NCBI RefSeq assembly: GCF_000687835.1
Contig: NZ_JHYB01000005.1
Coordinates: 1-64,000 of the forward strand
Reading direction: 5' to 3'
DNA from: Haploplasma modicum ATCC 29102
Lineage (GTDB): Bacteria; Bacillota_I; Bacilli_A; Acholeplasmatales; Acholeplasmataceae
DNA length: 64,000 bases
Shown: in pieces, positions 1 to 64,000 of the stretch
How the letters are laid out: every line of letters begins with the position of its first letter
Numbering within the stretch: position 1 is the first letter of the stretch
Notes under the pieces: model-generated
Seen by the model: the letters and a program-made list of their open reading frames with translations, nothing else
What the model was told of the DNA's origin: nothing
Databases searched by the model: none
Translations under genes and position numbers: made by a program

Positions 1-497
1 CCATTAGCGCTACTTGGATCAAGATAATTATAACTATCAATAGATAGCCATCTACCTAACTCTGGATCATAATATCTTGATTCACAGTAATAAAGCTTAT
101 TCTCTACATCATAGATATATCCCTTATATAGATAAATATTTAAGTTCTTTAATTTATTTGCTAGTGCTTGATAATTACCATCTAGGTTTTCTGGTACTAT
201 AATAGTTGGAATGCCAAATGCTGTATATTCGTATTTTAACACAGTTACATCATAAGCGTCAATAATACTTATAATATTTCCAAGTAAGTCTCTTTCATAA
301 AAGTATTCTTTATCTAAGTAATTAAAACCTATTACCATATCATTACTATCATAATGATATACTAACTCATCATTACTTGTTTTACTACTTATGACTTTAT
401 TACCTTCAAGGATATAGTTAGTTATTATGTTGTTTTCAGACTTTTCTATTCTTATTCCACTTTCATTATATTTATAACTACTTGAACCATTTGTGCT
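1..497 (-). pseudogene. RHS-repeat protein, C-terminal core fragment (5'-truncated, runs off the left edge)
   Basis: Read on the minus strand, the frame from about 497 to the left edge encodes an RHS core: YD-type repeats (ERDLLGNIISI, KYEYTAFG) and the hallmark ESRYYDPELGRWLSIDS motif, after which RHS proteins usually carry a variable toxin tip. That tip lies outside the window. The frame has an in-frame TAG just upstream (about 501-503) and no credible start. An ATG at 519 with a good AAAAGGAG ribosome site opens a different frame that stops after 13 codons (MKNIFLVK...). The 5' end of a gene thus appears joined out of frame to the 3' part of an RHS gene. I read it as a decayed or recombined RHS locus; a silent RHS tip cassette is an alternative. 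Confidence 0.75.
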
Positions 498-1015
498 TGA
501 CTAAAAAAATATTTTTCATAATGAAACTCCTTTTATTAGTACATTTTGAATTTGTTTTTTGTTATATATTTATAGCATGATTTCATAATTATATTATATC
601 TAATATAAGTTAACATCATTGAATTCTTTCATAATAATCTATGGAAATATTAAAGTATAAAAGTATTTTTCTATTTTTACTAATATTTACTTAAAATATA
701 TTACAGTTGAAAATAGTATTTATTTTCATGTATGTTTTTAGGAAAATAAGATTTATTTTGATCTTAAACATTCTATAGTAAATGGATATTCTCATATATC
801 AGGGATTTTATCTACTAATAATCCAACACTATCCATAATCAGTCAATACTTTGTGATTAAATTACAAAAAACTTGGTTACCACAAATTGATAACCAAGTT
901 TTAATCTAAATTTATTTTATTGAATACTATTTTTTCTATTAAATCATTATTTGTCTTTAAAATGTATTTATTAGATAACAATGATATATTCAATAATAAC
1001 CAAAGAAACCTATTG
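498..1015. other. Long intergenic stretch without a recognisable gene
   Basis: About 520 bases of very AT-rich sequence between the RHS remnant and pduL. I found no convincing coding frame; a short plus-strand open frame around 750-909 runs through the terminator hairpin and resembles nothing known. The only clear structure is the hairpin at 865-903. Confidence 0.6.
865..903 (-). terminator. Intrinsic terminator, possibly bidirectional
   Basis: A perfect 10-bp stem (AACTTGGTTA at 870-879 with TAACCAAGTT at 891-900) is followed on the minus strand by a run of six T. It is about 115 bases beyond the pduL stop and probably ends that transcript. The plus side has only a short T run. Confidence 0.7.
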
Positions 1016-1585
1016 TTATTTAACCAATTCAACAAAATCGCCATTGCTTAAGATAAATGCACTACCATCATCTGTATCTAAATGACAATCTAATTTGAAG
1101 TGTTCACTTACACGACATAAAACATTTCCTAAGATTCCAGGTTTAATTCCTGATACTTTAATTTGAACTACTTGGCCATCTGTTACACCGAATTCTTTTG
1201 CATCTTCTAGTGAGAAGTGAATATGACGGTCTGCAACTATTACACCTTCACTTATTTCAACTTCACCTTTTGGGCCAACAATTTTTGCTGCTCCACTACC
1301 TGCAATATTACCACTTGACCTAACTGGTGCTTCAAATCCTGCTCTTCTTGCATCACTATATGATAATTCAACTTGTGTGTTTTTTCTAACTGGTCCTAGA
1401 ATTCTAACTCCTGCAATAACTTTCCCTGTTGGGCTTACAACATCAACTTTTTCGTTTGCTGCATATTGTCCTGGTTGGCTTAAGTCTTTTAAAACTGTTA
1501 ATTCATAACCTTTCCCAAATAACACTTCTAAATGTTCGCTACTTAAATGGATATGTCTTCCTGATATTCCTACTGGTATTTTCAT
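1016..1585 (-). CDS. pduL: Phosphate propanoyltransferase / phosphotransacetylase, PduL family
   Basis: PduL-type phosphotransacylase, which moves acyl groups between CoA and phosphate. In fermenters it joins acetyl-CoA to acetyl-phosphate and so to ATP via acetate kinase. The 189-residue protein shows the two PduL repeats with their zinc-binding His motifs, GRHIHL near residue 9 and ADRHIHF near residue 118, and a C-terminal HLDTDDGSAF segment. No microcompartment encapsulation peptide is visible before the first motif and no shell genes are nearby, so a housekeeping Pta role is likelier than propanediol use. The ATG at 1585 follows AGGAGG at good spacing, and the gene seems monocistronic. 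The acetate-versus-propionate preference cannot be read from sequence. Confidence 0.9.
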   Translation of the reverse strand: MKIPVGISGRHIHLSSEHLEVLFGKGYELTVLKDLSQPGQYAANEKVDVVSPTGKVIAGVRILGPVRKNTQVELSYSDARRAGFEAPVRSSGNIAGSGAAKIVGPKGEVEISEGVIVADRHIHFSLEDAKEFGVTDGQVVQIKVSGIKPGILGNVLCRVSEHFKLDCHLDTDDGSAFILSNGDFVELVK

Positions 1586-1696
1586 TTCTTTACTCCTCCT
1601 AATTTACTTTATTATTATAACACTTATCAATCATTCTTTCAAATTAATACTATTGTAAATTAAACTATGTGATAAAATTAAATTGGAGGGATTATT

Positions 1697-2110
1697 ATGA
1701 CAATATTTGAAAAAATAATAAATAGAGAAATTAGTTCGTATATCGTATATGAAGATGAGTTAGTTATAGCATTTTTAGATATCATGCAAAGTACAAAGGG
1801 ACATACACTTGTTGTTCCAAAAAAACCGTATAAAGATATTTTTGAAATTGATGAAAAGACTTTAGCTCATTTAATTACAGTTGTTCAAAAGATTACAAAA
1901 GCAATCGATAGTAAATTTAATCCACTAGGAATAAATTTATTAAATAACAATAAGGAAAGTGCTGGTCAAACTGTTTTTCATTTCCATTTCCACATTATTC
2001 CAAGATACAAAGATGATCAAATAAGATTTAATTTTGTTAATAATATGGATAAGTTAACGGCTCTAGATTATGAAAAAAGAGCTTCTTTAATTAAAGAGGC
2101 TCTATTGTAA
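1697..2110 (+). CDS. HIT-family nucleotide hydrolase/transferase (HinT-like)
   Basis: A 137-residue histidine-triad protein. The C-terminal half carries the triad HFHFHIIPR, whose histidines form the nucleotide-binding and catalytic site; the N-terminal half has the usual strand GHTLVVPKKPYKDIFEID. Homologues hydrolyse purine nucleoside phosphoramidates or adenylylated intermediates in the cytoplasm. The physiological substrate is unclear here. The start has GGAGGG about 8 bases upstream. The last 20 bases overlap the end of the convergent histidine-kinase gene, leaving no room for a conventional terminator. Confidence 0.9.
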   Translation: MTIFEKIINREISSYIVYEDELVIAFLDIMQSTKGHTLVVPKKPYKDIFEIDEKTLAHLITVVQKITKAIDSKFNPLGINLLNNNKESAGQTVFHFHFHIIPRYKDDQIRFNFVNNMDKLTALDYEKRASLIKEALL

Positions 2111-3398
2111 ACATTACACCACCATTAACATTTTCAACTCTTAATTTTAAATTGAAAATATTAACTGTTTTTTGCACAATTGTCAGTCCTAAACCAAACT
2201 GACCCTTATGTCCTTTTTCATATGGTTTAAATTCACTATCAATAAATTTTTTATCAATTGGCTCACCATCGTTAAAGATTGTGAGCTTTCTTGCTTTTAA
2301 AGTAATCTTAATTACACTTTTAGCATATCTTAAAGCATTTTCAACAATATTTGAAATCATTACATAATAATGATCATCTAACCCCATTAAATAACTATTA
2401 TCTAGGTCTAATTCAAATCTAACATCTTTTTTAAATTTATAGTTATTTGCAACAGTTTTAATTATAGTATTTAAATTAACTGGATAAAACTCTTCTTCTT
2501 TAGCTACATAAACTAATCTATTCCACTCTAAAAGTTTAGTAACTTTAGATGTTAAGATATCTGTTTGTTTAATAACAACTTCTATATCTTCAGGATCAGA
2601 GACCCCATCTTTAATCGCTTCTGCATATGACTTAATAACTGAAATTGGAGTTTTAATATCATGGCTTAAATTTTGAAGCATTTCTTGTTTAACTCGCTCA
2701 CTATTAGAAATCTCTTGACGCATAATATCTATTGTTGATGCTAGGCTTGATATTTCGTCATTACCTTCAATTTCAACCGGTTTAGTATAAGAAGACTCAC
2801 TTAATCCTCTAACACCTCTTTCAAGCATTTTAATACGTTCTACCGTAATGCTTGACCACAGTAAAATAATAGCATTCCCGAGTAAAATAATGGCAATAAA
2901 GCCGATTGTAACAACATTGTTTATTGGCTCTCTTAGGATTGATGCATATGTGTTATCACCAACTGTAATGATTAAATCGATATTACCACTAGGAAGTTTT
3001 TTATTAACAAAGTAAAATGATAATCTATTGTATTTTATAAACCCTTTTTCTCTACTATTAATTTCTAGTTTATGTGTTTCATAAAATTCATTAATGCCTT
3101 CTTCATCAATAAATTCTTTATCCGGCTTAACTTCATTTAAGATATTGACTCTTTCCTTATTTTCATCAAGTTCATAGACAATATAATAATAATATTCGCT
3201 AAAGACAACTTCGCCTCTATTAGTTTTAGATAAAGTTTCAGAAAAAGTGATAAATGCTTTTTGTGCTTGATCATTCATGAAAAAAAACATTGATCTTCTA
3301 AAGACCATAACAAATAAAACACTTGTAACAAGTGTTATTACTGTGAATATTAAATTTATTTGTGTAGATAAACTAAATCTAAACTTGCTCTTACTCAT
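2091..3398 (-). CDS. Sensor histidine kinase
   Basis: Membrane-bound sensor kinase of 435 residues. TM1 is about residues 13-35, then a roughly 120-residue extracytoplasmic sensor with no domain I recognise, TM2 about 162-182, a HAMP linker, the HisKA box SHDIKTP with phospho-acceptor H246, and a HATPase domain with the N box (ENALRYAK, about 353-360) and G box (GLGLTIVQK, about 402-410). Its ATG lies inside the stop region of the upstream regulator (ATGA, 4-base overlap), so the two are translationally coupled and form a cognate pair. The stimulus is unknown; no transporter or obvious target gene adjoins it. Confidence 0.92.
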   Translation of the reverse strand: MSKSKFRFSLSTQINLIFTVITLVTSVLFVMVFRRSMFFFMNDQAQKAFITFSETLSKTNRGEVVFSEYYYYIVYELDENKERVNILNEVKPDKEFIDEEGINEFYETHKLEINSREKGFIKYNRLSFYFVNKKLPSGNIDLIITVGDNTYASILREPINNVVTIGFIAIILLGNAIILLWSSITVERIKMLERGVRGLSESSYTKPVEIEGNDEISSLASTIDIMRQEISNSERVKQEMLQNLSHDIKTPISVIKSYAEAIKDGVSDPEDIEVVIKQTDILTSKVTKLLEWNRLVYVAKEEEFYPVNLNTIIKTVANNYKFKKDVRFELDLDNSYLMGLDDHYYVMISNIVENALRYAKSVIKITLKARKLTIFNDGEPIDKKFIDSEFKPYEKGHKGQFGLGLTIVQKTVNIFNLKLRVENVNGGVMFTIEPL

Positions 3399-4048
3399 AA
3401 TAATTTATAGCCAAATCCGTATATTGTTTCAATTCGAAGATTAGGCATTTTTTGTCTAAGTCTTCTAAGTAAGTCATCTACTACTCGGTCACTACCAAAG
3501 TAGTTATCTCCCCAAACTTTATGAAGAATTTGTTCACGGTCAAAAGGTGTATTAATATTTCTTAAGAAAAATAATAATAATTCAAATTCTTTATTTGTTA
3601 ATTCAATAGGCTCACCGTTTTCATATATTTCTCTTTTTGTAATATTTACTTCATATGTTTCATGAGTAATAACTTCCAATTCAGTCTTATTTCCTCTTCT
3701 TAAAATAGCTTTTACTCTTAAAACTAATTCTTTAGGTGAATAAGGTTTTGCTAAATAATCATCACTACCTAGTTCAAGACCAATAATCTTATCAATGTCT
3801 TTATCTCTTGCAGATGTAAACATAATTGAGGCATTAGGTCTTTTTTCTTTAATTGCTTTAATTAAATCATAGCCACTTGTATTTCCAGGTAACATGATAT
3901 CTAAAATCCATAAATCAACATCGCTTGCTACATGTTCTAAAGCATCTTCCCCATTGTAAAAAGTATTTACTTCATAACCTTCTTTAATTAAATATTTGGT
4001 AATAATATTAGCTAAATCTTGTTCATCTTCAACATAATTGATTTTCAT
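3395..4048 (-). CDS. Response regulator, OmpR/PhoB family
   Basis: A 217-residue regulator with a receiver domain (acidic pocket EDE at 7-9, phospho-acceptor D50 in ILDIMLPG, conserved T/S in MFTSARD, lysine in YLAKPYSP) and a C-terminal winged helix with the signature IYGFGYKLL. It should bind DNA as a dimer after phosphorylation by the kinase downstream. It ends in TGA overlapping the kinase ATG, which is direct evidence that UGA is a stop codon in this organism. Confidence 0.93.
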   Translation of the reverse strand: MKINYVEDEQDLANIITKYLIKEGYEVNTFYNGEDALEHVASDVDLWILDIMLPGNTSGYDLIKAIKEKRPNASIMFTSARDKDIDKIIGLELGSDDYLAKPYSPKELVLRVKAILRRGNKTELEVITHETYEVNITKREIYENGEPIELTNKEFELLLFFLRNINTPFDREQILHKVWGDNYFGSDRVVDDLLRRLRQKMPNLRIETIYGFGYKLL

Positions 4049-4082
4049 GAAATACCTTCTTTCTTTACTTTAAATTTTTAAT

Positions 4083-4112
4083 AAAAAAATAAGTGTGCAA
4101 CTGCACACTTAT
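4083..4112 (-). terminator. Terminator of serS
   Basis: The stem AAGTGTGC/GCACACTT (4091-4110) with an AACT loop is followed on the minus strand by ATTTTTTT. It lies about 90 bases past the serS stop and upstream of the response regulator, separating the two transcripts. Confidence 0.85.
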
Positions 4113-4200
4113 TATACCACGTTAGTGTGGTTGAGAGAAAAATGAAGCATGTTTATTATAGCAATTAATTGTGGATAAAATATCAAAACATTATGTGAAA

Positions 4201-5472
4201 TTATTTTATAATGTCAGTTTTCATATATGGAACTAAAACTTTAGGTAGTGTAATTGATCCATCTTTGTTTTGATAATTTTCTAATACTGCAATAAATGTT
4301 CTACCAACAGCAAGTCCAGATCCATTTAATGTATGAACATATTCGGTTTTACTATCATTAGTTCTTTTAAATCTTATGTTTGATCTTCTTGCTTGATAAT
4401 CTCCTGCGTTAGAAATTGATGCTATTTCACGGTATTTATTTTGTGAAGGAATCCATACTTCTATATCATATGTTTTAACCATTGAAAATCCTAAATCACC
4501 TGTTGAAAGCATTACTACTCGGTATGGTAATTCTAACTTTTGTAAAATAAGTTCAGCTTCATTTACCATTTCTTCAAGTAACTTATCTGATTCTTCTGGT
4601 CTTGCAAAATTAATTAATTCAACTTTTTGGAATTGATGTTGTCTAAGAATTCCTCTTGTATCTCTACCTGCAGAACCAGCCTCAGATCTAAATGCTGATG
4701 TATAAGCAACATATTTAAGGGGTAATAAATCATTATTAATAATTTCATCACGGTATAAGTTAACCATCGGTACTTCTGCAGTTGGATTTAAGTATAAGTT
4801 TTTACCTTCTAATTTAAAAGCATCTTCCTTAAACTTAGGAAATTGCCCTGTTCCGTACATGCTATCTTCATTTACGATGTATGGTGGGATAAATTCTTTA
4901 TAATTAGCCTCAAGACTATGAGTATCCATCATAAGTTGCATTAACATACGTTCTAATCTAGCACCTAATCCCTTATAAACAACAAATCTAGTCCCAGTAA
5001 TTTTTGATGCACGTTCAAAGTCTAAGATATCTAACTTTTCTCCTAAATCAACATGATCTTTTATTTCAAAGTCAAATTCTCTTATTTTTCCCCATTTTCT
5101 TACTTCTAAGTTAAATGATTCATCAACTCCGACTGGAATTGACTTATCAGGTAAATTAGGTGTGTTAAGTAATATTTCTTTAATTTTATTATTAATTTCT
5201 AAAGCTTTATCATCAAGAACTTTAATCAAATCACCTAGACTATTAACTTCTTCTAATACTTCACTTACATCTTTTTTATCTCTTTTTAAAATCCCAATTT
5301 CTTTAGATTTTTGGTTTCTAAAAGCTTTTTTAGCTTCAACTTCGTTTATTACATCTCTTCTTTCGTTTGAAAGCTTAACAAGCTCGTTTAAATAACTAAA
5401 ATCACCATTTCTTGTGTTTAGTCTTTCAATAACTTCATCAATATTATCAACTATATATTTTAAATCTAACAT
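4201..5472 (-). CDS. serS: Seryl-tRNA synthetase
   Basis: Class II aminoacyl-tRNA synthetase that charges tRNA-Ser (and tRNA-Sec where present). The N-terminal half is the long antiparallel coiled-coil arm (about residues 30-100). The catalytic core follows with motif 2 (FRSEAGSAGRDTRG) and motif 3 (GSGLAVGRTFIAVLEN). The frame is open farther upstream, but I start at 5472: MLDLKYIVDN is the normal SerS N-terminus, GAGGGAAGAG precedes it, and the extra 25 codons fall in the T-box terminator hairpin. This gives 423 residues, the usual length. Expression is controlled by the T-box leader just upstream. Confidence 0.95.
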   Translation of the reverse strand: MLDLKYIVDNIDEVIERLNTRNGDFSYLNELVKLSNERRDVINEVEAKKAFRNQKSKEIGILKRDKKDVSEVLEEVNSLGDLIKVLDDKALEINNKIKEILLNTPNLPDKSIPVGVDESFNLEVRKWGKIREFDFEIKDHVDLGEKLDILDFERASKITGTRFVVYKGLGARLERMLMQLMMDTHSLEANYKEFIPPYIVNEDSMYGTGQFPKFKEDAFKLEGKNLYLNPTAEVPMVNLYRDEIINNDLLPLKYVAYTSAFRSEAGSAGRDTRGILRQHQFQKVELINFARPEESDKLLEEMVNEAELILQKLELPYRVVMLSTGDLGFSMVKTYDIEVWIPSQNKYREIASISNAGDYQARRSNIRFKRTNDSKTEYVHTLNGSGLAVGRTFIAVLENYQNKDGSITLPKVLVPYMKTDIIK

Positions 5473-5493
5473 TTCTCTTCCCTCTTTCTTTAA

Positions 5494-5690
5494 TAAAAAA
5501 ATCCCTAGACAAAATAATTGTCTAAGGACGAATAATCGCGGTGCCACCTTAGTTCTAGTTTCCTAGCGCTTACTACTTTTACGAAGTAACCCGTTTATCA
5601 CTCAAAAGTAGATTCGTTAACTGTTAATATCTATTTACACCAACCATAGACTCTCTTTTAATAACTTAGTTAATTACTATTCTTTATCAT
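5494..5690 (-). promoter_or_regulatory. T-box leader (tRNA-Ser-sensing riboswitch) of serS
   Basis: The leader carries the near-invariant T-box AAGGTGGCACCGCG (5537-5550, minus strand). Downstream is a strong terminator (TCCTTAGACAA paired with TTGTCTAGGGA, then seven T, 5494-5529). Stem I elements are recognisable upstream: GATGATAAAGA near its base and AGAGAG with a GGTTGGTGTAAA-like distal part. The specifier follows the usual GAA and precedes TTTTGAG: it reads UCU (5610-5612), a serine codon matching the downstream gene. Uncharged tRNA-Ser should stabilise the antiterminator and switch serS on. Confidence 0.93.
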
Positions 5691-5715
5691 CATGATAGTT
5701 ATATTATAAATTGTT

Positions 5716-7887
5716 TTATCTTTTTTGTAAAGCATTTTTAAAATCTATATATACTGTTTTATCACTAATAATTAAATCACTTAACTGTTTAAAGTATTTA
5801 ATATTATCCATAATTCTTTTCTTGTTAGATAATTCAACATTTGGATAATATTTATTTTCATTTCTAAGTGATACTAAGTATGGTTTATAATCATCTTCAT
5901 TAATTCTATTTATATCATCAATTATAATATCTTGAATTCTGTTATCAATAACAAATGATGGTTCATTACTTATTCCATTAACACCAAAATAAAAATCATT
6001 TTCATCAAATAAACCAAATAAATCGCCAATTGTACGGTAAAGATCGGTATTTGTTCTAGTTAGTTTTTGTCGTCCTTTAATTAATCCTTCATTAAGATTA
6101 GTTAATGGATTAATGGTTTTTCCTGGTGCATAAATAAAACTTATTGTTTGTTGGAGAATTCTTCGTTCTTCAAGCAGTGATAAATTTTTATCATACAATA
6201 AATTTAAATCACCATTTTTCAAACTACTTCCATGATCACTATAAAATATGTAAACAGTATTTGTATCTATTCTTGAGTTACTTGTTTTTGGATCAAATAA
6301 TGAACTCTTAATTAAGTCATCAAGATAAGGTACATAATTTATATATCTTTTTGTTATTTCTTTTAGTTTAGAATAATTTTTTAAATTAGAATAATCCGGA
6401 CTATCATATGGATCAAATAAAAATGGTGTATGTTGGCTTATAAATGCTGGAAAAAGCATATATTTGCTACCCAATTCTTCCTTGAATTCTTCTAATATAT
6501 CAAAGGTTTCAAACTCACTTGGCCAAGGACTCTTAATTTCGATTCCATTATAGACATAATTTTTTCTACTTTCCTTATATTCCTCAAGTGTCATATTTTC
6601 TCTTCTTGCAAAATCTTCATTAGAGAACATTGGTTCACTAAAGCCAATAAAATCATGATAAGCATGATTCCTATTATAAAATTCTTTAGCATCACCGTGA
6701 ACTGATACACTCTTATAATTTTTTTTGCTAAATAATTTAGGTAATGTATCAACAGTTAAACCAGACTTTTCATAATCACGGTAAAGCGTTGAATAACCAT
6801 TCATATAAAGACCTGTAAGAACTGATGCTTCAGCATCACTACTTACTCCCATCCCAACAGATGTGTAAAAATTATCAAAGACAATACTCTCTTCTAATAA
6901 TTGATTTAAAAAGACAAACTTTTCACTAATCTCAGGAACTTCAAGTAAAAATTGATTAAGTGATTCCATATGTACTAATACTAAATTTTTATCTTTAAAA
7001 ACACCATTTAAAGAATCATCATCGTTTAAATTTAATTCATCACTAATGGTTGCAAAACTATTCCTTACTAATAGCTCATTTGAATAGTACTTTCCATCAA
7101 TAAAATTATAATAACTGTTTTGATTTTTATTAAAGTTATTATAACTATCAAATAGTTCTTGTTCCGTATTTATATCTAAACTTTTTCTTGTTGTATGATT
7201 AAATTTAATTCCTAAAAACTCTGTAATATAGTATGGATAAAGACCATATTGCTGAACTCCTTGTGTACTATTTAATGAATTAATATTATATGAATCTTTT
7301 CTAGAGATTTGACCAGCAAATGAAATGTTTACTGCTCCAAATACTAAGATAAATGAAAAGCTTGAGATTAGAATTTTTCTTAGTGAAAAATTAAAATCAA
7401 TTGTTTCATTTATTTTTGCATAGTTTCTATATTTGATAAATAATACCAAAAGAGTAACAGATGGTATAAATACTAATATTCTATAATATAAAAACAATTC
7501 GTTAATGGCTTCAGTAAAAAGTCCTTGAGATAATCCTTCTGAGGGATTTTTAAAAATATCAAGAGCATTTAATGAAAAGTGATTACTATAAAATAATGTA
7601 TAGTAGCCAAGAAGTAATATTAAGATATTTAGAAATAATGAAATAAATAATAGTGATTTAATTCTATTTTTATCTTTTCTCGCAATTAAAAAAACAACTA
7701 TAACAATTAAAAATAAAATAGAAACATTACCAAAAAAAGAAGTTACTTCACCGACAAAAGTACGGCTAATTGGTGCAGTATATCTATTTAATAATTGGCT
7801 TGTTACAAAGTATGTATTAATTGTATTTAAAAGGATAAATAGTAATACTATAATAAATAATTTTTTGTGTTCTTTTCTAATTGTCAT
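5716..7887 (-). CDS. LTA-synthase-like membrane sulfatase-fold enzyme
   Basis: A 723-residue protein with about five N-terminal TM helices (residues 10-195) and a large extracytoplasmic sulfatase-fold domain. Metal-site motifs are HMES (E308) and FYSDHGSSL near residue 560. LtaS enzymes transfer glycerol-phosphate from phosphatidylglycerol to a polymer, and Pgp/Opg relatives do similar transfers. The nucleophile segment reads GVSSDAE (about 347-353), where LtaS has GKTSD: serine 349 replaces the catalytic threonine. The extracellular domain is otherwise complete. It may make a glycerol-phosphate polymer or modify glycolipids. A GDPD gene lies just upstream beyond an AraC remnant, a related substrate class, but on a separate transcript. 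Exact substrate unknown. Confidence 0.82.
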   Translation of the reverse strand: MTIRKEHKKLFIIVLLFILLNTINTYFVTSQLLNRYTAPISRTFVGEVTSFFGNVSILFLIVIVVFLIARKDKNRIKSLLFISLFLNILILLLGYYTLFYSNHFSLNALDIFKNPSEGLSQGLFTEAINELFLYYRILVFIPSVTLLVLFIKYRNYAKINETIDFNFSLRKILISSFSFILVFGAVNISFAGQISRKDSYNINSLNSTQGVQQYGLYPYYITEFLGIKFNHTTRKSLDINTEQELFDSYNNFNKNQNSYYNFIDGKYYSNELLVRNSFATISDELNLNDDDSLNGVFKDKNLVLVHMESLNQFLLEVPEISEKFVFLNQLLEESIVFDNFYTSVGMGVSSDAEASVLTGLYMNGYSTLYRDYEKSGLTVDTLPKLFSKKNYKSVSVHGDAKEFYNRNHAYHDFIGFSEPMFSNEDFARRENMTLEEYKESRKNYVYNGIEIKSPWPSEFETFDILEEFKEELGSKYMLFPAFISQHTPFLFDPYDSPDYSNLKNYSKLKEITKRYINYVPYLDDLIKSSLFDPKTSNSRIDTNTVYIFYSDHGSSLKNGDLNLLYDKNLSLLEERRILQQTISFIYAPGKTINPLTNLNEGLIKGRQKLTRTNTDLYRTIGDLFGLFDENDFYFGVNGISNEPSFVIDNRIQDIIIDDINRINEDDYKPYLVSLRNENKYYPNVELSNKKRIMDNIKYFKQLSDLIISDKTVYIDFKNALQKR

Positions 7888-7932
7888 CTTACCACCTTCA
7901 ATCTATCTTTTATTTTATCATATTTCATTTAT

Positions 7933-7960
7933 AAAAAAAATAACTATGTTAAATAGTTAC
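7933..7960 (-). terminator. Terminator-like hairpin after the AraC remnant
   Basis: The stem TAACTA/TAGTTA (7941-7959) is followed on the minus strand by eight T. It lies 14 bases past the stop of the AraC fragment and isolates the upstream GDPD transcript from the LtaS-like gene. Confidence 0.65.
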
Positions 7961-7973
7961 TTTTTCACTTAAT

Positions 7974-8166
7974 TTACTTAGATTGGTTTCTGAAATCTTT
8001 TGGCAAGATACCTACAATCTCTTTGAATTTCTTTGTAAAATAACAGGGTTCGATAAATCCAACTAATAAACCTATTTCATAAGCTCTTAGTGTTGTTGAT
8101 AAAAATTGTGTTTTATTGATATTTTTATTGCAATAAAATAAAAAAATAATCTATTTTAGGATTATC
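7974..8166 (-). pseudogene. AraC-family regulator, C-terminal HTH fragment
   Basis: On the minus strand, a frame ending at TAA 7974-7976 encodes the second helix-turn-helix of an AraC/XylS activator: AYEIGLLVGFIEPCYF, then TKKFKEIVGILPKDFR. This matches the family pattern IA..VGF.d.syFsr.FKk..G.tP..yR. Similarity fades upstream of about 8100, where the sequence is low-complexity, and there is no start codon or ribosome site. Only the last 45 or so codons remain. It is a dead remnant of a once larger regulator. Confidence 0.8.
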
Positions 8167-8167
8167 T

Positions 8168-8857
8168 TTAAAAACCATCTGTTGTTATAAAGTCAACATT
8201 CATGGATACCATCTTATCAAACACTTCTTTTTTATTAACTGTCCATACATTAATAGGTATCTTATTATCTTTTAAGTATTTTACATTGTCTTTTGTCGCA
8301 ATCGGAAACTGAATATCATAACCGAGTTTGTATCTTTCAAGTATTAAAAAATTTATGTTACGATGTTTGCTAGTTAAATATTGCAAGTTAATTTTTTTAT
8401 TATACTTTCTTATTAAAACTAGATTTACAAGCCTAAAGCTAATAATTGTTATATCTTTATACTCATTTAAGTATAGATAGGATAAAAGTTCAGTAATTTG
8501 TTGCTCATTTAATTCTGGCTTAATTTCAATTATTGTGTGTTTGTTATTTTTTTTCATTAAATCTAAAACTTCAGAAAGTAGCGGAATTTTTAGTTCATAT
8601 TTTTCATTTCTCTTATTATAAAGATCAATATCTTTTAACTCATTATATGTCTTATCTTTAATAACAACATCTACTTTAGCAAGTCTACCTGTTGTATCAT
8701 CATGAAAAACAACGTACTTATTATCTTTTGTTAAATGAATATCTAATTCTACTCCATAAAAATAATCTTGTTTTGCCGCAAGCAAGAAAGATCCTATTGT
8801 ATTTTCTGTTGCAATCTTACTATATCCTCTATGAGCAATTACTTTTGTTTCATTCAT
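8168..8857 (-). CDS. Glycerophosphodiester phosphodiesterase
   Basis: A GDPD-family enzyme of 229 residues that hydrolyses glycerophosphodiesters to glycerol-3-phosphate and an alcohol. Catalytic signatures are HRGYSKIATENT (first His, about residue 9), ELDIHLTKD (metal-binding E and D), FHDDTTGRL (second His) and IIEIKPE. There is no signal peptide, so it acts in the cytoplasm. It overlaps the upstream XRE regulator by four bases (ATGA), so the two form an operon and the regulator may respond to lipid or phosphodiester supply; that is inference. Confidence 0.9.
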   Translation of the reverse strand: MNETKVIAHRGYSKIATENTIGSFLLAAKQDYFYGVELDIHLTKDNKYVVFHDDTTGRLAKVDVVIKDKTYNELKDIDLYNKRNEKYELKIPLLSEVLDLMKKNNKHTIIEIKPELNEQQITELLSYLYLNEYKDITIISFRLVNLVLIRKYNKKINLQYLTSKHRNINFLILERYKLGYDIQFPIATKDNVKYLKDNKIPINVWTVNKKEVFDKMVSMNVDFITTDGF

Positions 8858-9450
8858 TTTTTATATCCCTTTCTTTTAATTATAAAAATATAATATATGA
8901 GTACTACTAAAAATATATAAAAAGGTATTGCTGAAATATATACAATATATGATTTTAAATCACTGAAAAGTAAATCAAGTGATAACGCTAATGTCCAAAC
9001 AAATATTGTCATATAAATATAAATCAAAATTATTTTCTTCCATATAACATTAAATATAAACATTGAAAGACTAAATAGAGGTATTGCAAATATAAATAAA
9101 TACGCTGTTTTAATCTTAAAATCTAAAACTCTAAAGATAAAGTATAAAACTGATGCTATTAAAAACAAAATCATCGAATACATAATAGCTTTAACTTGAT
9201 TGTGTCTTAAAATTTTAGGTCTAATCTTATGCTCATTAAGTAAATCATCAACAGAAACATTAAAAAAGACAGACAGTTCCTTTAATACATAAATATCTGG
9301 AACTCCCTCTTTTCTTTCCCATTTAGAAATTGACTTATCAGAGTAATTAAGTTTTTCAGCTAACTCTAGCTGGGTTAGATTCATTTTTTTACGGTAGTAG
9401 GCAATATTATTACCTATATTGTTCGTCAACATCTCTTTTTCATTTATCAT
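8854..9450 (-). CDS. XRE-family HTH regulator with C-terminal membrane domain
   Basis: The N-terminal 70 residues form an XRE/Cro HTH (RKKMNLTQLELAEKLNYSD, then KSISKWERKEGVPD, the common SKWE.G..P form). About four hydrophobic helices follow in residues 90-195, so this is probably a membrane-anchored DNA-binding protein. The ATG lies only about five bases after a TATAAT (9456-9461), so the mRNA may be nearly leaderless. A CTACT-GTG-AGTAG inverted repeat at 9475-9493 overlaps the expected -35 and could be an autoregulatory operator. The gene is translationally coupled to the GDPD. Ligand unknown. Confidence 0.85.
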   Translation of the reverse strand: MINEKEMLTNNIGNNIAYYRKKMNLTQLELAEKLNYSDKSISKWERKEGVPDIYVLKELSVFFNVSVDDLLNEHKIRPKILRHNQVKAIMYSMILFLIASVLYFIFRVLDFKIKTAYLFIFAIPLFSLSMFIFNVIWKKIILIYIYMTIFVWTLALSLDLLFSDLKSYIVYISAIPFYIFLVVLIYYIFIIKRKGYKK

Positions 9451-9474
9451 AATGCAATTATATCATAAATACCA

Positions 9475-9493
9475 ATTCTACTGTGAGTAGAGT
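9475..9493. promoter_or_regulatory. Inverted repeat in the XRE promoter (possible operator)
   Basis: CTACT-GTG-AGTAG, extendable to about seven base pairs with one G-T pair, sits about 15 bases upstream of the minus-strand TATAAT of the XRE gene. The plus strand has a T run after it, so it could also be a stray terminator, although no plus-strand gene ends here. Confidence 0.4.
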
Positions 9494-9585
9494 TAGTTTT
9501 TTTTCTCTATTTTATATTTTTAAATAGTAGGTTGAGTCTTTTATCAAACTTTTTTATAATTAGTCTATAGAAAGTAGGTATTAAA

Positions 9586-10149
9586 ATGAAAAATAAATTA
9601 GCAAAAACAATCAGAGCAATTTCAGTACCACCTATTGTAGTTACAATTATGGCTGTTGCATTATTTTTATTAAAAATAACAACATTAACCGAAACATTAT
9701 TCTTATTCTTATTTTTAGGATTCATTCCGTTCTTGTCATATCCTTTATCTTTTATATTAAAGAAAAAATCAAGAGATGAGGTTAGAAAATTAGCTTTTAT
9801 TTTCTCTATCATAAGTTATACTCTTGGTTTATTTTATAGTCTTTTCATTGATTTAAGTATTGAACTTGAAATTATATATTTAACATACTTCTTATCAGTA
9901 TTAATACTAACCTTTATTAATAAAGTAATTAAAGTAAAAGCTAGTGGTCATATGACAAGTATAACTGGTCCACTTCTTATCTCTATCTATTTGATTGGCT
10001 TTAAATCAATCTTTATTACACTAGCACTTTATATTTTAGTGTTTTGGTCAAGTCTTTATTTAAAAAGACATACAAAAAGAGAAATGATTTTAGGAACTTT
10101 AACAGTTTTAATCTCATTTCTCCTAGCTAATATAATTTATATGTTTTAA
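9586..10149 (+). CDS. Small multi-pass membrane protein, PAP2-like
   Basis: A 187-residue hydrophobic protein with about six membrane helices. A central KASGHMTSITGP segment between helices resembles the SGH box of membrane PAP2 phosphatases. The other two PAP2 motifs (KX6RP and SRX5HX3D) are not evident, so catalysis is doubtful. It stands alone on the plus strand among minus-strand genes. I do not recognise a precise family. It could be a PAP2 relative in lipid metabolism or an unrelated membrane protein. Confidence 0.55.
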   Translation: MKNKLAKTIRAISVPPIVVTIMAVALFLLKITTLTETLFLFLFLGFIPFLSYPLSFILKKKSRDEVRKLAFIFSIISYTLGLFYSLFIDLSIELEIIYLTYFLSVLILTFINKVIKVKASGHMTSITGPLLISIYLIGFKSIFITLALYILVFWSSLYLKRHTKREMILGTLTVLISFLLANIIYMF

Positions 10150-10177
10150 ATTAAGGGTATACAATTGTATACTTTTT

Positions 10178-11542
10178 TTATATATCTTTTACTATTTCAG
10201 AAATAAATGAACTATTCAGCCAAAAGCAATGCTTTGTGTATTCAGTCATACCTGTTTTATTATCTGGAATCGGAAGCGTGTTTACATCATTAGCATTTCT
10301 AGCATGTGGCCTTACATGACAGACACTATTATCAGCCATTCCAGGGAAGTTTGAAAATTTTTTCCCACCTATTATGTCTTTAACAACATTACCATTTTTT
10401 ATTACTTCAACTGTCTTTGACCAAGCATCTTTAACTTCATTATTTAGTGTAGAGTTAGGCATATTCCAAAATTTTATTCCGGAAAAAATATAATCGTTAT
10501 TCACTTCTCTGAACACCACAAACATATACTTTGTTGTAGAAAACATTTCATATAATTCAGAATTATACCATTTTTCTTTGCTGATTTTAATAAAATCAAA
10601 AGAAGGAAAAGACATACTTTCTTTTATTGATCCATTTGAATTTATTCTTATTGTCTTAGGTATGATATTTGCTTTTATAAATTCATCTGTTTGTGCAACT
10701 TTACCCTTGATGTTTAACATTCTTGCAACAATTAATTCATTAACGTTTTTACTATTAGAGTTTATCCCAAATAATTTTTTTAGTTCTATAACGCTTTTTC
10801 CTCTATATTTTTTTATTTTATTTTCTATAATCTGTTCAAAAGATATATTTTCATCAATATCAGTAATGATTCTCTCTGCACTACTATTTGAAACATGATT
10901 TCTTACTAATTGTGTCATATATGATGATTTCAGACTAAAAGCTCTTTGTTTTGCTCTAATATCAGAGAATGGTTGTTCTCTTTCTGATTTAGAATTTTCT
11001 CCTTTTGTACATGCACCTAAGTACATTGTGTCTGCTTCTGAAATTTCATGTGCCAAACCTAATTTTATTTTATTTATTATAGTATACCAATCATTTATTA
11101 TTATAGGAAGATCTTCTTTTGGAAATTTAAAAAGTAATTCATCAGTTATAAGAAAATCACTTTTGGGTTTGTTGTCCTCATATCTATACCAGACGATTTG
11201 AATCAACTTATTTTTAAACCAAAAATGGCTATCATAAAAGTCATTTTTATACTCTGTCATATAATTGATAATATTTAATACAAGCCTTTCTTTAGCTGAT
11301 AATGTACCGTTTTTATTAATTTTGTATGGTGTCATTTTTAACTCAATATTTAAATTTGCTATATCAAGTTCTGATTTAGTGTTTTTACCATACTTAAAAA
11401 CATCTTCTTCCATTATAAATCCAAATGATCCCTTATTATAGTTTTCAGATGAAATTTTATAATTATTTAATTCTCCAAAAGTTTTCCCTATCATATTTTC
11501 TACGATATTCCTAACTTCCGAAAATGTATAGTTTTTTTTCAA
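10178..11542 (-). CDS. Type II restriction endonuclease, Sau3AI/MutH family (predicted GATC)
   Basis: A 454-residue enzyme of Sau3AI type. The N-terminal MutH-like fold carries the catalytic D-X6-E-X-K motif: D60, E67 and K69 in SELDIANLNIELKMTP. A second, C-terminal MutH-like DNA-binding half (about 240-454) matches the two-domain layout of Sau3AI. It should cut unmethylated GATC. It is divergent from a cytosine-5 methyltransferase 129 bases away, the usual arrangement of a complete R-M system. No controller (C) protein is present. The intergenic region carries three GATC sites. Specificity is inferred from family and context. Confidence 0.85.
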   Translation of the reverse strand: MKKNYTFSEVRNIVENMIGKTFGELNNYKISSENYNKGSFGFIMEEDVFKYGKNTKSELDIANLNIELKMTPYKINKNGTLSAKERLVLNIINYMTEYKNDFYDSHFWFKNKLIQIVWYRYEDNKPKSDFLITDELLFKFPKEDLPIIINDWYTIINKIKLGLAHEISEADTMYLGACTKGENSKSEREQPFSDIRAKQRAFSLKSSYMTQLVRNHVSNSSAERIITDIDENISFEQIIENKIKKYRGKSVIELKKLFGINSNSKNVNELIVARMLNIKGKVAQTDEFIKANIIPKTIRINSNGSIKESMSFPSFDFIKISKEKWYNSELYEMFSTTKYMFVVFREVNNDYIFSGIKFWNMPNSTLNNEVKDAWSKTVEVIKNGNVVKDIIGGKKFSNFPGMADNSVCHVRPHARNANDVNTLPIPDNKTGMTEYTKHCFWLNSSFISEIVKDI

Positions 11543-11566
11543 GAAAACACCCCTATTTTATTTTTT

Positions 11567-11632
11567 TTTATAATAATTCATTGATCGATCTTGTCAAAAT
11601 ACTTGATCAATGATATACTTATATAGTATAAT
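11567..11632. promoter_or_regulatory. Overlapping divergent R-M promoters with GATC-bearing inverted repeats
   Basis: For the methyltransferase, TTGATC (11603-11608), 18 bases, then TATAAT (11627-11632). For the endonuclease on the minus strand, TTGACA (11592-11597), 16 bases, then TATTAT (11570-11575). A 9-bp inverted repeat, TCATTGATC (11578-11586) and GATCAATGA (11605-11613), places one arm in the endonuclease spacer and the other over the methyltransferase -35. GATC sites are at 11583, 11587 and 11605. The enzymes' own predicted target therefore lies in both promoters, suggesting control by methylation state or by a bound protein. Confidence 0.65.
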
Positions 11633-11671
11633 TTTATCATAATATGGTATAGATTTGAAAGGAACATTGAA

Positions 11672-12919
11672 ATGGAAAAGAAAGTAGTTGAATTATTTGC
11701 AGGTGTTGGTGGTTTTAGGGTAGGATTAAATAATGTTAAATTAGACAAAAATGGAAAAACTATCGAAAAAAATAATTTTAAGTTTGTATGGGCAAACCAA
11801 TGGGAACCTTCAACAAAAGTTCAGGATGCTTTCTTATGTTATAAAACTAGATTTTCTAAAGGGAACGATGATCATGAATTTTCAAATGAAGATATCTCAT
11901 TAGTTGATAAAAACTCTATTCCCGACTTTACTCTTCTAACTGGAGGATTTCCTTGTCAAGATTATAGTGTGGCTAGAAGTTTATCGAAAGAAAAAGGTAT
12001 CGAAGGTAAGAAAGGTGTTCTCTGGTGGCAGATTAATGATATTCTGATAAAAAAGAACCCACCATTTGTCCTATTAGAAAACGTAGATAGATTATTAAAA
12101 TCTCCTTCTACTCAGAGGGGTAGAGATTTTGGTGTTATGTTAAGATGTTTTCATGACAACAATTATTCGGTTGAGTGGAGAGTTATAAATGCGGCTGAGT
12201 ATGGTCATCCTCAAAAAAGGAAGAGGGTATACATCTTTGCATATAAAAATAATACAAGACACAGTGAAAGTATTATTGAGAATACTCCTGAAGAAATAAT
12301 ATTTCACAAAGGAATTTTTGCAATAAATTTTCCCATCTCTTCAAATGATAAGGTAACAAAAAAAGAAATTAAAGACTTTGTAGACCTGGTTGAGGTATCT
12401 AATGATTTTGAATTTAGTTTTGAGAATACAGGTTTTTTAAGAGATGGAATAATAACAACATCAAAGGTATATCCACATGAATCAAAAACAATTAATTTAA
12501 TAGATATATTAGAGTCTAATGTTATTGATTCCAGATATTTTTTATCAGAAGATAATATTAAAAAATTTGATTATTTAAAGGGGAATAAAAGAATTGATAG
12601 AATATCAAAAAGTGGGCATAAATATGTGTACTCTGAAGGTAAAATGACATATCCTGATGATCATAATAAACCTGGAAGAACAATGTTAACATCTGAAGGA
12701 ACTGTAAATAGAAGCACCCATGTTGTATTGGATATTATAACTGGAGAAAAAAGATTTATAACACCTATAGAAGCTGAAAGACTTAATGAATTCCCTGATA
12801 ACTGGACAGAAATGATGTCTGATAAACGTAGATATTTCATGATGGGTAATGCTCTTGTAACCGGAATTGTTAAAAAATTAGGTAAATCAATCAGTAAAAT
12901 AATTGAAAACGAGGAATAA
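11672..12919 (+). CDS. DNA (cytosine-5-)-methyltransferase, partner of the Sau3AI-like nuclease
   Basis: A 415-residue m5C methyltransferase. Motif I is VELFAGVGGF (SAM binding, residues 6-15), motif IV is TGGFPCQDYS with nucleophile C95, motif VI is LLENVDRLL, motif VIII lies near QKRKRVYIF, and IX-X (TPIEAERLNEFPDNW, GNALVTGIVKKLG) are near the C-terminus. It should methylate the cytosine of GATC to protect the host. It has no N-terminal HTH extension of the kind found in self-regulating methyltransferases such as M.SsoII. GAAAGGA precedes the ATG. The nuclease is divergent, and a terminator hairpin ends the gene. Confidence 0.9.
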   Translation: MEKKVVELFAGVGGFRVGLNNVKLDKNGKTIEKNNFKFVWANQWEPSTKVQDAFLCYKTRFSKGNDDHEFSNEDISLVDKNSIPDFTLLTGGFPCQDYSVARSLSKEKGIEGKKGVLWWQINDILIKKNPPFVLLENVDRLLKSPSTQRGRDFGVMLRCFHDNNYSVEWRVINAAEYGHPQKRKRVYIFAYKNNTRHSESIIENTPEEIIFHKGIFAINFPISSNDKVTKKEIKDFVDLVEVSNDFEFSFENTGFLRDGIITTSKVYPHESKTINLIDILESNVIDSRYFLSEDNIKKFDYLKGNKRIDRISKSGHKYVYSEGKMTYPDDHNKPGRTMLTSEGTVNRSTHVVLDIITGEKRFITPIEAERLNEFPDNWTEMMSDKRRYFMMGNALVTGIVKKLGKSISKIIENEE

Positions 12920-12931
12920 ATCCTCGTTTTT
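12906..12931 (+). terminator. Terminator of the methyltransferase gene
   Basis: The stem AACGAGGA/TCCTCGTT (12908-12928) with a five-base loop is followed by TTTTTC. Its left arm lies in the last codons of the methyltransferase. Confidence 0.85.
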
Positions 12932-13099
12932 CATTTAATTAAAATATATTTAAAATTATTATTGTTTTTATTATATATAATTTTTGGACAACTAAGTTAG
13001 AACTAAATAAGCTAGATCAATTAACTATTTTATTTTATCTGTGCTAAAATATTAATGTAGTTAATTACTTTTTAAATTAGATCAACGGAGGTTTTTAAA

Positions 13100-13906
13100 A
13101 TGGATAAACATGACTATAACTATCATGGGCACACTTTTTTATGTGGTCATGCTACAGGAACACCAATTGAATATGTAAAAGAGGCAATAAAAAAGAATTA
13201 TAAGGTTCTCGGTATTAGTGAACATGCACCAATGCCTAATCTAAGAAGCAAAAATAGTAGATTAGAAATTGAAAATTATGATCTTTATTTTAAGTTACTA
13301 AAAGAAGCGAGTGATTATGCTTTAGAAAATGATCTTACATTTTATAAGGCGTTTGAAATTGAATATTTTAGTCACTTAGATTTATATGAAAAATATTTAA
13401 ATGACGTTGATTATTTAATACTAGGACAACATTATATAATAAGAGATGGTAAAAATAAGAGTACTTTTGCCCTAGATGATGTTGAAGATGTAAGAATATA
13501 TAGTAAAACTGTTGTTGAAGCTTTAAAAACTGGATATTTTAATTTACTTGCTCATCCAGACTTATGTTTTTTTAATATTAAAAATCCAACAGATGAAATG
13601 TATGAACTACTTAGACCTATTATTAAGACTGCTAAGGAGCTAGATATTCCTTTGGAAGTAAATGCTAACGGCATTAGAAGATCTCTTGTTGAAGATAACA
13701 ATAAAGATATAAACAAGGTTAAATATCCGAAAATTAAGTTTTTTGAAATGGTTAAAGAAGAAAATGCAAAAGTTATTATTTCAAGTGATTGTCATAGTGT
13801 AGATGCATTAGATGATTTTGCTATTAGTGAGGCAAATAAATTTGTTAAAGAGTTAGGTTTAGATTTAGTAACTAGACTAAAAACTAACTACTATCCTGCT
13901 AAATAA
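13100..13906 (+). CDS. PHP-domain phosphatase, histidinol-phosphatase-like
   Basis: A 268-residue PHP metallo-phosphatase. The fold's metal-ligand motifs are visible: YHGHTFLCGH at the N-terminus (residues 8-17), GISEHAPMP near 39-47, EIEYF near 90, LLAHPDLCF near 152 and ISSDCHSVDAL near 228. It is annotated HisJ/HisK-like by architecture, but no histidine biosynthesis genes are nearby, and many such enzymes act on other phosphomonoesters. ACGGAGG lies at good spacing before the ATG. It is a single-gene unit before the riboswitch-controlled permease. Confidence 0.85.
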   Translation: MDKHDYNYHGHTFLCGHATGTPIEYVKEAIKKNYKVLGISEHAPMPNLRSKNSRLEIENYDLYFKLLKEASDYALENDLTFYKAFEIEYFSHLDLYEKYLNDVDYLILGQHYIIRDGKNKSTFALDDVEDVRIYSKTVVEALKTGYFNLLAHPDLCFFNIKNPTDEMYELLRPIIKTAKELDIPLEVNANGIRRSLVEDNNKDINKVKYPKIKFFEMVKEENAKVIISSDCHSVDALDDFAISEANKFVKELGLDLVTRLKTNYYPAK

Positions 13907-14000
13907 ATAATGATTATTAATTAATTATATTATGTAAACGTTTTATAAAAAAAATTTGTTTTTATTCAATTTAATATGATATAATTTTCTCAAAGTTAAT

Positions 14001-14070
14001 AAGTCGTATAATATCGATATAATGGTTCGAAAGTTTCTACCTCATCGCCGAAAAGATGAGACTACGATTT
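14001..14070 (+). promoter_or_regulatory. Purine riboswitch aptamer, predicted guanine-specific
   Basis: P1 pairs AAGTCGT (14001-14007) with ACGATTT (14064-14070). The core has GTATAAT, an L2 ending ATAATGG, the invariant J2/3 GTTTCTACC, a P3 of CTCATC/GATGAG and L3 GCCGAAAA. The discriminator before TACGA is C (14062), equivalent to C74 of xpt, which selects guanine or hypoxanthine; adenine aptamers have U. L2 is longer than usual and L3 has CCGAAAA where CCGUAAA is typical. Confidence 0.92.
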
Positions 14071-14093
14071 AGTTTGTTTTTACGCATGAACTA

Positions 14094-14129
14094 AAGTCCT
14101 AGAAGAAACCATATTCTAGGACTTTTTCT
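14094..14129 (+). terminator. Riboswitch expression platform terminator
   Basis: The stem AAGTCCTAGAA (14094-14104) with TTCTAGGACTT (14114-14124) is followed by a T run. The P1 3' strand and next bases (GATTTAGTT, 14066-14074) can pair with AACTAAAGTC (14089-14098), which includes the terminator's left arm. This gives a classical off-switch in which bound guanine frees the terminator. Confidence 0.9.
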
Positions 14130-14168
14130 TATGATTTATTAACTAAAATAATAAACAGGAGGAGAAAA

Positions 14169-15554
14169 ATGAATAATCTTAAAAATAAGATTGAATCATT
14201 CTTTAAAATTAAAGAACGTGGTTCATCAATTTCAAAAGAGATTATTGGTGGTGTTACAATCTTTTTAGCAATGCTTTATATTTTACCAGTTAATGCTGGT
14301 ATGCTTGCTGAGACTGGAATGCCAATAGCAGCTGTATTTGCTGCTACAGCAATTAGTGCTGGTATTGCTACAATCTTAATGGGGTTACTTGCTAACTACC
14401 CAATTGGTTTAGCATCGGGGATGGGTGTAAATGCATTCTTTACTTACACTGTAGTATTGGGCTTAGGTTTTTCATGGGAGGAAGCCTTAGCAGCAGTTTT
14501 AGTTAGTGGGGTAATCTTTTTAGTAATATCATTTACTAATATAAGAAAAAAACTAATTAATGCAATTCCAAAAGACTTAAAATTATCAATCGGGGCTGGA
14601 ATTGGATTCTTTGTTGCTTTTATTGGCTTAAAGAATGCAGGTATTGTAGTTGCTAGTCCTGCAACTGGAGTTGCAATGGGTAATCTTGCTCATCCAGCAG
14701 TATTGCTTGGTTTATTTGGAATTATTTTAGTTTTAGTTTTATCAGCAATGAAAAATAAGTTTGCAGTTATTATCTCAATTGCAGTAACAGGAATACTTGG
14801 TGTAATTCTTGGCTTATTAGGTGTTGATTTAATGCCTTCATTTGGTAGTGAAAGTTTAGGTAAAGTTTCAGATATCAGCCTAACATTTGGTAAAGCTTTT
14901 AAAGCAATTCCAAGTCTTCTTTCAAAACCAGAAAGTTATGCTGTAATATTTACTTTCCTATTTGTAGACTTCTTTGATACATCAGGTACTTTAGTAGCTG
15001 TTGGTCATGATGCTGGTCTATTAGATAGTGAAGGTCAATTAATCGGTGATAAAAAAGCTTTCTTAATTGATGCAATTGGTACTGTAACAGGTTCAGTACT
15101 TGGTACTTCTACTGTTACATCGTTCGTTGAATCTACAACAGGTATTCAATCAGGTTCTAGAACTGGATTAACTGCTGTTACAACAGGTGTATTATTCTTG
15201 TTATCATTATTAATCTATCCATTATTTGGATTTGCTAATGGAATCTTTGATCCAGTAACTGGTTTAGTTTATTCACCAGTCACTTCAATGGCTCTAGTTT
15301 TAGTTGGTTCATTAATGATTTCTAGTTTAAAAGACTTAGACTGGGAAAATAAAGTTTCAGTTACAAGTGGATTTATGACAATAGTTGGTATGATTTTATT
15401 CTACTCAATTGCTGATGGTATCGCATTTGGTATTATTACATACTTAGTTATGATGTTAGCAAGTGGCAAGTTTAAAAAAGTAAACTTAACGGTTTACATT
15501 TTAAGTGCTTTATTTATTATTAATTTAATCATAAGATTTACCGTATTAGCTTAA
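14169..15554 (+). CDS. Guanine/hypoxanthine permease, AzgA/PbuG-type (NCS2)
   Basis: A 461-residue purine:proton symporter with about 12-14 TM helices. AzgA-branch signatures are the N-terminal EIIGGVTIFLAMLYILPVN, the pore segment GLASGMGVNAFFTY, and FVDFFDTSGTLVAVG with TSTVTSFVESTTGIQSGSRTG. The guanine riboswitch upstream fits import of guanine and hypoxanthine. AGGAGGAG precedes the ATG. A hairpin follows the stop, so the next permease may be partly insulated. Purine specificity is supported by both family and regulation. Confidence 0.93.
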   Translation: MNNLKNKIESFFKIKERGSSISKEIIGGVTIFLAMLYILPVNAGMLAETGMPIAAVFAATAISAGIATILMGLLANYPIGLASGMGVNAFFTYTVVLGLGFSWEEALAAVLVSGVIFLVISFTNIRKKLINAIPKDLKLSIGAGIGFFVAFIGLKNAGIVVASPATGVAMGNLAHPAVLLGLFGIILVLVLSAMKNKFAVIISIAVTGILGVILGLLGVDLMPSFGSESLGKVSDISLTFGKAFKAIPSLLSKPESYAVIFTFLFVDFFDTSGTLVAVGHDAGLLDSEGQLIGDKKAFLIDAIGTVTGSVLGTSTVTSFVESTTGIQSGSRTGLTAVTTGVLFLLSLLIYPLFGFANGIFDPVTGLVYSPVTSMALVLVGSLMISSLKDLDWENKVSVTSGFMTIVGMILFYSIADGIAFGIITYLVMMLASGKFKKVNLTVYILSALFIINLIIRFTVLA

Positions 15555-15560
15555 ATATTT

Positions 15561-15588
15561 AAGACTTGAATTTATTTCAAGTCTTTTT
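15561..15588 (+). terminator. Terminator between the two permease genes
   Basis: A perfect 10-bp stem (AAGACTTGAA with TTCAAGTCTT) is followed by TTTTTA seven bases after the permease stop. Partial readthrough would couple the uracil/xanthine permease to the guanine switch; I see no strong promoter in the remaining 23 bases. Confidence 0.85.
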
Positions 15589-15611
15589 ATTAAATAAAAG
15601 GAGAGAGAAAA

Positions 15612-16925
15612 ATGGAAAATAAAATGTTGCTAGGGCCAAAAGATAGGCCAGGAAATTTAAAATGGGTAATACTAAGTGTTCAGCATATATTTGCGATGTT
15701 TGGAGCAACAATATTAGTTCCAATGTTAACTGGACTCCCAATAAGTGTTGCATTATTTACATCGGGTGTAGGAACACTAATCTATATTGCCTTAACAAAA
15801 GCAAAAGTACCAGTATATCTCGGTAGTTCATTTGCCTTTATTGTACCAATTCAACTTATTATTGGTTTTAGTAGTGAAAATAGTAATCCTAGTTACTACT
15901 TTGGTTCGGTCTTAACTGGATTATTCATGGTTGGGTTAGTATATGTCGTAATTGCCTTTGTCATAAAACTAATTGGAACAAACTGGATTGATAAACTACT
16001 TCCACCAATTATTATTGGACCAATGATTGCAATTATTGGTTTTAGTTTAGCAAGTACTGCAGTCTCAAGTAGTGGCTTAGTTGCTCTCGGAAGCTACAAA
16101 ACAATCATTACAGCAGTTATCTCATTTATTACAGTAGTAATATTTGCACTTAAAGGAAAAGGATTCTTCAAGATAATTCCATTTTTAATGGGAATTCTTG
16201 CAGGATATGTTACAGGATTAATTTTAGGTCTTGTTGATTTTTCAAACATTATCGAAACAATCAAACTTCCTGGTTCATGGTTTAAAATACCTGAATTTAT
16301 GTTCTTAGGATTTAAAGATAAAACTTTAGAAGTCCTAGGTAGTACAATTACAATTTATAAATTAAACTTTACAGCAGCCCTTGGTTTAATCCCAATTGCA
16401 TTTGTAACAGCTTGTGAACATATTGGCGATCATGCTGTGTTATCTGAAATTACTGGAGAAAATTATTTAAAAGATCCAGGGCTAGATAAAACTTTAATGG
16501 GTGATGGTGTTGCTACAATGTTTGCAGCAATGGTAGGGGGACCTGCAAATACAACATACGGTGAAAATACAAGTGTTGTTGGAATGACAAAAATCGGATC
16601 TGTTTGGGTAACCGGACTTGCTGCAATAATCGCAATCTTACTATCATTTTCAAATATCTTTATCTTACTAGTATCTTCTATTCCCTCCTCAGTTATGGGT
16701 GGTATTTCATTAATTCTTTATGGTTTTATTGGATTAAATGGGATAAAGGTTTTAATCGATAAAAAAGTTGATTTTAATAAAACAAAAAATATGATTATTG
16801 CTAGTGCAATGTTAGTAATTGGTCTTGGTGGTGCAGTTATAAAGTTTGGTGTATTCCAGTTATATGGAATGGCACTTGCTGCAATCGTTGGAATATTACT
16901 AAATCTTCTCTTACCTGATAATTAA
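15612..16925 (+). CDS. Uracil/xanthine permease, UraA family (NCS2)
   Basis: A 437-residue nucleobase:cation symporter with about 14 TM helices. Signatures include QHIFAMFGATILVPMLTG, PVYLGSSFAFI, FVTACEHIGDHAVLSEITG (the substrate-binding E and H region) and GGPANTTYGENTSVVGMTK. The last is typical of UraA/RutG-like uracil carriers, although xanthine carriers share much of it. The strong AAAGGAGAG ribosome site and close spacing suggest co-transcription with the purine permease by readthrough. No PyrR-type attenuator was seen. Together the pair gives salvage uptake of purines and a pyrimidine. Confidence 0.9.
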   Translation: MENKMLLGPKDRPGNLKWVILSVQHIFAMFGATILVPMLTGLPISVALFTSGVGTLIYIALTKAKVPVYLGSSFAFIVPIQLIIGFSSENSNPSYYFGSVLTGLFMVGLVYVVIAFVIKLIGTNWIDKLLPPIIIGPMIAIIGFSLASTAVSSSGLVALGSYKTIITAVISFITVVIFALKGKGFFKIIPFLMGILAGYVTGLILGLVDFSNIIETIKLPGSWFKIPEFMFLGFKDKTLEVLGSTITIYKLNFTAALGLIPIAFVTACEHIGDHAVLSEITGENYLKDPGLDKTLMGDGVATMFAAMVGGPANTTYGENTSVVGMTKIGSVWVTGLAAIIAILLSFSNIFILLVSSIPSSVMGGISLILYGFIGLNGIKVLIDKKVDFNKTKNMIIASAMLVIGLGGAVIKFGVFQLYGMALAAIVGILLNLLLPDN

Positions 16926-16944
16926 AATTTAGTTAATAAATATA

Positions 16945-16986
16945 AAGAGCTCATTGTCCGTAATGGAAAATGAGCTTCTTATTTTT
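16945..16986 (+). terminator. Terminator after the uracil permease
   Basis: The stem AGCTCATT (16948-16955) with AATGAGCT (16969-16976) is followed by TCTTATTTTTA. It lies between convergent genes and reaches the stop of lrgB. Confidence 0.7.
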
Positions 16987-17674
16987 ATACAATTAGTGTT
17001 ATTAAATTAAAAATTAATGGAGCAATTAACGCTGTTACAATTCCCGTTAATATTAATGATAAAGAAGACATACTAACAGCATCTTCACCAAAGTCCATGG
17101 CTTTTGCTGTTCCTAGAGCATGTGCTGATGTTCCAAGTGCTAAGCCGATTGCAATATTGTTTTCAATCTTTAATAGTTTTGCCATAATCGGAGCAATTGC
17201 TGCACCTAGAATTCCTGTAACTATTACTACTGCAACAGTTAAGTTTTCAATTCCACCTAGACTCTTTGAAACATCAATAGCAATCGCTGTTGTAAGAGAT
17301 TTAGGAATAAAGGTTGCTACCATTTCATGACTTGAACTAAAAAGCATAAATAATAAAGTTAAAACAATCGCATGAGCAATTATCCCTGATAAGATCGATG
17401 AGATTATTACTTTATAATATTTTTTTACTAAATGTAAGTTTTTATATAATGGTACTGCTAGCGAGACAGTTGCAGGTGCGATTAAGAAACTAATAAACCT
17501 TGTCCCTTCTTTATATGTGTCATATTCAATATTTGTAACAATTAAGAAAATGATTATAAAGATACTTGAAAATAATAAAGGGTTTAAGAAACCTAATTTA
17601 TATTTTTGTTGGATAAAGTAAAATAACAAATAAACTCCTATTGTAAGGGTAAGTGACCAAATAATATTATTCAT
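16985..17674 (-). CDS. lrgB: LrgB/CidB-family membrane protein
   Basis: A 229-residue polytopic membrane protein of the LrgB/YohK family. Typical motifs are LIAPATVSLAVPLYKN, FIPKSLTTAIAIDVSK and the C-terminal GTSAHALGTAKAMD, the family signature. LrgAB/CidAB modulate murein hydrolase activity and, as shown for some homologues, transport pyruvate or glycolate-like products. It overlaps lrgA by eight bases. No LytSR-type system is adjacent. Confidence 0.92.
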   Translation of the reverse strand: MNNIIWSLTLTIGVYLLFYFIQQKYKLGFLNPLLFSSIFIIIFLIVTNIEYDTYKEGTRFISFLIAPATVSLAVPLYKNLHLVKKYYKVIISSILSGIIAHAIVLTLLFMLFSSSHEMVATFIPKSLTTAIAIDVSKSLGGIENLTVAVVIVTGILGAAIAPIMAKLLKIENNIAIGLALGTSAHALGTAKAMDFGEDAVSMSSLSLILTGIVTALIAPLIFNLITLIV

Positions 17675-18014
17675 TTTTTAGCCCCCTTTTTGCAATAAGC
17701 CCAACTACAATAAACGTTACTACAGTTGATACTACAAGAAGTACAATTATTTCAATTAAGTTTAATTTAATAATATCAAAATATTGCATAACTCCTACAC
17801 ATAGCGGAACAAATAAGATTGCCATGTTTTTTTGTAAGTAATTACTAACATCATCTAAATGTTTAACTTTAACAACTTTTAATACTAAAAAGACAAATAA
17901 TAATAAAAGTCCTATAATACTTGCTGGAAAAGAAAAGGGTAAAATACTACTAATTAATTCTCCTAAAAATGTAAATAATAAAATTATAAAAAACTGAAAT
18001 AAAATCTTCATCAA
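17667..18014 (-). CDS. lrgA: LrgA/CidA-family holin-like protein
   Basis: A 115-residue protein with four TM helices. The conserved ISSILPFSFPASIIGLLLLF resembles the family's P.P..iiGm..lf.. segment, and KHLDDVSNYLQKNMAILFVPLCVGVM matches the second half. It is the first gene of the lrgAB operon and overlaps lrgB. Proteins of this group are holin-like and act together with LrgB. Confidence 0.9.
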   Translation of the reverse strand: MMKILFQFFIILLFTFLGELISSILPFSFPASIIGLLLLFVFLVLKVVKVKHLDDVSNYLQKNMAILFVPLCVGVMQYFDIIKLNLIEIIVLLVVSTVVTFIVVGLIAKRGLKNE

Positions 18015-18083
18015 ATCACCAATCCTAACATATTATATTATACAATATATCTTTAACAAATATTTTCAATATATGAATAAAAT

Positions 18084-21000
18084 CTATACTACTTCACTTA
18101 GTTTATTATCAACAATTGAATAAACAAACATTAAGATTGGTAAATCAAATATTTTACTTAAATATTTCTTATAGTTTAATAACTGATCTCTATATTTTAC
18201 TGGATCATTATTCTTTAATTTATAATCAATAATATGAACTTCATCCTTATATAGGGCTACCATATCAATTATTCCTTTAACTGAAACATTTTTATCTATA
18301 TACTCATATTCATACTCGTGATATATTTTGGCATCACTTAATTTTTTACCGTTAAATAAGTTATTTTTAAAGTTTAAATAAAACTTATCATTAATATTTT
18401 CATACTCAAATGATTCATGCATTAGTATCCCTTGTTTTAAATTATGTTTTAGCCCATCATCAATTAACTCGTTAATAGTAATTGATGCTTTACTTGATTC
18501 AATTACTTGAGACTCAATTTCAAAATTAATCTCTTCTAATTTATCTAGTTCTAGGGGATAATATGTATTTTCTTCTTTTAACTTTAAGTAATACTCAGCA
18601 TTACTTAAAGATTTTCTATATCTTGTTATATTTAATGGATTAATGAAATCATATAATCCATTAGAATAGAGATAATCTGCAAATGAATTTAATTTGCTAT
18701 AATCATCTTTCGGCGTTAAGACTAAATATAGTGCTTTTTCTGCTCTAGTTAAAGCAACATACAATAATCTTAATTCTTCTTTTAAATTATCTTTAACTGT
18801 TTTCTTTATCTTACTGTTTTTAACTGAATCATTAATTTTTAAAGTTTTTATATCACTTGGACTCTTTAAATTTAAATTAAACTTAACTACATTATTATAA
18901 TTAAAGTTTCTAACTAAAGAACGATTAAACTCATTATTTAGTCCAACGACAAATAGTGTTTCATATTCTAAACCTTTAGACTGATGAATGTTTGTAATTT
19001 TAACACTATCTTCTTTGCTGTCTTGTAAAATACTAATCTCTAAATTTAAGTCATCATTGTATGCTAAATTATAGATATATTCAACAAAATCTAATCCTGT
19101 AATATTTAAGTCTGATAAGGTCTTACTAATATTGTATAAATACTCAATTTGGTATTCTTTTTCTTTAACTTTAGTGGTTTTACTAATTTTTTTATACATA
19201 TCAAAGATATGAACCATATCGTCTATTATTTCATAATTTGATTTGGTATATATTACTCTGTTTAGTAAAAGACATTTTTCATAAATTAAATCATCAATTT
19301 CTAATTTACTATTTAGTTTATTATCAAATACTTTTGTTAATGAATTAAATAAATTATAATCACTAAAGCCAAATAACTCACTTCTTGCAACTGAGAAGTA
19401 ATAAAATCTTTTTTCACTGTTTTCCTCGTCAATTAATGAACTTAATTTTAAGACGTTTGCCATTAGTTTTAAAAAATAAGTTTGTTTTAATTTTTGATCT
19501 ACCTGAATTTGTAGTGGAATATCTAAATATTTAAATACATTTTTAAAAGTCTCAAATGATTTTTTATTTCTCGCTAGAATAGCAACTTCTTTGTAACTAT
19601 TAATTGCCTTACTATCCAATAATTCCTTAATCTTTCTCCCCACAGAAAAAGCTTCTTCTATCATTTGATTATTACTTGTTCTTTTATCTTCGCTTGTATT
19701 TAATTCTTCTAAATATACATTAGCAAACCTATTTCCCAAAAACTTAGTAGATCTACTTTCCATATAATGATTATCTTTATAATCTATATCATATTTATCT
19801 TTATCATCTAATATTTCTTTAAATAGTTTATTGACAAAGTCAATTATGCTAGATGAACTTCGGTAGTTTGCTTTTAGGGGAATACTTTTAATTGTTTCTA
19901 ATTTATTTTTAAAAGTTTCTGGTTTGGCATTTCTAAATTTATATATACTTTGTTTAATGTCACCTACATATAAAACATTTATTTTATCATTGTCTTTTAT
20001 TAACATTTCAAGAAAATCTGATTGAACTTTTGATGTATCTTGATATTCATCAACAAACACATATAAAAACTTGTCCTTTTGACGTTTTAAAAGACCTTCA
20101 TTTTCATTTAATATTTGATTTAAGAAATTAGCAATATCATTAAATTCATATTTGTTAGTTAACTTTTTAAATTCATTTAACTTTTCTTCATATCTTACTA
20201 GAATATCTAAAATGATTTTCAATGTATTAAAAGTTTCTTCCTTAAATATTTCAACATCGTTTATTGTTACATCATTTTTATATAGTTCCTTAGGATATTT
20301 AATCAATTTTTCTATCATAGATCTTTGCTCACTACTTATATTTAAATCTTTCCATTTAATATTAGTTTTTTTAATTACAGGTCTTTCTATATCTTTACCA
20401 TTTAAATAGTCATAATAGTCTAAGTAAAAATCAACTAATTCCTGATTCTCTTCAATAAAAGATAAAGAGATATCAGCTAGTTCTTCACTAAGCATCAAAC
20501 TATCAAAATAGTTTGAATCATCAATTAAGGTATTAAGTTTTAAATCTTTTATTTTACCTAATTCACATAAGTTATTATAACTCGAAAGAAAGTCTCCCTT
20601 TAAAGAATCTTCACTTTGTTTATCTGTATATGTTCTAACAAAATTATATAAACTAGGATTTCTTTCTTCATTTAACATAATATCGGTAAATATTTCATCT
20701 AAGATATCTTTCTTTATTTGATTAAAAAAGATACCATCTAATAGTTCAATGTTAGAATCAAGTCCGATTAAGCTTGCATTTTGTTTAACAAAGTTATAGG
20801 CAAAAGCATCAAAGGTTGAAATGTTTGAACTATCAATTTTATTTGCCATATTTCCTAAGTTTGCCTTAATCAATTCTTTTTTAATACGTTCTTTCATCTC
20901 ATTAGCGGCTTTTTTAGTAAAAGTCAAAACTAAAAAATTATCTAAGCTTTTTCCCTCTGTTAAAAGGTTTACAACTTTTGTTACTAAAGTTTTTGTCTTA

Positions 21001-21116
21001 CCACTTCCAGCCCCTGCAGGAACAATTAATTCCTTTGAGCTATCTAGTACTACTAAGACTTGTTCATCATTAAGACCATACGTATTAATCAAATCATCTT
21101 TAGTTTTCTTCATCAT
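18084..21116 (-). CDS. addA: AddA-type helicase/nuclease subunit
   Basis: UvrD-like superfamily 1 helicase with a C-terminal RecB-type nuclease, about 1010 residues and shorter than the roughly 1200 common in Firmicutes. Walker A is PAGAGSGKTKTLV (residues 33-45 of the frame from 21116), Walker B lies in VFVDEYQDTS, later motifs are KSIYKFRNA and LLYVALTRAEKALYLV, and the nuclease motif is GIIDMV...EVHIIDYKLKN near the end. With AddB it should resect double-strand breaks for RecA loading. A GTG six bases upstream is open, but the ATG at 21116 sits better behind AGAAGGTG. It overlaps addB by 17 bases. Confidence 0.9.
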   Translation of the reverse strand: MMKKTKDDLINTYGLNDEQVLVVLDSSKELIVPAGAGSGKTKTLVTKVVNLLTEGKSLDNFLVLTFTKKAANEMKERIKKELIKANLGNMANKIDSSNISTFDAFAYNFVKQNASLIGLDSNIELLDGIFFNQIKKDILDEIFTDIMLNEERNPSLYNFVRTYTDKQSEDSLKGDFLSSYNNLCELGKIKDLKLNTLIDDSNYFDSLMLSEELADISLSFIEENQELVDFYLDYYDYLNGKDIERPVIKKTNIKWKDLNISSEQRSMIEKLIKYPKELYKNDVTINDVEIFKEETFNTLKIILDILVRYEEKLNEFKKLTNKYEFNDIANFLNQILNENEGLLKRQKDKFLYVFVDEYQDTSKVQSDFLEMLIKDNDKINVLYVGDIKQSIYKFRNAKPETFKNKLETIKSIPLKANYRSSSSIIDFVNKLFKEILDDKDKYDIDYKDNHYMESRSTKFLGNRFANVYLEELNTSEDKRTSNNQMIEEAFSVGRKIKELLDSKAINSYKEVAILARNKKSFETFKNVFKYLDIPLQIQVDQKLKQTYFLKLMANVLKLSSLIDEENSEKRFYYFSVARSELFGFSDYNLFNSLTKVFDNKLNSKLEIDDLIYEKCLLLNRVIYTKSNYEIIDDMVHIFDMYKKISKTTKVKEKEYQIEYLYNISKTLSDLNITGLDFVEYIYNLAYNDDLNLEISILQDSKEDSVKITNIHQSKGLEYETLFVVGLNNEFNRSLVRNFNYNNVVKFNLNLKSPSDIKTLKINDSVKNSKIKKTVKDNLKEELRLLYVALTRAEKALYLVLTPKDDYSKLNSFADYLYSNGLYDFINPLNITRYRKSLSNAEYYLKLKEENTYYPLELDKLEEINFEIESQVIESSKASITINELIDDGLKHNLKQGILMHESFEYENINDKFYLNFKNNLFNGKKLSDAKIYHEYEYEYIDKNVSVKGIIDMVALYKDEVHIIDYKLKNNDPVKYRDQLLNYKKYLSKIFDLPILMFVYSIVDNKLSEVV

Positions 21117-23529
21117 TTTCACCTTCTTCTTGATTACTATTAAAAAACGCTAAGGCTTCATAAATGCTGTAGTATGATTCGTTGCGGCCTTTTTTATCAA
21201 CTAAATCTTTTCTAATTTCAATTTTAAAGTTAAAGTTTTTTATTTCCTCTAGAACCTTATTTAAAAGTTTTTCAACATCTAAAAATAGTTTTTTTAATTC
21301 TTCTTCATTTATAATTCTGGTCTCCCCTTTAATATAATAATCTAGATTTAAATCAGTAGTAGATAGTGCATTTAGTTTTGTCGAATTATAGGAAAAATAT
21401 GCTAGATCCTTCATTTTTAATTTTTCGTATTTAATGCTATAAAAATATGCGTAAAAAATTAATTGAAGTAAATCTAAATTTTTAAGCACGACTTCCTCAT
21501 TAGTATCTTTTAATAAGAGATTAATTGTTTCAATTATTTTATCCTTGTGAAATGGTTCTTTTGCACTTGATTTATAATCAATGATTGAAAAAGTATTATT
21601 CTCATATATTTTAACTAAATCTGATTGACCAATAAATTTTTCAAGTTCTACCTTTTCTTCAATTATTAATTCTTTACTAGGTATATCTTTTTCTAAATTA
21701 ACAACTACTTCTAAGGCAGCTACAATTGTATCTTGTTGTTTTTTTGTATAAAACATTGTTTTTATATACATAATATCTTTTTTTGATAAATCTTTATAGC
21801 TAATATCTTTTAGCATATTTGTATACTCTAACATCTTCTTAAAATAAATATTAAAATAATCGTTAAAGTATTTATTGTAATTGAAATTTGAAATATCAAC
21901 ATTTAAAATATAATTAATAATTTCATTGTTAATATCTATATCATCATGATAATTTTTAATTTTTCCAGTTTTACTTCTATCTACTTTAGTTTCATAAAAT
22001 ATAATCATTAAGGTCTCTACTAAACTATGGAAAAAATTACCCATTAAGGTACTAATACTTTCATTAAATATTTGAAGTCTTAAAATATTTTCAAGATAAT
22101 AAACAAATGGAATATTAAAATATTTTGTCACTTGAGAAGGACTTATTTTAGTTTTTATATCTTTCGTATAATTAATTAAAGAGTCTTTTTCTTTTTTTGT
22201 TAAATTAAAATCTGACTTGAAAGTTGATTGTAATATATCACCTGTATTTTTACTATAGTAAAGCTTGTAAAAACTAGGTGCATAACCAAAGTTAAGTTCT
22301 ATTTCGCTAGGCTCATTAGTACTTTTTATAAATTCACTTGATATATCACTTGGTGTATATGATAAGTAATTATCACTTAAAGAAAAAGAGATGTATTTAA
22401 CGGTAGAGAATTTTATTACTTCTTTTAAAAAATTATTGGCTGCAATATTTAAGTCTGAACTAGTTGGATAATTAATTAATTCTTTATCATTATCAGATAA
22501 GTAGTCATTATCTTTACTTAGCTTGGGAAAAGACTCATATACCGTATTTAAGATAAAGATATGATTAGATTCATCAAGTCCTAGTATTTCTTCATTAGAT
22601 ATTACATTAACGGCATTACTGTAAACCTTAGATTTAACTTTTAAGTTTTTAAGATCTTCTTTAATTACTTTTAAAATATTAGACGTCTTATAATTTTTTG
22701 TTGGATACTTATTAAATAGACTAATTAACTTATTAATATTTGTTTCAAAGTCTATTTTATCTTTCAAAATTTCTTTTTGATATAATTCATTACGATACGC
22801 TTCATCTTTTAATATTTGAATGATTAATTCATATTCTTTACTCATAATATCTTTAATATAAGGAATATCATTTAAATATACTTGGTTATCGTAATTAACA
22901 TTAATATTGTAAAATAACTTAAATTTATTTATTAAATTAAAATAAGTATTGTCAATATTTGAAATATAAATTTTATTAATATCAATATTTTTGTGTAATA
23001 GTTTAGCTATTTCTTCAAACAGATAAAATACTTCATCTTCTTTTGTATTAAACTTTAATGTTAATACATCTTCTTTTATCTTTTCAATATTTATATAGTT
23101 AACCTTTAGTTTGTAGTAATCAATAAATGGTTTTAATAATACGTCATTACCTAAAATATTAAAAGTATATTTTTTAATATTATCTTTAAAAAACTTATTT
23201 TCTAAAATGTATTTTTTATTAAAATCTAAAAATTTATTTAGATCATCATTTTTTTTATCTAGATTATATTTTGAAAATCTTATCTTTTCGTTAATAACTG
23301 AAAGTGGCAAATTATTTTCTTCTAAATTAAATAAATAAATTTCGTCAAGAACATCAAAAGATAAAAGATTTATTAACTCACTATAAGTGATTATCTTAAA
23401 ATCTACTAATACTTTATTAGTAAGTTCATAATTACTTTTAGATCTTATCACATTAGATTTTATTTTATCTGGAATGACAAAATAATTATTGTTATAATTT
23501 ATTTTTTTGAATATTTCATTTAATTTCAA
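21100..23529 (-). CDS. addB: AddB-like nuclease subunit, reduced, without cysteines
   Basis: An 809-residue partner of AddA, identified by position, by the C-terminal RecB-like nuclease (GNFFHSLVE with H501; EEKVELEKFIGQSDLV; IIDYKSS with D651 and K653) and by SPSQVTKYFNIPF (463-475), the counterpart of the usual SPSxLexYxxCPF. It is far below the roughly 1150 residues of Bacillus AddB. The N-terminus lacks the GxSGSGKT loop, and there is not one cysteine: I473 stands at the first Fe-S ligand, and SYYSIYEALAFF (785-796) replaces the CxxC...C cluster. The nuclease residues are intact. It may resemble RexB-type subunits more than classical AddB. Confidence 0.8.
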   Translation of the reverse strand: MKLNEIFKKINYNNNYFVIPDKIKSNVIRSKSNYELTNKVLVDFKIITYSELINLLSFDVLDEIYLFNLEENNLPLSVINEKIRFSKYNLDKKNDDLNKFLDFNKKYILENKFFKDNIKKYTFNILGNDVLLKPFIDYYKLKVNYINIEKIKEDVLTLKFNTKEDEVFYLFEEIAKLLHKNIDINKIYISNIDNTYFNLINKFKLFYNINVNYDNQVYLNDIPYIKDIMSKEYELIIQILKDEAYRNELYQKEILKDKIDFETNINKLISLFNKYPTKNYKTSNILKVIKEDLKNLKVKSKVYSNAVNVISNEEILGLDESNHIFILNTVYESFPKLSKDNDYLSDNDKELINYPTSSDLNIAANNFLKEVIKFSTVKYISFSLSDNYLSYTPSDISSEFIKSTNEPSEIELNFGYAPSFYKLYYSKNTGDILQSTFKSDFNLTKKEKDSLINYTKDIKTKISPSQVTKYFNIPFVYYLENILRLQIFNESISTLMGNFFHSLVETLMIIFYETKVDRSKTGKIKNYHDDIDINNEIINYILNVDISNFNYNKYFNDYFNIYFKKMLEYTNMLKDISYKDLSKKDIMYIKTMFYTKKQQDTIVAALEVVVNLEKDIPSKELIIEEKVELEKFIGQSDLVKIYENNTFSIIDYKSSAKEPFHKDKIIETINLLLKDTNEEVVLKNLDLLQLIFYAYFYSIKYEKLKMKDLAYFSYNSTKLNALSTTDLNLDYYIKGETRIINEEELKKLFLDVEKLLNKVLEEIKNFNFKIEIRKDLVDKKGRNESYYSIYEALAFFNSNQEEGENDEEN

Positions 23530-23655
23530 GTAAAAACACCACCCATTTTATATTAGTTTTATTATACTATAAACTAGCTAATAAATGAAGAACGCTCTTT
23601 TTAAACAAAATGATTATTTCATAAATCATTTTATTTAATTAGTATAGTCATATCA

Positions 23656-23697
23656 TAAAAAAAATAATACTCTACCCTTTAAAAGGATAGAGTATTT
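23656..23697 (-). terminator. Terminator of the FAD oxidase gene
   Basis: A long 16-bp stem (AATACTCTACCCTTTT with AAAAGGATAGAGTATT, one mismatch) is followed on the minus strand by a T run. It starts four bases past the stop of the FAD-linked oxidase. Confidence 0.9.
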
Positions 23698-23700
23698 TTA

Positions 23701-25053
23701 CTATATTACTTTATTTGGATTTAATAATCCTTTAGGATCTAATGCTTTTTTAATACTTCTCATAATTTCTACTTTTACTTTGTCGGTATGTTTTAAGAAA
23801 TAGTCTCTCTTAATGTAACCTATTCCGTGTTCAGCTGAAATTAAACCTCCAAGTTCATATACTTTGGTATATAAGTCATCTAAAATATTTTTTCTAACTA
23901 AATTCCATTGCTCATCTGTTTTATTTTCTTGTAGAAGGAGTGTATGGATATTCCCATCACCAGCATGTCCAAAATTTAAAATGGTTGTATGATATTTTTT
24001 CTCCAACTCTTTAGTATAGGAAATCATTTCTGCAAAATGATGAATTGGAACTACTTCATCAAGCATTTCATATTTTGTAAGACTCATTAAAGCATATAAG
24101 ATATTATCTCTCAGTTGCCATGCTGTTTTAGCTTGATCCTTATTTAGTAAAATAATTTCTTTGGCATGAACTTTATATTTATTCATTATTTCTTCTAAAA
24201 TTAAATCAATTGCCTTCTCATCCATCCCATCAAATGTAGATAGTACATATGAATGTCCCATCTGACTTGGAAATTTAGTGTTTAAGTACTTTTCACTATA
24301 CTCAATTGTTTCTTTATCAAATAATTCTAAAGCAGTTGGAAGATATCCACTATTTAATATTTTAGTAACTGTTAAAGCAGCTTGAGTTGTTTTATCGAAA
24401 GCTAAGATTAATGATTTATTATACTTAGGTCTTGGAATTATTCTTAACTTAATTTTAGTAACAATACCAAGAGTTCCTTCTGAACCAATAAATAAATCTT
24501 TTAAATCATAACCACTTGCATCTTTAACTGTCAGACCACCAATAACTGTTTTTCTACCATCAGGAAGTACTATTTCAAGTTCTTTAACATAGTTTCTTGT
24601 TGTTCCATATTTGATTGCTCGCATGCCTCCTGCATTAGTTGATACATTCCCACCAATACTTGAATCCTTTGAGCCTGGATCTGGTGGATAGAAAAAGTTT
24701 GTATCTTCTAAGAGATTTTGAATTGTGCCAAGCTTAACACCCGGCTCTACAGTTATAGTCATCGTGTCTAAATTAACATCTAATATGTTATCCATTAAAC
24801 TCATATCAATAATAACTACACCATCTAACACATTAAACTGACCACCAACTGCACCTGTACCAGATGCTTGGGGAATAAATTTTATGTTATTATCGTAACA
24901 ATATTTAACTATTTTACTAATTTCATCAGTGTTTATTGGTAAAAAAACTGCCTTTATATTTGTATTTACATTCATGTAATAACTAAAAGTATATTTTTCT
25001 GGAATACTCCCTGATAAAAAAATTCTTGCATTATCTAATATTAAATCTTTCAT
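23701..25053 (-). CDS. FAD-linked oxidase, GlcD/D-lactate dehydrogenase family
   Basis: A 450-residue flavoenzyme of the VAO/PCMH superfamily. The N-terminal FAD domain shows PQASGTGAVGGQF and DSSIGGNVSTNAGG; the C-terminal cap shows HAGDGNIH (metal and substrate histidines) and SAEHGIGYIKRDYF. Homologues oxidise glycolate, D-lactate or D-2-hydroxyglutarate. There are no GlcE/GlcF-type Fe-S partners nearby, so it may work alone, possibly with an electron-transfer flavoprotein elsewhere. It is a single-gene unit. The substrate cannot be decided from sequence; L-lactate dehydrogenase at about 31 kb makes a lactate link plausible but unproven. Confidence 0.88.
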   Translation of the reverse strand: MKDLILDNARIFLSGSIPEKYTFSYYMNVNTNIKAVFLPINTDEISKIVKYCYDNNIKFIPQASGTGAVGGQFNVLDGVVIIDMSLMDNILDVNLDTMTITVEPGVKLGTIQNLLEDTNFFYPPDPGSKDSSIGGNVSTNAGGMRAIKYGTTRNYVKELEIVLPDGRKTVIGGLTVKDASGYDLKDLFIGSEGTLGIVTKIKLRIIPRPKYNKSLILAFDKTTQAALTVTKILNSGYLPTALELFDKETIEYSEKYLNTKFPSQMGHSYVLSTFDGMDEKAIDLILEEIMNKYKVHAKEIILLNKDQAKTAWQLRDNILYALMSLTKYEMLDEVVPIHHFAEMISYTKELEKKYHTTILNFGHAGDGNIHTLLLQENKTDEQWNLVRKNILDDLYTKVYELGGLISAEHGIGYIKRDYFLKHTDKVKVEIMRSIKKALDPKGLLNPNKVI

Positions 25054-25164
25054 TTAAAGCCCCCTTTAATTTTAAACAATTATATATAAAAAGTGTTTAC
25101 ATTTCAAAGGAATAGACTTTCAGTGAAAAAAATATCCAAACAGTGATTATAATTCGAAAGTCAT

Positions 25165-25202
25165 GAAAAAAACAGATAGATTTTTTACTTTCTATCTGTT
25201 TG
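25165..25202 (-). terminator. Terminator of the ybaK-like gene
   Basis: A perfect 10-bp stem (AACAGATAGA, 25171-25180; TCTATCTGTT, 25191-25200) is followed on the minus strand by a T run, just past the stop at 25217. Confidence 0.85.
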
Positions 25203-25216
25203 AATTTATTAAATAT

Positions 25217-25681
25217 TTATACTTTGATCTCTGAAACTATAAATTCAAATATGTTTATTACCTCTTTAAAGTCTAGTTCAATTTGTAGTCCTACTTTTCC
25301 AGCACTAACCATAATTGTTTTAAAATTATTAAATGAACTATCAATAATTGTCTTAAACTGTTTTTTCATTCCAAAGGGACTACATCCACCATGAACATAA
25401 CCAGTTAAGCCAAGCAGTTCTTTTTGTGGAATTAAATCAATCTTTTTCTCATCTAAGGTTGTAGCAACCTTCTTTAAATCTAGTTCACTTGATACAGGTA
25501 TTATACAAACGTAATATTGTTTTGATTTTCCCTGTAAAACCAGAGTTTTAAAAACTTGATCTGGATTCTCATTTAAAATACTTGCTATCTTAGTTCCCTT
25601 AACAATTTTTGTTTCTGTATAGTCTCTAAGTACATATTTAATGTTTTTAGTATCAAGAATCCTCATTGCATTTGTTTTCAT
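25217..25681 (-). CDS. ybaK: Cys-tRNA(Pro) deacylase, YbaK/EbsC family
   Basis: A 154-residue trans-editing protein that hydrolyses mischarged Cys-tRNA-Pro. Signatures are KGTKIASILNENPDQVFKTLVLQGK, with the conserved K in VFKTLVL, YVCIIPVSSELDLKKVA and GYVHGGCSPFGMKK, the characteristic G..GG.sP.G..k loop. Length is normal. It probably shares an operon with the methyltransferase upstream, with a 33-base gap and no terminator between them. Its own terminator is at 25165-25202. Confidence 0.92.
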   Translation of the reverse strand: MKTNAMRILDTKNIKYVLRDYTETKIVKGTKIASILNENPDQVFKTLVLQGKSKQYYVCIIPVSSELDLKKVATTLDEKKIDLIPQKELLGLTGYVHGGCSPFGMKKQFKTIIDSSFNNFKTIMVSAGKVGLQIELDFKEVINIFEFIVSEIKV

Positions 25682-25714
25682 TTGCTCACCTTCTATTGCT
25701 ATAAAAATTAGAAA

Positions 25715-27043
25715 TTATTTTTTTAAAGTAAGTACTGTAATACTTTCGATATGACTAGTTTGTGGGAACATATCAAGTGGTGTAATTGATTTAATATCAT
25801 AACTAATACTTAATTCTTTTAAATCATCTGTTAAAGTTCTAGGATCACATGAAACATAAATTATTTTTTTAGGAAGTTTTGTTAATATATATTTTCTCAA
25901 ATAAAATCCTAAACCAATTCTTGGTGGATCAAAGACCATAATATCAAATTCTTCTTTAATTGCATTATTCATTTTTGTTATATCGCCTTGTTTAGGGATT
26001 ACATTAGTAATATTATTGATTTTAAGTGATTCTTGCATATCTCTAACTGCATCTTTTATTTCTTCCACAGCAATAACTTTTTTTACGTGTGGTGCGATAT
26101 GACTTGCGATAGTACCAACCCCACTATATGCATCTAACACAACATCTTCTTTATTAAACTCTGCAAGAGTTACTACTAAATCATATAGCTTAATTGCTTG
26201 TTTAGTATTTAGTTGAAAAAATGAAAATGGTGTAACTAAGAAAGTATTATTATTTATTTTCATATTTAAGTATTTGTCTCCAAATAATAAAAACATACTT
26301 CCTTTATAAATATCTCTATTATCCTTATAGTCTTTAACATAGTTTTGATAAATGCTATTTATCTTAGGATTTATTTTATTTATGGCTTTTGCTAGTTTAT
26401 CTAATTTAACATTTTTGTTTGTAATAAACACTAATTGAATTTCACCAATCTCATTTGTTCTAAGTGATAAACTATAAACTAATCCTTTATTAGTTTCAGG
26501 ATTAATTGCATAAACGTGATGCAAATCCATTTGTTCTAAAACTAATTTTAATGCATTTCCTAAGTTTTCATCCTCGATAATAAAATTGCTGATTGGCATA
26601 AACTTATTAGTACCTCTAACATACATCCCTGCTACATTTTTATCATCAATTCTTCTAACCGGTAAATCAGTTTTATTTCTATAGTTAAAAATGTTATCTG
26701 ATGGAACTGTTTTATTTAATACTGTATTTTTTGTTTCTTTTCTAAGTTTTGTAGATAGTAAAAAATTAATAGTATTTCTCTTATATCTAAGACTTTCGTC
26801 ATAAGAAATATGCATTAAATTCGTTCCACCACATTTTACATATGTCTCATCTTTTACTTCAATACGATGAATTGACGGAGTTATTACTTCTTTTAAAATA
26901 CCTTCATAGGAACCTCTTTTATTTAATATTAAATCAGCTTCTACAACCTCATCTAAATAAGCATTATATATGAAGACTGGTTTATCTTCATAATATGCAA
27001 TTCCTTCACCATCATGGCCTACTCTTTTTATTTCAAATCTCAT
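25715..27043 (-). CDS. 23S rRNA (uracil-C5)-methyltransferase, RlmD/RlmCD type
   Basis: A 442-residue RumA-family enzyme that methylates uracils of 23S rRNA (U747 and/or U1939). It has an N-terminal TRAM-like domain (residues 1-55), the central domain, SAM-binding VVLDAYSGVGTIA and the catalytic YVSCDPRTLTDDL, where the cysteine is the nucleophile. I start at 27043 because AAAAGGAAATG sits just ahead; the frame is open 15 codons further. The usual Fe-S signature CGGC is CGGTNLMH here, so the cluster ligands are incomplete. Which uracil it modifies cannot be told from sequence. Confidence 0.9.
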   Translation of the reverse strand: MRFEIKRVGHDGEGIAYYEDKPVFIYNAYLDEVVEADLILNKRGSYEGILKEVITPSIHRIEVKDETYVKCGGTNLMHISYDESLRYKRNTINFLLSTKLRKETKNTVLNKTVPSDNIFNYRNKTDLPVRRIDDKNVAGMYVRGTNKFMPISNFIIEDENLGNALKLVLEQMDLHHVYAINPETNKGLVYSLSLRTNEIGEIQLVFITNKNVKLDKLAKAINKINPKINSIYQNYVKDYKDNRDIYKGSMFLLFGDKYLNMKINNNTFLVTPFSFFQLNTKQAIKLYDLVVTLAEFNKEDVVLDAYSGVGTIASHIAPHVKKVIAVEEIKDAVRDMQESLKINNITNVIPKQGDITKMNNAIKEEFDIMVFDPPRIGLGFYLRKYILTKLPKKIIYVSCDPRTLTDDLKELSISYDIKSITPLDMFPQTSHIESITVLTLKK

Positions 27044-27166
27044 TTTATCATTTCCTTTTTTAATCATTAATATTATATCACGTAACAAATAATCTATAAT
27101 GATTAATTATACTTATTTAAAAACATTAAAAAAACCTAACTCTTTAATAGACTTAGATTTTAAAAC

Positions 27167-27595
27167 TTACTCAATAACTATTTTAACAGTATCGCCTTTC
27201 GCACTATCTATATTTATATCTCACCAATTATTCCAGAACTAGATAGTTCTATTATTTCATCGATATCGATATTAAATCCGTCAATATGAGAACTAAAATT
27301 TTTATTTTTTAAAACTTTACTTTTGAATTTATTTTTTTAAATTCTTTATCTTGCCCTTTTTTTAAAAATAGTTTAAATATAAATACTGGAAGTGGTAGTA
27401 AAAATATAATACTTAAAAAAGTATTTATCGCTTTAGATTCATAACTTGTTATTTTAGTTTTAAAAAATGTGCTCTTCTTTTTACTTTCTTATAGATAGTT
27501 TATAAGCTTTTCTAGGGCTTATATTTCCTAACTCTAAACTTTCCAAGATTTCAGTATTACTATACGCTTTCTTAATTGATAGTTTGAGTATATTC
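27167..27595 (-). pseudogene. Decayed SHOCT-like/DUF4097-type gene
   Basis: On the minus strand, fragments in shifting frames keep family-like order: NTEILESLELGNISPRKAYKL (27595-27500), then a hydrophobic helix FLSIIFLLPLPVFIFKLF, then IDGFNIDIDEIIELSSSGI and finally INIDSAKGDTVKIVIE with a stop at 27167-27169. This resembles proteins with an N-terminal ILeLLEeGkIs.eeA helix pair and a C-terminal VDI.S.DGD.VkI.vE tail. At least two frameshifts and stops interrupt it and there is no start codon, so it is inactive. It fills most of the 600-base gap between the methyltransferase and pepF. Confidence 0.65.
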
Positions 27596-27636
27596 TTAAA
27601 ATATCATTTATCAATAATAATATTATGTAAAAATCA

Positions 27637-27682
27637 TAAAAAAACTAGTGCTATTGATATTTTATCTAATAGCCTAGTTTTT
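27637..27682 (-). terminator. Terminator of pepF
   Basis: The stem AAACTAG-GCTATT with AATAG-CACTAGTTT is imperfect but long, and a T run follows on the minus strand. It lies directly after the pepF stop. Confidence 0.8.
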
Positions 27683-27685
27683 ATA

Positions 27686-29431
27686 TTATTTATTTAATAA
27701 TCTAATTACTTCATCAATATCCTTTTTAATTAATTCTAATGATGAAATCCAAAAATCTTTCTTTGTAACATCAATATTCATTGATTTAGCAACATCTTCA
27801 ACACTTGCCATTGTTGTTAGTTTTAGTAATTTATCATAATTTAAAATAAATGATTCCTTATCTTCTAAATATTTACTATATAAGCCTTTACCAAATAATA
27901 ATCCAAAAGCATATGGGAAGTTATAGAAATTTAAACCTGCACTATAGTAATGTCCTTTATTTAACCACATATATGGATGTAAGAAGTTACTGTCTAATCC
28001 TTTACCATATGCTTCTTTTTGTGCTTCTACCATTAATTTCTTCATTTCTTCTTTACTAATCGGACCATCTGCTAACTTAAAGATACTATCTTCAAAAATA
28101 AATCTCGATAAAATATCAATAATTACTTGAGTATCACCTTGAAGTGCAATTTCTAATACTTGAAGTCTTTCCTCATCATTATCAATATTACTTAATAAGT
28201 GATTAGTAACAATTGTTTCACAGAAAATTGATGCTGTTTCTGCAAGTGGCATTGGATAACTCCAGTTCAGTGGTGTATTATCACTTATAACTTCACCATG
28301 ATAACCATGGCCTAACTCATGAGCAAGAGTAGATACATCTGAAAGAGATCCAGTAAAGTTTGATAAAATTCTACTTTGTTTTAATTGGGGTTGATTACTA
28401 CAAAATGCCCCTCCTCTTTTACCTTTTTTAGGAAATGGATCAATCCAGTTTAAATCGAATGCTTTTTTAGCGTAATTTCCTAATTTTTCACTATAACTAT
28501 TAAAACTGTTTATTACGATATCTTTTGCTTCATCATATGTATATGTTTTATCTAACTTACCTACTGGTGCAAATAAATCATAAAATGGTAATGCATTATC
28601 ATGTCCTAAATATTTAGCTTTAGCAATTAAGTATTCTTCAAAGTATGGTCTATAATCCTTCATTGCACTAATCATAGCATCAAGTGTTGCTTTTTCCATG
28701 TTTGATCTAATTAATGTTGGCTCATAAACATCTTTATACCCTCTAATATCATTCATGATTACAACTTCTCTTTTAATATTTGAAAGTGCCATTGCTACTA
28801 CTTCATCAACCTTCTCATAAGCCTTTAATTCGCTATAATAAGCATCTTTTCTAACTTTAGCATTATTGTCATAAGCAAGATTTCTAACCTCTGGTAGTGT
28901 GATTGTTTTATCATTATAACTGACATCTAGTTTTGAAGTTAAGAGTGATTGTAACTGGCTCCATGAACTTGATGAGACTTGTTGTAACTTTGCATACATA
29001 ATTTCTTCTTTTTCAGTTAATAAATATTTAGAGCTTTTTTTGATTTTTTCTAATTGAAATAAATTATTTTTAATTATTTCATTATTAAGATATAAATTTA
29101 AATCAATATCTTTTAAAAATCTATTAAATAATACACTTGCTTCAGTAGTTTCATTTAACATTTTTGATAATTTAGCCATATTTACTAATGATTTTTGATT
29201 ACTTACATCAACTGAATTAGAAAGACTATTAAATGAAAATAAAGTCCTTGTTAATACGGTTAATTCCTCATTTAGTTTAATATATTCTAAAATAACATCT
29301 AACCTATCATTTTTTTCAAACATATTTGGTAAATTATTATACTCTTTAATAAGCTTTTCTACCTTTAAAACATCAAGTTCATACTTAGGATCATCAAATC
29401 CTTTATATAAGTCATCTAAATTCCAATTCAT
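27686..29431 (-). CDS. pepF: Oligoendopeptidase F, M3 family zinc peptidase
   Basis: A 581-residue cytoplasmic metallopeptidase that degrades short peptides. The zinc motif HELGHGYHGE (HExxH) is present, and the third ligand is within MPLAETASIFCE. The N-terminal helical half (WNLDDLYKGFDDPKY and later) is typical of PepF. No signal peptide is seen. It is a monocistronic unit with its own terminator. Such peptidases feed amino acids to organisms that import peptides; no oligopeptide transporter is in this window. Confidence 0.93.
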   Translation of the reverse strand: MNWNLDDLYKGFDDPKYELDVLKVEKLIKEYNNLPNMFEKNDRLDVILEYIKLNEELTVLTRTLFSFNSLSNSVDVSNQKSLVNMAKLSKMLNETTEASVLFNRFLKDIDLNLYLNNEIIKNNLFQLEKIKKSSKYLLTEKEEIMYAKLQQVSSSSWSQLQSLLTSKLDVSYNDKTITLPEVRNLAYDNNAKVRKDAYYSELKAYEKVDEVVAMALSNIKREVVIMNDIRGYKDVYEPTLIRSNMEKATLDAMISAMKDYRPYFEEYLIAKAKYLGHDNALPFYDLFAPVGKLDKTYTYDEAKDIVINSFNSYSEKLGNYAKKAFDLNWIDPFPKKGKRGGAFCSNQPQLKQSRILSNFTGSLSDVSTLAHELGHGYHGEVISDNTPLNWSYPMPLAETASIFCETIVTNHLLSNIDNDEERLQVLEIALQGDTQVIIDILSRFIFEDSIFKLADGPISKEEMKKLMVEAQKEAYGKGLDSNFLHPYMWLNKGHYYSAGLNFYNFPYAFGLLFGKGLYSKYLEDKESFILNYDKLLKLTTMASVEDVAKSMNIDVTKKDFWISSLELIKKDIDEVIRLLNK

Positions 29432-29534
29432 ATAAGTTCCTCTTTTCTAATAATTATTATATATTTTACATCATTTATCTTATATTATCAATTTTTCTTT
29501 GGTATAATATTTAAGATTGAAAGGATTTGATGGA

Positions 29535-29999
29535 ATGAAAAAAGAAATATTAATAAAAGTAAAAGACTTTGGCGAAATAAAAGTGGAGTTAGACAGAGAA
29601 ACTGCACCAATCACATTTGATAATTTTGTTGGCTTAATTGAACGAAACTATTTTGATAATACTGTGTTTCACCGTATCATTAAAGGTTTTATGATTCAAG
29701 GTGGAGCTGGAAATGAACAGCTTAATCCTATTAAAGGTGAATTTATGGCAAATGGCGTTAAAAATGACTTAAAACATACAAGAGGTGTTATTTCAATGGC
29801 ACGTACTATGGTTAAAGATTCAGCAACAAGTCAGTTTTTCATTATGCATGAAGATTCACCACATCTAGATGGACAGTATGCTGCATTTGGAATTGTTATT
29901 GAAGGCATTGAAGTAGTAGATAGAATTGCTAATGAAAAAACAAATGCTTACGATGCACCACTTAGTCCTGTTGTAATTGAATCAATTAGCTTTATTTAA
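29535..29999 (+). CDS. Peptidyl-prolyl cis-trans isomerase, cyclophilin type
   Basis: A 154-residue cytoplasmic cyclophilin that assists folding. Core motifs are FHRIIKGFMIQGG (catalytic Arg), GVISMARTMVKDSATSQFFI and LDGQYAAFGIVIEG. I start at 29535, where AAAGGA is about 8 bases upstream; an in-frame TTG at 29517 covers the ribosome site and is unlikely. It is a lone plus-strand gene on the left arm, followed by a terminator. Confidence 0.93.
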   Translation: MKKEILIKVKDFGEIKVELDRETAPITFDNFVGLIERNYFDNTVFHRIIKGFMIQGGAGNEQLNPIKGEFMANGVKNDLKHTRGVISMARTMVKDSATSQFFIMHEDSPHLDGQYAAFGIVIEGIEVVDRIANEKTNAYDAPLSPVVIESISFI

Positions 30000-30001
30000 T
30001 T

Positions 30002-30030
30002 AATAAGTAGTTTATCTACTTATTTTTTTA
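30002..30030 (+). terminator. Terminator of the cyclophilin gene
   Basis: The stem AATAAGTAG/CTACTTATT is followed by a T run, immediately after the stop. Confidence 0.88.
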
Positions 30031-30033
30031 TAT

Positions 30034-30060
30034 AAAAATAGAAAGACCTAAGTCTTTCTA
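30034..30060 (-). terminator. Terminator of hsp20
   Basis: The 8-bp stem AGAAAGAC/GTCTTTCT is followed on the minus strand by ATTTTTATA, touching the hsp20 stop. Two back-to-back terminators thus separate the convergent genes. Confidence 0.8.
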
Positions 30061-30450
30061 TCACTCAATATCTAAGTATTTAGTTTTTTCTTCAGTTACT
30101 TTCTTGCAGTCAACTTTCAAAGTACCATCTTTATATGATGCTTTTAGATCTTTCATTGTTACATCACCAACATAGAAACTTCTACTAATTAATCCATAAT
30201 GTCTTTCTTTTTTAATGAAGTCTTTCTTTTCTTCATCTAAGATTTCTTCTTTAACTGCTTCAACAGTTAAATAATTGTTTTTAATCGATATTTTAATATC
30301 TTCTTTTTTATATCCAGGTAAATCAATTAAAAACTCATAACGTCCATCTACTTCTTTGATGTCTGTTTTCATTAAATTGTTATCAGTAGTAATTAAATCA
30401 TCAAAGAAGTCACTAAAGAAGTTTTTACCTCTTTTACTTACTTCTAACAT
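30061..30450 (-). CDS. Small heat-shock protein, Hsp20 family
   Basis: A 129-residue alpha-crystallin-type holdase chaperone. The crystallin domain runs from about residue 33 to the end, with DLPGYKKEDIKISIKNNYLTV, then RSFYVGDV and the terminal motif GTLKVDCKK. The N-terminal arm is short (KNFFSDFFDDLI). Expression is probably stress-regulated: the promoter is near-consensus and is followed by a palindrome directly before the ribosome site. It is a single gene, but no terminator separates it from ldh upstream. Confidence 0.92.
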   Translation of the reverse strand: MLEVSKRGKNFFSDFFDDLITTDNNLMKTDIKEVDGRYEFLIDLPGYKKEDIKISIKNNYLTVEAVKEEILDEEKKDFIKKERHYGLISRSFYVGDVTMKDLKASYKDGTLKVDCKKVTEEKTKYLDIE

Positions 30451-30464
30451 AATTACACTCCTTT

Positions 30465-30514
30465 TTGTACCTTTGGTACAATGTAATTATATTCCTATAT
30501 TTAAATTCTTGCAA
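30465..30514 (-). promoter_or_regulatory. hsp20 promoter with a palindrome over the start of transcription
   Basis: On the minus strand, TTGCAA (30509-30514), a 17-base spacer, then TATAAT (30486-30491). Directly after it comes TTGTACC-AAA-GGTACAA (30465-30481), a perfect 7-bp inverted repeat that ends at the AAAGGAG ribosome site. It is not the CIRCE element of HrcA. As DNA it could be an operator; as RNA it could fold beside the ribosome site and respond to temperature. Confidence 0.7.
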
Positions 30515-30524
30515 GTAAAAAGCA

Positions 30525-31469
30525 TTAAAAAGTCATAGTATCAAGTAAGTCTTTTAATGTGTCAGCTGAATGCTTTAATAACTTATCTTCTTCTTGATCT
30601 AGCTTTAAGCTAACAACTCTTTTTACGCCATTTCTATTTAAAATTGCAGGTAATCCTATATATAAATCATTTTCAATATTATAAGCTCCGCCATTATAAA
30701 CAGAAATTGGAATAATTCTGTTTTCATTGCTTAAGATTGCTTGAGTAATATTAACTAAAGTCATTCCTATTGCGTAGTAGGTTGAGTTTTTACGTTTAAT
30801 AATTTCATATGCTGCATTTTTTACTCTTAAATAGATATCATTAAATTCACCAAACTCAATTTCAGGAACTGTATCAATTACTTCTTTAAGTGGTTTTACT
30901 CCAATATAAGCATTTGACCAACAAACAAATTCAGTATCACCATGTTCACCTAGTATATATGCATGAATGTTTTTAACTGATACGTTAATTTTTTCTGCGA
31001 TTTCAAATCTAAGTCTTGCTGTATCAAGGGCAGTACCACTACCAATTACCTTGCTACTTGGAAGTCCTGATGCTTTCCAGGCAACATAAGTTAAAATATC
31101 AACAGGATTAGAAGCTACTAAAATAATTCCATCAAACCCACTAGTCATAATGTTTGAAACAACAGATTTCATGATTATGGCATTTCTATTTAATAGATCT
31201 AATCTAGTTTCACCATCTTTTTGAGCAACACCAGCAGTAATAACAACAATATCAGCATCCTTACAATCATGGTATGAACCTGCATAGATTTTCATTTTTC
31301 TAGGTGCATAGCTAAGACCATGATTTAAATCCATCGCTTCACCTTCTGCTTTATCTTTGTTAATATCAATTAACACTAATTCTTCAACGGCTCCTTGATT
31401 AACTAAAGAATAAGCATAACTCATTCCTACTAAACCAGTACCGATAATTACTATTTTACTTTTAGACAT
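30525..31469 (-). CDS. ldh: L-lactate dehydrogenase
   Basis: A 314-residue NAD-dependent LDH that reduces pyruvate to lactate and restores NAD in fermentation. The Rossmann motif is GTGLVGMSYAYSLV (residues 11-24), the substrate arginine lies in DGETRLDLLNRN, ASNPVDILT is the central motif and the catalytic histidine is in GEHGDTEF. LDH rather than malate dehydrogenase is favoured by the DGETR loop. Its stop lies 11 bases upstream of the hsp20 -35, with no terminator seen, so readthrough into hsp20 is possible. It is near rmuC but has its own ribosome site. Confidence 0.93.
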   Translation of the reverse strand: MSKSKIVIIGTGLVGMSYAYSLVNQGAVEELVLIDINKDKAEGEAMDLNHGLSYAPRKMKIYAGSYHDCKDADIVVITAGVAQKDGETRLDLLNRNAIIMKSVVSNIMTSGFDGIILVASNPVDILTYVAWKASGLPSSKVIGSGTALDTARLRFEIAEKINVSVKNIHAYILGEHGDTEFVCWSNAYIGVKPLKEVIDTVPEIEFGEFNDIYLRVKNAAYEIIKRKNSTYYAIGMTLVNITQAILSNENRIIPISVYNGGAYNIENDLYIGLPAILNRNGVKRVVSLKLDQEEDKLLKHSADTLKDLLDTMTF

Positions 31470-31503
31470 TTTTTCTCTCCTTTATAATTTTTATAATTAA
31501 AAA

Positions 31504-32580
31504 TTATTCATCAAAATTTCCTTTTTCAATACTATCAAATCTCTTACTTATCTTGTCACTTGTTATTTTAATATCTTTTATACTATCCGTCAATCTATTT
31601 GAAAGTTTGTCTAGCTCTTCAAATCTATCATAGTATCTAGTAAATTCAGTAGAAAGTAATTTTAGTTCTTTAATTATTTCTGAAGTTTTATTATTTTGTT
31701 CAATATTTTTTAAAACTATTAAAATTGTTGAAAGAGTTGAAAGTAAGGTTGTCGGCGAGACTATCCAAACTTTATTACTATTTGCATATTCAATCAATTC
31801 ATAATGTTTATTTACAATATCTAGAAAAATTGCTTCAGATGGTACAAAGAGCATTGCTTGATCTGAAGTTTCATCTTCAATTATGTATTTACTTTTTATA
31901 TCTATAATATGTTGTTTAACATTTTTTATAAATTCTTTTCTTGCTTTATCTCTAAGTTCACTTGAAAGTGAACAATCGGTGCTTGCACGGTAGTTTTCTA
32001 AAGGAAATTTAGAATCAATACAAATAGAACCAAGTGGCATTGGAGCGTGAAGTATTATATCAACTCTTCTACCATTTGATAATGTTTTTTGTTTTTCAAC
32101 AAGTTTTGAGTTATCTGGAAAAACAGAATATATTACTTGTTCTAAAACAACCTCACCAAAAGCACCACGACTTGATTTATCTGTTAGTAAATTATTTAGT
32201 TGTAAAACTTCACTTGATAATTTTTCAATATATTTATGTTGTTCATCTAACTTAACTAATCTTTCAGTAACACCTATAAATGTTTCATCACTTTTCTTAA
32301 AGCTATCACCAAGTTTATTATTTACTCTATTTGTTACATTGTTAAAGTTTTCATCAATTCGCTTAAATAATTCATTTTGTAAAACTACTAGATCAGTTTT
32401 ATTATCTTTATTTGTATTGTTAGTTATTTGAAGTAAATCAATTTTTAATTTATTATATTCATCCCTTAGTAATAACTCAAAATTAACATCTTTAGTTTTC
32501 TTATTATCCTTTTTAAAGATTAAGATAAGAATAACTAATATTAGTAAAACAACTATTCCAATTAATATATAAAGTTCCAT
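31504..32580 (-). CDS. rmuC: RmuC-family DNA recombination protein
   Basis: A 358-residue protein with an N-terminal TM anchor (residues 3-23), a coiled-coil region (about 35-130) and an RmuC nuclease-like core: RGAFGEVVLEQVIYSVFP, GRRVDIILHAP, CIDSKFPLENY, and the later QAMLFVPSEAIF. RmuC limits DNA rearrangements at inverted repeats in E. coli, but its biochemical activity is poorly defined. It is two bases from the YiiX-like gene upstream, so the two are probably co-transcribed. Confidence 0.9.
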   Translation of the reverse strand: MELYILIGIVVLLILVILILIFKKDNKKTKDVNFELLLRDEYNKLKIDLLQITNNTNKDNKTDLVVLQNELFKRIDENFNNVTNRVNNKLGDSFKKSDETFIGVTERLVKLDEQHKYIEKLSSEVLQLNNLLTDKSSRGAFGEVVLEQVIYSVFPDNSKLVEKQKTLSNGRRVDIILHAPMPLGSICIDSKFPLENYRASTDCSLSSELRDKARKEFIKNVKQHIIDIKSKYIIEDETSDQAMLFVPSEAIFLDIVNKHYELIEYANSNKVWIVSPTTLLSTLSTILIVLKNIEQNNKTSEIIKELKLLSTEFTRYYDRFEELDKLSNRLTDSIKDIKITSDKISKRFDSIEKGNFDE

Positions 32581-32582
32581 AA

Positions 32583-33551
32583 CTATACCTCAACATCACT
32601 TAAATAATAAATAGTCTCAACAATTACCTTTTCATCATTTAATATCTCTTCATTAATTTCTACATAAAAATGAATAAAAGTATCCTTAGATAATATTAAG
32701 TCATTAACACTTGAGATAAAACCATCATCATTCATCTTTTTAGCATATCCTTTTGACTTATATTCTTGTTTATCATTTACTACTTTATTGTATGCTTCAT
32801 CAAATGATCTACCTAGTAAATCAGTACAATAATATTTATATCTCGTATTGATGAAGAATAAGAAATTATATAAGCTATCACTTTCAACTTTTTCATATGT
32901 TTTATTGATTGCTTCATCAATATATTGTTCGTATAAATCATCATCAATATCTTTAACTTGTCTAAGTCCTATATATTTGTCACGGTAAAACATATCAAAA
33001 TAATATTCATTAAGTCTATTTGGAGTAGTCCAGTAATTGGCCGTATTTACACTTACAGTTGAGTGTAGATCATGTATGGCATTACCTTTATTAAAGATAT
33101 AATCAAAAATAGATTCATCTGAGGTTGGAAATCCAGTTGCCTCAATAAAGTTTGGATTATTATTTTCATAATATAATAATGCTGAGTGCCCACCAAAATA
33201 ATATGAAACAAAATTATGAATTAAAACTTTTTCTGGAAATGGTGAATCTCTTGTTACAAATATGTCACCATTTCTTCCTAATTCATTTTTTTCAAAATCA
33301 TTAAATACATTTTTTTGATCATTTAATTCTTTCGATGTTTCACGTGGAACTTCTAAATATCTTCGGTAGTAACTCTCCCCACCATTAGTAACATTTATTA
33401 GTACTTCACTATTTAGATCAGCTCTTTTTTTAAATTTTTTAATCATGTTATTTACTTTTATGTTTTCATATGTAGTAAAAGAAAAGCTATATATTATTCC
33501 AAAAAGTGCAAGTAACAATATTAGTTTAAAGATCTTTTTTGTTGTTTTCAT
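32583..33551 (-). CDS. Membrane-anchored YiiX/YebB-type papain-like amidase
   Basis: A 322-residue protein with an N-terminal TM segment (residues 7-27) and an outside domain resembling permuted NlpC/P60 amidases of the YiiX group. The entry motif is GRNGDIFVTRD, the histidine is H122 in FGGHSALLYY, an acidic residue E137 is in FIEATG, and the cysteine is C242 in YYCTDLLGRSFD. That H..E..C order is the permuted arrangement. Substrates of this group include lipids and peptide amides; none can be assigned here. It lies just upstream of rmuC and after the jag terminator. Confidence 0.72.
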   Translation of the reverse strand: MKTTKKIFKLILLLALFGIIYSFSFTTYENIKVNNMIKKFKKRADLNSEVLINVTNGGESYYRRYLEVPRETSKELNDQKNVFNDFEKNELGRNGDIFVTRDSPFPEKVLIHNFVSYYFGGHSALLYYENNNPNFIEATGFPTSDESIFDYIFNKGNAIHDLHSTVSVNTANYWTTPNRLNEYYFDMFYRDKYIGLRQVKDIDDDLYEQYIDEAINKTYEKVESDSLYNFLFFINTRYKYYCTDLLGRSFDEAYNKVVNDKQEYKSKGYAKKMNDDGFISSVNDLILSKDTFIHFYVEINEEILNDEKVIVETIYYLSDVEV

Positions 33552-33580
33552 AGTATCACCTTTGTATGTAATTATAACAT

Positions 33581-33622
33581 AAAAAAATATTAACGATTAC
33601 TTAATTAGTAACCGTTAATATT
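33581..33622 (-). terminator. Terminator of the rpmH-rnpA-yidC-jag operon
   Basis: A 15-bp imperfect stem (AATATTAACGATTAC with GTAACCGTTAATATT) is followed on the minus strand by seven T, right after the jag stop. Confidence 0.9.
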
Positions 33623-33624
33623 AA

Positions 33625-34245
33625 TTATTTTACAGGTTTTATTATTATTGCTCGATGTTCGCCTTCACCAACTGAAGTAGTAGTTACGTCTCTCCACTCT
33701 GCTAATTTAGCATGAATAATTCTTCTTTCATATGAATTCATTGGATCTAACTTAACTTCAATTTTTGTTTTAGCAACTTCTTTAGCTGTCTTTGTTGCAA
33801 TAATTTCTAATTGTTTTTTTCTGTTTTCATTGTAGTTTCCAATATCTAGATTTACTACAACAAATTCTTCACTAAACATACTTAAGTAGTTTCTTAATAA
33901 GTATTGAATAGCTTTTAGAGTTTTACCATCTCTTCCAATTAATAATGCATTTTCATCACTCTTAATTGTATAATATATTTCCATACCTTCATTTTTTGAA
34001 CGCATTTCCATTTTAGCTTCAATATCTAAACCTGAAAAGATTCTTTCTAAATATTCTTTTCCTTCTAAACCTAAATTTAAATTTAAACTTGCTAGGTAAG
34101 TAGCTGAACTACCAATTCCTAAAATACCTTTTTTTTCTTTTATTACTTCAAAAGTAATTTTTTCCAATGGAACACGTAATATTTGTACAGCTTTCTTTTG
34201 AGCTTCATTTAAATTTTTCGCTTCAATTTCTACTTTTTTAAGCAT
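33625..34245 (-). CDS. jag: Jag/KhpB RNA-binding protein
   Basis: A 206-residue protein with three parts: a Jag-N domain (residues 1-50, KVEIEAKNLNEAQKKA and KKGILGIG), a KH domain with LLIGRDGKTLKAIQYLLR, and an R3H domain at the C-terminus with SYERRIIHAKLAEW and GEGEHRAIIIKP. KhpB/Jag binds RNA with KhpA in Firmicutes and influences cell division and envelope genes. It follows yidC directly (shared base at 34245), the canonical arrangement near oriC. Normally mnmE and mnmG come next; here the operon ends. Confidence 0.95.
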   Translation of the reverse strand: MLKKVEIEAKNLNEAQKKAVQILRVPLEKITFEVIKEKKGILGIGSSATYLASLNLNLGLEGKEYLERIFSGLDIEAKMEMRSKNEGMEIYYTIKSDENALLIGRDGKTLKAIQYLLRNYLSMFSEEFVVVNLDIGNYNENRKKQLEIIATKTAKEVAKTKIEVKLDPMNSYERRIIHAKLAEWRDVTTTSVGEGEHRAIIIKPVK

Positions 34246-35789
34246 TACTTGTCACCTTTCTTACTTACTTTTGCATCAATTATTTGACGTGATGCTCCAT
34301 ACAATTTTTCTTCTTGTAATTTTTTATATTTATTTTCATTTATTCTCTTATTAATTAAAGTTTGTAAAATTGAATACACGTTACCAATAATCCAGTAATA
34401 TGATAAAGCAAGTCCTGGTGTTACATAAGCTGTCATAATCATCATGAAAATCATAAAGAAACTTACCATTTTCATTGTTTGTTCTGTTTGTTGACCTTGT
34501 GGGTTTGGTTTACCTTGCGTATTTTTTGCATAACTTGGTTTCACTTGTGAAATCTTTTGTAATGCAAACATTGTAATACCTACAAGTGCTGTAAAGATTA
34601 TTTTAGCAACAGTTCCGCCAGATGCAAGATCTGTACCTAAGAATTTTGTGTTATGAACACTTGTATAGAATTGACCACCTGGAATTGTAATTCTTTTTAC
34701 AACTTCAAACATTGCAAAGAAGATTGGCATTTGTAAAAATGGTAATAAACAACCAAACATATTAATATTATGTTTTTTGTATAGTTGCATCATTTCCATT
34801 TGCATCTTTTGTTGACTCTCAGGATCTTTTCTTGCTGCATATTTCTTTTGTAGTCGATCAATTTCTGGTTGTGCAACACTCATTTTCATTGACATATCGT
34901 TCGTTTTTGCATAAATTGGCCATGCAAGTGTACGAACAATAATTGTTGTAAATAAAATTGCGACTGCAAATGAGTTAAAGAAAATCTTTCCTAATAATGA
35001 CATTACAAACGCAATTGGTGTTTGTAAGAAAATCCAGTTCCAAAATGATGATGTCTTAACACTTATTGGTGTTGCTGTTGCTTGTAATCTAATTTGGAAA
35101 TCAAATTCATTACCTGCTTCATCATTTGCTTTTAAATCAAATGTTTTATGATTGATATATTTTTTATTTTCAATTAATTCATCTCCAACAGGAAAACCTG
35201 TAAAAGTTAAATTATCTGTATCAATTAAATCAACACTTGTTCCATTTATAACATTAAAATCAATGTTTTTTCCTTCAAATAAGTAACTATTTGTTAAAAT
35301 TATTCCATTTGCCTTAACTTTTCCTTTATCATCAAATTTTAAGTAATCAATATATTTAGTAGTTTTATCATGATTACCTTTTTCAATTTGTGTAATTGTA
35401 AAATCTTTATTATATGAAATAGTTTCTTTTTTTACTTTATAATCATATTTAATAGTATATGTATAATTTTTTGCAACTGCATCAGCTACAGACTTACCAT
35501 TTGCTACTAATTCATCTTTAGTATACGCTGTATCATCACCGTTAAGTAGATATGTAATACCATCTGCTTCAGATAAAGTAATTTTATCTAATCCACCAGT
35601 TGCAAGTAATTTATAAAAACTTAATGACTCTAATTTTTTAGATTCATCAATTTCATCAACTAGTAAATTATTGACATCTAAATCATAAAAGGGAAAAATT
35701 GGTGATGTGTCTGCTTTCTTACATGAAGTAAGCATTAGTGTTGTTGCTAGTAACACCACTAGTAATAAAATCTTATTAATTTTTTTCAT
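34245..35789 (-). CDS. yidC: Membrane insertase YidC/Oxa1, lipoprotein with an extra outside domain
   Basis: A 514-residue YidC. The N-terminus is a lipoprotein signal (LATTLMLTSC, lipid-carrying C23). About 220 residues of extracytoplasmic sequence follow before the conserved core (about 255-490), with WPIYAKTNDMSMKM carrying the hydrophilic-groove arginine segment TTIIVRTLAWP, then PEIDRLQKKYA, FGCLLPFLQMPIFFAMFEVVKR and SYYWIIGNVYSILQT. Typical Firmicutes YidC/SpoIIIJ has about 260 residues, so the outside domain is unusual; part is beta-rich and recalls the periplasmic P1 region of Gram-negative YidC, without clear homology by eye. It sits in the rnpA-yidC-jag operon. Confidence 0.95.
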   Translation of the reverse strand: MKKINKILLLVVLLATTLMLTSCKKADTSPIFPFYDLDVNNLLVDEIDESKKLESLSFYKLLATGGLDKITLSEADGITYLLNGDDTAYTKDELVANGKSVADAVAKNYTYTIKYDYKVKKETISYNKDFTITQIEKGNHDKTTKYIDYLKFDDKGKVKANGIILTNSYLFEGKNIDFNVINGTSVDLIDTDNLTFTGFPVGDELIENKKYINHKTFDLKANDEAGNEFDFQIRLQATATPISVKTSSFWNWIFLQTPIAFVMSLLGKIFFNSFAVAILFTTIIVRTLAWPIYAKTNDMSMKMSVAQPEIDRLQKKYAARKDPESQQKMQMEMMQLYKKHNINMFGCLLPFLQMPIFFAMFEVVKRITIPGGQFYTSVHNTKFLGTDLASGGTVAKIIFTALVGITMFALQKISQVKPSYAKNTQGKPNPQGQQTEQTMKMVSFFMIFMMIMTAYVTPGLALSYYWIIGNVYSILQTLINKRINENKYKKLQEEKLYGASRQIIDAKVSKKGDK

Positions 35790-36133
35790 TAATCAGTCTC
35801 CATTATCTTTAGTTTTAATAATAATTCAATTATTAAACTTTCTATTTCCTGGTAACTCAAAATATTGGCATTAGGTCTAATAACAATAACAAAATCATTA
35901 TCTACTTTTATAGATCCTTGATTTAGTCTTATTATAGATCTGATTTGTCGTTTAATTTTATTTCGTTCGACTGCATTACCATATTTTTTACCTATTGACA
36001 TTGCAAATCTAAAATTAACATTTAAATTACTTTTTTTTAGAAAAATCATAAAATATTTATTGTAACTTTTTAATTTACTTTTAAAAAGTTGATCGATTTC
36101 GCTTTTTTTCTTTATAATATATTCTTTTTTCAT
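35789..36133 (-). CDS. rnpA: Ribonuclease P protein component
   Basis: A 114-residue basic protein that helps the RNase P RNA mature tRNA 5' ends. The RNR motif region is GNAVERNKIKRQIRSIIR, and the N-terminal part is ...KSEIDQLFKSK, which takes the place of the usual 'f..v...g'. Length is normal. The start ATG at 36133 is about 90 bases from the rpmH stop, and the yidC ATG overlaps its stop by one base. The order rpmH-rnpA-yidC is conserved near origins. Confidence 0.95.
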   Translation of the reverse strand: MKKEYIIKKKSEIDQLFKSKLKSYNKYFMIFLKKSNLNVNFRFAMSIGKKYGNAVERNKIKRQIRSIIRLNQGSIKVDNDFVIVIRPNANILSYQEIESLIIELLLKLKIMETD

Positions 36134-36222
36134 TTTATTATTCTAAAAAAAAGATTACTTAAATAAAATAATTGGCATAATCATTTTAATCAAGTAATCC
36201 AAGTGTTTTAAAATGTAATTTT

Positions 36223-36357
36223 TTAAACTGCTAATTTTTTACGTCCCTTTTTACGACGGTTAGCGATGATGCGGCGTCCACCAACTGTTGACATTCTAAC
36301 TCTAAATCCGTGAGTTTTGCTACGTTTACGATTATTTGGTTGATATGTTCTTTTCAT
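36223..36357 (-). CDS. rpmH: 50S ribosomal protein L34
   Basis: A 44-residue ribosomal protein read on the minus strand: [18 protein letters not shown], then [18 protein letters not shown], ending KGRKKLAV and TAA. It matches bacterial L34 throughout and is the first gene of the rnpA operon, with GAAAGGTGG before the ATG. It directly borders oriC. Confidence 0.98.
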
Positions 36358-36730
36358 TATGAAACCACCTTTCTTTTGCGAAATCATGCATTTTTTATTA
36401 TATCGTTATTATTACTTTTTGTCAACCTATATTTATTACTTTTAATAAAAAAAATTATCCACATTATTATAAAAATATAAAATGTTGATAAAATGTTTAT
36501 TTTGTTTTTAACATTGTGGATAACTTATCAACAAAAAATATCTATTGTGGGTTTGTGGGAAACTTAATAAAAGCCTTTATAAGGCAATCGGAATCATACT
36601 TTAACCACATTTAATTAACAATTATAAATATCAACTATAAAGTTATCCACATTTTTTGTTGATAAGATTTTATTAATATTTGTTTTATCTATGATATCAT
36701 AATTGTAGAATTTCAAGGGGTGTGTATTAA
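36358..36730. other. oriC: oriC, upstream part with DnaA-box cluster
   Basis: The 373-base region between divergent rpmH and dnaA. Perfect DnaA boxes TTATCCACA are at 36455-36463 and 36643-36651, with the reverse TGTGGATAA at 36515-36523. TTATCAACA variants are at 36483-36491 (reverse), 36525-36533 and 36657-36665 (reverse). TTAACCACA (36601) and TGTGGG-type sites (36546, 36554) are weaker. AT-rich tracts flank the boxes. This should be where DnaA loads, and it also carries the dnaA promoter. Gene orientation switches here. Confidence 0.93.
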
Positions 36731-38086
36731 ATGAATAAATATGATGAATTATGGCAAAAAATATTAACTGAATTAGAAAATACCTTAGAAGAAGAGACTT
36801 ATCAGGATACTTTTGAGCCTTTAACAAAAACTCATAAATATTTAAATGGAAATATTTTTATAATTGTTGCTAACGATTTTATTAAAAATAGAATAAATCA
36901 ATTTTATTTGTTAAAAATTAATGAATTAGCTGAATATTTTTATGGTGAAAAGATTAGATTTAAGTTTGTTACTGAAAAAGAACTTTTACCAGAAGATACT
37001 CTTACAACTCCAGATCGTAATATTGAACAAAAATATCGCATTGGTAATTTAAATGCTACATATTCATTTGATAGTTTTGTTGTTGGTAAGAGTAATAATT
37101 TCCCTTTCAGAATGGCAATGAAAGTTGCTGATCAACCAGGGTTTGTAGCTAACCCTTTATATATTTTTGGGGATGTTGGACTAGGTAAAACTCACTTAAT
37201 GCAAGCAATCGGTAACTATATATTAGATACTAATGTGGAATCGAGAGTTTTATATGTAAAAGCAGACACTTTTATTGAAGATTATTCAACTCACGTTAGA
37301 CAAGATAAAATGCAGGATTTTTATAATAAATATCATGATTTAGATGTCTTATTAGTCGATGATATTCAAATATTAGCTGGGGCTCAAAAATCTCAAATGG
37401 AGTTTTTTAAATTATTTGATCTTTTATATCATCAAAATAAACAAATTGTTATAACTAGTGATAAACCTGCTAGTGAACTAAAAGATATTATGAGCCGACT
37501 TACTTCAAGATTTCAAGTTGGATTATCAGTTGATATCCAAGTTCCTGATCAAGAACTAAGAATTGCTATCTTAAAACGTAAATTATTGGCTGAAACTTCA
37601 GAATTTCATGAAATTAATACTGATGTCTTAGAATTTATAGCTCAGTCCTTTGTAACTAATATTAGAGAATTAGAAGGAGCTTTAAAAAGAGTATTATTTT
37701 ATTCATTATCTTATAATTCAGAATTAAATTTAGAAATTGCTAAAGAAGCTTTAATTCCTTTACTAAAAACAAAGAAAACAAGTGATTCATTAAACGAAAA
37801 TAACTATGATAAAGTTCAAAGTATAGTTAGTGACTTATATGGGATATCAGTTGATGAATTAATTGGAAAAAGTAGAAAGAATAAGTTTGTTGTGCCAAGA
37901 CATATTGCTATGTATATTATTAAAGATAGATATAATATTCCTTATGCAACAATTGGTGGACTATTTGGTGGCAGAGATCATTCAACAGTCTTAACAGCTT
38001 GTGAAAAAATTGAAAATGAATTAAAAATTGACAACAGTTTAAAGGTTGCAATTCAAACAATTAATAAAAAGTTAAACACAAACTAA
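36731..38086 (+). CDS. dnaA: Chromosomal replication initiator DnaA
   Basis: A 451-residue AAA+ initiator. Domain I is residues 1-80, a linker to about 105, then the ATPase with Walker A GDVGLGKTHL, Walker B DVLLVDDIQ and sensor 1 ITSDKPASEL with the later arginine finger SRLTSRF. Domain IV has the DnaA-box-binding GGRDHSTVLTACEKI. AAGGGGTG precedes the ATG. Its flanking regions carry clustered DnaA boxes, so it probably autoregulates. The domain II linker is short. Confidence 0.98.
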   Translation: MNKYDELWQKILTELENTLEEETYQDTFEPLTKTHKYLNGNIFIIVANDFIKNRINQFYLLKINELAEYFYGEKIRFKFVTEKELLPEDTLTTPDRNIEQKYRIGNLNATYSFDSFVVGKSNNFPFRMAMKVADQPGFVANPLYIFGDVGLGKTHLMQAIGNYILDTNVESRVLYVKADTFIEDYSTHVRQDKMQDFYNKYHDLDVLLVDDIQILAGAQKSQMEFFKLFDLLYHQNKQIVITSDKPASELKDIMSRLTSRFQVGLSVDIQVPDQELRIAILKRKLLAETSEFHEINTDVLEFIAQSFVTNIRELEGALKRVLFYSLSYNSELNLEIAKEALIPLLKTKKTSDSLNENNYDKVQSIVSDLYGISVDELIGKSRKNKFVVPRHIAMYIIKDRYNIPYATIGGLFGGRDHSTVLTACEKIENELKIDNSLKVAIQTINKKLNTN

Positions 38087-38227
38087 TGTTGGTTAAATGT
38101 TTAACAAATGTTGATAAATATGGTATAATAACTATGTAATAAAGCCATTGTTGTTAGTTATCCACATACTAACACTGACTAATAGTAGTAATAATATTAA
38201 AAAATAATAAATAAAAGGGGTAAAAAA
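38087..38227. promoter_or_regulatory. dnaA-dnaN intergenic: downstream origin part and dnaN promoter with DnaA boxes
   Basis: TTAACA (38101-38106), a 17-base spacer and TATAAT (38124-38129) form a promoter for dnaN. A DnaA box TGTTGATAA (38109-38117) lies inside the spacer, and TTATCCACA (38158-38166) follows downstream. DnaA binding should affect dnaN transcription. The arrangement makes a bipartite origin with dnaA in the middle, as in Bacillus. Confidence 0.75.
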
Positions 38228-39361
38228 ATGATATTTTCAATCGATAGAGAAACATTATTAGAAAATTTAATTATTATGCAAAAAGCATTACCAAACAAAA
38301 CTTCATTACCTATTTTAACTAATATTAAATTCGATGTAAAAGAAGATCATATTATTCTTACATCTAATAATACTGATATTGCTATTCAAGTATTAATAGA
38401 AGAGGAAAACTTGAAAGTTAAGAAAAGTGGAGTTGTTGTAGTTCCAGGTAAATACTTAATTGATATTGTAAGAAAAGTTAATTCAAAACATATTGAGTTT
38501 ACTTTAATTGAAGATAGAATAATTGTTATTAAAGCAGATAGATCTGAATTTAAATTAAGACTTATGGATTACCGTGAATATCCAGAAGTAGATTTTTTAA
38601 CCAATGTAACTGAACCTTTAACAATTGATGTTGAATTATTAAAATCAATTATTAGAGAAACAAGTTATGCTGCTTCTACTAATGAAAAAAGACCAATCTT
38701 AACCGGTGTTAACTTTAAATTCAATAATAATGAATTACATGTAGTAGCAACAAACAGTTATAGATTAAGTCAAAAAATCTTAAAAATAAGATCAAACATT
38801 GATAATTTTGATATTGTTATTCCAAGTAAGAGTTTAGATGAATTAAGTAAAATCTTAGATACAAGTTTACTAGATGTTCAAATATATGTAAGTATTAATA
38901 AAATCTTATTTAAAATTGGTAATGTATTATTCCAAAGTAGTTTACTTGAAGGAACATACCCAAACACATCAAGAATTATCCCAACAGACTTTGCTGTTGT
39001 AATACCTTTTAATAAAGATGAATTACTTCAAACTGTTGAACGTGTTTCATTATTATCACCAAAAGATAAGGAAACAAATTATAATATTATTAAATTTAAA
39101 TTAAATAATGATCATACAGTTGAAATTACATCAAACAACCAAGAAATTGGTGATGCAAATGAAGTTATTTTACCAAGTGGTGATATAAAAGGAAGTATTA
39201 TTAATATTGCCTTTAGCTCAAGACATTTAATTGAAGCACTAAAAACATTTAATGCTGTAGATGTTAATATGAATTTTGCTGGAGAAATTAAACCTTTTGT
39301 AGTTAATACAAATGAAGATCCAACTCTACTTCACTTAATATTACCAGTTAGAATTGACTAA
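38228..39361 (+). CDS. dnaN: DNA polymerase III beta sliding clamp
   Basis: A 377-residue clamp with three repeated domains of about 120 residues. Family motifs include ALPNKTSLPILTNIKF near the N-terminus, SYAASTNEKRPILTGVNF in the middle and PFVVNTNEDPTLLHLILPVR at the C-terminus. AAAAGGGG is about 8 bases before the ATG. The stop TAA shares its last base with the ATG of the next gene (TAATG), so the DUF5662-like gene is translationally coupled. Confidence 0.97.
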   Translation: MIFSIDRETLLENLIIMQKALPNKTSLPILTNIKFDVKEDHIILTSNNTDIAIQVLIEEENLKVKKSGVVVVPGKYLIDIVRKVNSKHIEFTLIEDRIIVIKADRSEFKLRLMDYREYPEVDFLTNVTEPLTIDVELLKSIIRETSYAASTNEKRPILTGVNFKFNNNELHVVATNSYRLSQKILKIRSNIDNFDIVIPSKSLDELSKILDTSLLDVQIYVSINKILFKIGNVLFQSSLLEGTYPNTSRIIPTDFAVVIPFNKDELLQTVERVSLLSPKDKETNYNIIKFKLNNDHTVEITSNNQEIGDANEVILPSGDIKGSIINIAFSSRHLIEALKTFNAVDVNMNFAGEIKPFVVNTNEDPTLLHLILPVRID

Positions 39362-39942
39362 TGTCTAATGTTTCAAGACATCTTAAAACAGTTTTTAAAC
39401 ATAGAAGAGAAGTTAGAAAAGCTTGTTTTAAAATGGGGTTATACTATCAAGGATTAACTCATGATTTAAGTAAATTCAGTATTAAAGAATTAAAAGTAGG
39501 ATTTAAATATTCAAATGGTAAACAAAGCCCAATTGAAAATGAGAAACAAGAACTTGGTTATTCTTATGCTTGGCAACACCATCAAAATAAAAATCCTCAT
39601 CACTGGGAATATTGGATTGATTATAAAACAGTAAGTCCATATGAGAGTATTGCATATGGTGTTAAAATTCCTTTTAAATATGTTTTAGAAATGGTCGCAG
39701 ATTTTATAGGTGCAGGAAAAACATATAATAAAAAAACATGGAATAAAAAAATGCCGCTTGAATATTATCTAAAAACATATCCAAGAAGGATATATCATAA
39801 AGATACAGATAAATTACTTAGATACTTATTTACTCTTATTGCACGTGATTCTGTATCATATACAGATAGTTTAAAAGAAATCAGAAAAAATAAGAAAAAA
39901 CTAAAAAAATTATATGAAAATTCAAGCAATTTTAATATTTAA
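39361..39942 (+). CDS. DUF5662-like protein of unknown function
   Basis: A 193-residue soluble basic protein with no TM segment. Conserved-looking stretches are LTHDLSKFSIKELKVGFKY, ending in a polar HD pair, SYAWQHHQNKNPHHWEYW with clustered His and Trp, and KIPFKYVLEMVADFIGAGKTY. The HD and HH..HHWEYW motifs look like a metal site, as in the small HD-like family labelled DUF5662. Its start overlaps the dnaN stop by one base, and a terminator follows, so it is co-transcribed with the sliding clamp. Function unknown; the coupling suggests a housekeeping or DNA-metabolism role, which is only inference. Confidence 0.7.
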   Translation: MSNVSRHLKTVFKHRREVRKACFKMGLYYQGLTHDLSKFSIKELKVGFKYSNGKQSPIENEKQELGYSYAWQHHQNKNPHHWEYWIDYKTVSPYESIAYGVKIPFKYVLEMVADFIGAGKTYNKKTWNKKMPLEYYLKTYPRRIYHKDTDKLLRYLFTLIARDSVSYTDSLKEIRKNKKKLKKLYENSSNFNI

Positions 39943-39958
39943 ATATTAATTAATAATT

Positions 39959-39990
39959 TAAAGAAATCATTTGATTTCTTTATTTTTTTA
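39959..39990 (+). terminator. Terminator of the dnaN-DUF5662 unit
   Basis: The stem AAAGAAATCA/TGATTTCTTT with a two-base loop is followed by ATTTTTTTA. Confidence 0.85.
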
Positions 39991-40164
39991 TCTATATTTT
40001 AAAAATAAGGCTAAACCTACTAAGAAACACAAAAAAATAAGCAAAATACTAACTTTTATAAATATTTGTAAGTATATTAGTTATTTAATAAAAGTGCTTA
40101 AAAAACGGTATATTTTAAATATTTTAAAAATGTTACATTGAAGAAAAAAAAGTTATCATATCGA

Positions 40165-40194
40165 TTGTTTGAAGTTAAAATCCTATGTTATAAT
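40165..40194 (+). promoter_or_regulatory. Promoter of the ribonucleotide reductase operon
   Basis: TTGTTT (40165-40170), 18 bases, then TATAAT (40189-40194), 32 bases before the nrdB ATG. The -10 is perfect. No dATP or NrdR-type operator was found. Confidence 0.65.
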
Positions 40195-40226
40195 CAAACT
40201 TGAAAATGATAGATGGGGGAGAATAA

Positions 40227-41495
40227 ATGGGGTTACCAAAGTTAATAACTAAAAGAAACGGTTTAACCGTTAGTTTTGAAACAAGTAAAATTACTGCAGC
40301 AATTTTAAAAGCAGGAAACCAAACTGGTGAGTTTGGAGAAAAAGAAGCAAAAAAATTAACAGATGAAGTATTATTATTAGTTGAAAAAAATAATGACTAT
40401 GAAAATTTAACAGTAGAAACGGTACAGGATACAGTTGAAAGAGTACTTCTTGATTCACCATATAAAAATACAGCTAAAGCATATATTTTATATCGTGAGA
40501 AAAGAAATCAAGCAAGAAAACCAGATATCTTTAAATTTAGATTAAATTTAAAACCATATGAATATCCAAGTCTAGAAGAATATAAAGAAGCTATTCAACA
40601 CTCTTACTGGTTACATACTGAATTTAACTATACTTCTGATATTCATGACTTCAAAGTAAATGTTAATGAAAATGAAAGAAATGTTATTAAAAATGCAATG
40701 CTTGCTATTGCACAAGTTGAAGTAGCAGTAAAAACTTTCTGGGGTGACTTATATCATAGATTACCTAAACCAGAGATAGGTTCAGTAGGTTATACATTTG
40801 CAGAAAGTGAAGTTAGACATCATGATGCATACTCACATTTATTAGAAATTCTTGGCCTAAATAATGAGTTTGAAAAGATTAAAGATATCCCTGAATTAAT
40901 GCAAAGAGTTGATTATTTAACAAAAAGTGCCCAGTTAGCAAAAACTGAAAGTGATAGAGATTTTACACTATCAATTTTATTATTTTCATTGTTTATAGAG
41001 CATGTTTCACTATTTAGTCAGTTTTTAATAATCATGGCATTTAATAAATATGAAAATTTATTTAAAGGAATGAGTAATGCTATTGAAGCAACTTCTAAAG
41101 AAGAACAAATTCACGGATTATTTGGAATTGAATTAATAAATGTAATTAGAAGTGAAAAACCAGAATGGTTTAATCATGATTTAGAACAAGAAGTTATTGC
41201 TGCATGCAAGGAAGCATATAGAAGTGAAGAAATTGTTATTGACTGGATTTATGAGAAAGGTGATTTAGATTTCTTACCTAAAAAATTAGTTAAGGAATTT
41301 GTTAAAAACCGCTTAAATAACTCATTATTAAGTATTGGATATAATAAAATATTTGAAGTTGATGAAAAATTAGTAGAACAAACAGACTGGTTTGATGATG
41401 AAGTTGTAGCAACAAAACATGTTGACTTCTTTATTAAGAGATCAATTAATTATAGTAAAAGAACAAGAAGTATTACAGGGGACGATTTGTTTTAA
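40227..41495 (+). CDS. nrdB: Ribonucleotide reductase small subunit with N-terminal ATP-cone
   Basis: A 422-residue class I beta subunit. Residues 1-95 form an ATP-cone (ITKRNGLTVSFETSKITAAIL, ending KAYILYREKRNQ), a domain that normally caps the large subunit. The ferritin-like core follows, with ligands E195 and H198 and a Tyr at 202 (ESEVRHHDAY), E258 (FIEHV), and E293 and H296 (EEQIHG). The first carboxylate is probably E165 (QVEVAVKTFW). Subunits with this fusion are known in Leeuwenhoekiella blandensis and some class Id enzymes, where dATP controls activity through the small subunit. The metal (Fe or Mn) is unknown. nrdA follows 23 bases later. Confidence 0.93.
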   Translation: MGLPKLITKRNGLTVSFETSKITAAILKAGNQTGEFGEKEAKKLTDEVLLLVEKNNDYENLTVETVQDTVERVLLDSPYKNTAKAYILYREKRNQARKPDIFKFRLNLKPYEYPSLEEYKEAIQHSYWLHTEFNYTSDIHDFKVNVNENERNVIKNAMLAIAQVEVAVKTFWGDLYHRLPKPEIGSVGYTFAESEVRHHDAYSHLLEILGLNNEFEKIKDIPELMQRVDYLTKSAQLAKTESDRDFTLSILLFSLFIEHVSLFSQFLIIMAFNKYENLFKGMSNAIEATSKEEQIHGLFGIELINVIRSEKPEWFNHDLEQEVIAACKEAYRSEEIVIDWIYEKGDLDFLPKKLVKEFVKNRLNNSLLSIGYNKIFEVDEKLVEQTDWFDDEVVATKHVDFFIKRSINYSKRTRSITGDDLF

Positions 41496-41518
41496 ATAAA
41501 AAAATTGGAGGAAAAATA

Positions 41519-43189
41519 ATGAAGTGGTTAAATGAGAACAGTAAACTATTTTTGTCAAGAGGTTACTTAACAGAAGGAGTTACTGCTGAAGATAGAATCA
41601 AAAATATTGCTAATAAAGCAGAAGAAATTTTAAAGATTGATGGTTTTGCAAAGAAATTTTATCATTATATGGAACAAGGATTTTATTCGTTATCATCTCC
41701 AATTTGGGCAAATTTTGGAATTAAAAAAGGTTTACCAATAAGTTGTTTTGGGTCACATATTTCAGATAATATGGGTTCTATTTTATATACTCAATCAGAA
41801 ATCGGAATGATGAGTAAATTTGGTGGTGGAACAAGTGGTTATTTTGGTGATATTAGACCACGTGGTGCAGCAATTACTGATAATGGTAGTTCTTCAGGAT
41901 CAGTTCATTTTATGAAGTTATTTGAAACAATAATTGACGTAGTATCACAAGGTTCAACTAGAAGAGGAAGATTCTCACCATATTTACCTATTGATCATAA
42001 AGATATCTTAGAATTTTTAAATATTGGAACAGAAGGTAATCCAATTCAAGAGTTAACACATGCTGTAACTGTAACTGATAAATGGATGGAAGAAATGATT
42101 GCTGGAGATCCTGAAAAAAGAGCTATTTGGGCTTTAGTAATCCAAAGAAGAGTGGAAATTGGTTATCCATATATCTTCTTTACAGACACAGTTAATAAAA
42201 ATACTGTTGATGTTTATAAAGATAAAAACTTAAAAATTAATCACTCTAACTTATGTAGTGAAATTGCATTACCTAATAATGAAGAATGGTCATTCGTATG
42301 TAATTTATCATCAATGAATATTTTATATTATGATGAATGGAAAGATACAGATGCTGTTGAAACAATGATTTATTTCTTAGATGCAGTTATGACTGATTTT
42401 ATTGATAAGTTAGAAAATTTAAGAGATTCCGAAAGAAAAGAAGATAAATTAGCATTCTTCTTTATGGAAAAAGCATATAATTTTGCAAAAGCAAATCGTG
42501 CTCTTGGTCTTGGTGCACTTGGCTGGCACTCATATTTACAATCAAAGATGATCTCTTTTGAAAGTATGGATGCACTTAAACTAAATGCTCAAATATTTAA
42601 ACTTATAAATACAAAAGCACACAATGCTTCAAAAGAATTAGCTAAATTATATGGTGAACCAGAAGTATTAAAAGGATATGGTAGAAGAAATACAACTCTA
42701 ACTGCAATTGCTCCTACTACTTCAAGTGCATTTATTCTAGGTCAAGTTTCACAAAGTATTGAACCAATTTGGTCAAATAACTATGTAAAAGACGTTGCTA
42801 AAACAAAAGTTACAATTAGAAATCCATACTTAAGAGAAGTATTAGAAAAATATGGTAAAGATACAAGAGAAGTTTGGAATGATATTAGAGATCATGACGG
42901 TTCAGTCCAACATTTAACATTTTTAACCGATCATGAAAAAGAAGTATTTAAAACATTTAGTGAAATTGATCAATATATAATCATTAATCAAGCAGCAACC
43001 AGACAACAATTCGTTGATCAAAGCCAATCATTAAACGTAATGATTAATCCAAAATCAACTGCAAAAGAAATAAATGAATTATACTTATTTGCGTGGGAGA
43101 ATAATATTAAATCGCTTTATTATCAACATAGTACAAATGCAGCACAACAATTTAGTAAAGATAAGTTATGTGTAGTCTGTGAAGCTTAA
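41519..43189 (+). CDS. nrdA: Ribonucleotide reductase large subunit without ATP-cone
   Basis: A 556-residue class I alpha subunit that reduces ribonucleoside diphosphates. Active-site residues are C76 (LPISCFGS), the N244-L-C246-S-E248 triad and C261, with the two tyrosines for radical transfer likely in the C-terminal part. The tail CVVC (551-554) is the shuttle that thioredoxin re-reduces. It lacks the N-terminal ATP-cone and is much shorter than E. coli NrdA (about 760), so activity control must come from the cone on NrdB. GGAGG precedes the ATG and it is in an operon with nrdB. No nrdI or nrdH lies beside it. Confidence 0.92.
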   Translation: MKWLNENSKLFLSRGYLTEGVTAEDRIKNIANKAEEILKIDGFAKKFYHYMEQGFYSLSSPIWANFGIKKGLPISCFGSHISDNMGSILYTQSEIGMMSKFGGGTSGYFGDIRPRGAAITDNGSSSGSVHFMKLFETIIDVVSQGSTRRGRFSPYLPIDHKDILEFLNIGTEGNPIQELTHAVTVTDKWMEEMIAGDPEKRAIWALVIQRRVEIGYPYIFFTDTVNKNTVDVYKDKNLKINHSNLCSEIALPNNEEWSFVCNLSSMNILYYDEWKDTDAVETMIYFLDAVMTDFIDKLENLRDSERKEDKLAFFFMEKAYNFAKANRALGLGALGWHSYLQSKMISFESMDALKLNAQIFKLINTKAHNASKELAKLYGEPEVLKGYGRRNTTLTAIAPTTSSAFILGQVSQSIEPIWSNNYVKDVAKTKVTIRNPYLREVLEKYGKDTREVWNDIRDHDGSVQHLTFLTDHEKEVFKTFSEIDQYIIINQAATRQQFVDQSQSLNVMINPKSTAKEINELYLFAWENNIKSLYYQHSTNAAQQFSKDKLCVVCEA

Positions 43190-43260
43190 GATATAAGGGA
43201 CTGTAAAGAAATGAAGTTTTGATACTTCAGGAGCTTACAGCTCTTTTCTTTATATTTTAT

Positions 43261-43341
43261 TGTGGATAAATAATAAAAAAGGTCTATTTCTAGACATATT
43301 AAAAGAAGATTAGTTAAAATATTAACTTATCCACTGGATAA
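43261..43341. other. DnaA-box-like sequences inside the IS remnant
   Basis: TGTGGATAA at 43261-43269 matches the DnaA box, and a perfect 15-base palindrome TTATCCACTGGATAA lies at 43327-43341, directly behind the transposase stop. They may be part of the element's end or chance matches in an AT-rich region. Confidence 0.4.
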
Positions 43342-44010
43342 CTATTCGGTTACTCTATATCTCTTATTATGGAATTTTAAGAGATTATAGCCAATTGCCG
43401 TTAAAGTCATCTCTAACCAAACTTTTAAATTGCCTTTTCGTCTAAATCTTCTAATTCCATAATTTTCTTTTATCATACCAAATGCTCCTTCAACTTGAAT
43501 TGATCTTTGAACTCTTAACTCTATTCCAAATTCACTTTTCAAGTTTTTAATTACTTCTTTTTGGTAGTTTAAGTTCTCTTCATAAAAGCGTTGTAGTAAT
43601 GTTTTTCTTTTACCTGAACCATAGACAAACACTGGATTTAATAATCCTATTTGCTTATCTAGAAATGCTTTTATACTTTCCAAATAATTAAGTTCATATA
43701 AATCATACTCATTAAAACTAATCCCTGAAGGATTATATTCTTTATTTAACTTTTCAATTAGTTTGGTTATTTTTAAATGTAACTTAGATTCAAATTTCTC
43801 AACTGCACCTCGCCAAATAAATGTATATTTATTGGCGACAGATTCTATCTTTGTGCCATCAATATAGATAATATCAGTGTTTACATTATCATTTTTTATT
43901 ATATATTCATTTAGTTCTTTAAATATGTCTTTTAAACTTGTAGTAAGATGTTTGTTAATAAAGTTACCAATAGCTTGGTGACTTGGGCTTATTTCATCTG
44001 TAAGCCACAT
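43342..44010 (-). pseudogene. IS1182-family transposase, internally deleted
   Basis: A 222-residue frame that joins pieces of a longer transposase. The first part has SPSHQAIGNFINK and DGTKIESVANKYTFIWRG (first catalytic Asp region). After FVYGSGKRKTLLQR it jumps to the C-terminal RVQRSIQVEGAFGMIKENYG with the final conserved E. The middle of about 200 residues with the second catalytic Asp is missing, and the N-terminus is truncated as well. Full IS1182 transposases have about 450-550 residues, so this protein cannot transpose. The deletion is in frame and no stop interrupts what is left. Confidence 0.85.
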
Positions 44011-44185
44011 TATTCTTATATCATTCTTTGCGGCTTTTTCTTTTAGAGCTTAACAAAGTTCATTTCGTTACAGCCCCATTTTTATATCTATTCAGTGTTA
44101 AAATTAATCAATTACTCAAAAATTATATTATATAGTATAATAAATATAAACTATAATAAAGAATTAGCTGGAAGAGGGTTTTAAT

Positions 44186-46171
44186 ATTCCAATTATTGAA
44201 CTAATAAATAATCCAATAGTTTTATTAATTTTAAACTCAGTTATTTTATCGGGGATTCTTTTACTATTGACTATTGTCAATAAAAATATAAAAAATAAAA
44301 TATTTGATATTACATATAAATCAGTTTTAATTATCATAGGATCTTTTTTAATCCTTATGTTCCCTTGGTATATAGATGATTTAATAATCCTAGATACAAG
44401 AAATGTTTTTTATATATTTACTACAATGTTTTTAGGAATAATACCATCAATAATAGGTTCATTATCAACATTAATTATTGGAATAATAATTGATGGTTTA
44501 AGTATAAATATTTTAGCTGAGGCATTTTATGTTATTATTCCAATTTTAGTGGGGACGATTTTAAAACATAAATTTAAGAAAAAAAATAAATTTTTAGACT
44601 ATTTTATTACAGGAATAGTTTCCAATACTTTAAGTATCTTTACATATTTATTAATTATCGATTATTCAATAACCTCACTAGATTTTTTACTATTTGGGTT
44701 AATTTATCCAGTTATTTATCCGTTTATTGTTTTAATCATAAATGGATATACTGAGAATGAACATTTAAGAAAAATAGTTCAAGAAAATAATATTATAATT
44801 GAATCAACATTAAACTCAGTAAAATATATTGAGATTTATGCAATTGATGTTAATTATAATTACTTAGCATTTAATAATCATCACCGTAATCAAATGAAGA
44901 AATTTTATGATAATAAATTAATAATTGGTCAAAATTTCTTGGAACTTGTCACAAATAACAAAGTTAAAAATAGGTTGAAAGAAAATTTAGACAAATCTTT
45001 ATCAGGTGAAACGAATACAATTGTGATTGAAGTTAGTGAGTATGGTAATAAAATTTTAAAAGAAACATATGGTCCAATTAGAGATTTAAAGGGTATTGTA
45101 GTTGGTGTATGTGTATATAGCGAAGATGTTAGTGAAGAATATAAAAAAAGAGCAGAGATAGAGTATTATAGTAAATATGATTCACTTACTGGACTCTTTA
45201 ACCGAAATCTTTTTGAGAAAAGTATTAAAAAATTAAATGATATTTCAGATATTTCAATTATTTATTTTGATGTTAATGGGTTAAAAAGAGTTAATGACGC
45301 TTTTGGACACTTAGCCGGTGATAAATTAATTAAAACTGTTTCAAATGAGATTACTAGCATGTTAAGTATGTATGAAGCTAAAATATACCGTATTGGTGGT
45401 GATGAAATAGTTTCTATAAGCCGCACATTAACTAATGTTGACAAACTAATAAAAGATATAAAAGATAAGCTGTTTAATACTAAGATTTTTCATTTACCAA
45501 TTTCAATATCTGCCGGCCATGCAATTAAAAAAAGTGATGAATCTTTTATGGATTCCCTACTAGCTGCTGAAGAATTAATGTATGTTGATAAAATTACAAA
45601 TAGCCATAGTATTCAAAAAGAAAATATTGATTCTTTAATTAAAACTCTACATGATAGTGAAGTTGAAACATTTGAGCATTCCAATCGAGTACAAAGATTA
45701 TCAAACAATTTGGGGAAAATGTTGAATCTTAGTTTCAAAGAACTAAAACTTTTGGATTTAATTTCAAAACTTCATGATATTGGTAAAATTGGAATTGACC
45801 AGGAAATATTAAATAAACCAGGAAAACTAAATAAAATGGAATTTCAACTAATGAAAAGACATTGTGAAATAGGTTACCAAATACTATCATTAGTCTATGA
45901 TTATTCAATTATTGCTAATGATGTATTATCACATCACGAAGACTTTGATGGCGGAGGTTATCCAAGAGGCTTGAAGGGTGAAGATATCCCACTTAAATCT
46001 AGAATTATTAGAATAGTTGATTCATATGATGCTATGACATCAGATAGAAAGTATCGAAAGGCTTTAACCAAGGAAGAAGCATTAAAAGAAATAGAAGATG
46101 GACTTGGAACTAAATATGATCCAGTAATTGGGCAGAAATTTATTTTAATGATAAAAAAAGAAGCGATTTAA
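44186..46171 (+). CDS. Membrane c-di-GMP turnover protein: 5TM sensor, PAS, GGDEF, HD-GYP
   Basis: Residues 1-175 hold about five or six TM helices of the 5TMR-LYT type (FLGIIPSIIGSLSTLIIGIIIDG). A PAS-like segment follows (about 190-300), then GGDEF (DSLTGLFNRNLF, RIGGDEI: active-type site for c-di-GMP synthesis) and HD-GYP (KLHDIGKIGI, HHEDFDGGGYPRGLKG, RIVDSYDAMTSDRKYRKA). An in-frame TTG at 44267 would drop the first helix. Extending upstream adds IPIIELINNPIVLL, the usual start of this domain, preceded by GAGGG and beginning at an AUU (44186). This gives 661 residues. Which activity dominates is unknown. Confidence 0.85.
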   Translation: MPIIELINNPIVLLILNSVILSGILLLLTIVNKNIKNKIFDITYKSVLIIIGSFLILMFPWYIDDLIILDTRNVFYIFTTMFLGIIPSIIGSLSTLIIGIIIDGLSINILAEAFYVIIPILVGTILKHKFKKKNKFLDYFITGIVSNTLSIFTYLLIIDYSITSLDFLLFGLIYPVIYPFIVLIINGYTENEHLRKIVQENNIIIESTLNSVKYIEIYAIDVNYNYLAFNNHHRNQMKKFYDNKLIIGQNFLELVTNNKVKNRLKENLDKSLSGETNTIVIEVSEYGNKILKETYGPIRDLKGIVVGVCVYSEDVSEEYKKRAEIEYYSKYDSLTGLFNRNLFEKSIKKLNDISDISIIYFDVNGLKRVNDAFGHLAGDKLIKTVSNEITSMLSMYEAKIYRIGGDEIVSISRTLTNVDKLIKDIKDKLFNTKIFHLPISISAGHAIKKSDESFMDSLLAAEELMYVDKITNSHSIQKENIDSLIKTLHDSEVETFEHSNRVQRLSNNLGKMLNLSFKELKLLDLISKLHDIGKIGIDQEILNKPGKLNKMEFQLMKRHCEIGYQILSLVYDYSIIANDVLSHHEDFDGGGYPRGLKGEDIPLKSRIIRIVDSYDAMTSDRKYRKALTKEEALKEIEDGLGTKYDPVIGQKFILMIKKEAI

Positions 46172-46188
46172 ATTTCGCTTCTTTTATT
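46160..46188 (+). terminator. Terminator of the GGDEF/HD-GYP gene
   Basis: The stem GAAGCGA/TCGCTTC with a short AT loop is followed by TTTTATTT. Its left arm is in the last codons of the gene. Confidence 0.8.
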
Positions 46189-46190
46189 TA

Positions 46191-46856
46191 TTAGAAGAAT
46201 TTTGCTCTTGCTTGATCTTTTATCTCTCTACTTGCTGTAAATGGAATTCTTGTTGTATAACCTGCTTTTGCAGCAACAATAGCTTTTGTTGGCCATGCAA
46301 AGATATCTTGGTTCCATCTAAGTACAGTATCATTATAAACTTCACGTGCAGCTGTTATTTCTTTTTGTAGATAACTGTTTTGTTGCATCGCATCAGCTAA
46401 TGAGCGATGTGCTTTTAAATCTGGATAAGCTTCAAATGCAATTCTCACATTTGATAATGCTTGATCAAGTTGACCTGAGACTTCATTTCTTGTTTCTTCA
46501 GTTGGATGAACGCCACCTCTAAACATTGCAACAGATTTCATAACATCTTTATCTAAATCAATTGATTTTTCAACAATACCTACAACATTTTGTAAGATAA
46601 CAACTCTTTGTTCTAAATAGTTATCAATTTGAGATGCATTGTGTTGAATTTTTTGTTGTAATGCTTTTAAATAGTTTCTTGCACTTATTTTCATGAAAAG
46701 GAAGATAAGACCAGGAATAATTAGTGGGAACCATAATAATATTTCAAAGATAGTTGATCCTACTCCAACTTTTGCTGGTATCTGTTTTTCAATTACGTTA
46801 ATGTCACGACCTTGTTCGTTGACTGTTCCAGTTAATTCATCTAATTCATTTGCCAT
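46191..46856 (-). CDS. LemA-family protein
   Basis: A 221-residue protein with one TM segment (about residues 36-55, FEILLWFPLIIPGLIFLF) and a long helical bundle. Typical LemA features are FEAYPDLKA and ITAAREVYNDTVLRWNQDIFAWP in the C-terminal half. I start at MANEL (46856), where GGAGG lies eight bases upstream. The role of LemA proteins is unclear; in several bacteria they sit beside membrane proteins and peptidases. Here a 593-residue membrane protein lies directly upstream on the same strand, likely co-transcribed. Confidence 0.88.
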   Translation of the reverse strand: MANELDELTGTVNEQGRDINVIEKQIPAKVGVGSTIFEILLWFPLIIPGLIFLFMKISARNYLKALQQKIQHNASQIDNYLEQRVVILQNVVGIVEKSIDLDKDVMKSVAMFRGGVHPTEETRNEVSGQLDQALSNVRIAFEAYPDLKAHRSLADAMQQNSYLQKEITAAREVYNDTVLRWNQDIFAWPTKAIVAAKAGYTTRIPFTASREIKDQARAKFF

Positions 46857-46907
46857 AATTAATACCTCCATTATTTTTTTTAATTATACCATTTTTTTTA
46901 GTTTTTT

Positions 46908-48689
46908 TTATTTAATTATTCTTGCAATAAAATTACCTAAGTAAAATAATTCATTCTCATCTAATTTTTCATTATTTTTTAATTTGTTAATAAAGTTGTT
47001 TAAATGATCTTTATAATCTTTATTTTCCTTATCTTCAACAATATTAATATCAATTACTGATTCTTGTGTAACCGGAAGATATTCAACCCAGTGAATAGGG
47101 ATAGTATGCATTCTCCCGTCCCCACCTAATCTAGTTCTAAATTCAGTTCTATTAATTGCTTTATAGCCAAAGGCTGTAACCTTTACTTTATCAGTATTAT
47201 TTTTACTTGATACAATACTTGTTTTTAAAATATTTCTAGTATTTGACTCCGGATGTCTAAGGTTAGATTCACCTAATTTATTAGCAACAATCTCATGCTC
47301 ATAAAAGCTAACATAACTATCATATAAATCTTTATAAATGTATTCATGGGGCTTTTGTTGCTGATAAAGTGGGATTGCAAGTATCGGTGCGAAAGTGAAG
47401 TAAACTGCTTTAAAGAATAAAACATTTGTATCAATAAATTTGCTTTTAATTAAAGTGAAATCATAATCATAATACTCACTTGCATTAACATTTAAGACAT
47501 CACCATTTAAGTGTTCTGGAGTAATAATATTGATTTTTTTGTTTTTAATAAAATCAAAATTATCGCCATAACCTATTGTTTTTTCTTTCATTAATTCTAG
47601 TAATTGCTTTTGTGCAAGAGGAGTGAATAACAATCTAAATTGTACTTCATTGTTTCTATCTGTTGCATTAAATAAAACTTCAAATTCTGAGTTTGCAAGA
47701 GTTGTAAAGTTACCCCCCTTTTTAATGTCTTTCTCCGCTTTTTTCCTTAGTATTTTTTCTTCTCTCTTTACATGTTTATCAATTTGTTTTTGATCCATAT
47801 TTTCAGCATTGGAATCATCTCTAGTAAATTTTAAATCAGGTGCTGCTTCATTTCCATAAACTAAATATGCTTGTTCATTGTAGTATGGATAAGGTTTTAA
47901 GATGGTCTCAGTTAGAGTTTGTGTTCTTGTTTGAGCAACTCTTTTCCCATTAACGGTTGTATATGTAACCCAGGAGATGATAATAGATCCAGTATATGCT
48001 TTCGTTCCTAAGGTATGAACTAAATCGTTTGCGATATAAAAGGGATTACCATTTATATCACCAGATTTAACAAAGAGAGTAGACCTATCTAGTTCAGGGA
48101 CATCATCTAAACCAAATTTATTTACTAAGTAGTCATATCTTTTACTATCAAACATTCTATCTAGATTAATTAAGGGGATAGTTTTTTTAAATAATTCAAT
48201 ACCCATTTCATCGGTAAATAGGTCATTTAATGGCTTCATTTGTGACTTAGCTAAATTAATTAATTCACTAATCTCATTTTTAATAAAATCTGAATCAGTC
48301 TTTAATTTTTTAAGTAATGGATTAATTTTTTTGAAAATTAAGAAAATAAAAAGAACTGAAATTAATGAAGATACTGCAATAAATCCTACATCAAGAGCCA
48401 TTGATGTTGTAGCAGTAATATCTGCTAATAGTTTAATCGAAATTAGTAATACAATTACGATAAAAAGTATCATCAAAATTCTAAATGTATTATATTTTGA
48501 AATTTGTCTCTTAGTCGTTTCTTTTTTATGATTTAGTGTTTTAATTTTTTTAATTGTTTCTTTATTTTCCTCAACATTGATATTTGATTTTAAAACTAGT
48601 TCATCAAAATATTCCTCAACATTCTTTTTATGGTTTGGCCCATACTTGTTTTTGTATTCCATTAAAGGATCATAAATGTGATCATCCAC
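46908..48689 (-). CDS. Large membrane protein linked to LemA, unknown function
   Basis: A 593-residue protein: N-terminal coiled-coil region (residues 10-60), two adjacent TM helices (about 70-88 and 97-118), another charged helix to about 150, then a large soluble domain with beta-rich stretches (TGSIIISWVTYTTVNGKR, TEFRTRLGGDGRMHTIPIHW). A short basic coiled coil around 305-325 is rich in K and E. I do not recognise a catalytic motif. Layout and LemA neighbourhood recall DUF3137-type proteins, but I cannot confirm this. It may form a membrane complex with LemA. Confidence 0.6.
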   Translation of the reverse strand: MDDHIYDPLMEYKNKYGPNHKKNVEEYFDELVLKSNINVEENKETIKKIKTLNHKKETTKRQISKYNTFRILMILFIVIVLLISIKLLADITATTSMALDVGFIAVSSLISVLFIFLIFKKINPLLKKLKTDSDFIKNEISELINLAKSQMKPLNDLFTDEMGIELFKKTIPLINLDRMFDSKRYDYLVNKFGLDDVPELDRSTLFVKSGDINGNPFYIANDLVHTLGTKAYTGSIIISWVTYTTVNGKRVAQTRTQTLTETILKPYPYYNEQAYLVYGNEAAPDLKFTRDDSNAENMDQKQIDKHVKREEKILRKKAEKDIKKGGNFTTLANSEFEVLFNATDRNNEVQFRLLFTPLAQKQLLELMKEKTIGYGDNFDFIKNKKINIITPEHLNGDVLNVNASEYYDYDFTLIKSKFIDTNVLFFKAVYFTFAPILAIPLYQQQKPHEYIYKDLYDSYVSFYEHEIVANKLGESNLRHPESNTRNILKTSIVSSKNNTDKVKVTAFGYKAINRTEFRTRLGGDGRMHTIPIHWVEYLPVTQESVIDINIVEDKENKDYKDHLNNFINKLKNNEKLDENELFYLGNFIARIIK

Positions 48690-48841
48690 ATAAATCCCTC
48701 CCCTCTTTTCATTAAGTTAATAATACTACAATTGGCTCTAATTGTAAATAAATAGTTTTAAATTAAAAGTATCTTCGTTACAAAAAAACGTGCAAATTTC
48801 TTATATTATGATATAATATAAGGAAGAAATGAGGTATTCAA

Positions 48842-49063
48842 ATGAAAACTTTTTATTTAAATGGTGAATTTATGACACTAGCTCAGTTTTTGAAAGCTAA
48901 TGATTATATTAATTCAGGTGGCGAGGCTAAATATTTTCTGCAAGATTATGTTGTAAAAATTAATGGCGAACAATGTTCATTGCGTGGTAAGAAATTATAT
49001 GAAAAAGATATAGTTACAGTAGGCAATGATGATTTTGTTTTACTGTATGATAAAAAAGATTAA
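48842..49063 (+). CDS. yaaA: S4-domain RNA-binding protein YaaA
   Basis: A 73-residue protein that is almost entirely one S4 fold (LAQFLKANDYINSGGEAKYFLQDYVVKINGE, then RGKKLYEKDIV). It is the small gene conserved between dnaN and recF in Firmicutes, and its association with ribosome assembly is known in Bacillus. GAGG precedes the ATG. It overlaps recF by 17 bases, indicating translational coupling. Confidence 0.92.
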   Translation: MKTFYLNGEFMTLAQFLKANDYINSGGEAKYFLQDYVVKINGEQCSLRGKKLYEKDIVTVGNDDFVLLYDKKD

Positions 49064-50075
49064 TCTAACTAATATTAGAAATCATAGTAATTTATCACTA
49101 GATCTAAATGATCGATTTATTTATATTAAGGGACCAAATGGTTCTGGTAAAACAACGATTTTAGAAAGTATTTATCTTACTTCAACAACTAAGTCTCATA
49201 GAACAAATAATGATTTTGATTTAGTAAAAAGAAATGAAAAATTTGGAATTATCCATTTGGAAACTAATAAAGATATTTTCAAAATAGTTATTCATGAAAA
49301 AGGTAAATCAATTTTAATTAATAACAAAGAGGCAAAAAAGTTAAGCGAAGTTATTGGTAGATTAAAAGTAATTATGTTCTCACCAGAAGATTTAAATTTA
49401 ATTAAAGGTTCACCTCATGTTAGAAGAAGTTTTATTGATTATGAAATAATTAAATATAGTAAAAATTATTTAAATAATCTGACAACCTATAAAAATATTT
49501 TAAAACAAAGAAATGCTTTACTTAAAAATATCAGTCTTAATGATGATCAAACTTTCTTAAATATTTTAGGAACAAAACTTTATGAAATAGGAATTAAGAT
49601 TATTAGACAAAGAAGTGAGTTCATAGAAGAACTAAACTTAGAAACAAAGAAAATATATAGTTTGTTTTCAGATAAAAATATCGAAATAAATTATTTGCCA
49701 AATGCAAAAGAAGAGTTTTTTTTAAATCATTTAACAAATAATCAGAAACAAGATATTTTATATAAGACAACTATGTCCGGTCCACACCGCGATGACTTTT
49801 TAGTAACGTTCATGAATGAAGATGCGTATAAATCATCTCAAGGTGAGATTAGACTAATCGTTATTTCTATGAAATTAGGGCTAATAAATGTTTTAAAAAA
49901 TAAAACGAGTGATAATATCACCTTGTTGTTAGATGACGTTTTAAGCGAATTAGACGATAAAATCAAGCACAAGTTTTTAGATAATTTGCCAGAGAATATG
50001 CAAATAATCTTAAATAGTGCAATAAATATCGATAGTAATAATGTAAAAATACTAGAATTAAAAGGAGAAATGTAA
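49047..50075 (+). CDS. recF: DNA repair and recombination protein RecF
   Basis: A 342-residue SMC-like ATPase that helps load RecA at gaps. Walker A is GPNGSGKTT near residue 30, the signature is in [15 protein letters not shown] and Walker B is [12 protein letters not shown] start at 49047 ([12 protein letters not shown]), the typical RecF N-terminus; a 49026 ATG adds seven unrelated residues. yaaA overlaps its start. gyrB follows directly, one base after the stop, so yaaA-recF-gyrB-gyrA form one operon. Confidence 0.95.
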
Positions 50076-50076
50076 A

Positions 50077-51978
50077 ATGAGTGATCAAAAGAAATATGAT
50101 GCCTCGAATATTCAAATATTAGAGGGATTGGATCCAGTTCGTAAAAGACCTGGGATGTATATTGGAACTACAGGTTCAGATGGACTGCATCATTTAGTTT
50201 GGGAAATTGTAGATAATTCAATCGATGAGGCGCTTGGTGGATATGCTGATGAAATTACATTAGAGATTTTAAAAGGCGAAGTAATTAGAGTTACAGACAA
50301 TGGTCGTGGTATTCCTGTTGACATTCATCCCCATACACAAAAACCAGCAGTTGAAACAATTTTAACGACTCTTCACGCTGGTGGTAAGTTTGACGGGGAA
50401 TCATACAAAGTATCCGGAGGATTACATGGTGTTGGTGCATCAGTAGTTAACGCGTTATCAGAATGGTTTACTGTAAATGTTCATAGAAATAATAAAAATT
50501 ATTTTCAAAAATATGCTAGAGGTGTTACGCAAACTGAATTAGAAGAACGTGGCTCAAGTGAACATACTGGAACAATTATTGAATTTAAATTTGACCCTAC
50601 AATTTTTATTGAAACGCAAGTATATGATTATGAAAGACTAAGACACCGTATTCAACAGCTTGCTTTCTTAAATCGTGGTATTAAAATATCAATTAAAGAT
50701 TTAAGGGGTGAAGAGACTCATGAGGCCACATATCATTATGAAGGTGGATTAATTGAGTATGCTGAGTTCTTAAATGGTAATAAACAAAAAATTAATAAGC
50801 AATTGTTTTATGTTGAAAAGTTAGTAGACGATATAAACGTTGAAATTACAATCCAGTACAATGACTCATATAATGCAAATATTTATTCATTTGCTAATAA
50901 CATTCCAACTAGAGAAGGTGGAATGCATGAAGACGGATTTAAGATGGCTTTAACTAGAGTTTTAAATAACTATGCTAAAGTTAATAAAATTACTAAAGAT
51001 GAAGAAGGATTTATTGGGGAAGATACTAGAGAAGGATTAATTTCAATTATTTCAATTAAGCACCCTGATCCACAATTTGAAGGACAAACAAAAACAAAAT
51101 TAGGTAATACCGAAGTTAGACAAATTGTAAGTCAAGTTGTAGGTGAGAGTCTAGATCGATTCTTACTTGAAAATCCAGGAGATGCAAAATTAATTATTGA
51201 AAAATTAGTTCTTGCTAAAAGATCAAGAATTGCTGCTAGAAAAGCGAGAGAAGCAACAAGAAAAACCCCACTTGATTCATTAGGGTTTGCTTCTAAACTT
51301 GCAGATTGTAGAACAAAAAATGCCGAGATTGCTGAACTATATATCGTCGAAGGGGACTCCGCTGGTGGATCAGCTAAGCAAGGTAGAGAATCAGAATATC
51401 AAGCAATTCTTCCACTACGTGGTAAAGTACTAAACGTTGAAAAAGCAAGACAAGATAAAATTTTAGGTAATCAAGAAATCTTATCCTTATTCCAAGCAAT
51501 TGGGGCAGGTATTGGTGATGAATTAGATGTTACAAAAGCTAGATATCATAAGATCGTTATTATGACCGATGCTGACGTTGACGGGGCACATATTAGAACC
51601 CTTTTACTAACATTCTTCTATCGTCATTTAAGACCATTAGTAGAATTAGGTTATATTTATTTTGCTCAACCACCACTATATAAAATATCAAGTGGTAAAA
51701 GATTTGAGTATGTTTATACAGATGAAGAATTACCAGCAGTGATTGAATCATTCGGTGAGAGATATCAAATGCAAAGATATAAAGGGTTAGGGGAAATGAA
51801 TCCAGAACAATTATGGGATACAACAATGAACCCTGAAACTAGAACATTGCTTAGAGTATCTTTAAAAGATGCAATGGATGCAGATCAAGTATTTAGTATG
51901 TTAATGGGTGAGGAAGTTGAACCTAGAAAAGACTTTATCCAAGAAAATGCTGAATATGCAAATGATATTGATATTTAA
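50077..51978 (+). CDS. gyrB: DNA gyrase subunit B
   Basis: A 633-residue type II topoisomerase ATPase subunit. GHKL ATP site: [13 protein letters not shown] and GRGIPV, then [18 protein letters not shown]. The TOPRIM has the signature [17 protein letters not shown] and [14 protein letters not shown], and the end is [16 protein letters not shown] with typical GyrB tail. The intact GGLHGVGAS loop supports full ATPase. It lies ten bases upstream of gyrA in an operon with recF. ParE is distinguished by context. Confidence 0.97.
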
Positions 51979-51988
51979 GGAGTAAGAG

Positions 51989-54613
51989 ATGAGCGATAAT
52001 AAAAAAATAGATAATATTGATTTAGAAGATCAAACAAGTAAGGTAACGGAAGGAAATATTAGAGAAGTAAATATTTCTAAAGAGATGAAAAAATCATTTC
52101 TAAGTTATGCGATGAGTGTAATTGTCTCACGTGCCTTACCGGATATTAGAGATGGACTAAAACCAGTTCAAAGAAGAATCTTATTTGGTATGAATGAACT
52201 TGGTATGTATAGTACTTCACAGTATAAGAAAAGTGCACGTATCGTTGGGGACGTTATGGGGAAATACCATCCACATGGTGACTCAAGTATTTATGAAACA
52301 ATGGTAAGAATGGCTCAAGATTTTAGCTACCGTTATATGTTAGTTGATGGTCATGGTAACTTTGGTTCAATCGATGGTGATGGCGCTGCTGCGATGCGTT
52401 ATACTGAAGCTAAAATGAGTAAGATATCAATGGAACTTTTAAGAGATATTGATAAAGATACAGTTAATTATGTAGGTAACTATGATAACTCAGAAAGAGA
52501 ACCAAGTGTCTTACCTTCAAGGTTCCCAAACCTTTTAGTTAATGGATCAACTGGTATTGCAGTTGGTATGGCAACAAATATTCCACCACATAACTTAGGT
52601 GAAGTAATTGATGCTATTATTGCATATAAAGAAGATAAAGATTTAACTGTTTTAGATTTAATGCAACACATTAAAGGTCCAGACTTTCCAACAGGTGCTG
52701 AAATCTTAGGTCTAACCGGACTTAGACAAGCATATGAGACAGGTCGTGGAACAATTGCAATGCGTGCTAAGGCAGATATTGTTGAACGTAAAAATGGTCG
52801 TCATAGTATTATAATTACTGAAATTCCATATCAAGTTAACAAGGCAAATTTAATTGAAAAAATTGCTGAATTAGCAAAAGAAGGAAAAGTAGATGGAATT
52901 ACTGAACTTAGAGATGAATCAAACAGAAAAGGAATTAGAGTAGTAATCGACTTAAGAAGAGATGTTATTCCTAATGTTATGTTAAACAATCTTTACAAAA
53001 ATACTCAGTTACAAAAATCATTTGGTTTTAACATGATTGCTTTAGTAAACAATAAACCAGAAATGGTAAACTTAAAATCAATGATTAGTAACTACTTTGA
53101 TTTCCAAATTGAAGTAATTCAAAGAAGAACAGAGTTTGAATTAAATAAAGCTGAAACTAGAGCACATCTACTTGAAGCATTTATGAAAGTATTAAATGAT
53201 ATTGATCATGCAATTGAAATAATTAAATCATCACAAACAGGTGAAATTGCTAGAGAACGTTTGATTGAAGAATATGACTTTGATGATGTTCAAGCAAGAG
53301 CAATTCTTGATATGAGATTACAAAGACTTACAGGTCTAGAAATTGAAAAAATCAAAGAAGAAGCAGAAGAAATTAGATTAAAGATTATTGAATTAAAAGA
53401 AATTATTGCAAGTAACGAATTAAAAGAAGATATTTTAGAGTCGGAGTTACTTGAAATTAAAAACAAATATAGTGATAAGAGAAGATCAGAAATTAACTTA
53501 CATGATGACTTATCAATTGAATCTGAAGATTTAATTCCAGTTGAAGATATTATTATAACTGTTACAAATAAAGGTTATATTAAACGTATGAAGACTGATG
53601 CTTATAAATCTCAAAATCGTGGTGGAGTTGGAATGAGCGGAATTAAAGTTCATGATGATGACTTTGTTGAACATATTCAAATGACATCAACTCACGATTT
53701 CCACTTATTCTTTACTAATAAGGGTAGAGTATATAAGATTAAAGGATATCAAATTCCAGAAGCTTCTAGAACTGCAAAAGGAATTCCAATTGTTAACCTA
53801 TTAAATCTAGAACAAGGTGAATACTTAGCATCATTTACTAATATTAAATCATTTGAAGATGAAGCTGCACACTTAGTCTTTGTTACAAAACAAGGTATTG
53901 TAAAAAGAACAAAGATTACAGAATATCAAAACATTAGAACAAATGGTATTATCGCTTTAACATTAAAAGAAGATGATGAATTACTAGTAGTAAAAGCAAC
54001 AGATGGTACAAAAGACATTGTTTTAGGTGCATCAAATGGTAAAGCAATTAGATTTAGTGAACTAGATGCAAGAGCAATCGGTAGAACAGCAACTGGGGTT
54101 TTAGGTATGCGTCTTGATCAAAATGAAGAATTAATTGGAGCTGCAATTATTAATTCAGATGACGATGAGATTTTAGTAGTTACTGAAAAAGGTTTTGGTA
54201 AACGTACTAAAGCAAGTGAATACCGTAGTCAAAACCGTGGTGGTAAAGGGGTATTAACCTTAAAGATTACTGAGAGAAACGGTAATCCAAAATCACTAAG
54301 AATGGTTTCAAATGATGATGATTTAATTGTAGTAACAGATAAAGGCATTGTAATTAGAACACATATTGAACAAATCTCAACAACCGGTAGAGCAACACAA
54401 GGTGTTAGAATAATCAACTTAAAGAATGATCAAAAAGTATCAACTGTAGCGGTTGTTCCATTTGATAAAGATGAAGAAGAAAAAGTTGAAGAAAAAGGAT
54501 TTACTCAAGACTCAATTACAGTCGATGAACAACAAGAAAATATCGTAAACTTAAATCCAGTCGAAGAAAAAGAAGAAGTTGTAACAAAAGACTCATTATT
54601 TGAGGATAAATAA
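51989..54613 (+). CDS. gyrA: DNA gyrase subunit A
   Basis: An 874-residue DNA-breaking subunit. Quinolone-resistance region with [21 protein letters not shown] and the catalytic Tyr in [12 protein letters not shown]-terminal beta-pinwheel with the GyrA-box-like [10 protein letters not shown] and [10 protein letters not shown]. The tail (about the last 50 residues) is acidic. The QRDR positions read D-S (GDSS), the usual wild-type form. RBS GGAG precedes the ATG. A terminator follows the stop. Confidence 0.97.
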
Positions 54614-54617
54614 GATA

Positions 54618-54653
54618 AAACGAAGTTATAGAAAAATCTATAGCTTCTTTTTT
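54618..54653 (+). terminator. Terminator of the recF-gyrB-gyrA operon
   Basis: The stem GAAGTTATAGA (54622-54632) with TCTATAGCTTC (54637-54647) is followed by TTTTTTA. Confidence 0.9.
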
Positions 54654-54692
54654 ATTATGATATAATTAAAGAAATTATTTAGGAGGATTAAG

Positions 54693-56585
54693 ATGATAAA
54701 ACTAAAGGGAGTATCTAAGTACTATAAAACTAAAACCGGCGTTTCTGAAGGTATGCGAAATATTAACTTAGAATTAAGTTTAAATGAATTTGTTGCTGTT
54801 ACTGGACCAAGTGGTAGTGGTAAGACAACACTACTTAACGTATTAAGTGGTCTTGATTCATATGAAGATGGCGAGTTATATATTAATAATGAAGAAACAT
54901 CACACTATGGCGTTAAAGAATGGGAAGAGTTTAGAGCAAGTAATGTTGGCTTTGTTTTTCAAAACTATAATGTTATAGATTCATATACGGTTTATCAAAA
55001 TGTCTTAATTGCCCTAGAAGCACAAGGATATAGTGAAAAAAGTAAAAAAGAAAGAGCACTTGAATTAATTGAAAGAGTAGGACTTACAAGCCATAAAAAT
55101 CAAAGAACTTCAAAACTTTCTGGAGGGCAAAAACAAAGAGTTGTTATAGCAAGAAGTCTTGCCAAAAATGCTCCAATTATTTTAGCAGATGAGCCAACAG
55201 GAAACCTAGATGAACAAACAGGTAAGGAAATTATGGCCTTACTAAAAGAAGTAAGTAAAGATAAATTAATTGTTTTAGTAACTCATGATTTTAATTTAGC
55301 TAAAGATTATGTAACTAGAAGAATTGAAATGAAAGATGGAAGCATTAAAGAAGATAAAGTAATTGATAAATCAAATGCTATAAGTGATAAAGAAATTATA
55401 ACAAGTAATCTTGATAAGAAAAATAAATTTTTAACAGCAAGTAAGATTGCAATGAGAAATATTTTTGCAACGCCTAAGCGTACAGTTTTTACAACCCTTT
55501 TATCAGTACTTGCAATTGCAGTCTTTCTATTTTTTCATGCTTCATTAATTAGTAATCAAGTTGGTAGTATCGTATCAAATCAGAGTGACTTAATAGTTTA
55601 TAATCGTGATAAAACTAGTTTTAACCGAGAAAGTTATACTAAATTGAAGCAAGACTTAGAAAATAAAGATATTGATGTTATAGTACCTTTTAGTATCAAT
55701 GAAGTAGATTTTAATGGCTTGTATACAACCATAAATACAGCTGATTCAATTACTAAAAATAATAAAATAGCTGAAGGTAGAATGATTGAAAACGATAATG
55801 AGATTATTGTTATAGATTTTTATAATTCAAGAGAAAATTATGAATTAAATAAAACGTATAATTTAATCTTAAAAGATTATATGGATAATGTTATTTACCA
55901 AAAAAGTCTTACAGTAGTAGGATTTATGGAGTATGATAGTAATTTTTCTTATAATGGATTTAGTTCAATCATTGTTCATCCTACCATTTTGTATGATGAT
56001 AACTTTAAAGTAAATAGTGTATTTAAATCATTTAGAACTTACCAAAAAATAAGTGAAGAAGTAAATTATGTAAGTATACTAGGTTCAGATAGACCTTCAA
56101 TTGAACTTGTAAGAGAAAAAATAGATCAAGATAAATATCAAATAATTGATGGTTATTTAAAGAGTGAAAATGAAATGGGATTTGTTGTTGGTATTTTTGT
56201 AATTGTTCAGTGGTTACTATTAATTGGAATATTATCAATTGTATTTTTAGTAATATATAATATTAGTAAAAATGTGATGGAATCTAGAAAGAAAGATTTT
56301 GCTGTATATAGATCAATTGGTGTTAGTGAAAGTGAAGTGGCACTAACTATAATCTTTGAACAGCTATTCGTTGCAATTTTTGCAATCTTCATCACAATTA
56401 CAATGTTTGAAGTATTATCAATTTGGATTGAAGAAGTTAGATTAGTCACAAGACATATTAAAGTAAGTGATTACTTCTTAGTATCAACCGTCTTTGCTTT
56501 ATTTACACTAGCACTTGGACTTAAATTTAACCGTAAAATATTTAATATTACCGTAATAGATTCATTAAAGGAGGATTCTAAATAA
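54693..56585 (+). CDS. ABC transporter ATPase-permease fusion, MacB-like
   Basis: A 630-residue fusion: an N-terminal ATPase of the LolD/MacB type (Walker A GPSGSGKTTLLN, Q-loop FVFQNYNVID, signature KLSGGQKQRVVIARS, Walker B ILADEPTGNLD) and a C-terminal permease with one TM near 270, a large outside domain and three C-terminal TMs (FtsX-like). It lies one base before the next ABC gene, so the two probably make a heterodimer. Such exporters handle peptides, lipoproteins or antibiotics; no kinase pair of the BceRS type is adjacent. Substrate unknown. Confidence 0.88.
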   Translation: MIKLKGVSKYYKTKTGVSEGMRNINLELSLNEFVAVTGPSGSGKTTLLNVLSGLDSYEDGELYINNEETSHYGVKEWEEFRASNVGFVFQNYNVIDSYTVYQNVLIALEAQGYSEKSKKERALELIERVGLTSHKNQRTSKLSGGQKQRVVIARSLAKNAPIILADEPTGNLDEQTGKEIMALLKEVSKDKLIVLVTHDFNLAKDYVTRRIEMKDGSIKEDKVIDKSNAISDKEIITSNLDKKNKFLTASKIAMRNIFATPKRTVFTTLLSVLAIAVFLFFHASLISNQVGSIVSNQSDLIVYNRDKTSFNRESYTKLKQDLENKDIDVIVPFSINEVDFNGLYTTINTADSITKNNKIAEGRMIENDNEIIVIDFYNSRENYELNKTYNLILKDYMDNVIYQKSLTVVGFMEYDSNFSYNGFSSIIVHPTILYDDNFKVNSVFKSFRTYQKISEEVNYVSILGSDRPSIELVREKIDQDKYQIIDGYLKSENEMGFVVGIFVIVQWLLLIGILSIVFLVIYNISKNVMESRKKDFAVYRSIGVSESEVALTIIFEQLFVAIFAIFITITMFEVLSIWIEEVRLVTRHIKVSDYFLVSTVFALFTLALGLKFNRKIFNITVIDSLKEDSK

Positions 56586-58933
56586 TGATAAAAGTAAATA
56601 ATTTAGATAAATACTTTAATAAAAATAAAGAAAATAGTATTCACGTTATTGACAATGTAAATTTAGAATTTCCTAAGTCAGGTCTTATTTCTTTAGTTGG
56701 ACAATCAGGCAGTGGTAAAACCACATTATTAAATGTAATTAGTGGCTTAGATAAAGCAAATGGTACAATTCAATTTGATAATGTCTTGATGAATAAGTAT
56801 GAAAGCCATACATGGGATAAGCTAAGAGCTAATGATATTGGCTATGTTTTCCAAAACTACTATTTATTAGAAGATAGATCAGTATATGATAATATTGCTA
56901 TTACTTTAAATATGATTGGAATTGTAGATAAAGAAGAAGTTGATTACCGCGTTAATTATTGTCTTGATGCGGTTGGGATGTTTAGATATCGTAAAAAACT
57001 AGCAAGTGATCTATCAGGTGGGCAAAAGCAAAGAGTTGCTATTGCTAGAGCAATCGCTAAAAACCCTAAAGTTGTAATAGCAGATGAGCCAACTGGAAAC
57101 CTTGATTCGTTAAATAGTATTGAAGTAATGAAAATAATTAAAAAAATATCGGAAGAAAGATTAGTTGTCTTAGTTACTCATAATATTAATTTAGCTAATA
57201 AATATTCAGACCGAATAATTAATATAAGTGACGGTAAAGTGATAAGTGATAATCTAAATACTTTATCTGGTGAAACTGAATTAATTTTTGACGATAATAA
57301 CATCTATTTAGGTAACTTAGAAAATATGATGGATCAGGATGGTATTAAAGTTTATACTAATGACTTAGAACAAAAACTTAATTTAATGATTATTAAAATT
57401 AATAATAATTACTTTTTAAAACCGATGGATGATAATATTAGAATTAATGTTATAACTCCTAATTCAGGAATTGAAATAATTGACGATAAAAAAGAAAACT
57501 ATGATAAATCAAATGACTTTAAAACAGAGTTTTCACTAGATCAATTAGACAAGGTTAAGACTTTAAGAAAAAAGAAAAAAACTTTTACAGTTAAAGAATC
57601 AGTAATTGAAGCATTTAGAAAAATTACTAATCTAGGAAGAAAATCAAAAATTCAAATTATTGCATTAATACTACTTGGAATAATGTTTTCTGTCTCAGTG
57701 CATACTTTATTTTCTAATATGTTTGTAGATACAAGAACAATATATACTGATAAACATGTTTATGTTACAGACTTAGATAATCCTAGTAATACTAATCCTT
57801 CGAATTTTATCGAATATATTGACTTAGTAAACTTAGTAGGGAGAAGATCAATTGAACTGAAAATAGATAAACCTAATAATGGTTATTTTGATTTATCACT
57901 GTCACTTGAATCAGCCCTTCCAATAGAAGGAATTAAAGAAGAAGATATTACTGCAGGGAGATTACCAATCAATCCACAAGAAATTATTATAGATAGTTCT
58001 ATCTTAGATAAAAAATATGCAAATAGTGTCGTATACCGTGCGCTTGGCTTAAATAAAGTAAATGATTTACTAAATCAAGAAGTTATAATAGAGGGCTTTA
58101 ATTACTTTAAAATTGTTGGTGTTGTAAATACTGGCTCAAAAGGTATTTATTTAGATAAGATGATTGCGAATTCTTATTATGCGAGTGATGAAGGCCTAAC
58201 ATATGGTTTAGTTAGAGATGACGTTGAAATATTAAGTGGAACCCTAGAAGATTCAAGTGATGTCGTTTATGCATTAATATCCGATAGATATTCATCACTA
58301 GATATTTACTTTAAATCAAATAATATTCAAGTTACTGGAATATTTAAGGCAAATGATAATGATCCACAAATTGTGATGCACCAAAATAGTCTAAATCTTT
58401 TAAAGGATAAACATAATATTGAAGACAATAAGATAAGAAGATTTTACAGTATTGATGGAACCAATCCAAATGATGCAGTCTTTGAAAACTTATATGATAT
58501 ACAAGTTAAAAACATTAGTGAAGTAAGCAAAGAATCAATGCAAGCATCAGTTGTGCAAATGATTATCTCTCTTGGTTTGTCTAGTTTAATCTTTTACTTT
58601 TTAGTTCGCTCTTCATTAACTAAACGTGTTAAAGAAATAAGTATCTTAAGATCTCTTGGTGTAAATAAAAAAGAAGTAATAAGCCTTTTTGGAATTGAGT
58701 ATTTAGTTTTAACGCTATTTACCTCTTTAATTGGTGTTATTATTGGAACGTATTTAATAAATGTTATTGCTAATAGTTTCTTTAATAGCTTTGTATCAAT
58801 GCGAGCAACACCACTATCAACCCTAACATCAATCTTAGGAATTATATCTATAAATGTAATACTTGCACTAATTCCGGTCTTTTTATTACTTAGAAAAACA
58901 CCAGCTAACATGCTTACTAACTACGATATTTAG
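56585..58933 (+). CDS. Second ABC ATPase-permease fusion
   Basis: A 782-residue protein with the same layout: ATPase (GQSGSGKTTLLN, VFQNYYLLED, DLSGGQKQRVAIARA, VIADEPTGNLD), then a linker of about 120 residues not found in the first protein, one TM (about 360), an outside domain and three terminal TMs ending RKTPANMLTNYDI. It shares one base with its neighbour at 56585 (TAATG). The NUDIX gene follows nine bases later, so the transcript may continue. The Walker motifs of both subunits are intact. Confidence 0.86.
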   Translation: MIKVNNLDKYFNKNKENSIHVIDNVNLEFPKSGLISLVGQSGSGKTTLLNVISGLDKANGTIQFDNVLMNKYESHTWDKLRANDIGYVFQNYYLLEDRSVYDNIAITLNMIGIVDKEEVDYRVNYCLDAVGMFRYRKKLASDLSGGQKQRVAIARAIAKNPKVVIADEPTGNLDSLNSIEVMKIIKKISEERLVVLVTHNINLANKYSDRIINISDGKVISDNLNTLSGETELIFDDNNIYLGNLENMMDQDGIKVYTNDLEQKLNLMIIKINNNYFLKPMDDNIRINVITPNSGIEIIDDKKENYDKSNDFKTEFSLDQLDKVKTLRKKKKTFTVKESVIEAFRKITNLGRKSKIQIIALILLGIMFSVSVHTLFSNMFVDTRTIYTDKHVYVTDLDNPSNTNPSNFIEYIDLVNLVGRRSIELKIDKPNNGYFDLSLSLESALPIEGIKEEDITAGRLPINPQEIIIDSSILDKKYANSVVYRALGLNKVNDLLNQEVIIEGFNYFKIVGVVNTGSKGIYLDKMIANSYYASDEGLTYGLVRDDVEILSGTLEDSSDVVYALISDRYSSLDIYFKSNNIQVTGIFKANDNDPQIVMHQNSLNLLKDKHNIEDNKIRRFYSIDGTNPNDAVFENLYDIQVKNISEVSKESMQASVVQMIISLGLSSLIFYFLVRSSLTKRVKEISILRSLGVNKKEVISLFGIEYLVLTLFTSLIGVIIGTYLINVIANSFFNSFVSMRATPLSTLTSILGIISINVILALIPVFLLLRKTPANMLTNYDI

Positions 58934-58942
58934 GAGTGTTTT

Positions 58943-59539
58943 ATGTATAGAAAAATTATTGAAAATTATAAACCCATAAATGAACAAGAACATTATGATA
59001 GATTATCAATGCTTGATTTTATTGATAAAAATGAAAATGCATTAAGTAGAGATAATTTAGTGGCTCATTTTACCACCTCAGCAATCGTTGTAAATAAGTC
59101 TTTAGATAAAGTTTTATTTGCCTATCATTTAATATATAAATCATGGGCATGGTTAGGGGGTCATAATGACCTAGACTCTGATTTTTTGAATGTTGCGGTA
59201 AAAGAAGCTAAAGAGGAAAGTGGGTTATTAAATGTATATCCCCTTGAAAAAAATCCAATTATGCTTGATCAAATCTTAGTTCAAACTCATATTAAAAATG
59301 GCAAATATGTAGGAGATCATCTACACTTAAATTTAACGTATTTATTATACGCAGATGAAAATGAAAAGCTAACTGTTAAGGAAGATGAAAACAGCGGTGT
59401 TAAATGGTTTAAGATAAGTGATATTTTAAGTATGGTTAAAGAAGAAAGAATGATTCCTATTTATAAAAAAGCATTTAATTATATTGAGGTTAATAAAGAT
59501 AAGTTACTAAAGGTTATAGAAAATGATTCTATGGACTAA
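58943..59539 (+). CDS. NUDIX hydrolase
   Basis: A 198-residue NUDIX protein. The box reads GGHNDLDSDFLNVAVKEAKE plus ESGLLN, matching GX5EX7REUXEEXGU apart from D/K for two positions, with the metal-binding E residues present. Family members hydrolyse nucleoside diphosphates linked to another group. Position nine bases after the ABC pair suggests co-transcription. It overlaps the amidohydrolase by 17 bases. The substrate is not predictable. Confidence 0.88.
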   Translation: MYRKIIENYKPINEQEHYDRLSMLDFIDKNENALSRDNLVAHFTTSAIVVNKSLDKVLFAYHLIYKSWAWLGGHNDLDSDFLNVAVKEAKEESGLLNVYPLEKNPIMLDQILVQTHIKNGKYVGDHLHLNLTYLLYADENEKLTVKEDENSGVKWFKISDILSMVKEERMIPIYKKAFNYIEVNKDKLLKVIENDSMD

Positions 59540-60914
59540 TGCTACATTTTATTCAATGGAAGACTGTTTATTAACATATGATAAAGTATTAACTGAAGAG
59601 GGAATTATTGTTGCTCTTGGAAATGATACTTTAAAATACAGTAATTACCAAACTGTTGATTTAAAAGGTAGTTATGTCTTTCCAGGTTTTAGTGAATCAC
59701 ACCTACACTTAATTGGTTATGGAAGAAAATTGTTTAGTAATAACCTAAAATTAGATATTAATAAAGAAAGTGTCTTAGCAAAGATTAAAAAATTTTACAA
59801 AAATGAAAAACTACTAATTGAAGGATATATTAATATAGGTATAACAAAAGATGATCTAGATTTAATAAGTAGTGATGATATTATTATACTTAGACATAAT
59901 GACTACCATAGTTTTACAGTAAACTCTAAAGTACTAGAAATGTTAAATATTAAAAATAGTAATGGCATCATTTTAGATGATTTGGTAAGTAGTAAAATTA
60001 CTAAGGTTTGGGAGTCAAACGATAAAGTAATGCTTACTAAAATTACTGATTATGCAATTAAAGATTTAAAAAAGTTAGGATTTACAAGCGTTCATACAGA
60101 TGATTTATCATATTTTAATAGTTATGATGAAACAATTGAAATCTTAAATCTATTATCAAAAACTAATAACTTTAGAATAAACACATTAATACATTATAGT
60201 GTATTAGATTCCTTTATAAAATATTATCCAAATAATAAACTATTAAATCCAATTCAAATAAAGGTCTTTTATGACGGGACACTATCATCAAAAACCGCTT
60301 TAATTAGCGAAAATTATGTAAATTCAAATAGCAACGGTAAAAGATATATAACGGATAAAGATTTTTTAAATCTCCTAAAAAAAGCAAGATCTCTAAGTAA
60401 GGGACTAGCTATTCATACAATTGGTGATTTAGCATTTAGTGAAGTAATTAAACTATTATCATTAGAAAAAAAAGTAAGTGAAATGGATAGAATTGTTCAT
60501 GGCTCACTTGCAAGTGATGATTTAATTTTAGAATTAGAAAATATTGCAATTGATATTCAGCCACATTTTGTTAAATCTGATAAAGAAGTAATTAGAAAAA
60601 ATATTAATCATCAAACAAATATTTATCCATTTGATAAATATAATAAAAAGGTTTTAATTAATACTAGTTCTGATGCGCCAGTTGAAGATCCAAACCCACT
60701 TTTAAATATGTATGAATTAAATAATATCAGTAGGTTTGATATGATAAAAAGTTATACAATAAATCCTTATTTAACTATTAATAAAAAAGGTGGATTAATT
60801 AAAGAGGGATATTATGCTGATTTTACTTGTTTTGATAAAGATATTATGAAGATAGAAAAAGAAGAATTATTAGACACAAAAGTTTTATATACAATTATTG
60901 ACGAAAAGATGTAA
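59523..60914 (+). CDS. Amidohydrolase, YtcJ-like
   Basis: A 463-residue metal-dependent hydrolase. The entry motif is FPGFSESHLHLIGYG (HxH metal pair), followed by a TIM-barrel with IHTIGDLAFSEV and the catalytic Asp in NTSSDAPVEDPNPL, and the terminal strand DFTCFDKDI. YtcJ-type enzymes act on varied amides or cyclic compounds. It has no signal peptide. It is translationally coupled to the NUDIX gene. No substrate can be assigned. Confidence 0.85.
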   Translation: MILWTNATFYSMEDCLLTYDKVLTEEGIIVALGNDTLKYSNYQTVDLKGSYVFPGFSESHLHLIGYGRKLFSNNLKLDINKESVLAKIKKFYKNEKLLIEGYINIGITKDDLDLISSDDIIILRHNDYHSFTVNSKVLEMLNIKNSNGIILDDLVSSKITKVWESNDKVMLTKITDYAIKDLKKLGFTSVHTDDLSYFNSYDETIEILNLLSKTNNFRINTLIHYSVLDSFIKYYPNNKLLNPIQIKVFYDGTLSSKTALISENYVNSNSNGKRYITDKDFLNLLKKARSLSKGLAIHTIGDLAFSEVIKLLSLEKKVSEMDRIVHGSLASDDLILELENIAIDIQPHFVKSDKEVIRKNINHQTNIYPFDKYNKKVLINTSSDAPVEDPNPLLNMYELNNISRFDMIKSYTINPYLTINKKGGLIKEGYYADFTCFDKDIMKIEKEELLDTKVLYTIIDEKM

Positions 60915-61016
60915 TTATAAAAAAATATCACTTATAAATGACATTAATTAATCTTAATAATAAGTAAACCAACAATCCGTTTTTAAATATTGCTTAAAGA
61001 TTTAAAACAATTAAAT

Positions 61017-61060
61017 AAAAAGTTGTAATTTATGAATAAACATAATTACAACTTTTTTTA
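61017..61060 (-). terminator. Terminator between convergent genes, bidirectional
   Basis: The stem AGTTGTAATT/ATTACAACT with an inner ATG/CAT continuation has A runs on the left and T runs on the right, so it serves both the amidohydrolase (plus) and the flavin reductase (minus). Confidence 0.85.
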
Positions 61061-61066
61061 CTTAAA

Positions 61067-61675
61067 CTATTTTGGTCGATCTAATGAATAAAGATCAATA
61101 ACTTTAACAAACTTATTTCCAGCAAGTCTTCCAATTGGTTTTAAGTTTTCATAGTTTATATATGTATTTTGATAAATATCTTCCCTCAAATGAATTAAAG
61201 ATACTCTGCCAATAAAGAAGTCAGCACTAATTATGCCATTATCTCCAAGTTCTAGATGGCTTTCAAGCAGAACTTCAAACCTAACACTACCTTCTTTAAC
61301 CCCAGGGGTTTTAATATTTGTACTATTAATAGGAGTTAGATTTGCTAAATCAATTTCACTTATTCCGTAAGGTAGTCTTGCTGCAGCCATATTAAATTTT
61401 TCAACATTTTCCTGCGTCATCACGTGAACTACAAATTCTTTTTCACGAATAATATTAATTGCAGTATCTTTCATTTTATTATCTTCTCTAAGAACAGATA
61501 GAGAAATTAATGGTGGGTTTGGAGTCAAAATACTAAAAAAACTAAATGGAGCTCCATTAATTGTTTTATCTAGATTTAAGGTAGTAACAAAAGCAACCGG
61601 CCTTGGAGCAATTGTTCCACTTAATATTTTATGTGTTTCTTTTTGACTTAAGTCTTTTGGATTTATTTTTAACAT
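61067..61675 (-). CDS. Flavin reductase family protein (FMN-binding split barrel)
   Basis: A 202-residue protein of the DIM6/NTAB (flavin-reductase-like) group. The N-terminal IAPRPVAFVTTLN and the middle NGAPFSFFSILTPNPPLIS are the FMN-binding signatures; the C-terminal part has DFFIGRVSLIHL. It probably transfers electrons from NAD(P)H to FMN or acts as a flavoprotein oxidoreductase. Divergent from the F420-ligase-like gene over 107 bases. The partner enzyme is not identified. Confidence 0.9.
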   Translation of the reverse strand: MLKINPKDLSQKETHKILSGTIAPRPVAFVTTLNLDKTINGAPFSFFSILTPNPPLISLSVLREDNKMKDTAINIIREKEFVVHVMTQENVEKFNMAAARLPYGISEIDLANLTPINSTNIKTPGVKEGSVRFEVLLESHLELGDNGIISADFFIGRVSLIHLREDIYQNTYINYENLKPIGRLAGNKFVKVIDLYSLDRPK

Positions 61676-61785
61676 GTCTACACCTCATTTTTAAGTATAG
61701 AATAATTTAAATTTTTAAACAACTTATATACTAATATTATACCATTATATGATATACTAAATTAGTAAAAAAGGGAGGAATCTTG

Positions 61786-62946
61786 ATGAATACAATTGCG
61801 AGAGGTATTAAAACACCAATAATTAGAAAAGGTGATAATTTAGCACAAATAGTTGCTGATAGTATTTTAAAAGATGCAAGTGTTAATAATTATGAATTAA
61901 ACGACCGAGATATAATTGGAATTACTGAAAGTGTTGTAAGTATTAGCATTGGTAATTTTGTTGATATTAAAGATGTTGTTACTGACTTAAATAATAAATT
62001 TGAAGGTGATGATATTGGCGTTGTTTTTCCGATTCTTTCTAGAAACAGATTTTCTATTATCTTAAAGGCGATTGCTCGCGCTAAAAAGGATATTACAATT
62101 ATGCTTAGTTATCCTAATGATGAAGTGGGTAATCCTGTCTTAGATTTAAAAGTATTAAAAGATATAAACTCAAACTTTGATTTAATTAGTGAAGAAGATT
62201 ATTTGAAAAACTTTTCTAATTTTAAACATCCTTGGACAAATGTTAATATAGTTGATTATTATAGAAATATTTGTCTTGATGAAAAAAGCAGTGTTAAATT
62301 TGTCTTTTCAAACAATCCGGAAGATATTTTAAAATATACTAAAAATGTTTTAGTATCAGATATTCACACAAGATTTGAAACTAAAGAAAAAATAAGAAAT
62401 AAAGATAAGTTTAGCAAGGTATATGGTCTTGATGACATATCTACTGAAAGTATTAATGAAAGTGGCTTTAATAAAAAATACGGCCTACTTGGATCTAATC
62501 TAGCAACTAAAGATAGTTTAAAATTATTTCCTAATGAAAACTATGAGTTACTAGAAAATATTCAAAATATTATTTATGAACAAACAAACAAAAAGCTTGA
62601 AATTTTAATTTATGGGGACGGAGCATTCAAAGATCCAGTAAGCAAGATTTGGGAATTAGCAGATCCTGTTGTATCACCCTTTTATACAAAAGGCTTAATG
62701 GGTAGTCCAGTTGAGTTTAAGCTTAAATACTTATCAGAAAATGAGTTTAAGAATTTAAGTAAAGATGAACTAGAAAAAGCAATTGAAAGTTTAAGAAAAG
62801 ATAAGAAAAATAACACCTTATCACAAGACAGCATGCTTGGAACAACTCCAAGAAGATATGTTGATTTAATAGGTTCACTATGTGATTTAGTAAGTGGTAG
62901 TGGGGATAAAGGCACACCGGTTGTTTTAATCCAAAATTACTTTTAA
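61786..62946 (+). CDS. F420-0:L-glutamate ligase-like protein (CofE-like)
   Basis: A 386-residue protein resembling the CofE/FbiB ligase fold: IKTPIIRKGDNLAQIVADSIL near the N-terminus, DRDIIGITESVVSI, and SDIHTRFETKEK and GDGAFKDPVSKIWELADPV later. CofE adds glutamates to F420-0, but this longer version occurs in bacteria without F420 synthesis, and no cofC/D/G/H gene is here, so an F420 role is doubtful. I start at 61786 rather than the TTG three bases earlier because GGGAGGA spacing is better. Divergent from a flavin reductase. Function open. Confidence 0.75.
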   Translation: MNTIARGIKTPIIRKGDNLAQIVADSILKDASVNNYELNDRDIIGITESVVSISIGNFVDIKDVVTDLNNKFEGDDIGVVFPILSRNRFSIILKAIARAKKDITIMLSYPNDEVGNPVLDLKVLKDINSNFDLISEEDYLKNFSNFKHPWTNVNIVDYYRNICLDEKSSVKFVFSNNPEDILKYTKNVLVSDIHTRFETKEKIRNKDKFSKVYGLDDISTESINESGFNKKYGLLGSNLATKDSLKLFPNENYELLENIQNIIYEQTNKKLEILIYGDGAFKDPVSKIWELADPVVSPFYTKGLMGSPVEFKLKYLSENEFKNLSKDELEKAIESLRKDKKNNTLSQDSMLGTTPRRYVDLIGSLCDLVSGSGDKGTPVVLIQNYF

Positions 62947-63010
62947 AATGCTTGCTAAATAAATTATATTTGCTATCATATTATTTGGAGAAAGAAGAGG
63001 AGAGATTATT

Positions 63011-63559
63011 ATGGAACAAAATAAAATAGCTAATCCAGCACCACTAGGGTTAATTGGATTTGGAATGACAACAATTTTATTAAACCTTCATAATGCAGGA
63101 ATCATACAATTATCAGTTGTGATAGTTGCAATGGGAATTGCACTGGGTGGTCTTGCACAAGTTGTTGCAGGTTTATTAGAATATAAAAGAGGTAATACAT
63201 TTGGAGGAACAGCATTTACTGCATTTGGTTTCTTCTGGTTAAGTTTAGTTACAATTTGGTTAGTAGGGCCAAAACATGTTGTAGCTGATAAAACATCAAT
63301 GGGCTTTTATTTATTATTATGGGGAATTTTCACAACAGCAATGTTTGTGGGAACATTAAAACATAATACAATTTCAAAATTAGTATTTGGTAGTCTTGCA
63401 TTATTATTTTACTTACTTGCAATTGGTGATTTTGCAAACTCACAAACAATAACAACAATTGCTGGTGTTGTAGGAATTATTTCTGGATCACTTGCATTAT
63501 ATGATGCAATGGGTCAAATTATTAATACAGAGTTTGGGAAAGATATTTTTCCTTTATAA
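63011..63559 (+). CDS. Acetate/succinate transporter, SatP (YaaH/GPR1/FUN34) family
   Basis: A 182-residue protein with six TM helices. It begins with the signature NPAPLGLIGFGMTT, and the central AQVVAGLLEYKRGNTFGGTAFTAFGFFW is highly conserved in this family. SatP carries acetate or succinate with protons. It fits with PduL acetate metabolism at the other edge, although they are not linked. RBS GGAGAG precedes the ATG. Confidence 0.93.
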   Translation: MEQNKIANPAPLGLIGFGMTTILLNLHNAGIIQLSVVIVAMGIALGGLAQVVAGLLEYKRGNTFGGTAFTAFGFFWLSLVTIWLVGPKHVVADKTSMGFYLLLWGIFTTAMFVGTLKHNTISKLVFGSLALLFYLLAIGDFANSQTITTIAGVVGIISGSLALYDAMGQIINTEFGKDIFPL

Positions 63560-63561
63560 TA

Positions 63562-64000
63562 ATGGAAGATCTAAAGATAAGTTTATTAGATAAAAAACTA
63601 CTGGGCGTTAAAAAATTATATAATAGAGAAGCTTTATTCTTTTATATAATAGATTATAATGAAACATTTTATTTTGGTGTTGAAGAGTTTGATTTTAAAC
63701 TAGAAGGATATCAAATTAGATTGGTTCATGATATTGAAGAAACAAAAATAATTGATAATTTCTCAAGTAAAATAAATGAAAAAGAAGGATTAATCGAAAA
63801 GATTAAACCTTATAAAATTAATTTAGAATCATTTGAGACAATCTTTAATGATTTATATAAAATGGATAAAATTATTTCAATTGAAAGAGAATACCATGAT
63901 GACGATAATTTTTTCTTAATAGGTAAAATAGTTAGTGTAACTTTTGATAGTATTTGGTTTAAAGACTTTAGTGTTGATGGAATTTGGAATGAAGAAATAA
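63562..64000 (+). CDS. Unknown protein, partial at right edge
   Basis: Starting with ATG at 63562, two bases after the SatP-like stop, the frame runs open to the window end (about 146 codons, MEDLKISLLDKKLLGVKKLY...). It is acidic, with no TM helix. I recognise no domain. It is probably in an operon with the transporter, but the ribosome site would have to lie in the end of that gene, where I see no strong one. Confidence 0.65.
   Translation, partial: MEDLKISLLDKKLLGVKKLYNREALFFYIIDYNETFYFGVEEFDFKLEGYQIRLVHDIEETKIIDNFSSKINEKEGLIEKIKPYKINLESFETIFNDLYKMDKIISIEREYHDDDNFFLIGKIVSVTFDSIWFKDFSVDGIWNEEI

What the first reader, a model, noticed from the sequence alone, without database searches (positions are those of the whole stretch)
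11567..11632. R-M pair controlled from its own recognition sites?
The 129-base divergent region holds both promoters. A 9-bp inverted repeat (TCATTGATC/GATCAATGA) puts a GATC arm into the endonuclease -35/-10 spacer and another over the methyltransferase -35. A third GATC is in between. There is no C protein and the methyltransferase has no HTH extension. Methylation of own sites as a switch is known for CfrBI. Here it would balance the two genes.
Basis: partly seen in the sequence, partly recalled or inferred. Interest (0 to 1): 0.7.

Follow-up and report, generated by a model that had tools for sequence, protein, structure and literature searches.

The report
Methylation-sensing promoter of Sau3AI-type systems
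A bacterial DNA-cutting and DNA-protecting gene pair carries its own target sequence, GATC, on the start signal of the protecting gene, and the same placement recurs in distant relatives but not in control genes, so the protecting enzyme probably turns down its own gene once the DNA is marked.

Summary
The pair is a Sau3AI-family (GATC) restriction endonuclease (10178-11542, -) and a C5-cytosine methyltransferase (11672-12919, +). Three GATC sites lie in the 129-bp divergent region, the only such cluster in the window. The 9-bp inverted repeat is not beyond chance (P about 0.1). The best methyltransferase promoter (TTGTCA-N17-TATACT, 11591-11619) starts right after a GATC and shares its -35 with the endonuclease promoter (TTGACA-N16-TATTAT, 11597-11570). 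What recurs in relatives is a GATC on or abutting the methyltransferase -35: 31 of 38 non-redundant Bacillota Sau3AI systems, against about 0.9 in shuffles, 0 of 19 DpnII-type methyltransferases and 0 of 111 other genes. In tandem loci with separate promoters, GATC stays with the methyltransferase promoter. Bacteroidota relatives lack it and mostly have an XRE helix-turn-helix gene instead. Best explanation: CfrBI/LlaDII-like autoregulation, in which GATC methylation lowers methyltransferase transcription and, here, frees the overlapping endonuclease promoter. The principle is known. Its apparent family-wide use in Sau3AI systems I did not find described in the open-access papers searched. No step has been tested by experiment.

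The parts
10178..11542 (-). Sau3AI-family type II restriction endonuclease, 454 aa, TTG start, SD-like AGGGGTG at 11554-11548
   Evidence: NF040973 501 bits (cut-off 300), PF02976 MutH, Sau3AI structure 4pxg E 1e-73 over full length; sequence
11672..12919 (+). C5-cytosine DNA methyltransferase, 415 aa, motif I at residue 5, no N-terminal HTH; SD-like GAAAGGAA 11657-11664
   Evidence: PF00145 210.7 bits, TIGR00675 238 bits; FPCQ, ENV and QKRKR motifs read from the translation
11543..11671 (.). divergent promoter region, 129 bp
11583..11586 (.). GATC 1, in the spacer of the endonuclease promoter
   Evidence: promoter scan
11587..11590 (.). GATC 2, in the endonuclease spacer and abutting the -35 of the main methyltransferase promoter (type B position, shared with L009, L084, L087, L090, L113)
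11605..11608 (.). GATC 3, in the spacer of the main methyltransferase promoter and forming the end of a second -35 TTGATC (type A position)
11591..11619 (+). predicted main methyltransferase promoter TTGTCA-N17-TATACT with TG extension
   Evidence: highest-scoring M promoter by a GATC-blind scan
11603..11632 (+). second candidate methyltransferase promoter TTGATC-N18-TATAAT
11570..11597 (-). predicted endonuclease promoter TTGACA-N16-TATTAT; its -35 overlaps the main methyltransferase -35
11578..11613 (.). 9-bp inverted repeat TCATTGATC / GATCAATGA with 18-bp loop; probably incidental
   Evidence: P(>=9-bp arms in shuffles) = 0.096

Best explanation
The GATC sites in the divergent region act as a methylation sensor on the methyltransferase promoter. 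In an unmarked cell the M promoter is active and makes methyltransferase. As the enzyme methylates GATC on and beside the -35, RNA polymerase binds that promoter less well, so M falls to a maintenance level. When M is diluted and sites become hemi- or unmethylated, M rises again. Because the predicted R promoter shares its -35 with the M promoter, repression of M should free the R promoter, giving M first and R later without a C protein. Shown: gene identities, site positions, and recurrence of GATC at the M -35 beyond controls. Inferred: that these promoters are used, that M methylates GATC here, that methylation lowers transcription, and that R rises in turn.
For: Sau3AI-family REase next to a C5 MTase gives cognate site GATC. 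31 of 38 Bacillota clusters below 75% MTase identity carry TTGATC-N16..18-TAnnnT or GATC-TTnnnn-N16..18-TAnnnT before M; shuffles mean 0.78, max 5. Of all 256 tetramers in TTxxxx-N17-TAnnnT, GATC occurs in 22 clusters and the next best in 3; GATC is the most over-represented tetramer, 48 seen against 16.8 expected. A GATC-blind scan puts GATC at the -35 of the best M promoter in 23 of 23 scanned divergent clusters and in 31 of 38 overall, against 0 of 19 DpnII-type M genes and 0 of 111 other genes. In R>M tandem loci L095, L096, L097 and L100 the motif is at M, not at R. Seven of the gut Bacilli loci shown repeat it on three successive candidate M promoters. Systems with an upstream XRE gene lack it: XRE in 45 of 59 M>R loci, 0 of 48 divergent loci. 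The principle is established for other systems (PMC6237814; PMC12707154).
Against: No transcription, methylation or footprint data for this locus. Promoters are predicted in very AT-rich DNA. In the window the conserved-type site abuts rather than overlaps the main -35, where a methyl group may matter less. Seven of 38 clusters lack the feature (L099, L105, L121, L129, L132, L134, L135); two of these are near-operons and four are TGA=W lineages. Some promoter copies carry AATC instead (L007, L008, L012, L084, L107). Predicted R and M promoters overlap in only 10 of 23 scanned loci, so the reciprocal effect on R is the weakest step.
Confidence: 0.66

Rival explanations
1. Repression by binding: the methyltransferase (or the endonuclease) bound at GATC blocks RNA polymerase at the M promoter, and methylation itself is not the signal.
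For: Same sites and same feedback sign; binding regulation by methyltransferases is known (MspI, SsoII, PMC6237814), though those use separate operators and an additional DNA-binding domain.
Against: This M has no extra DNA-binding domain. Three sites would have to compete with all genomic GATC sites (142 in this 64 kb alone), and stable binding to product sites would be unusual. The endonuclease would cut unmethylated sites.
Confidence: 0.12
2. Direct coupling of R to methylation: GATC in the R promoter spacer is the main switch and methylation turns R on.
For: Two GATC lie in the predicted R spacer here.
Against: That placement is not the one that recurs; in R>M tandem loci with separate promoters the R upstream regions shown have no GATC while M keeps it.
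Confidence: 0.07
3. Promoter ancestry or chance: TTGATC is simply an inherited workable -35 and GATC has no regulatory role.
For: TTGATC matches the first four bases of TTGACA, and all systems share descent, so clusters are not fully independent.
Against: GATC persists while its position shifts between on and abutting the -35 (at least 6 changes on the tree) and flanks diverge; 0 of 111 other genes and 0 of 19 DpnII-type M promoters have it; own-genome TTGATC-N16-18-TATAAT is not enriched (5 against 6 in the reversed control).
Confidence: 0.1
4. The inverted repeat forms a cruciform or binds an unknown dimeric regulator that controls both genes.
For: A 9-bp perfect repeat centred near the overlapping -35s.
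Against: Arms of 9 bp or more in 9.6% of shuffles; no corresponding repeat noticed in relatives.
Confidence: 0.05

Closest known systems
CfrBI restriction-modification system (promoter methylation, divergent overlapping promoters)
   Same: Divergent R and M, overlapping promoters, own recognition site in the M promoter region, nearby inverted repeats (PMC12707154 section 10).
   Different: Different enzyme family and site; here three sites and two candidate M promoters; C5 rather than N4 methylation (from general knowledge); regulation not tested.
LlaDII (lactococcal; methyltransferase lowers its own expression)
   Same: Methylation of own sites in the M promoter affects M itself; fits the R>M tandem relatives where only M carries GATC.
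   Different: Other enzyme family and site; here R and M are divergent and their predicted promoters overlap.
AhdI M promoter
   Different: AhdI also has a C protein; none here.
Sau3AI of Staphylococcus aureus
   Same: Endonuclease homologous over its full length (4pxg); cytosine methylation of GATC is reported for Sau3AI-like systems (PMC10059834).
   Different: No regulation of it by promoter methylation was found in the papers searched.

Membership tests
Sau3AI family type II restriction-modification | Full-length Sau3AI-like endonuclease (MutH-like N-terminal plus C-terminal domain) | tested here: met
   NF040973 501 bits over 8-452; 4pxg over 6-454
Sau3AI family type II restriction-modification | Partner C5-cytosine methyltransferase | tested here: met
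   PF00145, TIGR00675
Sau3AI family type II restriction-modification | Recognition and methylation of GATC by these proteins | not testable with these tools
   Inferred from the family only
Promoter-methylation-controlled R-M (CfrBI/LlaDII kind) | Recognition site within the core M promoter | tested here: met
   GATC abuts the main predicted -35, lies in its spacer and forms part of a second -35; recurrent in 31 of 38 relatives
Promoter-methylation-controlled R-M (CfrBI/LlaDII kind) | Methylation of the site lowers M transcription | not testable with these tools
   Needs reporter or in vitro transcription
CfrBI-type switch | Overlapping divergent R and M promoters, mutually exclusive polymerase binding | tested here: inconclusive
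   Predicted promoters overlap by 7 bp here, at the -35 elements, but in only 10 of 23 loci scanned
C-protein-controlled R-M | Small HTH controller gene next to R or M | tested here: not met
   None between or directly beside the pair; no XRE match in any of 48 divergent loci
Regulatory methyltransferase (SsoII/MspI/EcoRII kind) | N-terminal HTH extension on M | tested here: not met
   Motif I begins at residue 5; no HTH hit

The most novel reading that the evidence does not exclude
A methylation-sensing -35 (GATC on or abutting the M promoter) is the ancestral and general control of Bacillota Sau3AI systems, used in place of the XRE controller found in Bacteroidota relatives. That would make it the most widespread known case of a control that a 2025 review (PMC12707154) calls apparently rarely used.
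Probability: 0.5. Interest if true: 0.62.

Novelty: new member of a known kind. Interest (0 to 1): 0.5.

Why it matters
Restriction-modification genes must protect before they cut, and much of the work on their control has centred on C proteins. If a whole widespread family senses its own mark through the -35 of the methyltransferase gene, then the simplest possible regulator (the site itself) is common rather than rare. It also gives a ready test set: dozens of natural promoters with the site on the -35, beside it, in several copies or lost, and a matched family (DpnII type, same site, adenine methylation) that lacks the design.

Tried and rejected
Inverted repeat as operator: not beyond chance, not seen in relatives. 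GATC in the R spacer as the conserved element: not recurrent. TTGATC promoters as a general habit of this genome: not enriched (0 of 111 genes). Same design in DpnII-type GATC systems: absent. Viral contig scan for the endonuclease: nothing. Empty-site comparison with neighbouring genomes: the three loci compared do not keep the left flank, so nothing learned. Original CfrBI and LlaDII papers not held. MAFFT alignment of seven promoters misplaces the window because of its repeated GATC; motif positions were used instead.

Full report
Identity. The gene at 10178-11542 (-) is a full-length Sau3AI-family endonuclease: NF040973 501 bits against a cut-off of 300, MutH domain, and the solved Sau3AI structure 4pxg at E 1e-73 over residues 6-454. 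The gene at 11672-12919 (+) is a C5-cytosine methyltransferase. Sau3AI-like systems act on GATC with cytosine methylation (PMC10059834), so GATC is the expected cognate site. There is no controller gene between or directly beside them, and M starts with motif I at residue 5, so it has no HTH extension. The only nearby HTH gene (8854-9450) is separated from R by another gene.

The region. The 129-bp gap holds GATC at 11583, 11587 and 11605. These are the only three GATC within 30 bp in the 64 kb, and three or more arise in 10 of 2000 dinucleotide shuffles of the gap. The 9-bp inverted repeat is real, but arms this long occur in 9.6% of shuffles. A simple promoter scan that does not look for GATC picks TTGTCA-N17-TATACT (11591-11619) for M and TTGACA-N16-TATTAT (11597-11570) for R, with the two -35 elements overlapping. 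So GATC 2 abuts the main M -35, GATC 1 and 2 lie in the R spacer, and GATC 3 lies in the main M spacer and in the second -35.

Relatives. I collected Sau3AI-type pairs from genome contigs, family/order/class/phylum searches and plasmids. In the first full set all 40 divergent gaps contained at least one GATC. In most cases it forms TTGATC-N17-TATAAT-like promoters (GATC as the last four bases of the M -35, type A) or GATC-TTGnnn-N17-TATAnT-like promoters (abutting it, type B). Gut Bacilli loci L005, L006, L010, L011, L018, L103 and L108 carry three GATC, each on or beside a candidate M-directed promoter.

Statistics. After reducing to clusters below 75% methyltransferase identity, 31 of 38 Bacillota clusters have type A or B; shuffles give a mean of 0.78 and a maximum of 5 in 300 trials. 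In TTxxxx-N17-TAnnnT, GATC occurs in 22 clusters and the next tetramer in 3; the spacing peaks at 17. With the GATC-blind scan the best M promoter has GATC on or against its -35 in 31 of 38 clusters, against a shuffle mean of 0.87, 0 of 19 DpnII-type methyltransferases from the same class, and 0 of 111 other genes from the same loci and the window. DpnII-type systems use the same site, so this is a matched control. TTGATC-N16-18-TATAAT is not enriched in the window's own genome (5 against 6 in the reversed control).

Which gene is the target. In tandem R>M loci with a separate M promoter (L095, L096, L097, L100) the TTGATC promoter stands before M and the R upstream regions have no GATC. The feature therefore follows M. 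In the Bacteroidota operons it is absent (0 of 9 M>R clusters have type A or B); 45 of 59 M>R loci instead have an XRE-like ORF, in the example examined directly before M, while 0 of 48 divergent loci do. On the methyltransferase tree the presence of the motif needs at least 7 changes and A versus B at least 6, with many weak branches, so the site has persisted while its exact position moved.

Mechanism. The best reading is a methylation sensor on the M promoter. For type A both cytosines of GATC lie inside the -35 hexamer, one of them opposite the third-position G, where the sigma factor reads the DNA (geometry from sequence; contact from general knowledge). For type B, as in the window's main promoter, they lie just upstream, so the size of the effect is less certain. 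Incorporating the recognition site into a strong met promoter so that modification lowers its activity is an established principle (PMC6237814). CfrBI adds reciprocal release of an overlapping R promoter (PMC12707154). The window's overlapping -35 elements fit that, but predicted overlap is seen in only 10 of 23 loci scanned, so reciprocal control is less certain than M autoregulation.

Limits. Everything here is sequence comparison. Clusters share ancestry. Seven clusters lack the feature: L099 and L105 are near-operons, L121 has a long gap without GATC near M, and L129, L132, L134, L135 are TGA=W lineages. Literature coverage is limited to open-access papers; the original CfrBI and LlaDII papers could not be read.

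Verdict. The kind of control is known; its apparent breadth in Sau3AI systems is the new part.

Noticed in passing
L172, L174, L175, L177, L178, L181, L183 (DpnII-type loci): The DpnM-like reading frames are about 350-365 aa rather than about 280, and the extra N-terminal part looks XRE-HTH-like by eye, suggesting a regulatory methyltransferase in DpnII-type systems.
   Followed up: no
L056:2433-2741 and other Bacteroidota loci: Bacteroidota Sau3AI operons carry a small XRE HTH gene directly before the methyltransferase (45 of 59 M>R loci have a matching ORF), a different control from the Bacillota loci.
   Followed up: partly
window's genome, contig 3: 44790-46620 (L001, L002): Two adjacent C5 methyltransferases beside a 354-aa ORF with an HNH-like stretch: probably a second restriction-modification system.
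   Followed up: no
window's genome, contig 3: 151909-152694 (L196): A 422-aa MethyltransfD12 adenine methyltransferase with an extra C-terminal part; site unknown, so GATC adenine methylation in this host is not excluded.
   Followed up: no
L007, L008, L012, L107, L084: At some promoter copies GATC is replaced by AATC at the same place, natural variants for testing the sensor.
   Followed up: no
L024: Methyltransferase and endonuclease appear fused in one reading frame in a Bacteroidota genome.
   Followed up: no
L120:3465-4894 (Mesomycoplasma hyorhinis): The Sau3AI-type endonuclease is annotated as two overlapping reading frames, probably broken, next to an intact methyltransferase gene.
   Followed up: no

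Follow-up and report, generated by a model that had tools for sequence, protein, structure and literature searches.

A putatively cluster-free AddB with intact nuclease motifs in a clade of the Acholeplasmataceae

The analysed DNA, hereafter the window, comprises the first 64,000 nucleotides of a contig of Haploplasma modicum ATCC 29102 (Acholeplasmataceae). An addB-like gene lies on its minus strand (21100..23529), starts with TTG and encodes 809 amino acids. A purine-rich stretch resembling a ribosome-binding site, gggtggtg (23537..23544, minus strand), was recognised by eye before the start codon, and a terminator-like hairpin (23666..23696, minus strand) closes the gene upstream of addB. 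The protein is composed of a helicase-like half (residues 1 to about 445; 22195..23529, minus strand), which was assigned by the fold match of the model and lacks a P-loop according to the P-loop survey, and a PD-(D/E)XK nuclease half (about residues 446-809; 21103..22194, minus strand), which was assigned by Pfam (PDDEXK_1, 1.8e-10), alignment and fold match. No NCBIfam model matched the protein at E up to 1. The reading frame of the partner gene addA (18084..21122, minus strand) overlaps that of addB by 23 bases. AddA carries the P-loop AGAGSGKT, the motif VDEYQD and the C-terminal nuclease motif GIIDMVALYKDEVHIIDYK; its best NCBIfam model is addA_Gpos (4.2e-80), at a score of 270 bits that is far below the cut-off of 707.65.

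A phmmer search of the PDB with the single AddB sequence gave nothing useful (one chance match, E 0.64). When a profile built from 14 AddB relatives of the order was searched against the PDB chains, B. subtilis AddB (3u44_B) was matched at 4.9e-35 and the next chain at 0.021. For the predicted structure (mean pLDDT 81.3, pTM 0.52), the top five Foldseek matches were the five AddB chains of AddAB, and AddB chains also took the first five places in VIA-align, with Z scores of 18.8-19.9, 691-700 aligned residues and an rmsd of 13-14, which we read as probable domain shifts relative to the B. subtilis chains. Residues 1-410 of the model match UvrD/PcrA-type folds (Z about 15), whereas residues 456-798 match Cas4-like and Exo5 nucleases (Z 11-12). 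Unlike the window AddB, Cas4 and Exo5 are not known to have such a helicase-like half in front. According to the literature, Cas4, Exo5 and Dna2 keep the cluster on a staple of one plus three Cys.

Within the family, AddB was detected in nine of 88 genomes. AddA-like matches above 130 bits, in frames of 836-1113 aa, occur in the same nine genomes; the best match outside them reached 102 bits (frames of about 745 aa), and the other 79 genomes contain neither AddAB subunit at the thresholds used. Two weak AddB matches, in G137 and G150, were interpreted as different proteins and left out of the count. The co-occurrence of AddB with AddA is an independent argument for the identity of the protein. 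It has what characterises an AddB in the broad sense, i.e. the AddB fold with a helicase-like half joined to a C-terminal PD-(D/E)XK nuclease, adjacency to and co-retention with addA, and conserved catalytic residues. Absent are the features of the iron-staple AddB, namely the four Cys ligands in CPF plus CxxCx5C and the N-terminal P-loop of the long form, the latter not being a defining trait of short AddBs.

To judge which of these absences is peculiar, it is important to consider what is ordinary among AddBs. Our sample consists of 166 different AddB ORFs, almost all of them from the class, which remained from the fetched loci after removal of duplicates and of ten loci that represent fragments or other proteins (L001, L006, L008, L032, L039, L041-L045). 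The class search had yielded a match in 179 of 296 genomes, part of which were fetched, and these genomes are a sample of the class rather than the whole of it. A P-loop is located near the N-terminus in all 19 long AddBs (1123 aa or more) and in none of the 147 short ones (606-1023 aa); 19 of the 166 rows, all of them short, start at a locus or contig edge, and where the N-terminus is seen 128 of 128 have no P-loop. B. subtilis AddB has a P-loop. The initial annotation was correct in noting the missing Walker A motif of the window AddB, but as a novelty this loss had to be rejected, since the motif is gone from all 147 short AddBs sampled. The short AddB is the usual form in the sample and owes nothing to cluster loss; judged from the sequences, the cluster and the P-loop can be lost independently of each other. 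A published study describes the helicase-like domain of AddB as inactivated and as serving to scan for Chi (PMC4824097), so that a loss of the P-loop would be easy to understand. Nor have 340 residues been lost from the N-terminus, as had been proposed. In the alignment with B. subtilis AddB, residue 1 of the model falls on residue 11. The shortening is instead spread along the helicase-like half; compared with Paenibacillus AddB, it affects the P-loop segment and domain 1B as well as an internal stretch.

A similar caveat applies to the Cys content. The translation bears out that the 809 residues include no Cys at all, but little weight can be placed on this count. Cys accounts for only 0.25% of the residues of the window ORFs (45 in 17790), 14 of the 39 ORFs of 200 aa or more are Cys-free, and the expectation for 809 aa is 2.0 Cys, with a Poisson P(0) of 0.13. 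We therefore rejected the idea that a complete lack of Cys is informative in itself, as this residue is rare across the window ORFs.

The ligand positions themselves are more telling. The CPF and CxxCx5C columns of the alignment correspond to the B. subtilis protein (CPF of 3u44_B), and of 25 AddBs from the order, 21 carry a Cys at every one of the four ligand positions. In the window AddB the first ligand is replaced by the Ile of IPF (codon 473; 22111..22113, minus strand; alignment column 548), in agreement with the initial annotation. The C-terminal segment (residues 775-809; 21103..21207, minus strand) reads SYYSIYEALAFF in place of CxxCx5C. As had also been claimed, the three ligands of this region are replaced, the columns falling on S785, S788 and A794, although their exact placing in a gapped tail is uncertain. 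The tail has a pLDDT below 50 in the model; the model of the cluster-bearing control L020 is also weak in the ligand area, with a pLDDT of about 50-64. In the remaining rows of the 25, the four columns read I, S, S, A in the window AddB, I, G, S, A in G042, S, E, K, T in G021 and S, K, N, A in G051. A frame error hiding a Cys motif at the 3' end of addB was considered and rejected, as the other two frames contain no such motif.

Among the 166 sampled ORFs, 159 have all four Cys ligands (159 of the 164 with a readable C-terminus). The seven exceptions are four members of the clade of the window, L081, and two ORFs truncated by the end of their locus or contig (L067 and L147). Ligand loss is therefore unusual within the class and not the rule around this clade; within the family itself, G130, G112 and G080 keep all four ligands. 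All five cluster-free family rows fall on a single branch of a 41-row tree (SH-aLRT 100, long stem of 1.44), and this branch is joined (89) with the cluster-bearing L020 of the same family and L128 of the same order; because the tree was computed by a quick method and has long branches, the exact sister is less certain. The orthologues with intact ORFs share 44, 34 and 30% identity with the window AddB. It is a well-supported conclusion from the sequences that the AddB of this one clade is probably cluster-free, its four ligands being gone while the ORF and the nuclease motifs are kept.

G047, a genome in one contig (L006, L032 and L044), has its addB split over two ORFs in different frames, either by sequencing error or by young decay, while its addA frame is open for 1039 codons. 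The C-terminal addB ORF of this genome (g9) also lacks the ligand motif. In G144, the first 231 codons alone are in frame, near a contig end.

Known relatives differ from the window AddB to varying degrees. B. subtilis AddB (PDB 3u44, 4cej chain B) shares the helicase-like half, the C-terminal PD-(D/E)XK nuclease and the AddA partner, but has 1166 aa and four Cys ligands, compared with 809 aa and none. In Paenibacillus cellulosilyticus AddB both the ligands and the P-loop are present, and the window AddB has neither. The Enterococcus faecium homologue combines C808, C1133, C1136 and C1142 with the absence of a P-loop. The 147 short AddBs of the class resemble the window AddB in length and in lacking a P-loop; unlike it, 141 of them keep all four ligands, and the other six are the four of its clade, L081 and the contig-end cut L147. 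L081 (G204, another family of the class) encodes a cluster-free AddB in an ORF that has a normal end and precedes addA. It sits among cluster-bearing AddBs of the family it belongs to, well away from the clade of the window, and from its position in the 41-row tree two changes leading to ligand loss are needed. S. suis RexB (L199, WP_012774876.1), too, has no ligand Cys and no P-loop and is followed by addA; it belongs to a different lineage, has 1088 aa and contains one Cys, at 823. We infer that its ligands were lost independently of those in the clade of the window. A cluster-free AddB is accordingly present in the Streptococcaceae as well and is not new; the clade of the window represents a further case, in a lineage of small genomes, in which the loss was separate and convergent and was accompanied by distinct insertions and a rebuilt C-terminus. 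In the literature searched, insofar as the texts were available, there was no description of a cluster-free AddB in Acholeplasma.

The nuclease half retains its active site. H501, E624, D637, D651, K653, Q689 and Y693 are invariant in a 20-sequence alignment, including the catalytic D651-x-K653 (21571..21579, minus strand) that the initial annotation had described as intact, so that catalysis can be as in AddB. The spacing of these residues has changed. H501 and E624 are 123 positions apart (21661..22026, minus strand) versus 72 in L020; from K653 to Q689 there are 36 residues versus 18, and from Y693 to I763 there are 70 versus 108. The tail reads SIYEALAFF, SIYEALAFY or SIYEALAYF in g1 and g9, and more loosely KAFQAITFY or NVYKALAYY in g4.

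We consider it probable that the gene encodes the AddB of a working helicase-nuclease, AddAB, that processes double-strand breaks, and that the nuclease domain of this AddB has become independent of the [4Fe-4S] staple after a single loss of the ligands and a rebuilding of the domain. AddA, with its intact P-loop and nuclease, would drive unwinding, while AddB would contribute the second of the two nucleases along with a helicase-like scaffold that is inactive. Loss of the four ligands would have occurred a single time, on the stem leading to the clade to which genera g1, g4 and g9 belong. The rebuilding would have added 51 residues after motif I and 18 after motif III and removed 38 from the C-terminal arm, and the Cys-free aromatic tail (SIYEALAFF-like) may form part of it around the lost ligands. 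The AddAB complex is presumably active. Yet DNA binding and nuclease activity are impaired when the cluster is lost from B. subtilis AddAB or human DNA2, and AddAB also suffers in stability (PMC7311471); if the same applied here, the window variant could be weak.

As to what could stand in for the cluster, IPF might make hydrophobic contacts with the tail or with the inserted helices, and this packing might do the cluster's work. A metal-free clasp of hydrophobic residues would then replace the staple, the model being weak in the tail. More specifically, a purely protein clasp made of the IPF loop, the enlarged helical insert and the aromatic tail would give a compact, staple-free AddAB, a proposal that we put forward tentatively and regard as rather less likely to be right than wrong. 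Were it true, this clade, S. suis RexB and L081 would together show that AddB has dispensed on at least three separate occasions with a cluster that has been described as essential for the structural integrity of AddB and for DNA binding.

An alternative is that addB is decaying: AddAB would be in the process of being lost from the family, and the cluster went first. The lack of AddAB in 79 of the 88 family genomes, the two frames of addB in G047 and the truncated frame of G144 point in this direction, and the first two of these observations suggest that the system is dispensable in the lineage. Nevertheless, the clade has four complete ORFs with 30-44% identity in which all nuclease residues are kept, addA is always co-retained with addB, and the same rebuilt tail is common to g1 and g9. 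We regard decay as unlikely.

Even less probable is that the cluster disappeared because the lineage lost Fe-S assembly or is generally poor in Cys. The low Cys content of the window ORFs would fit such a scenario, but the genome of the window has two SUFBD_core matches and four radical-SAM matches, and SUF genes are present in 57 of the 88 family genomes. Its endonuclease III (L203:1369-2001, C3) keeps the 4Fe-4S ligands as C-x6-C-x2-C-x5-C, even though a search of the genome for the endonuclease III Fe-S loop with PF10576 was negative at E 0.001, which reflects the limit of a model of 17 positions. Thus, cluster Cys are still maintained elsewhere despite the Cys-poor window, and the three family genomes with cluster-bearing AddBs likewise speak against this scenario. 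The retention of SUF and of a 4Fe-4S endonuclease III implies that the ligand loss is specific to AddB, and a loss of Fe-S assembly was rejected as its cause. Why DNA-processing nucleases carry Fe-S clusters at all, be it for structure, for redox sensing or as a relic, is an open debate in the literature (PMC3466216). That the AddB cluster was dropped while Fe-S assembly and the 4Fe-4S endonuclease III were kept argues for a structural, replaceable role of the cluster in AddB. The window AddB and the cluster-bearing L020 and L128 represent paired natural proteins in which the role of the staple could be compared.

It is very improbable that zinc or another metal site has replaced the cluster. 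A precedent of this kind has been proposed for the E. rectale DUF3799 nuclease, but that protein keeps its four Cys (PMC3466216). In the four-row alignment of the clade there is no invariant Cys, and the sole invariant His is H501, which belongs to the nuclease motif.

The least probable scenario of all is the acquisition of a streptococcal-type RexB by transfer: the two proteins have in common that both the ligands and Walker A are missing, but the RexB model TIGR02774 finds nothing in the genome, S. suis RexB exceeds the window AddB in length by about 280 aa, and the window AddB groups with the short AddBs of its own order in a tree computed without RexB. UniProt/HAMAP divides AddB/RexB into type 1 with the cluster and type 2 without it. 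The initial annotation had conceded that its finding would not be novel if RexB-type proteins were already known to be cluster-free across this clade. S. suis RexB is indeed cluster-free, but 159 of 164 AddBs, nearly all from the class, keep their ligands. Of the cluster-free AddAB/RexAB form that it had deduced, the cluster-free AddB stands, whereas neither the short length nor the loss of Walker A is new. The RexB cut-off was exceeded in none of the 296 genomes of the class search and none of the 392 of the phylum search; the comparisons with RexB of the Lactobacillales are based on named plasmid records. In these, addAB-type gene pairs reside on small plasmids, pBM407 of S. suis (24.6 kb; L199) and pV1164-3 of E. 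faecium (21.1 kb; L200).
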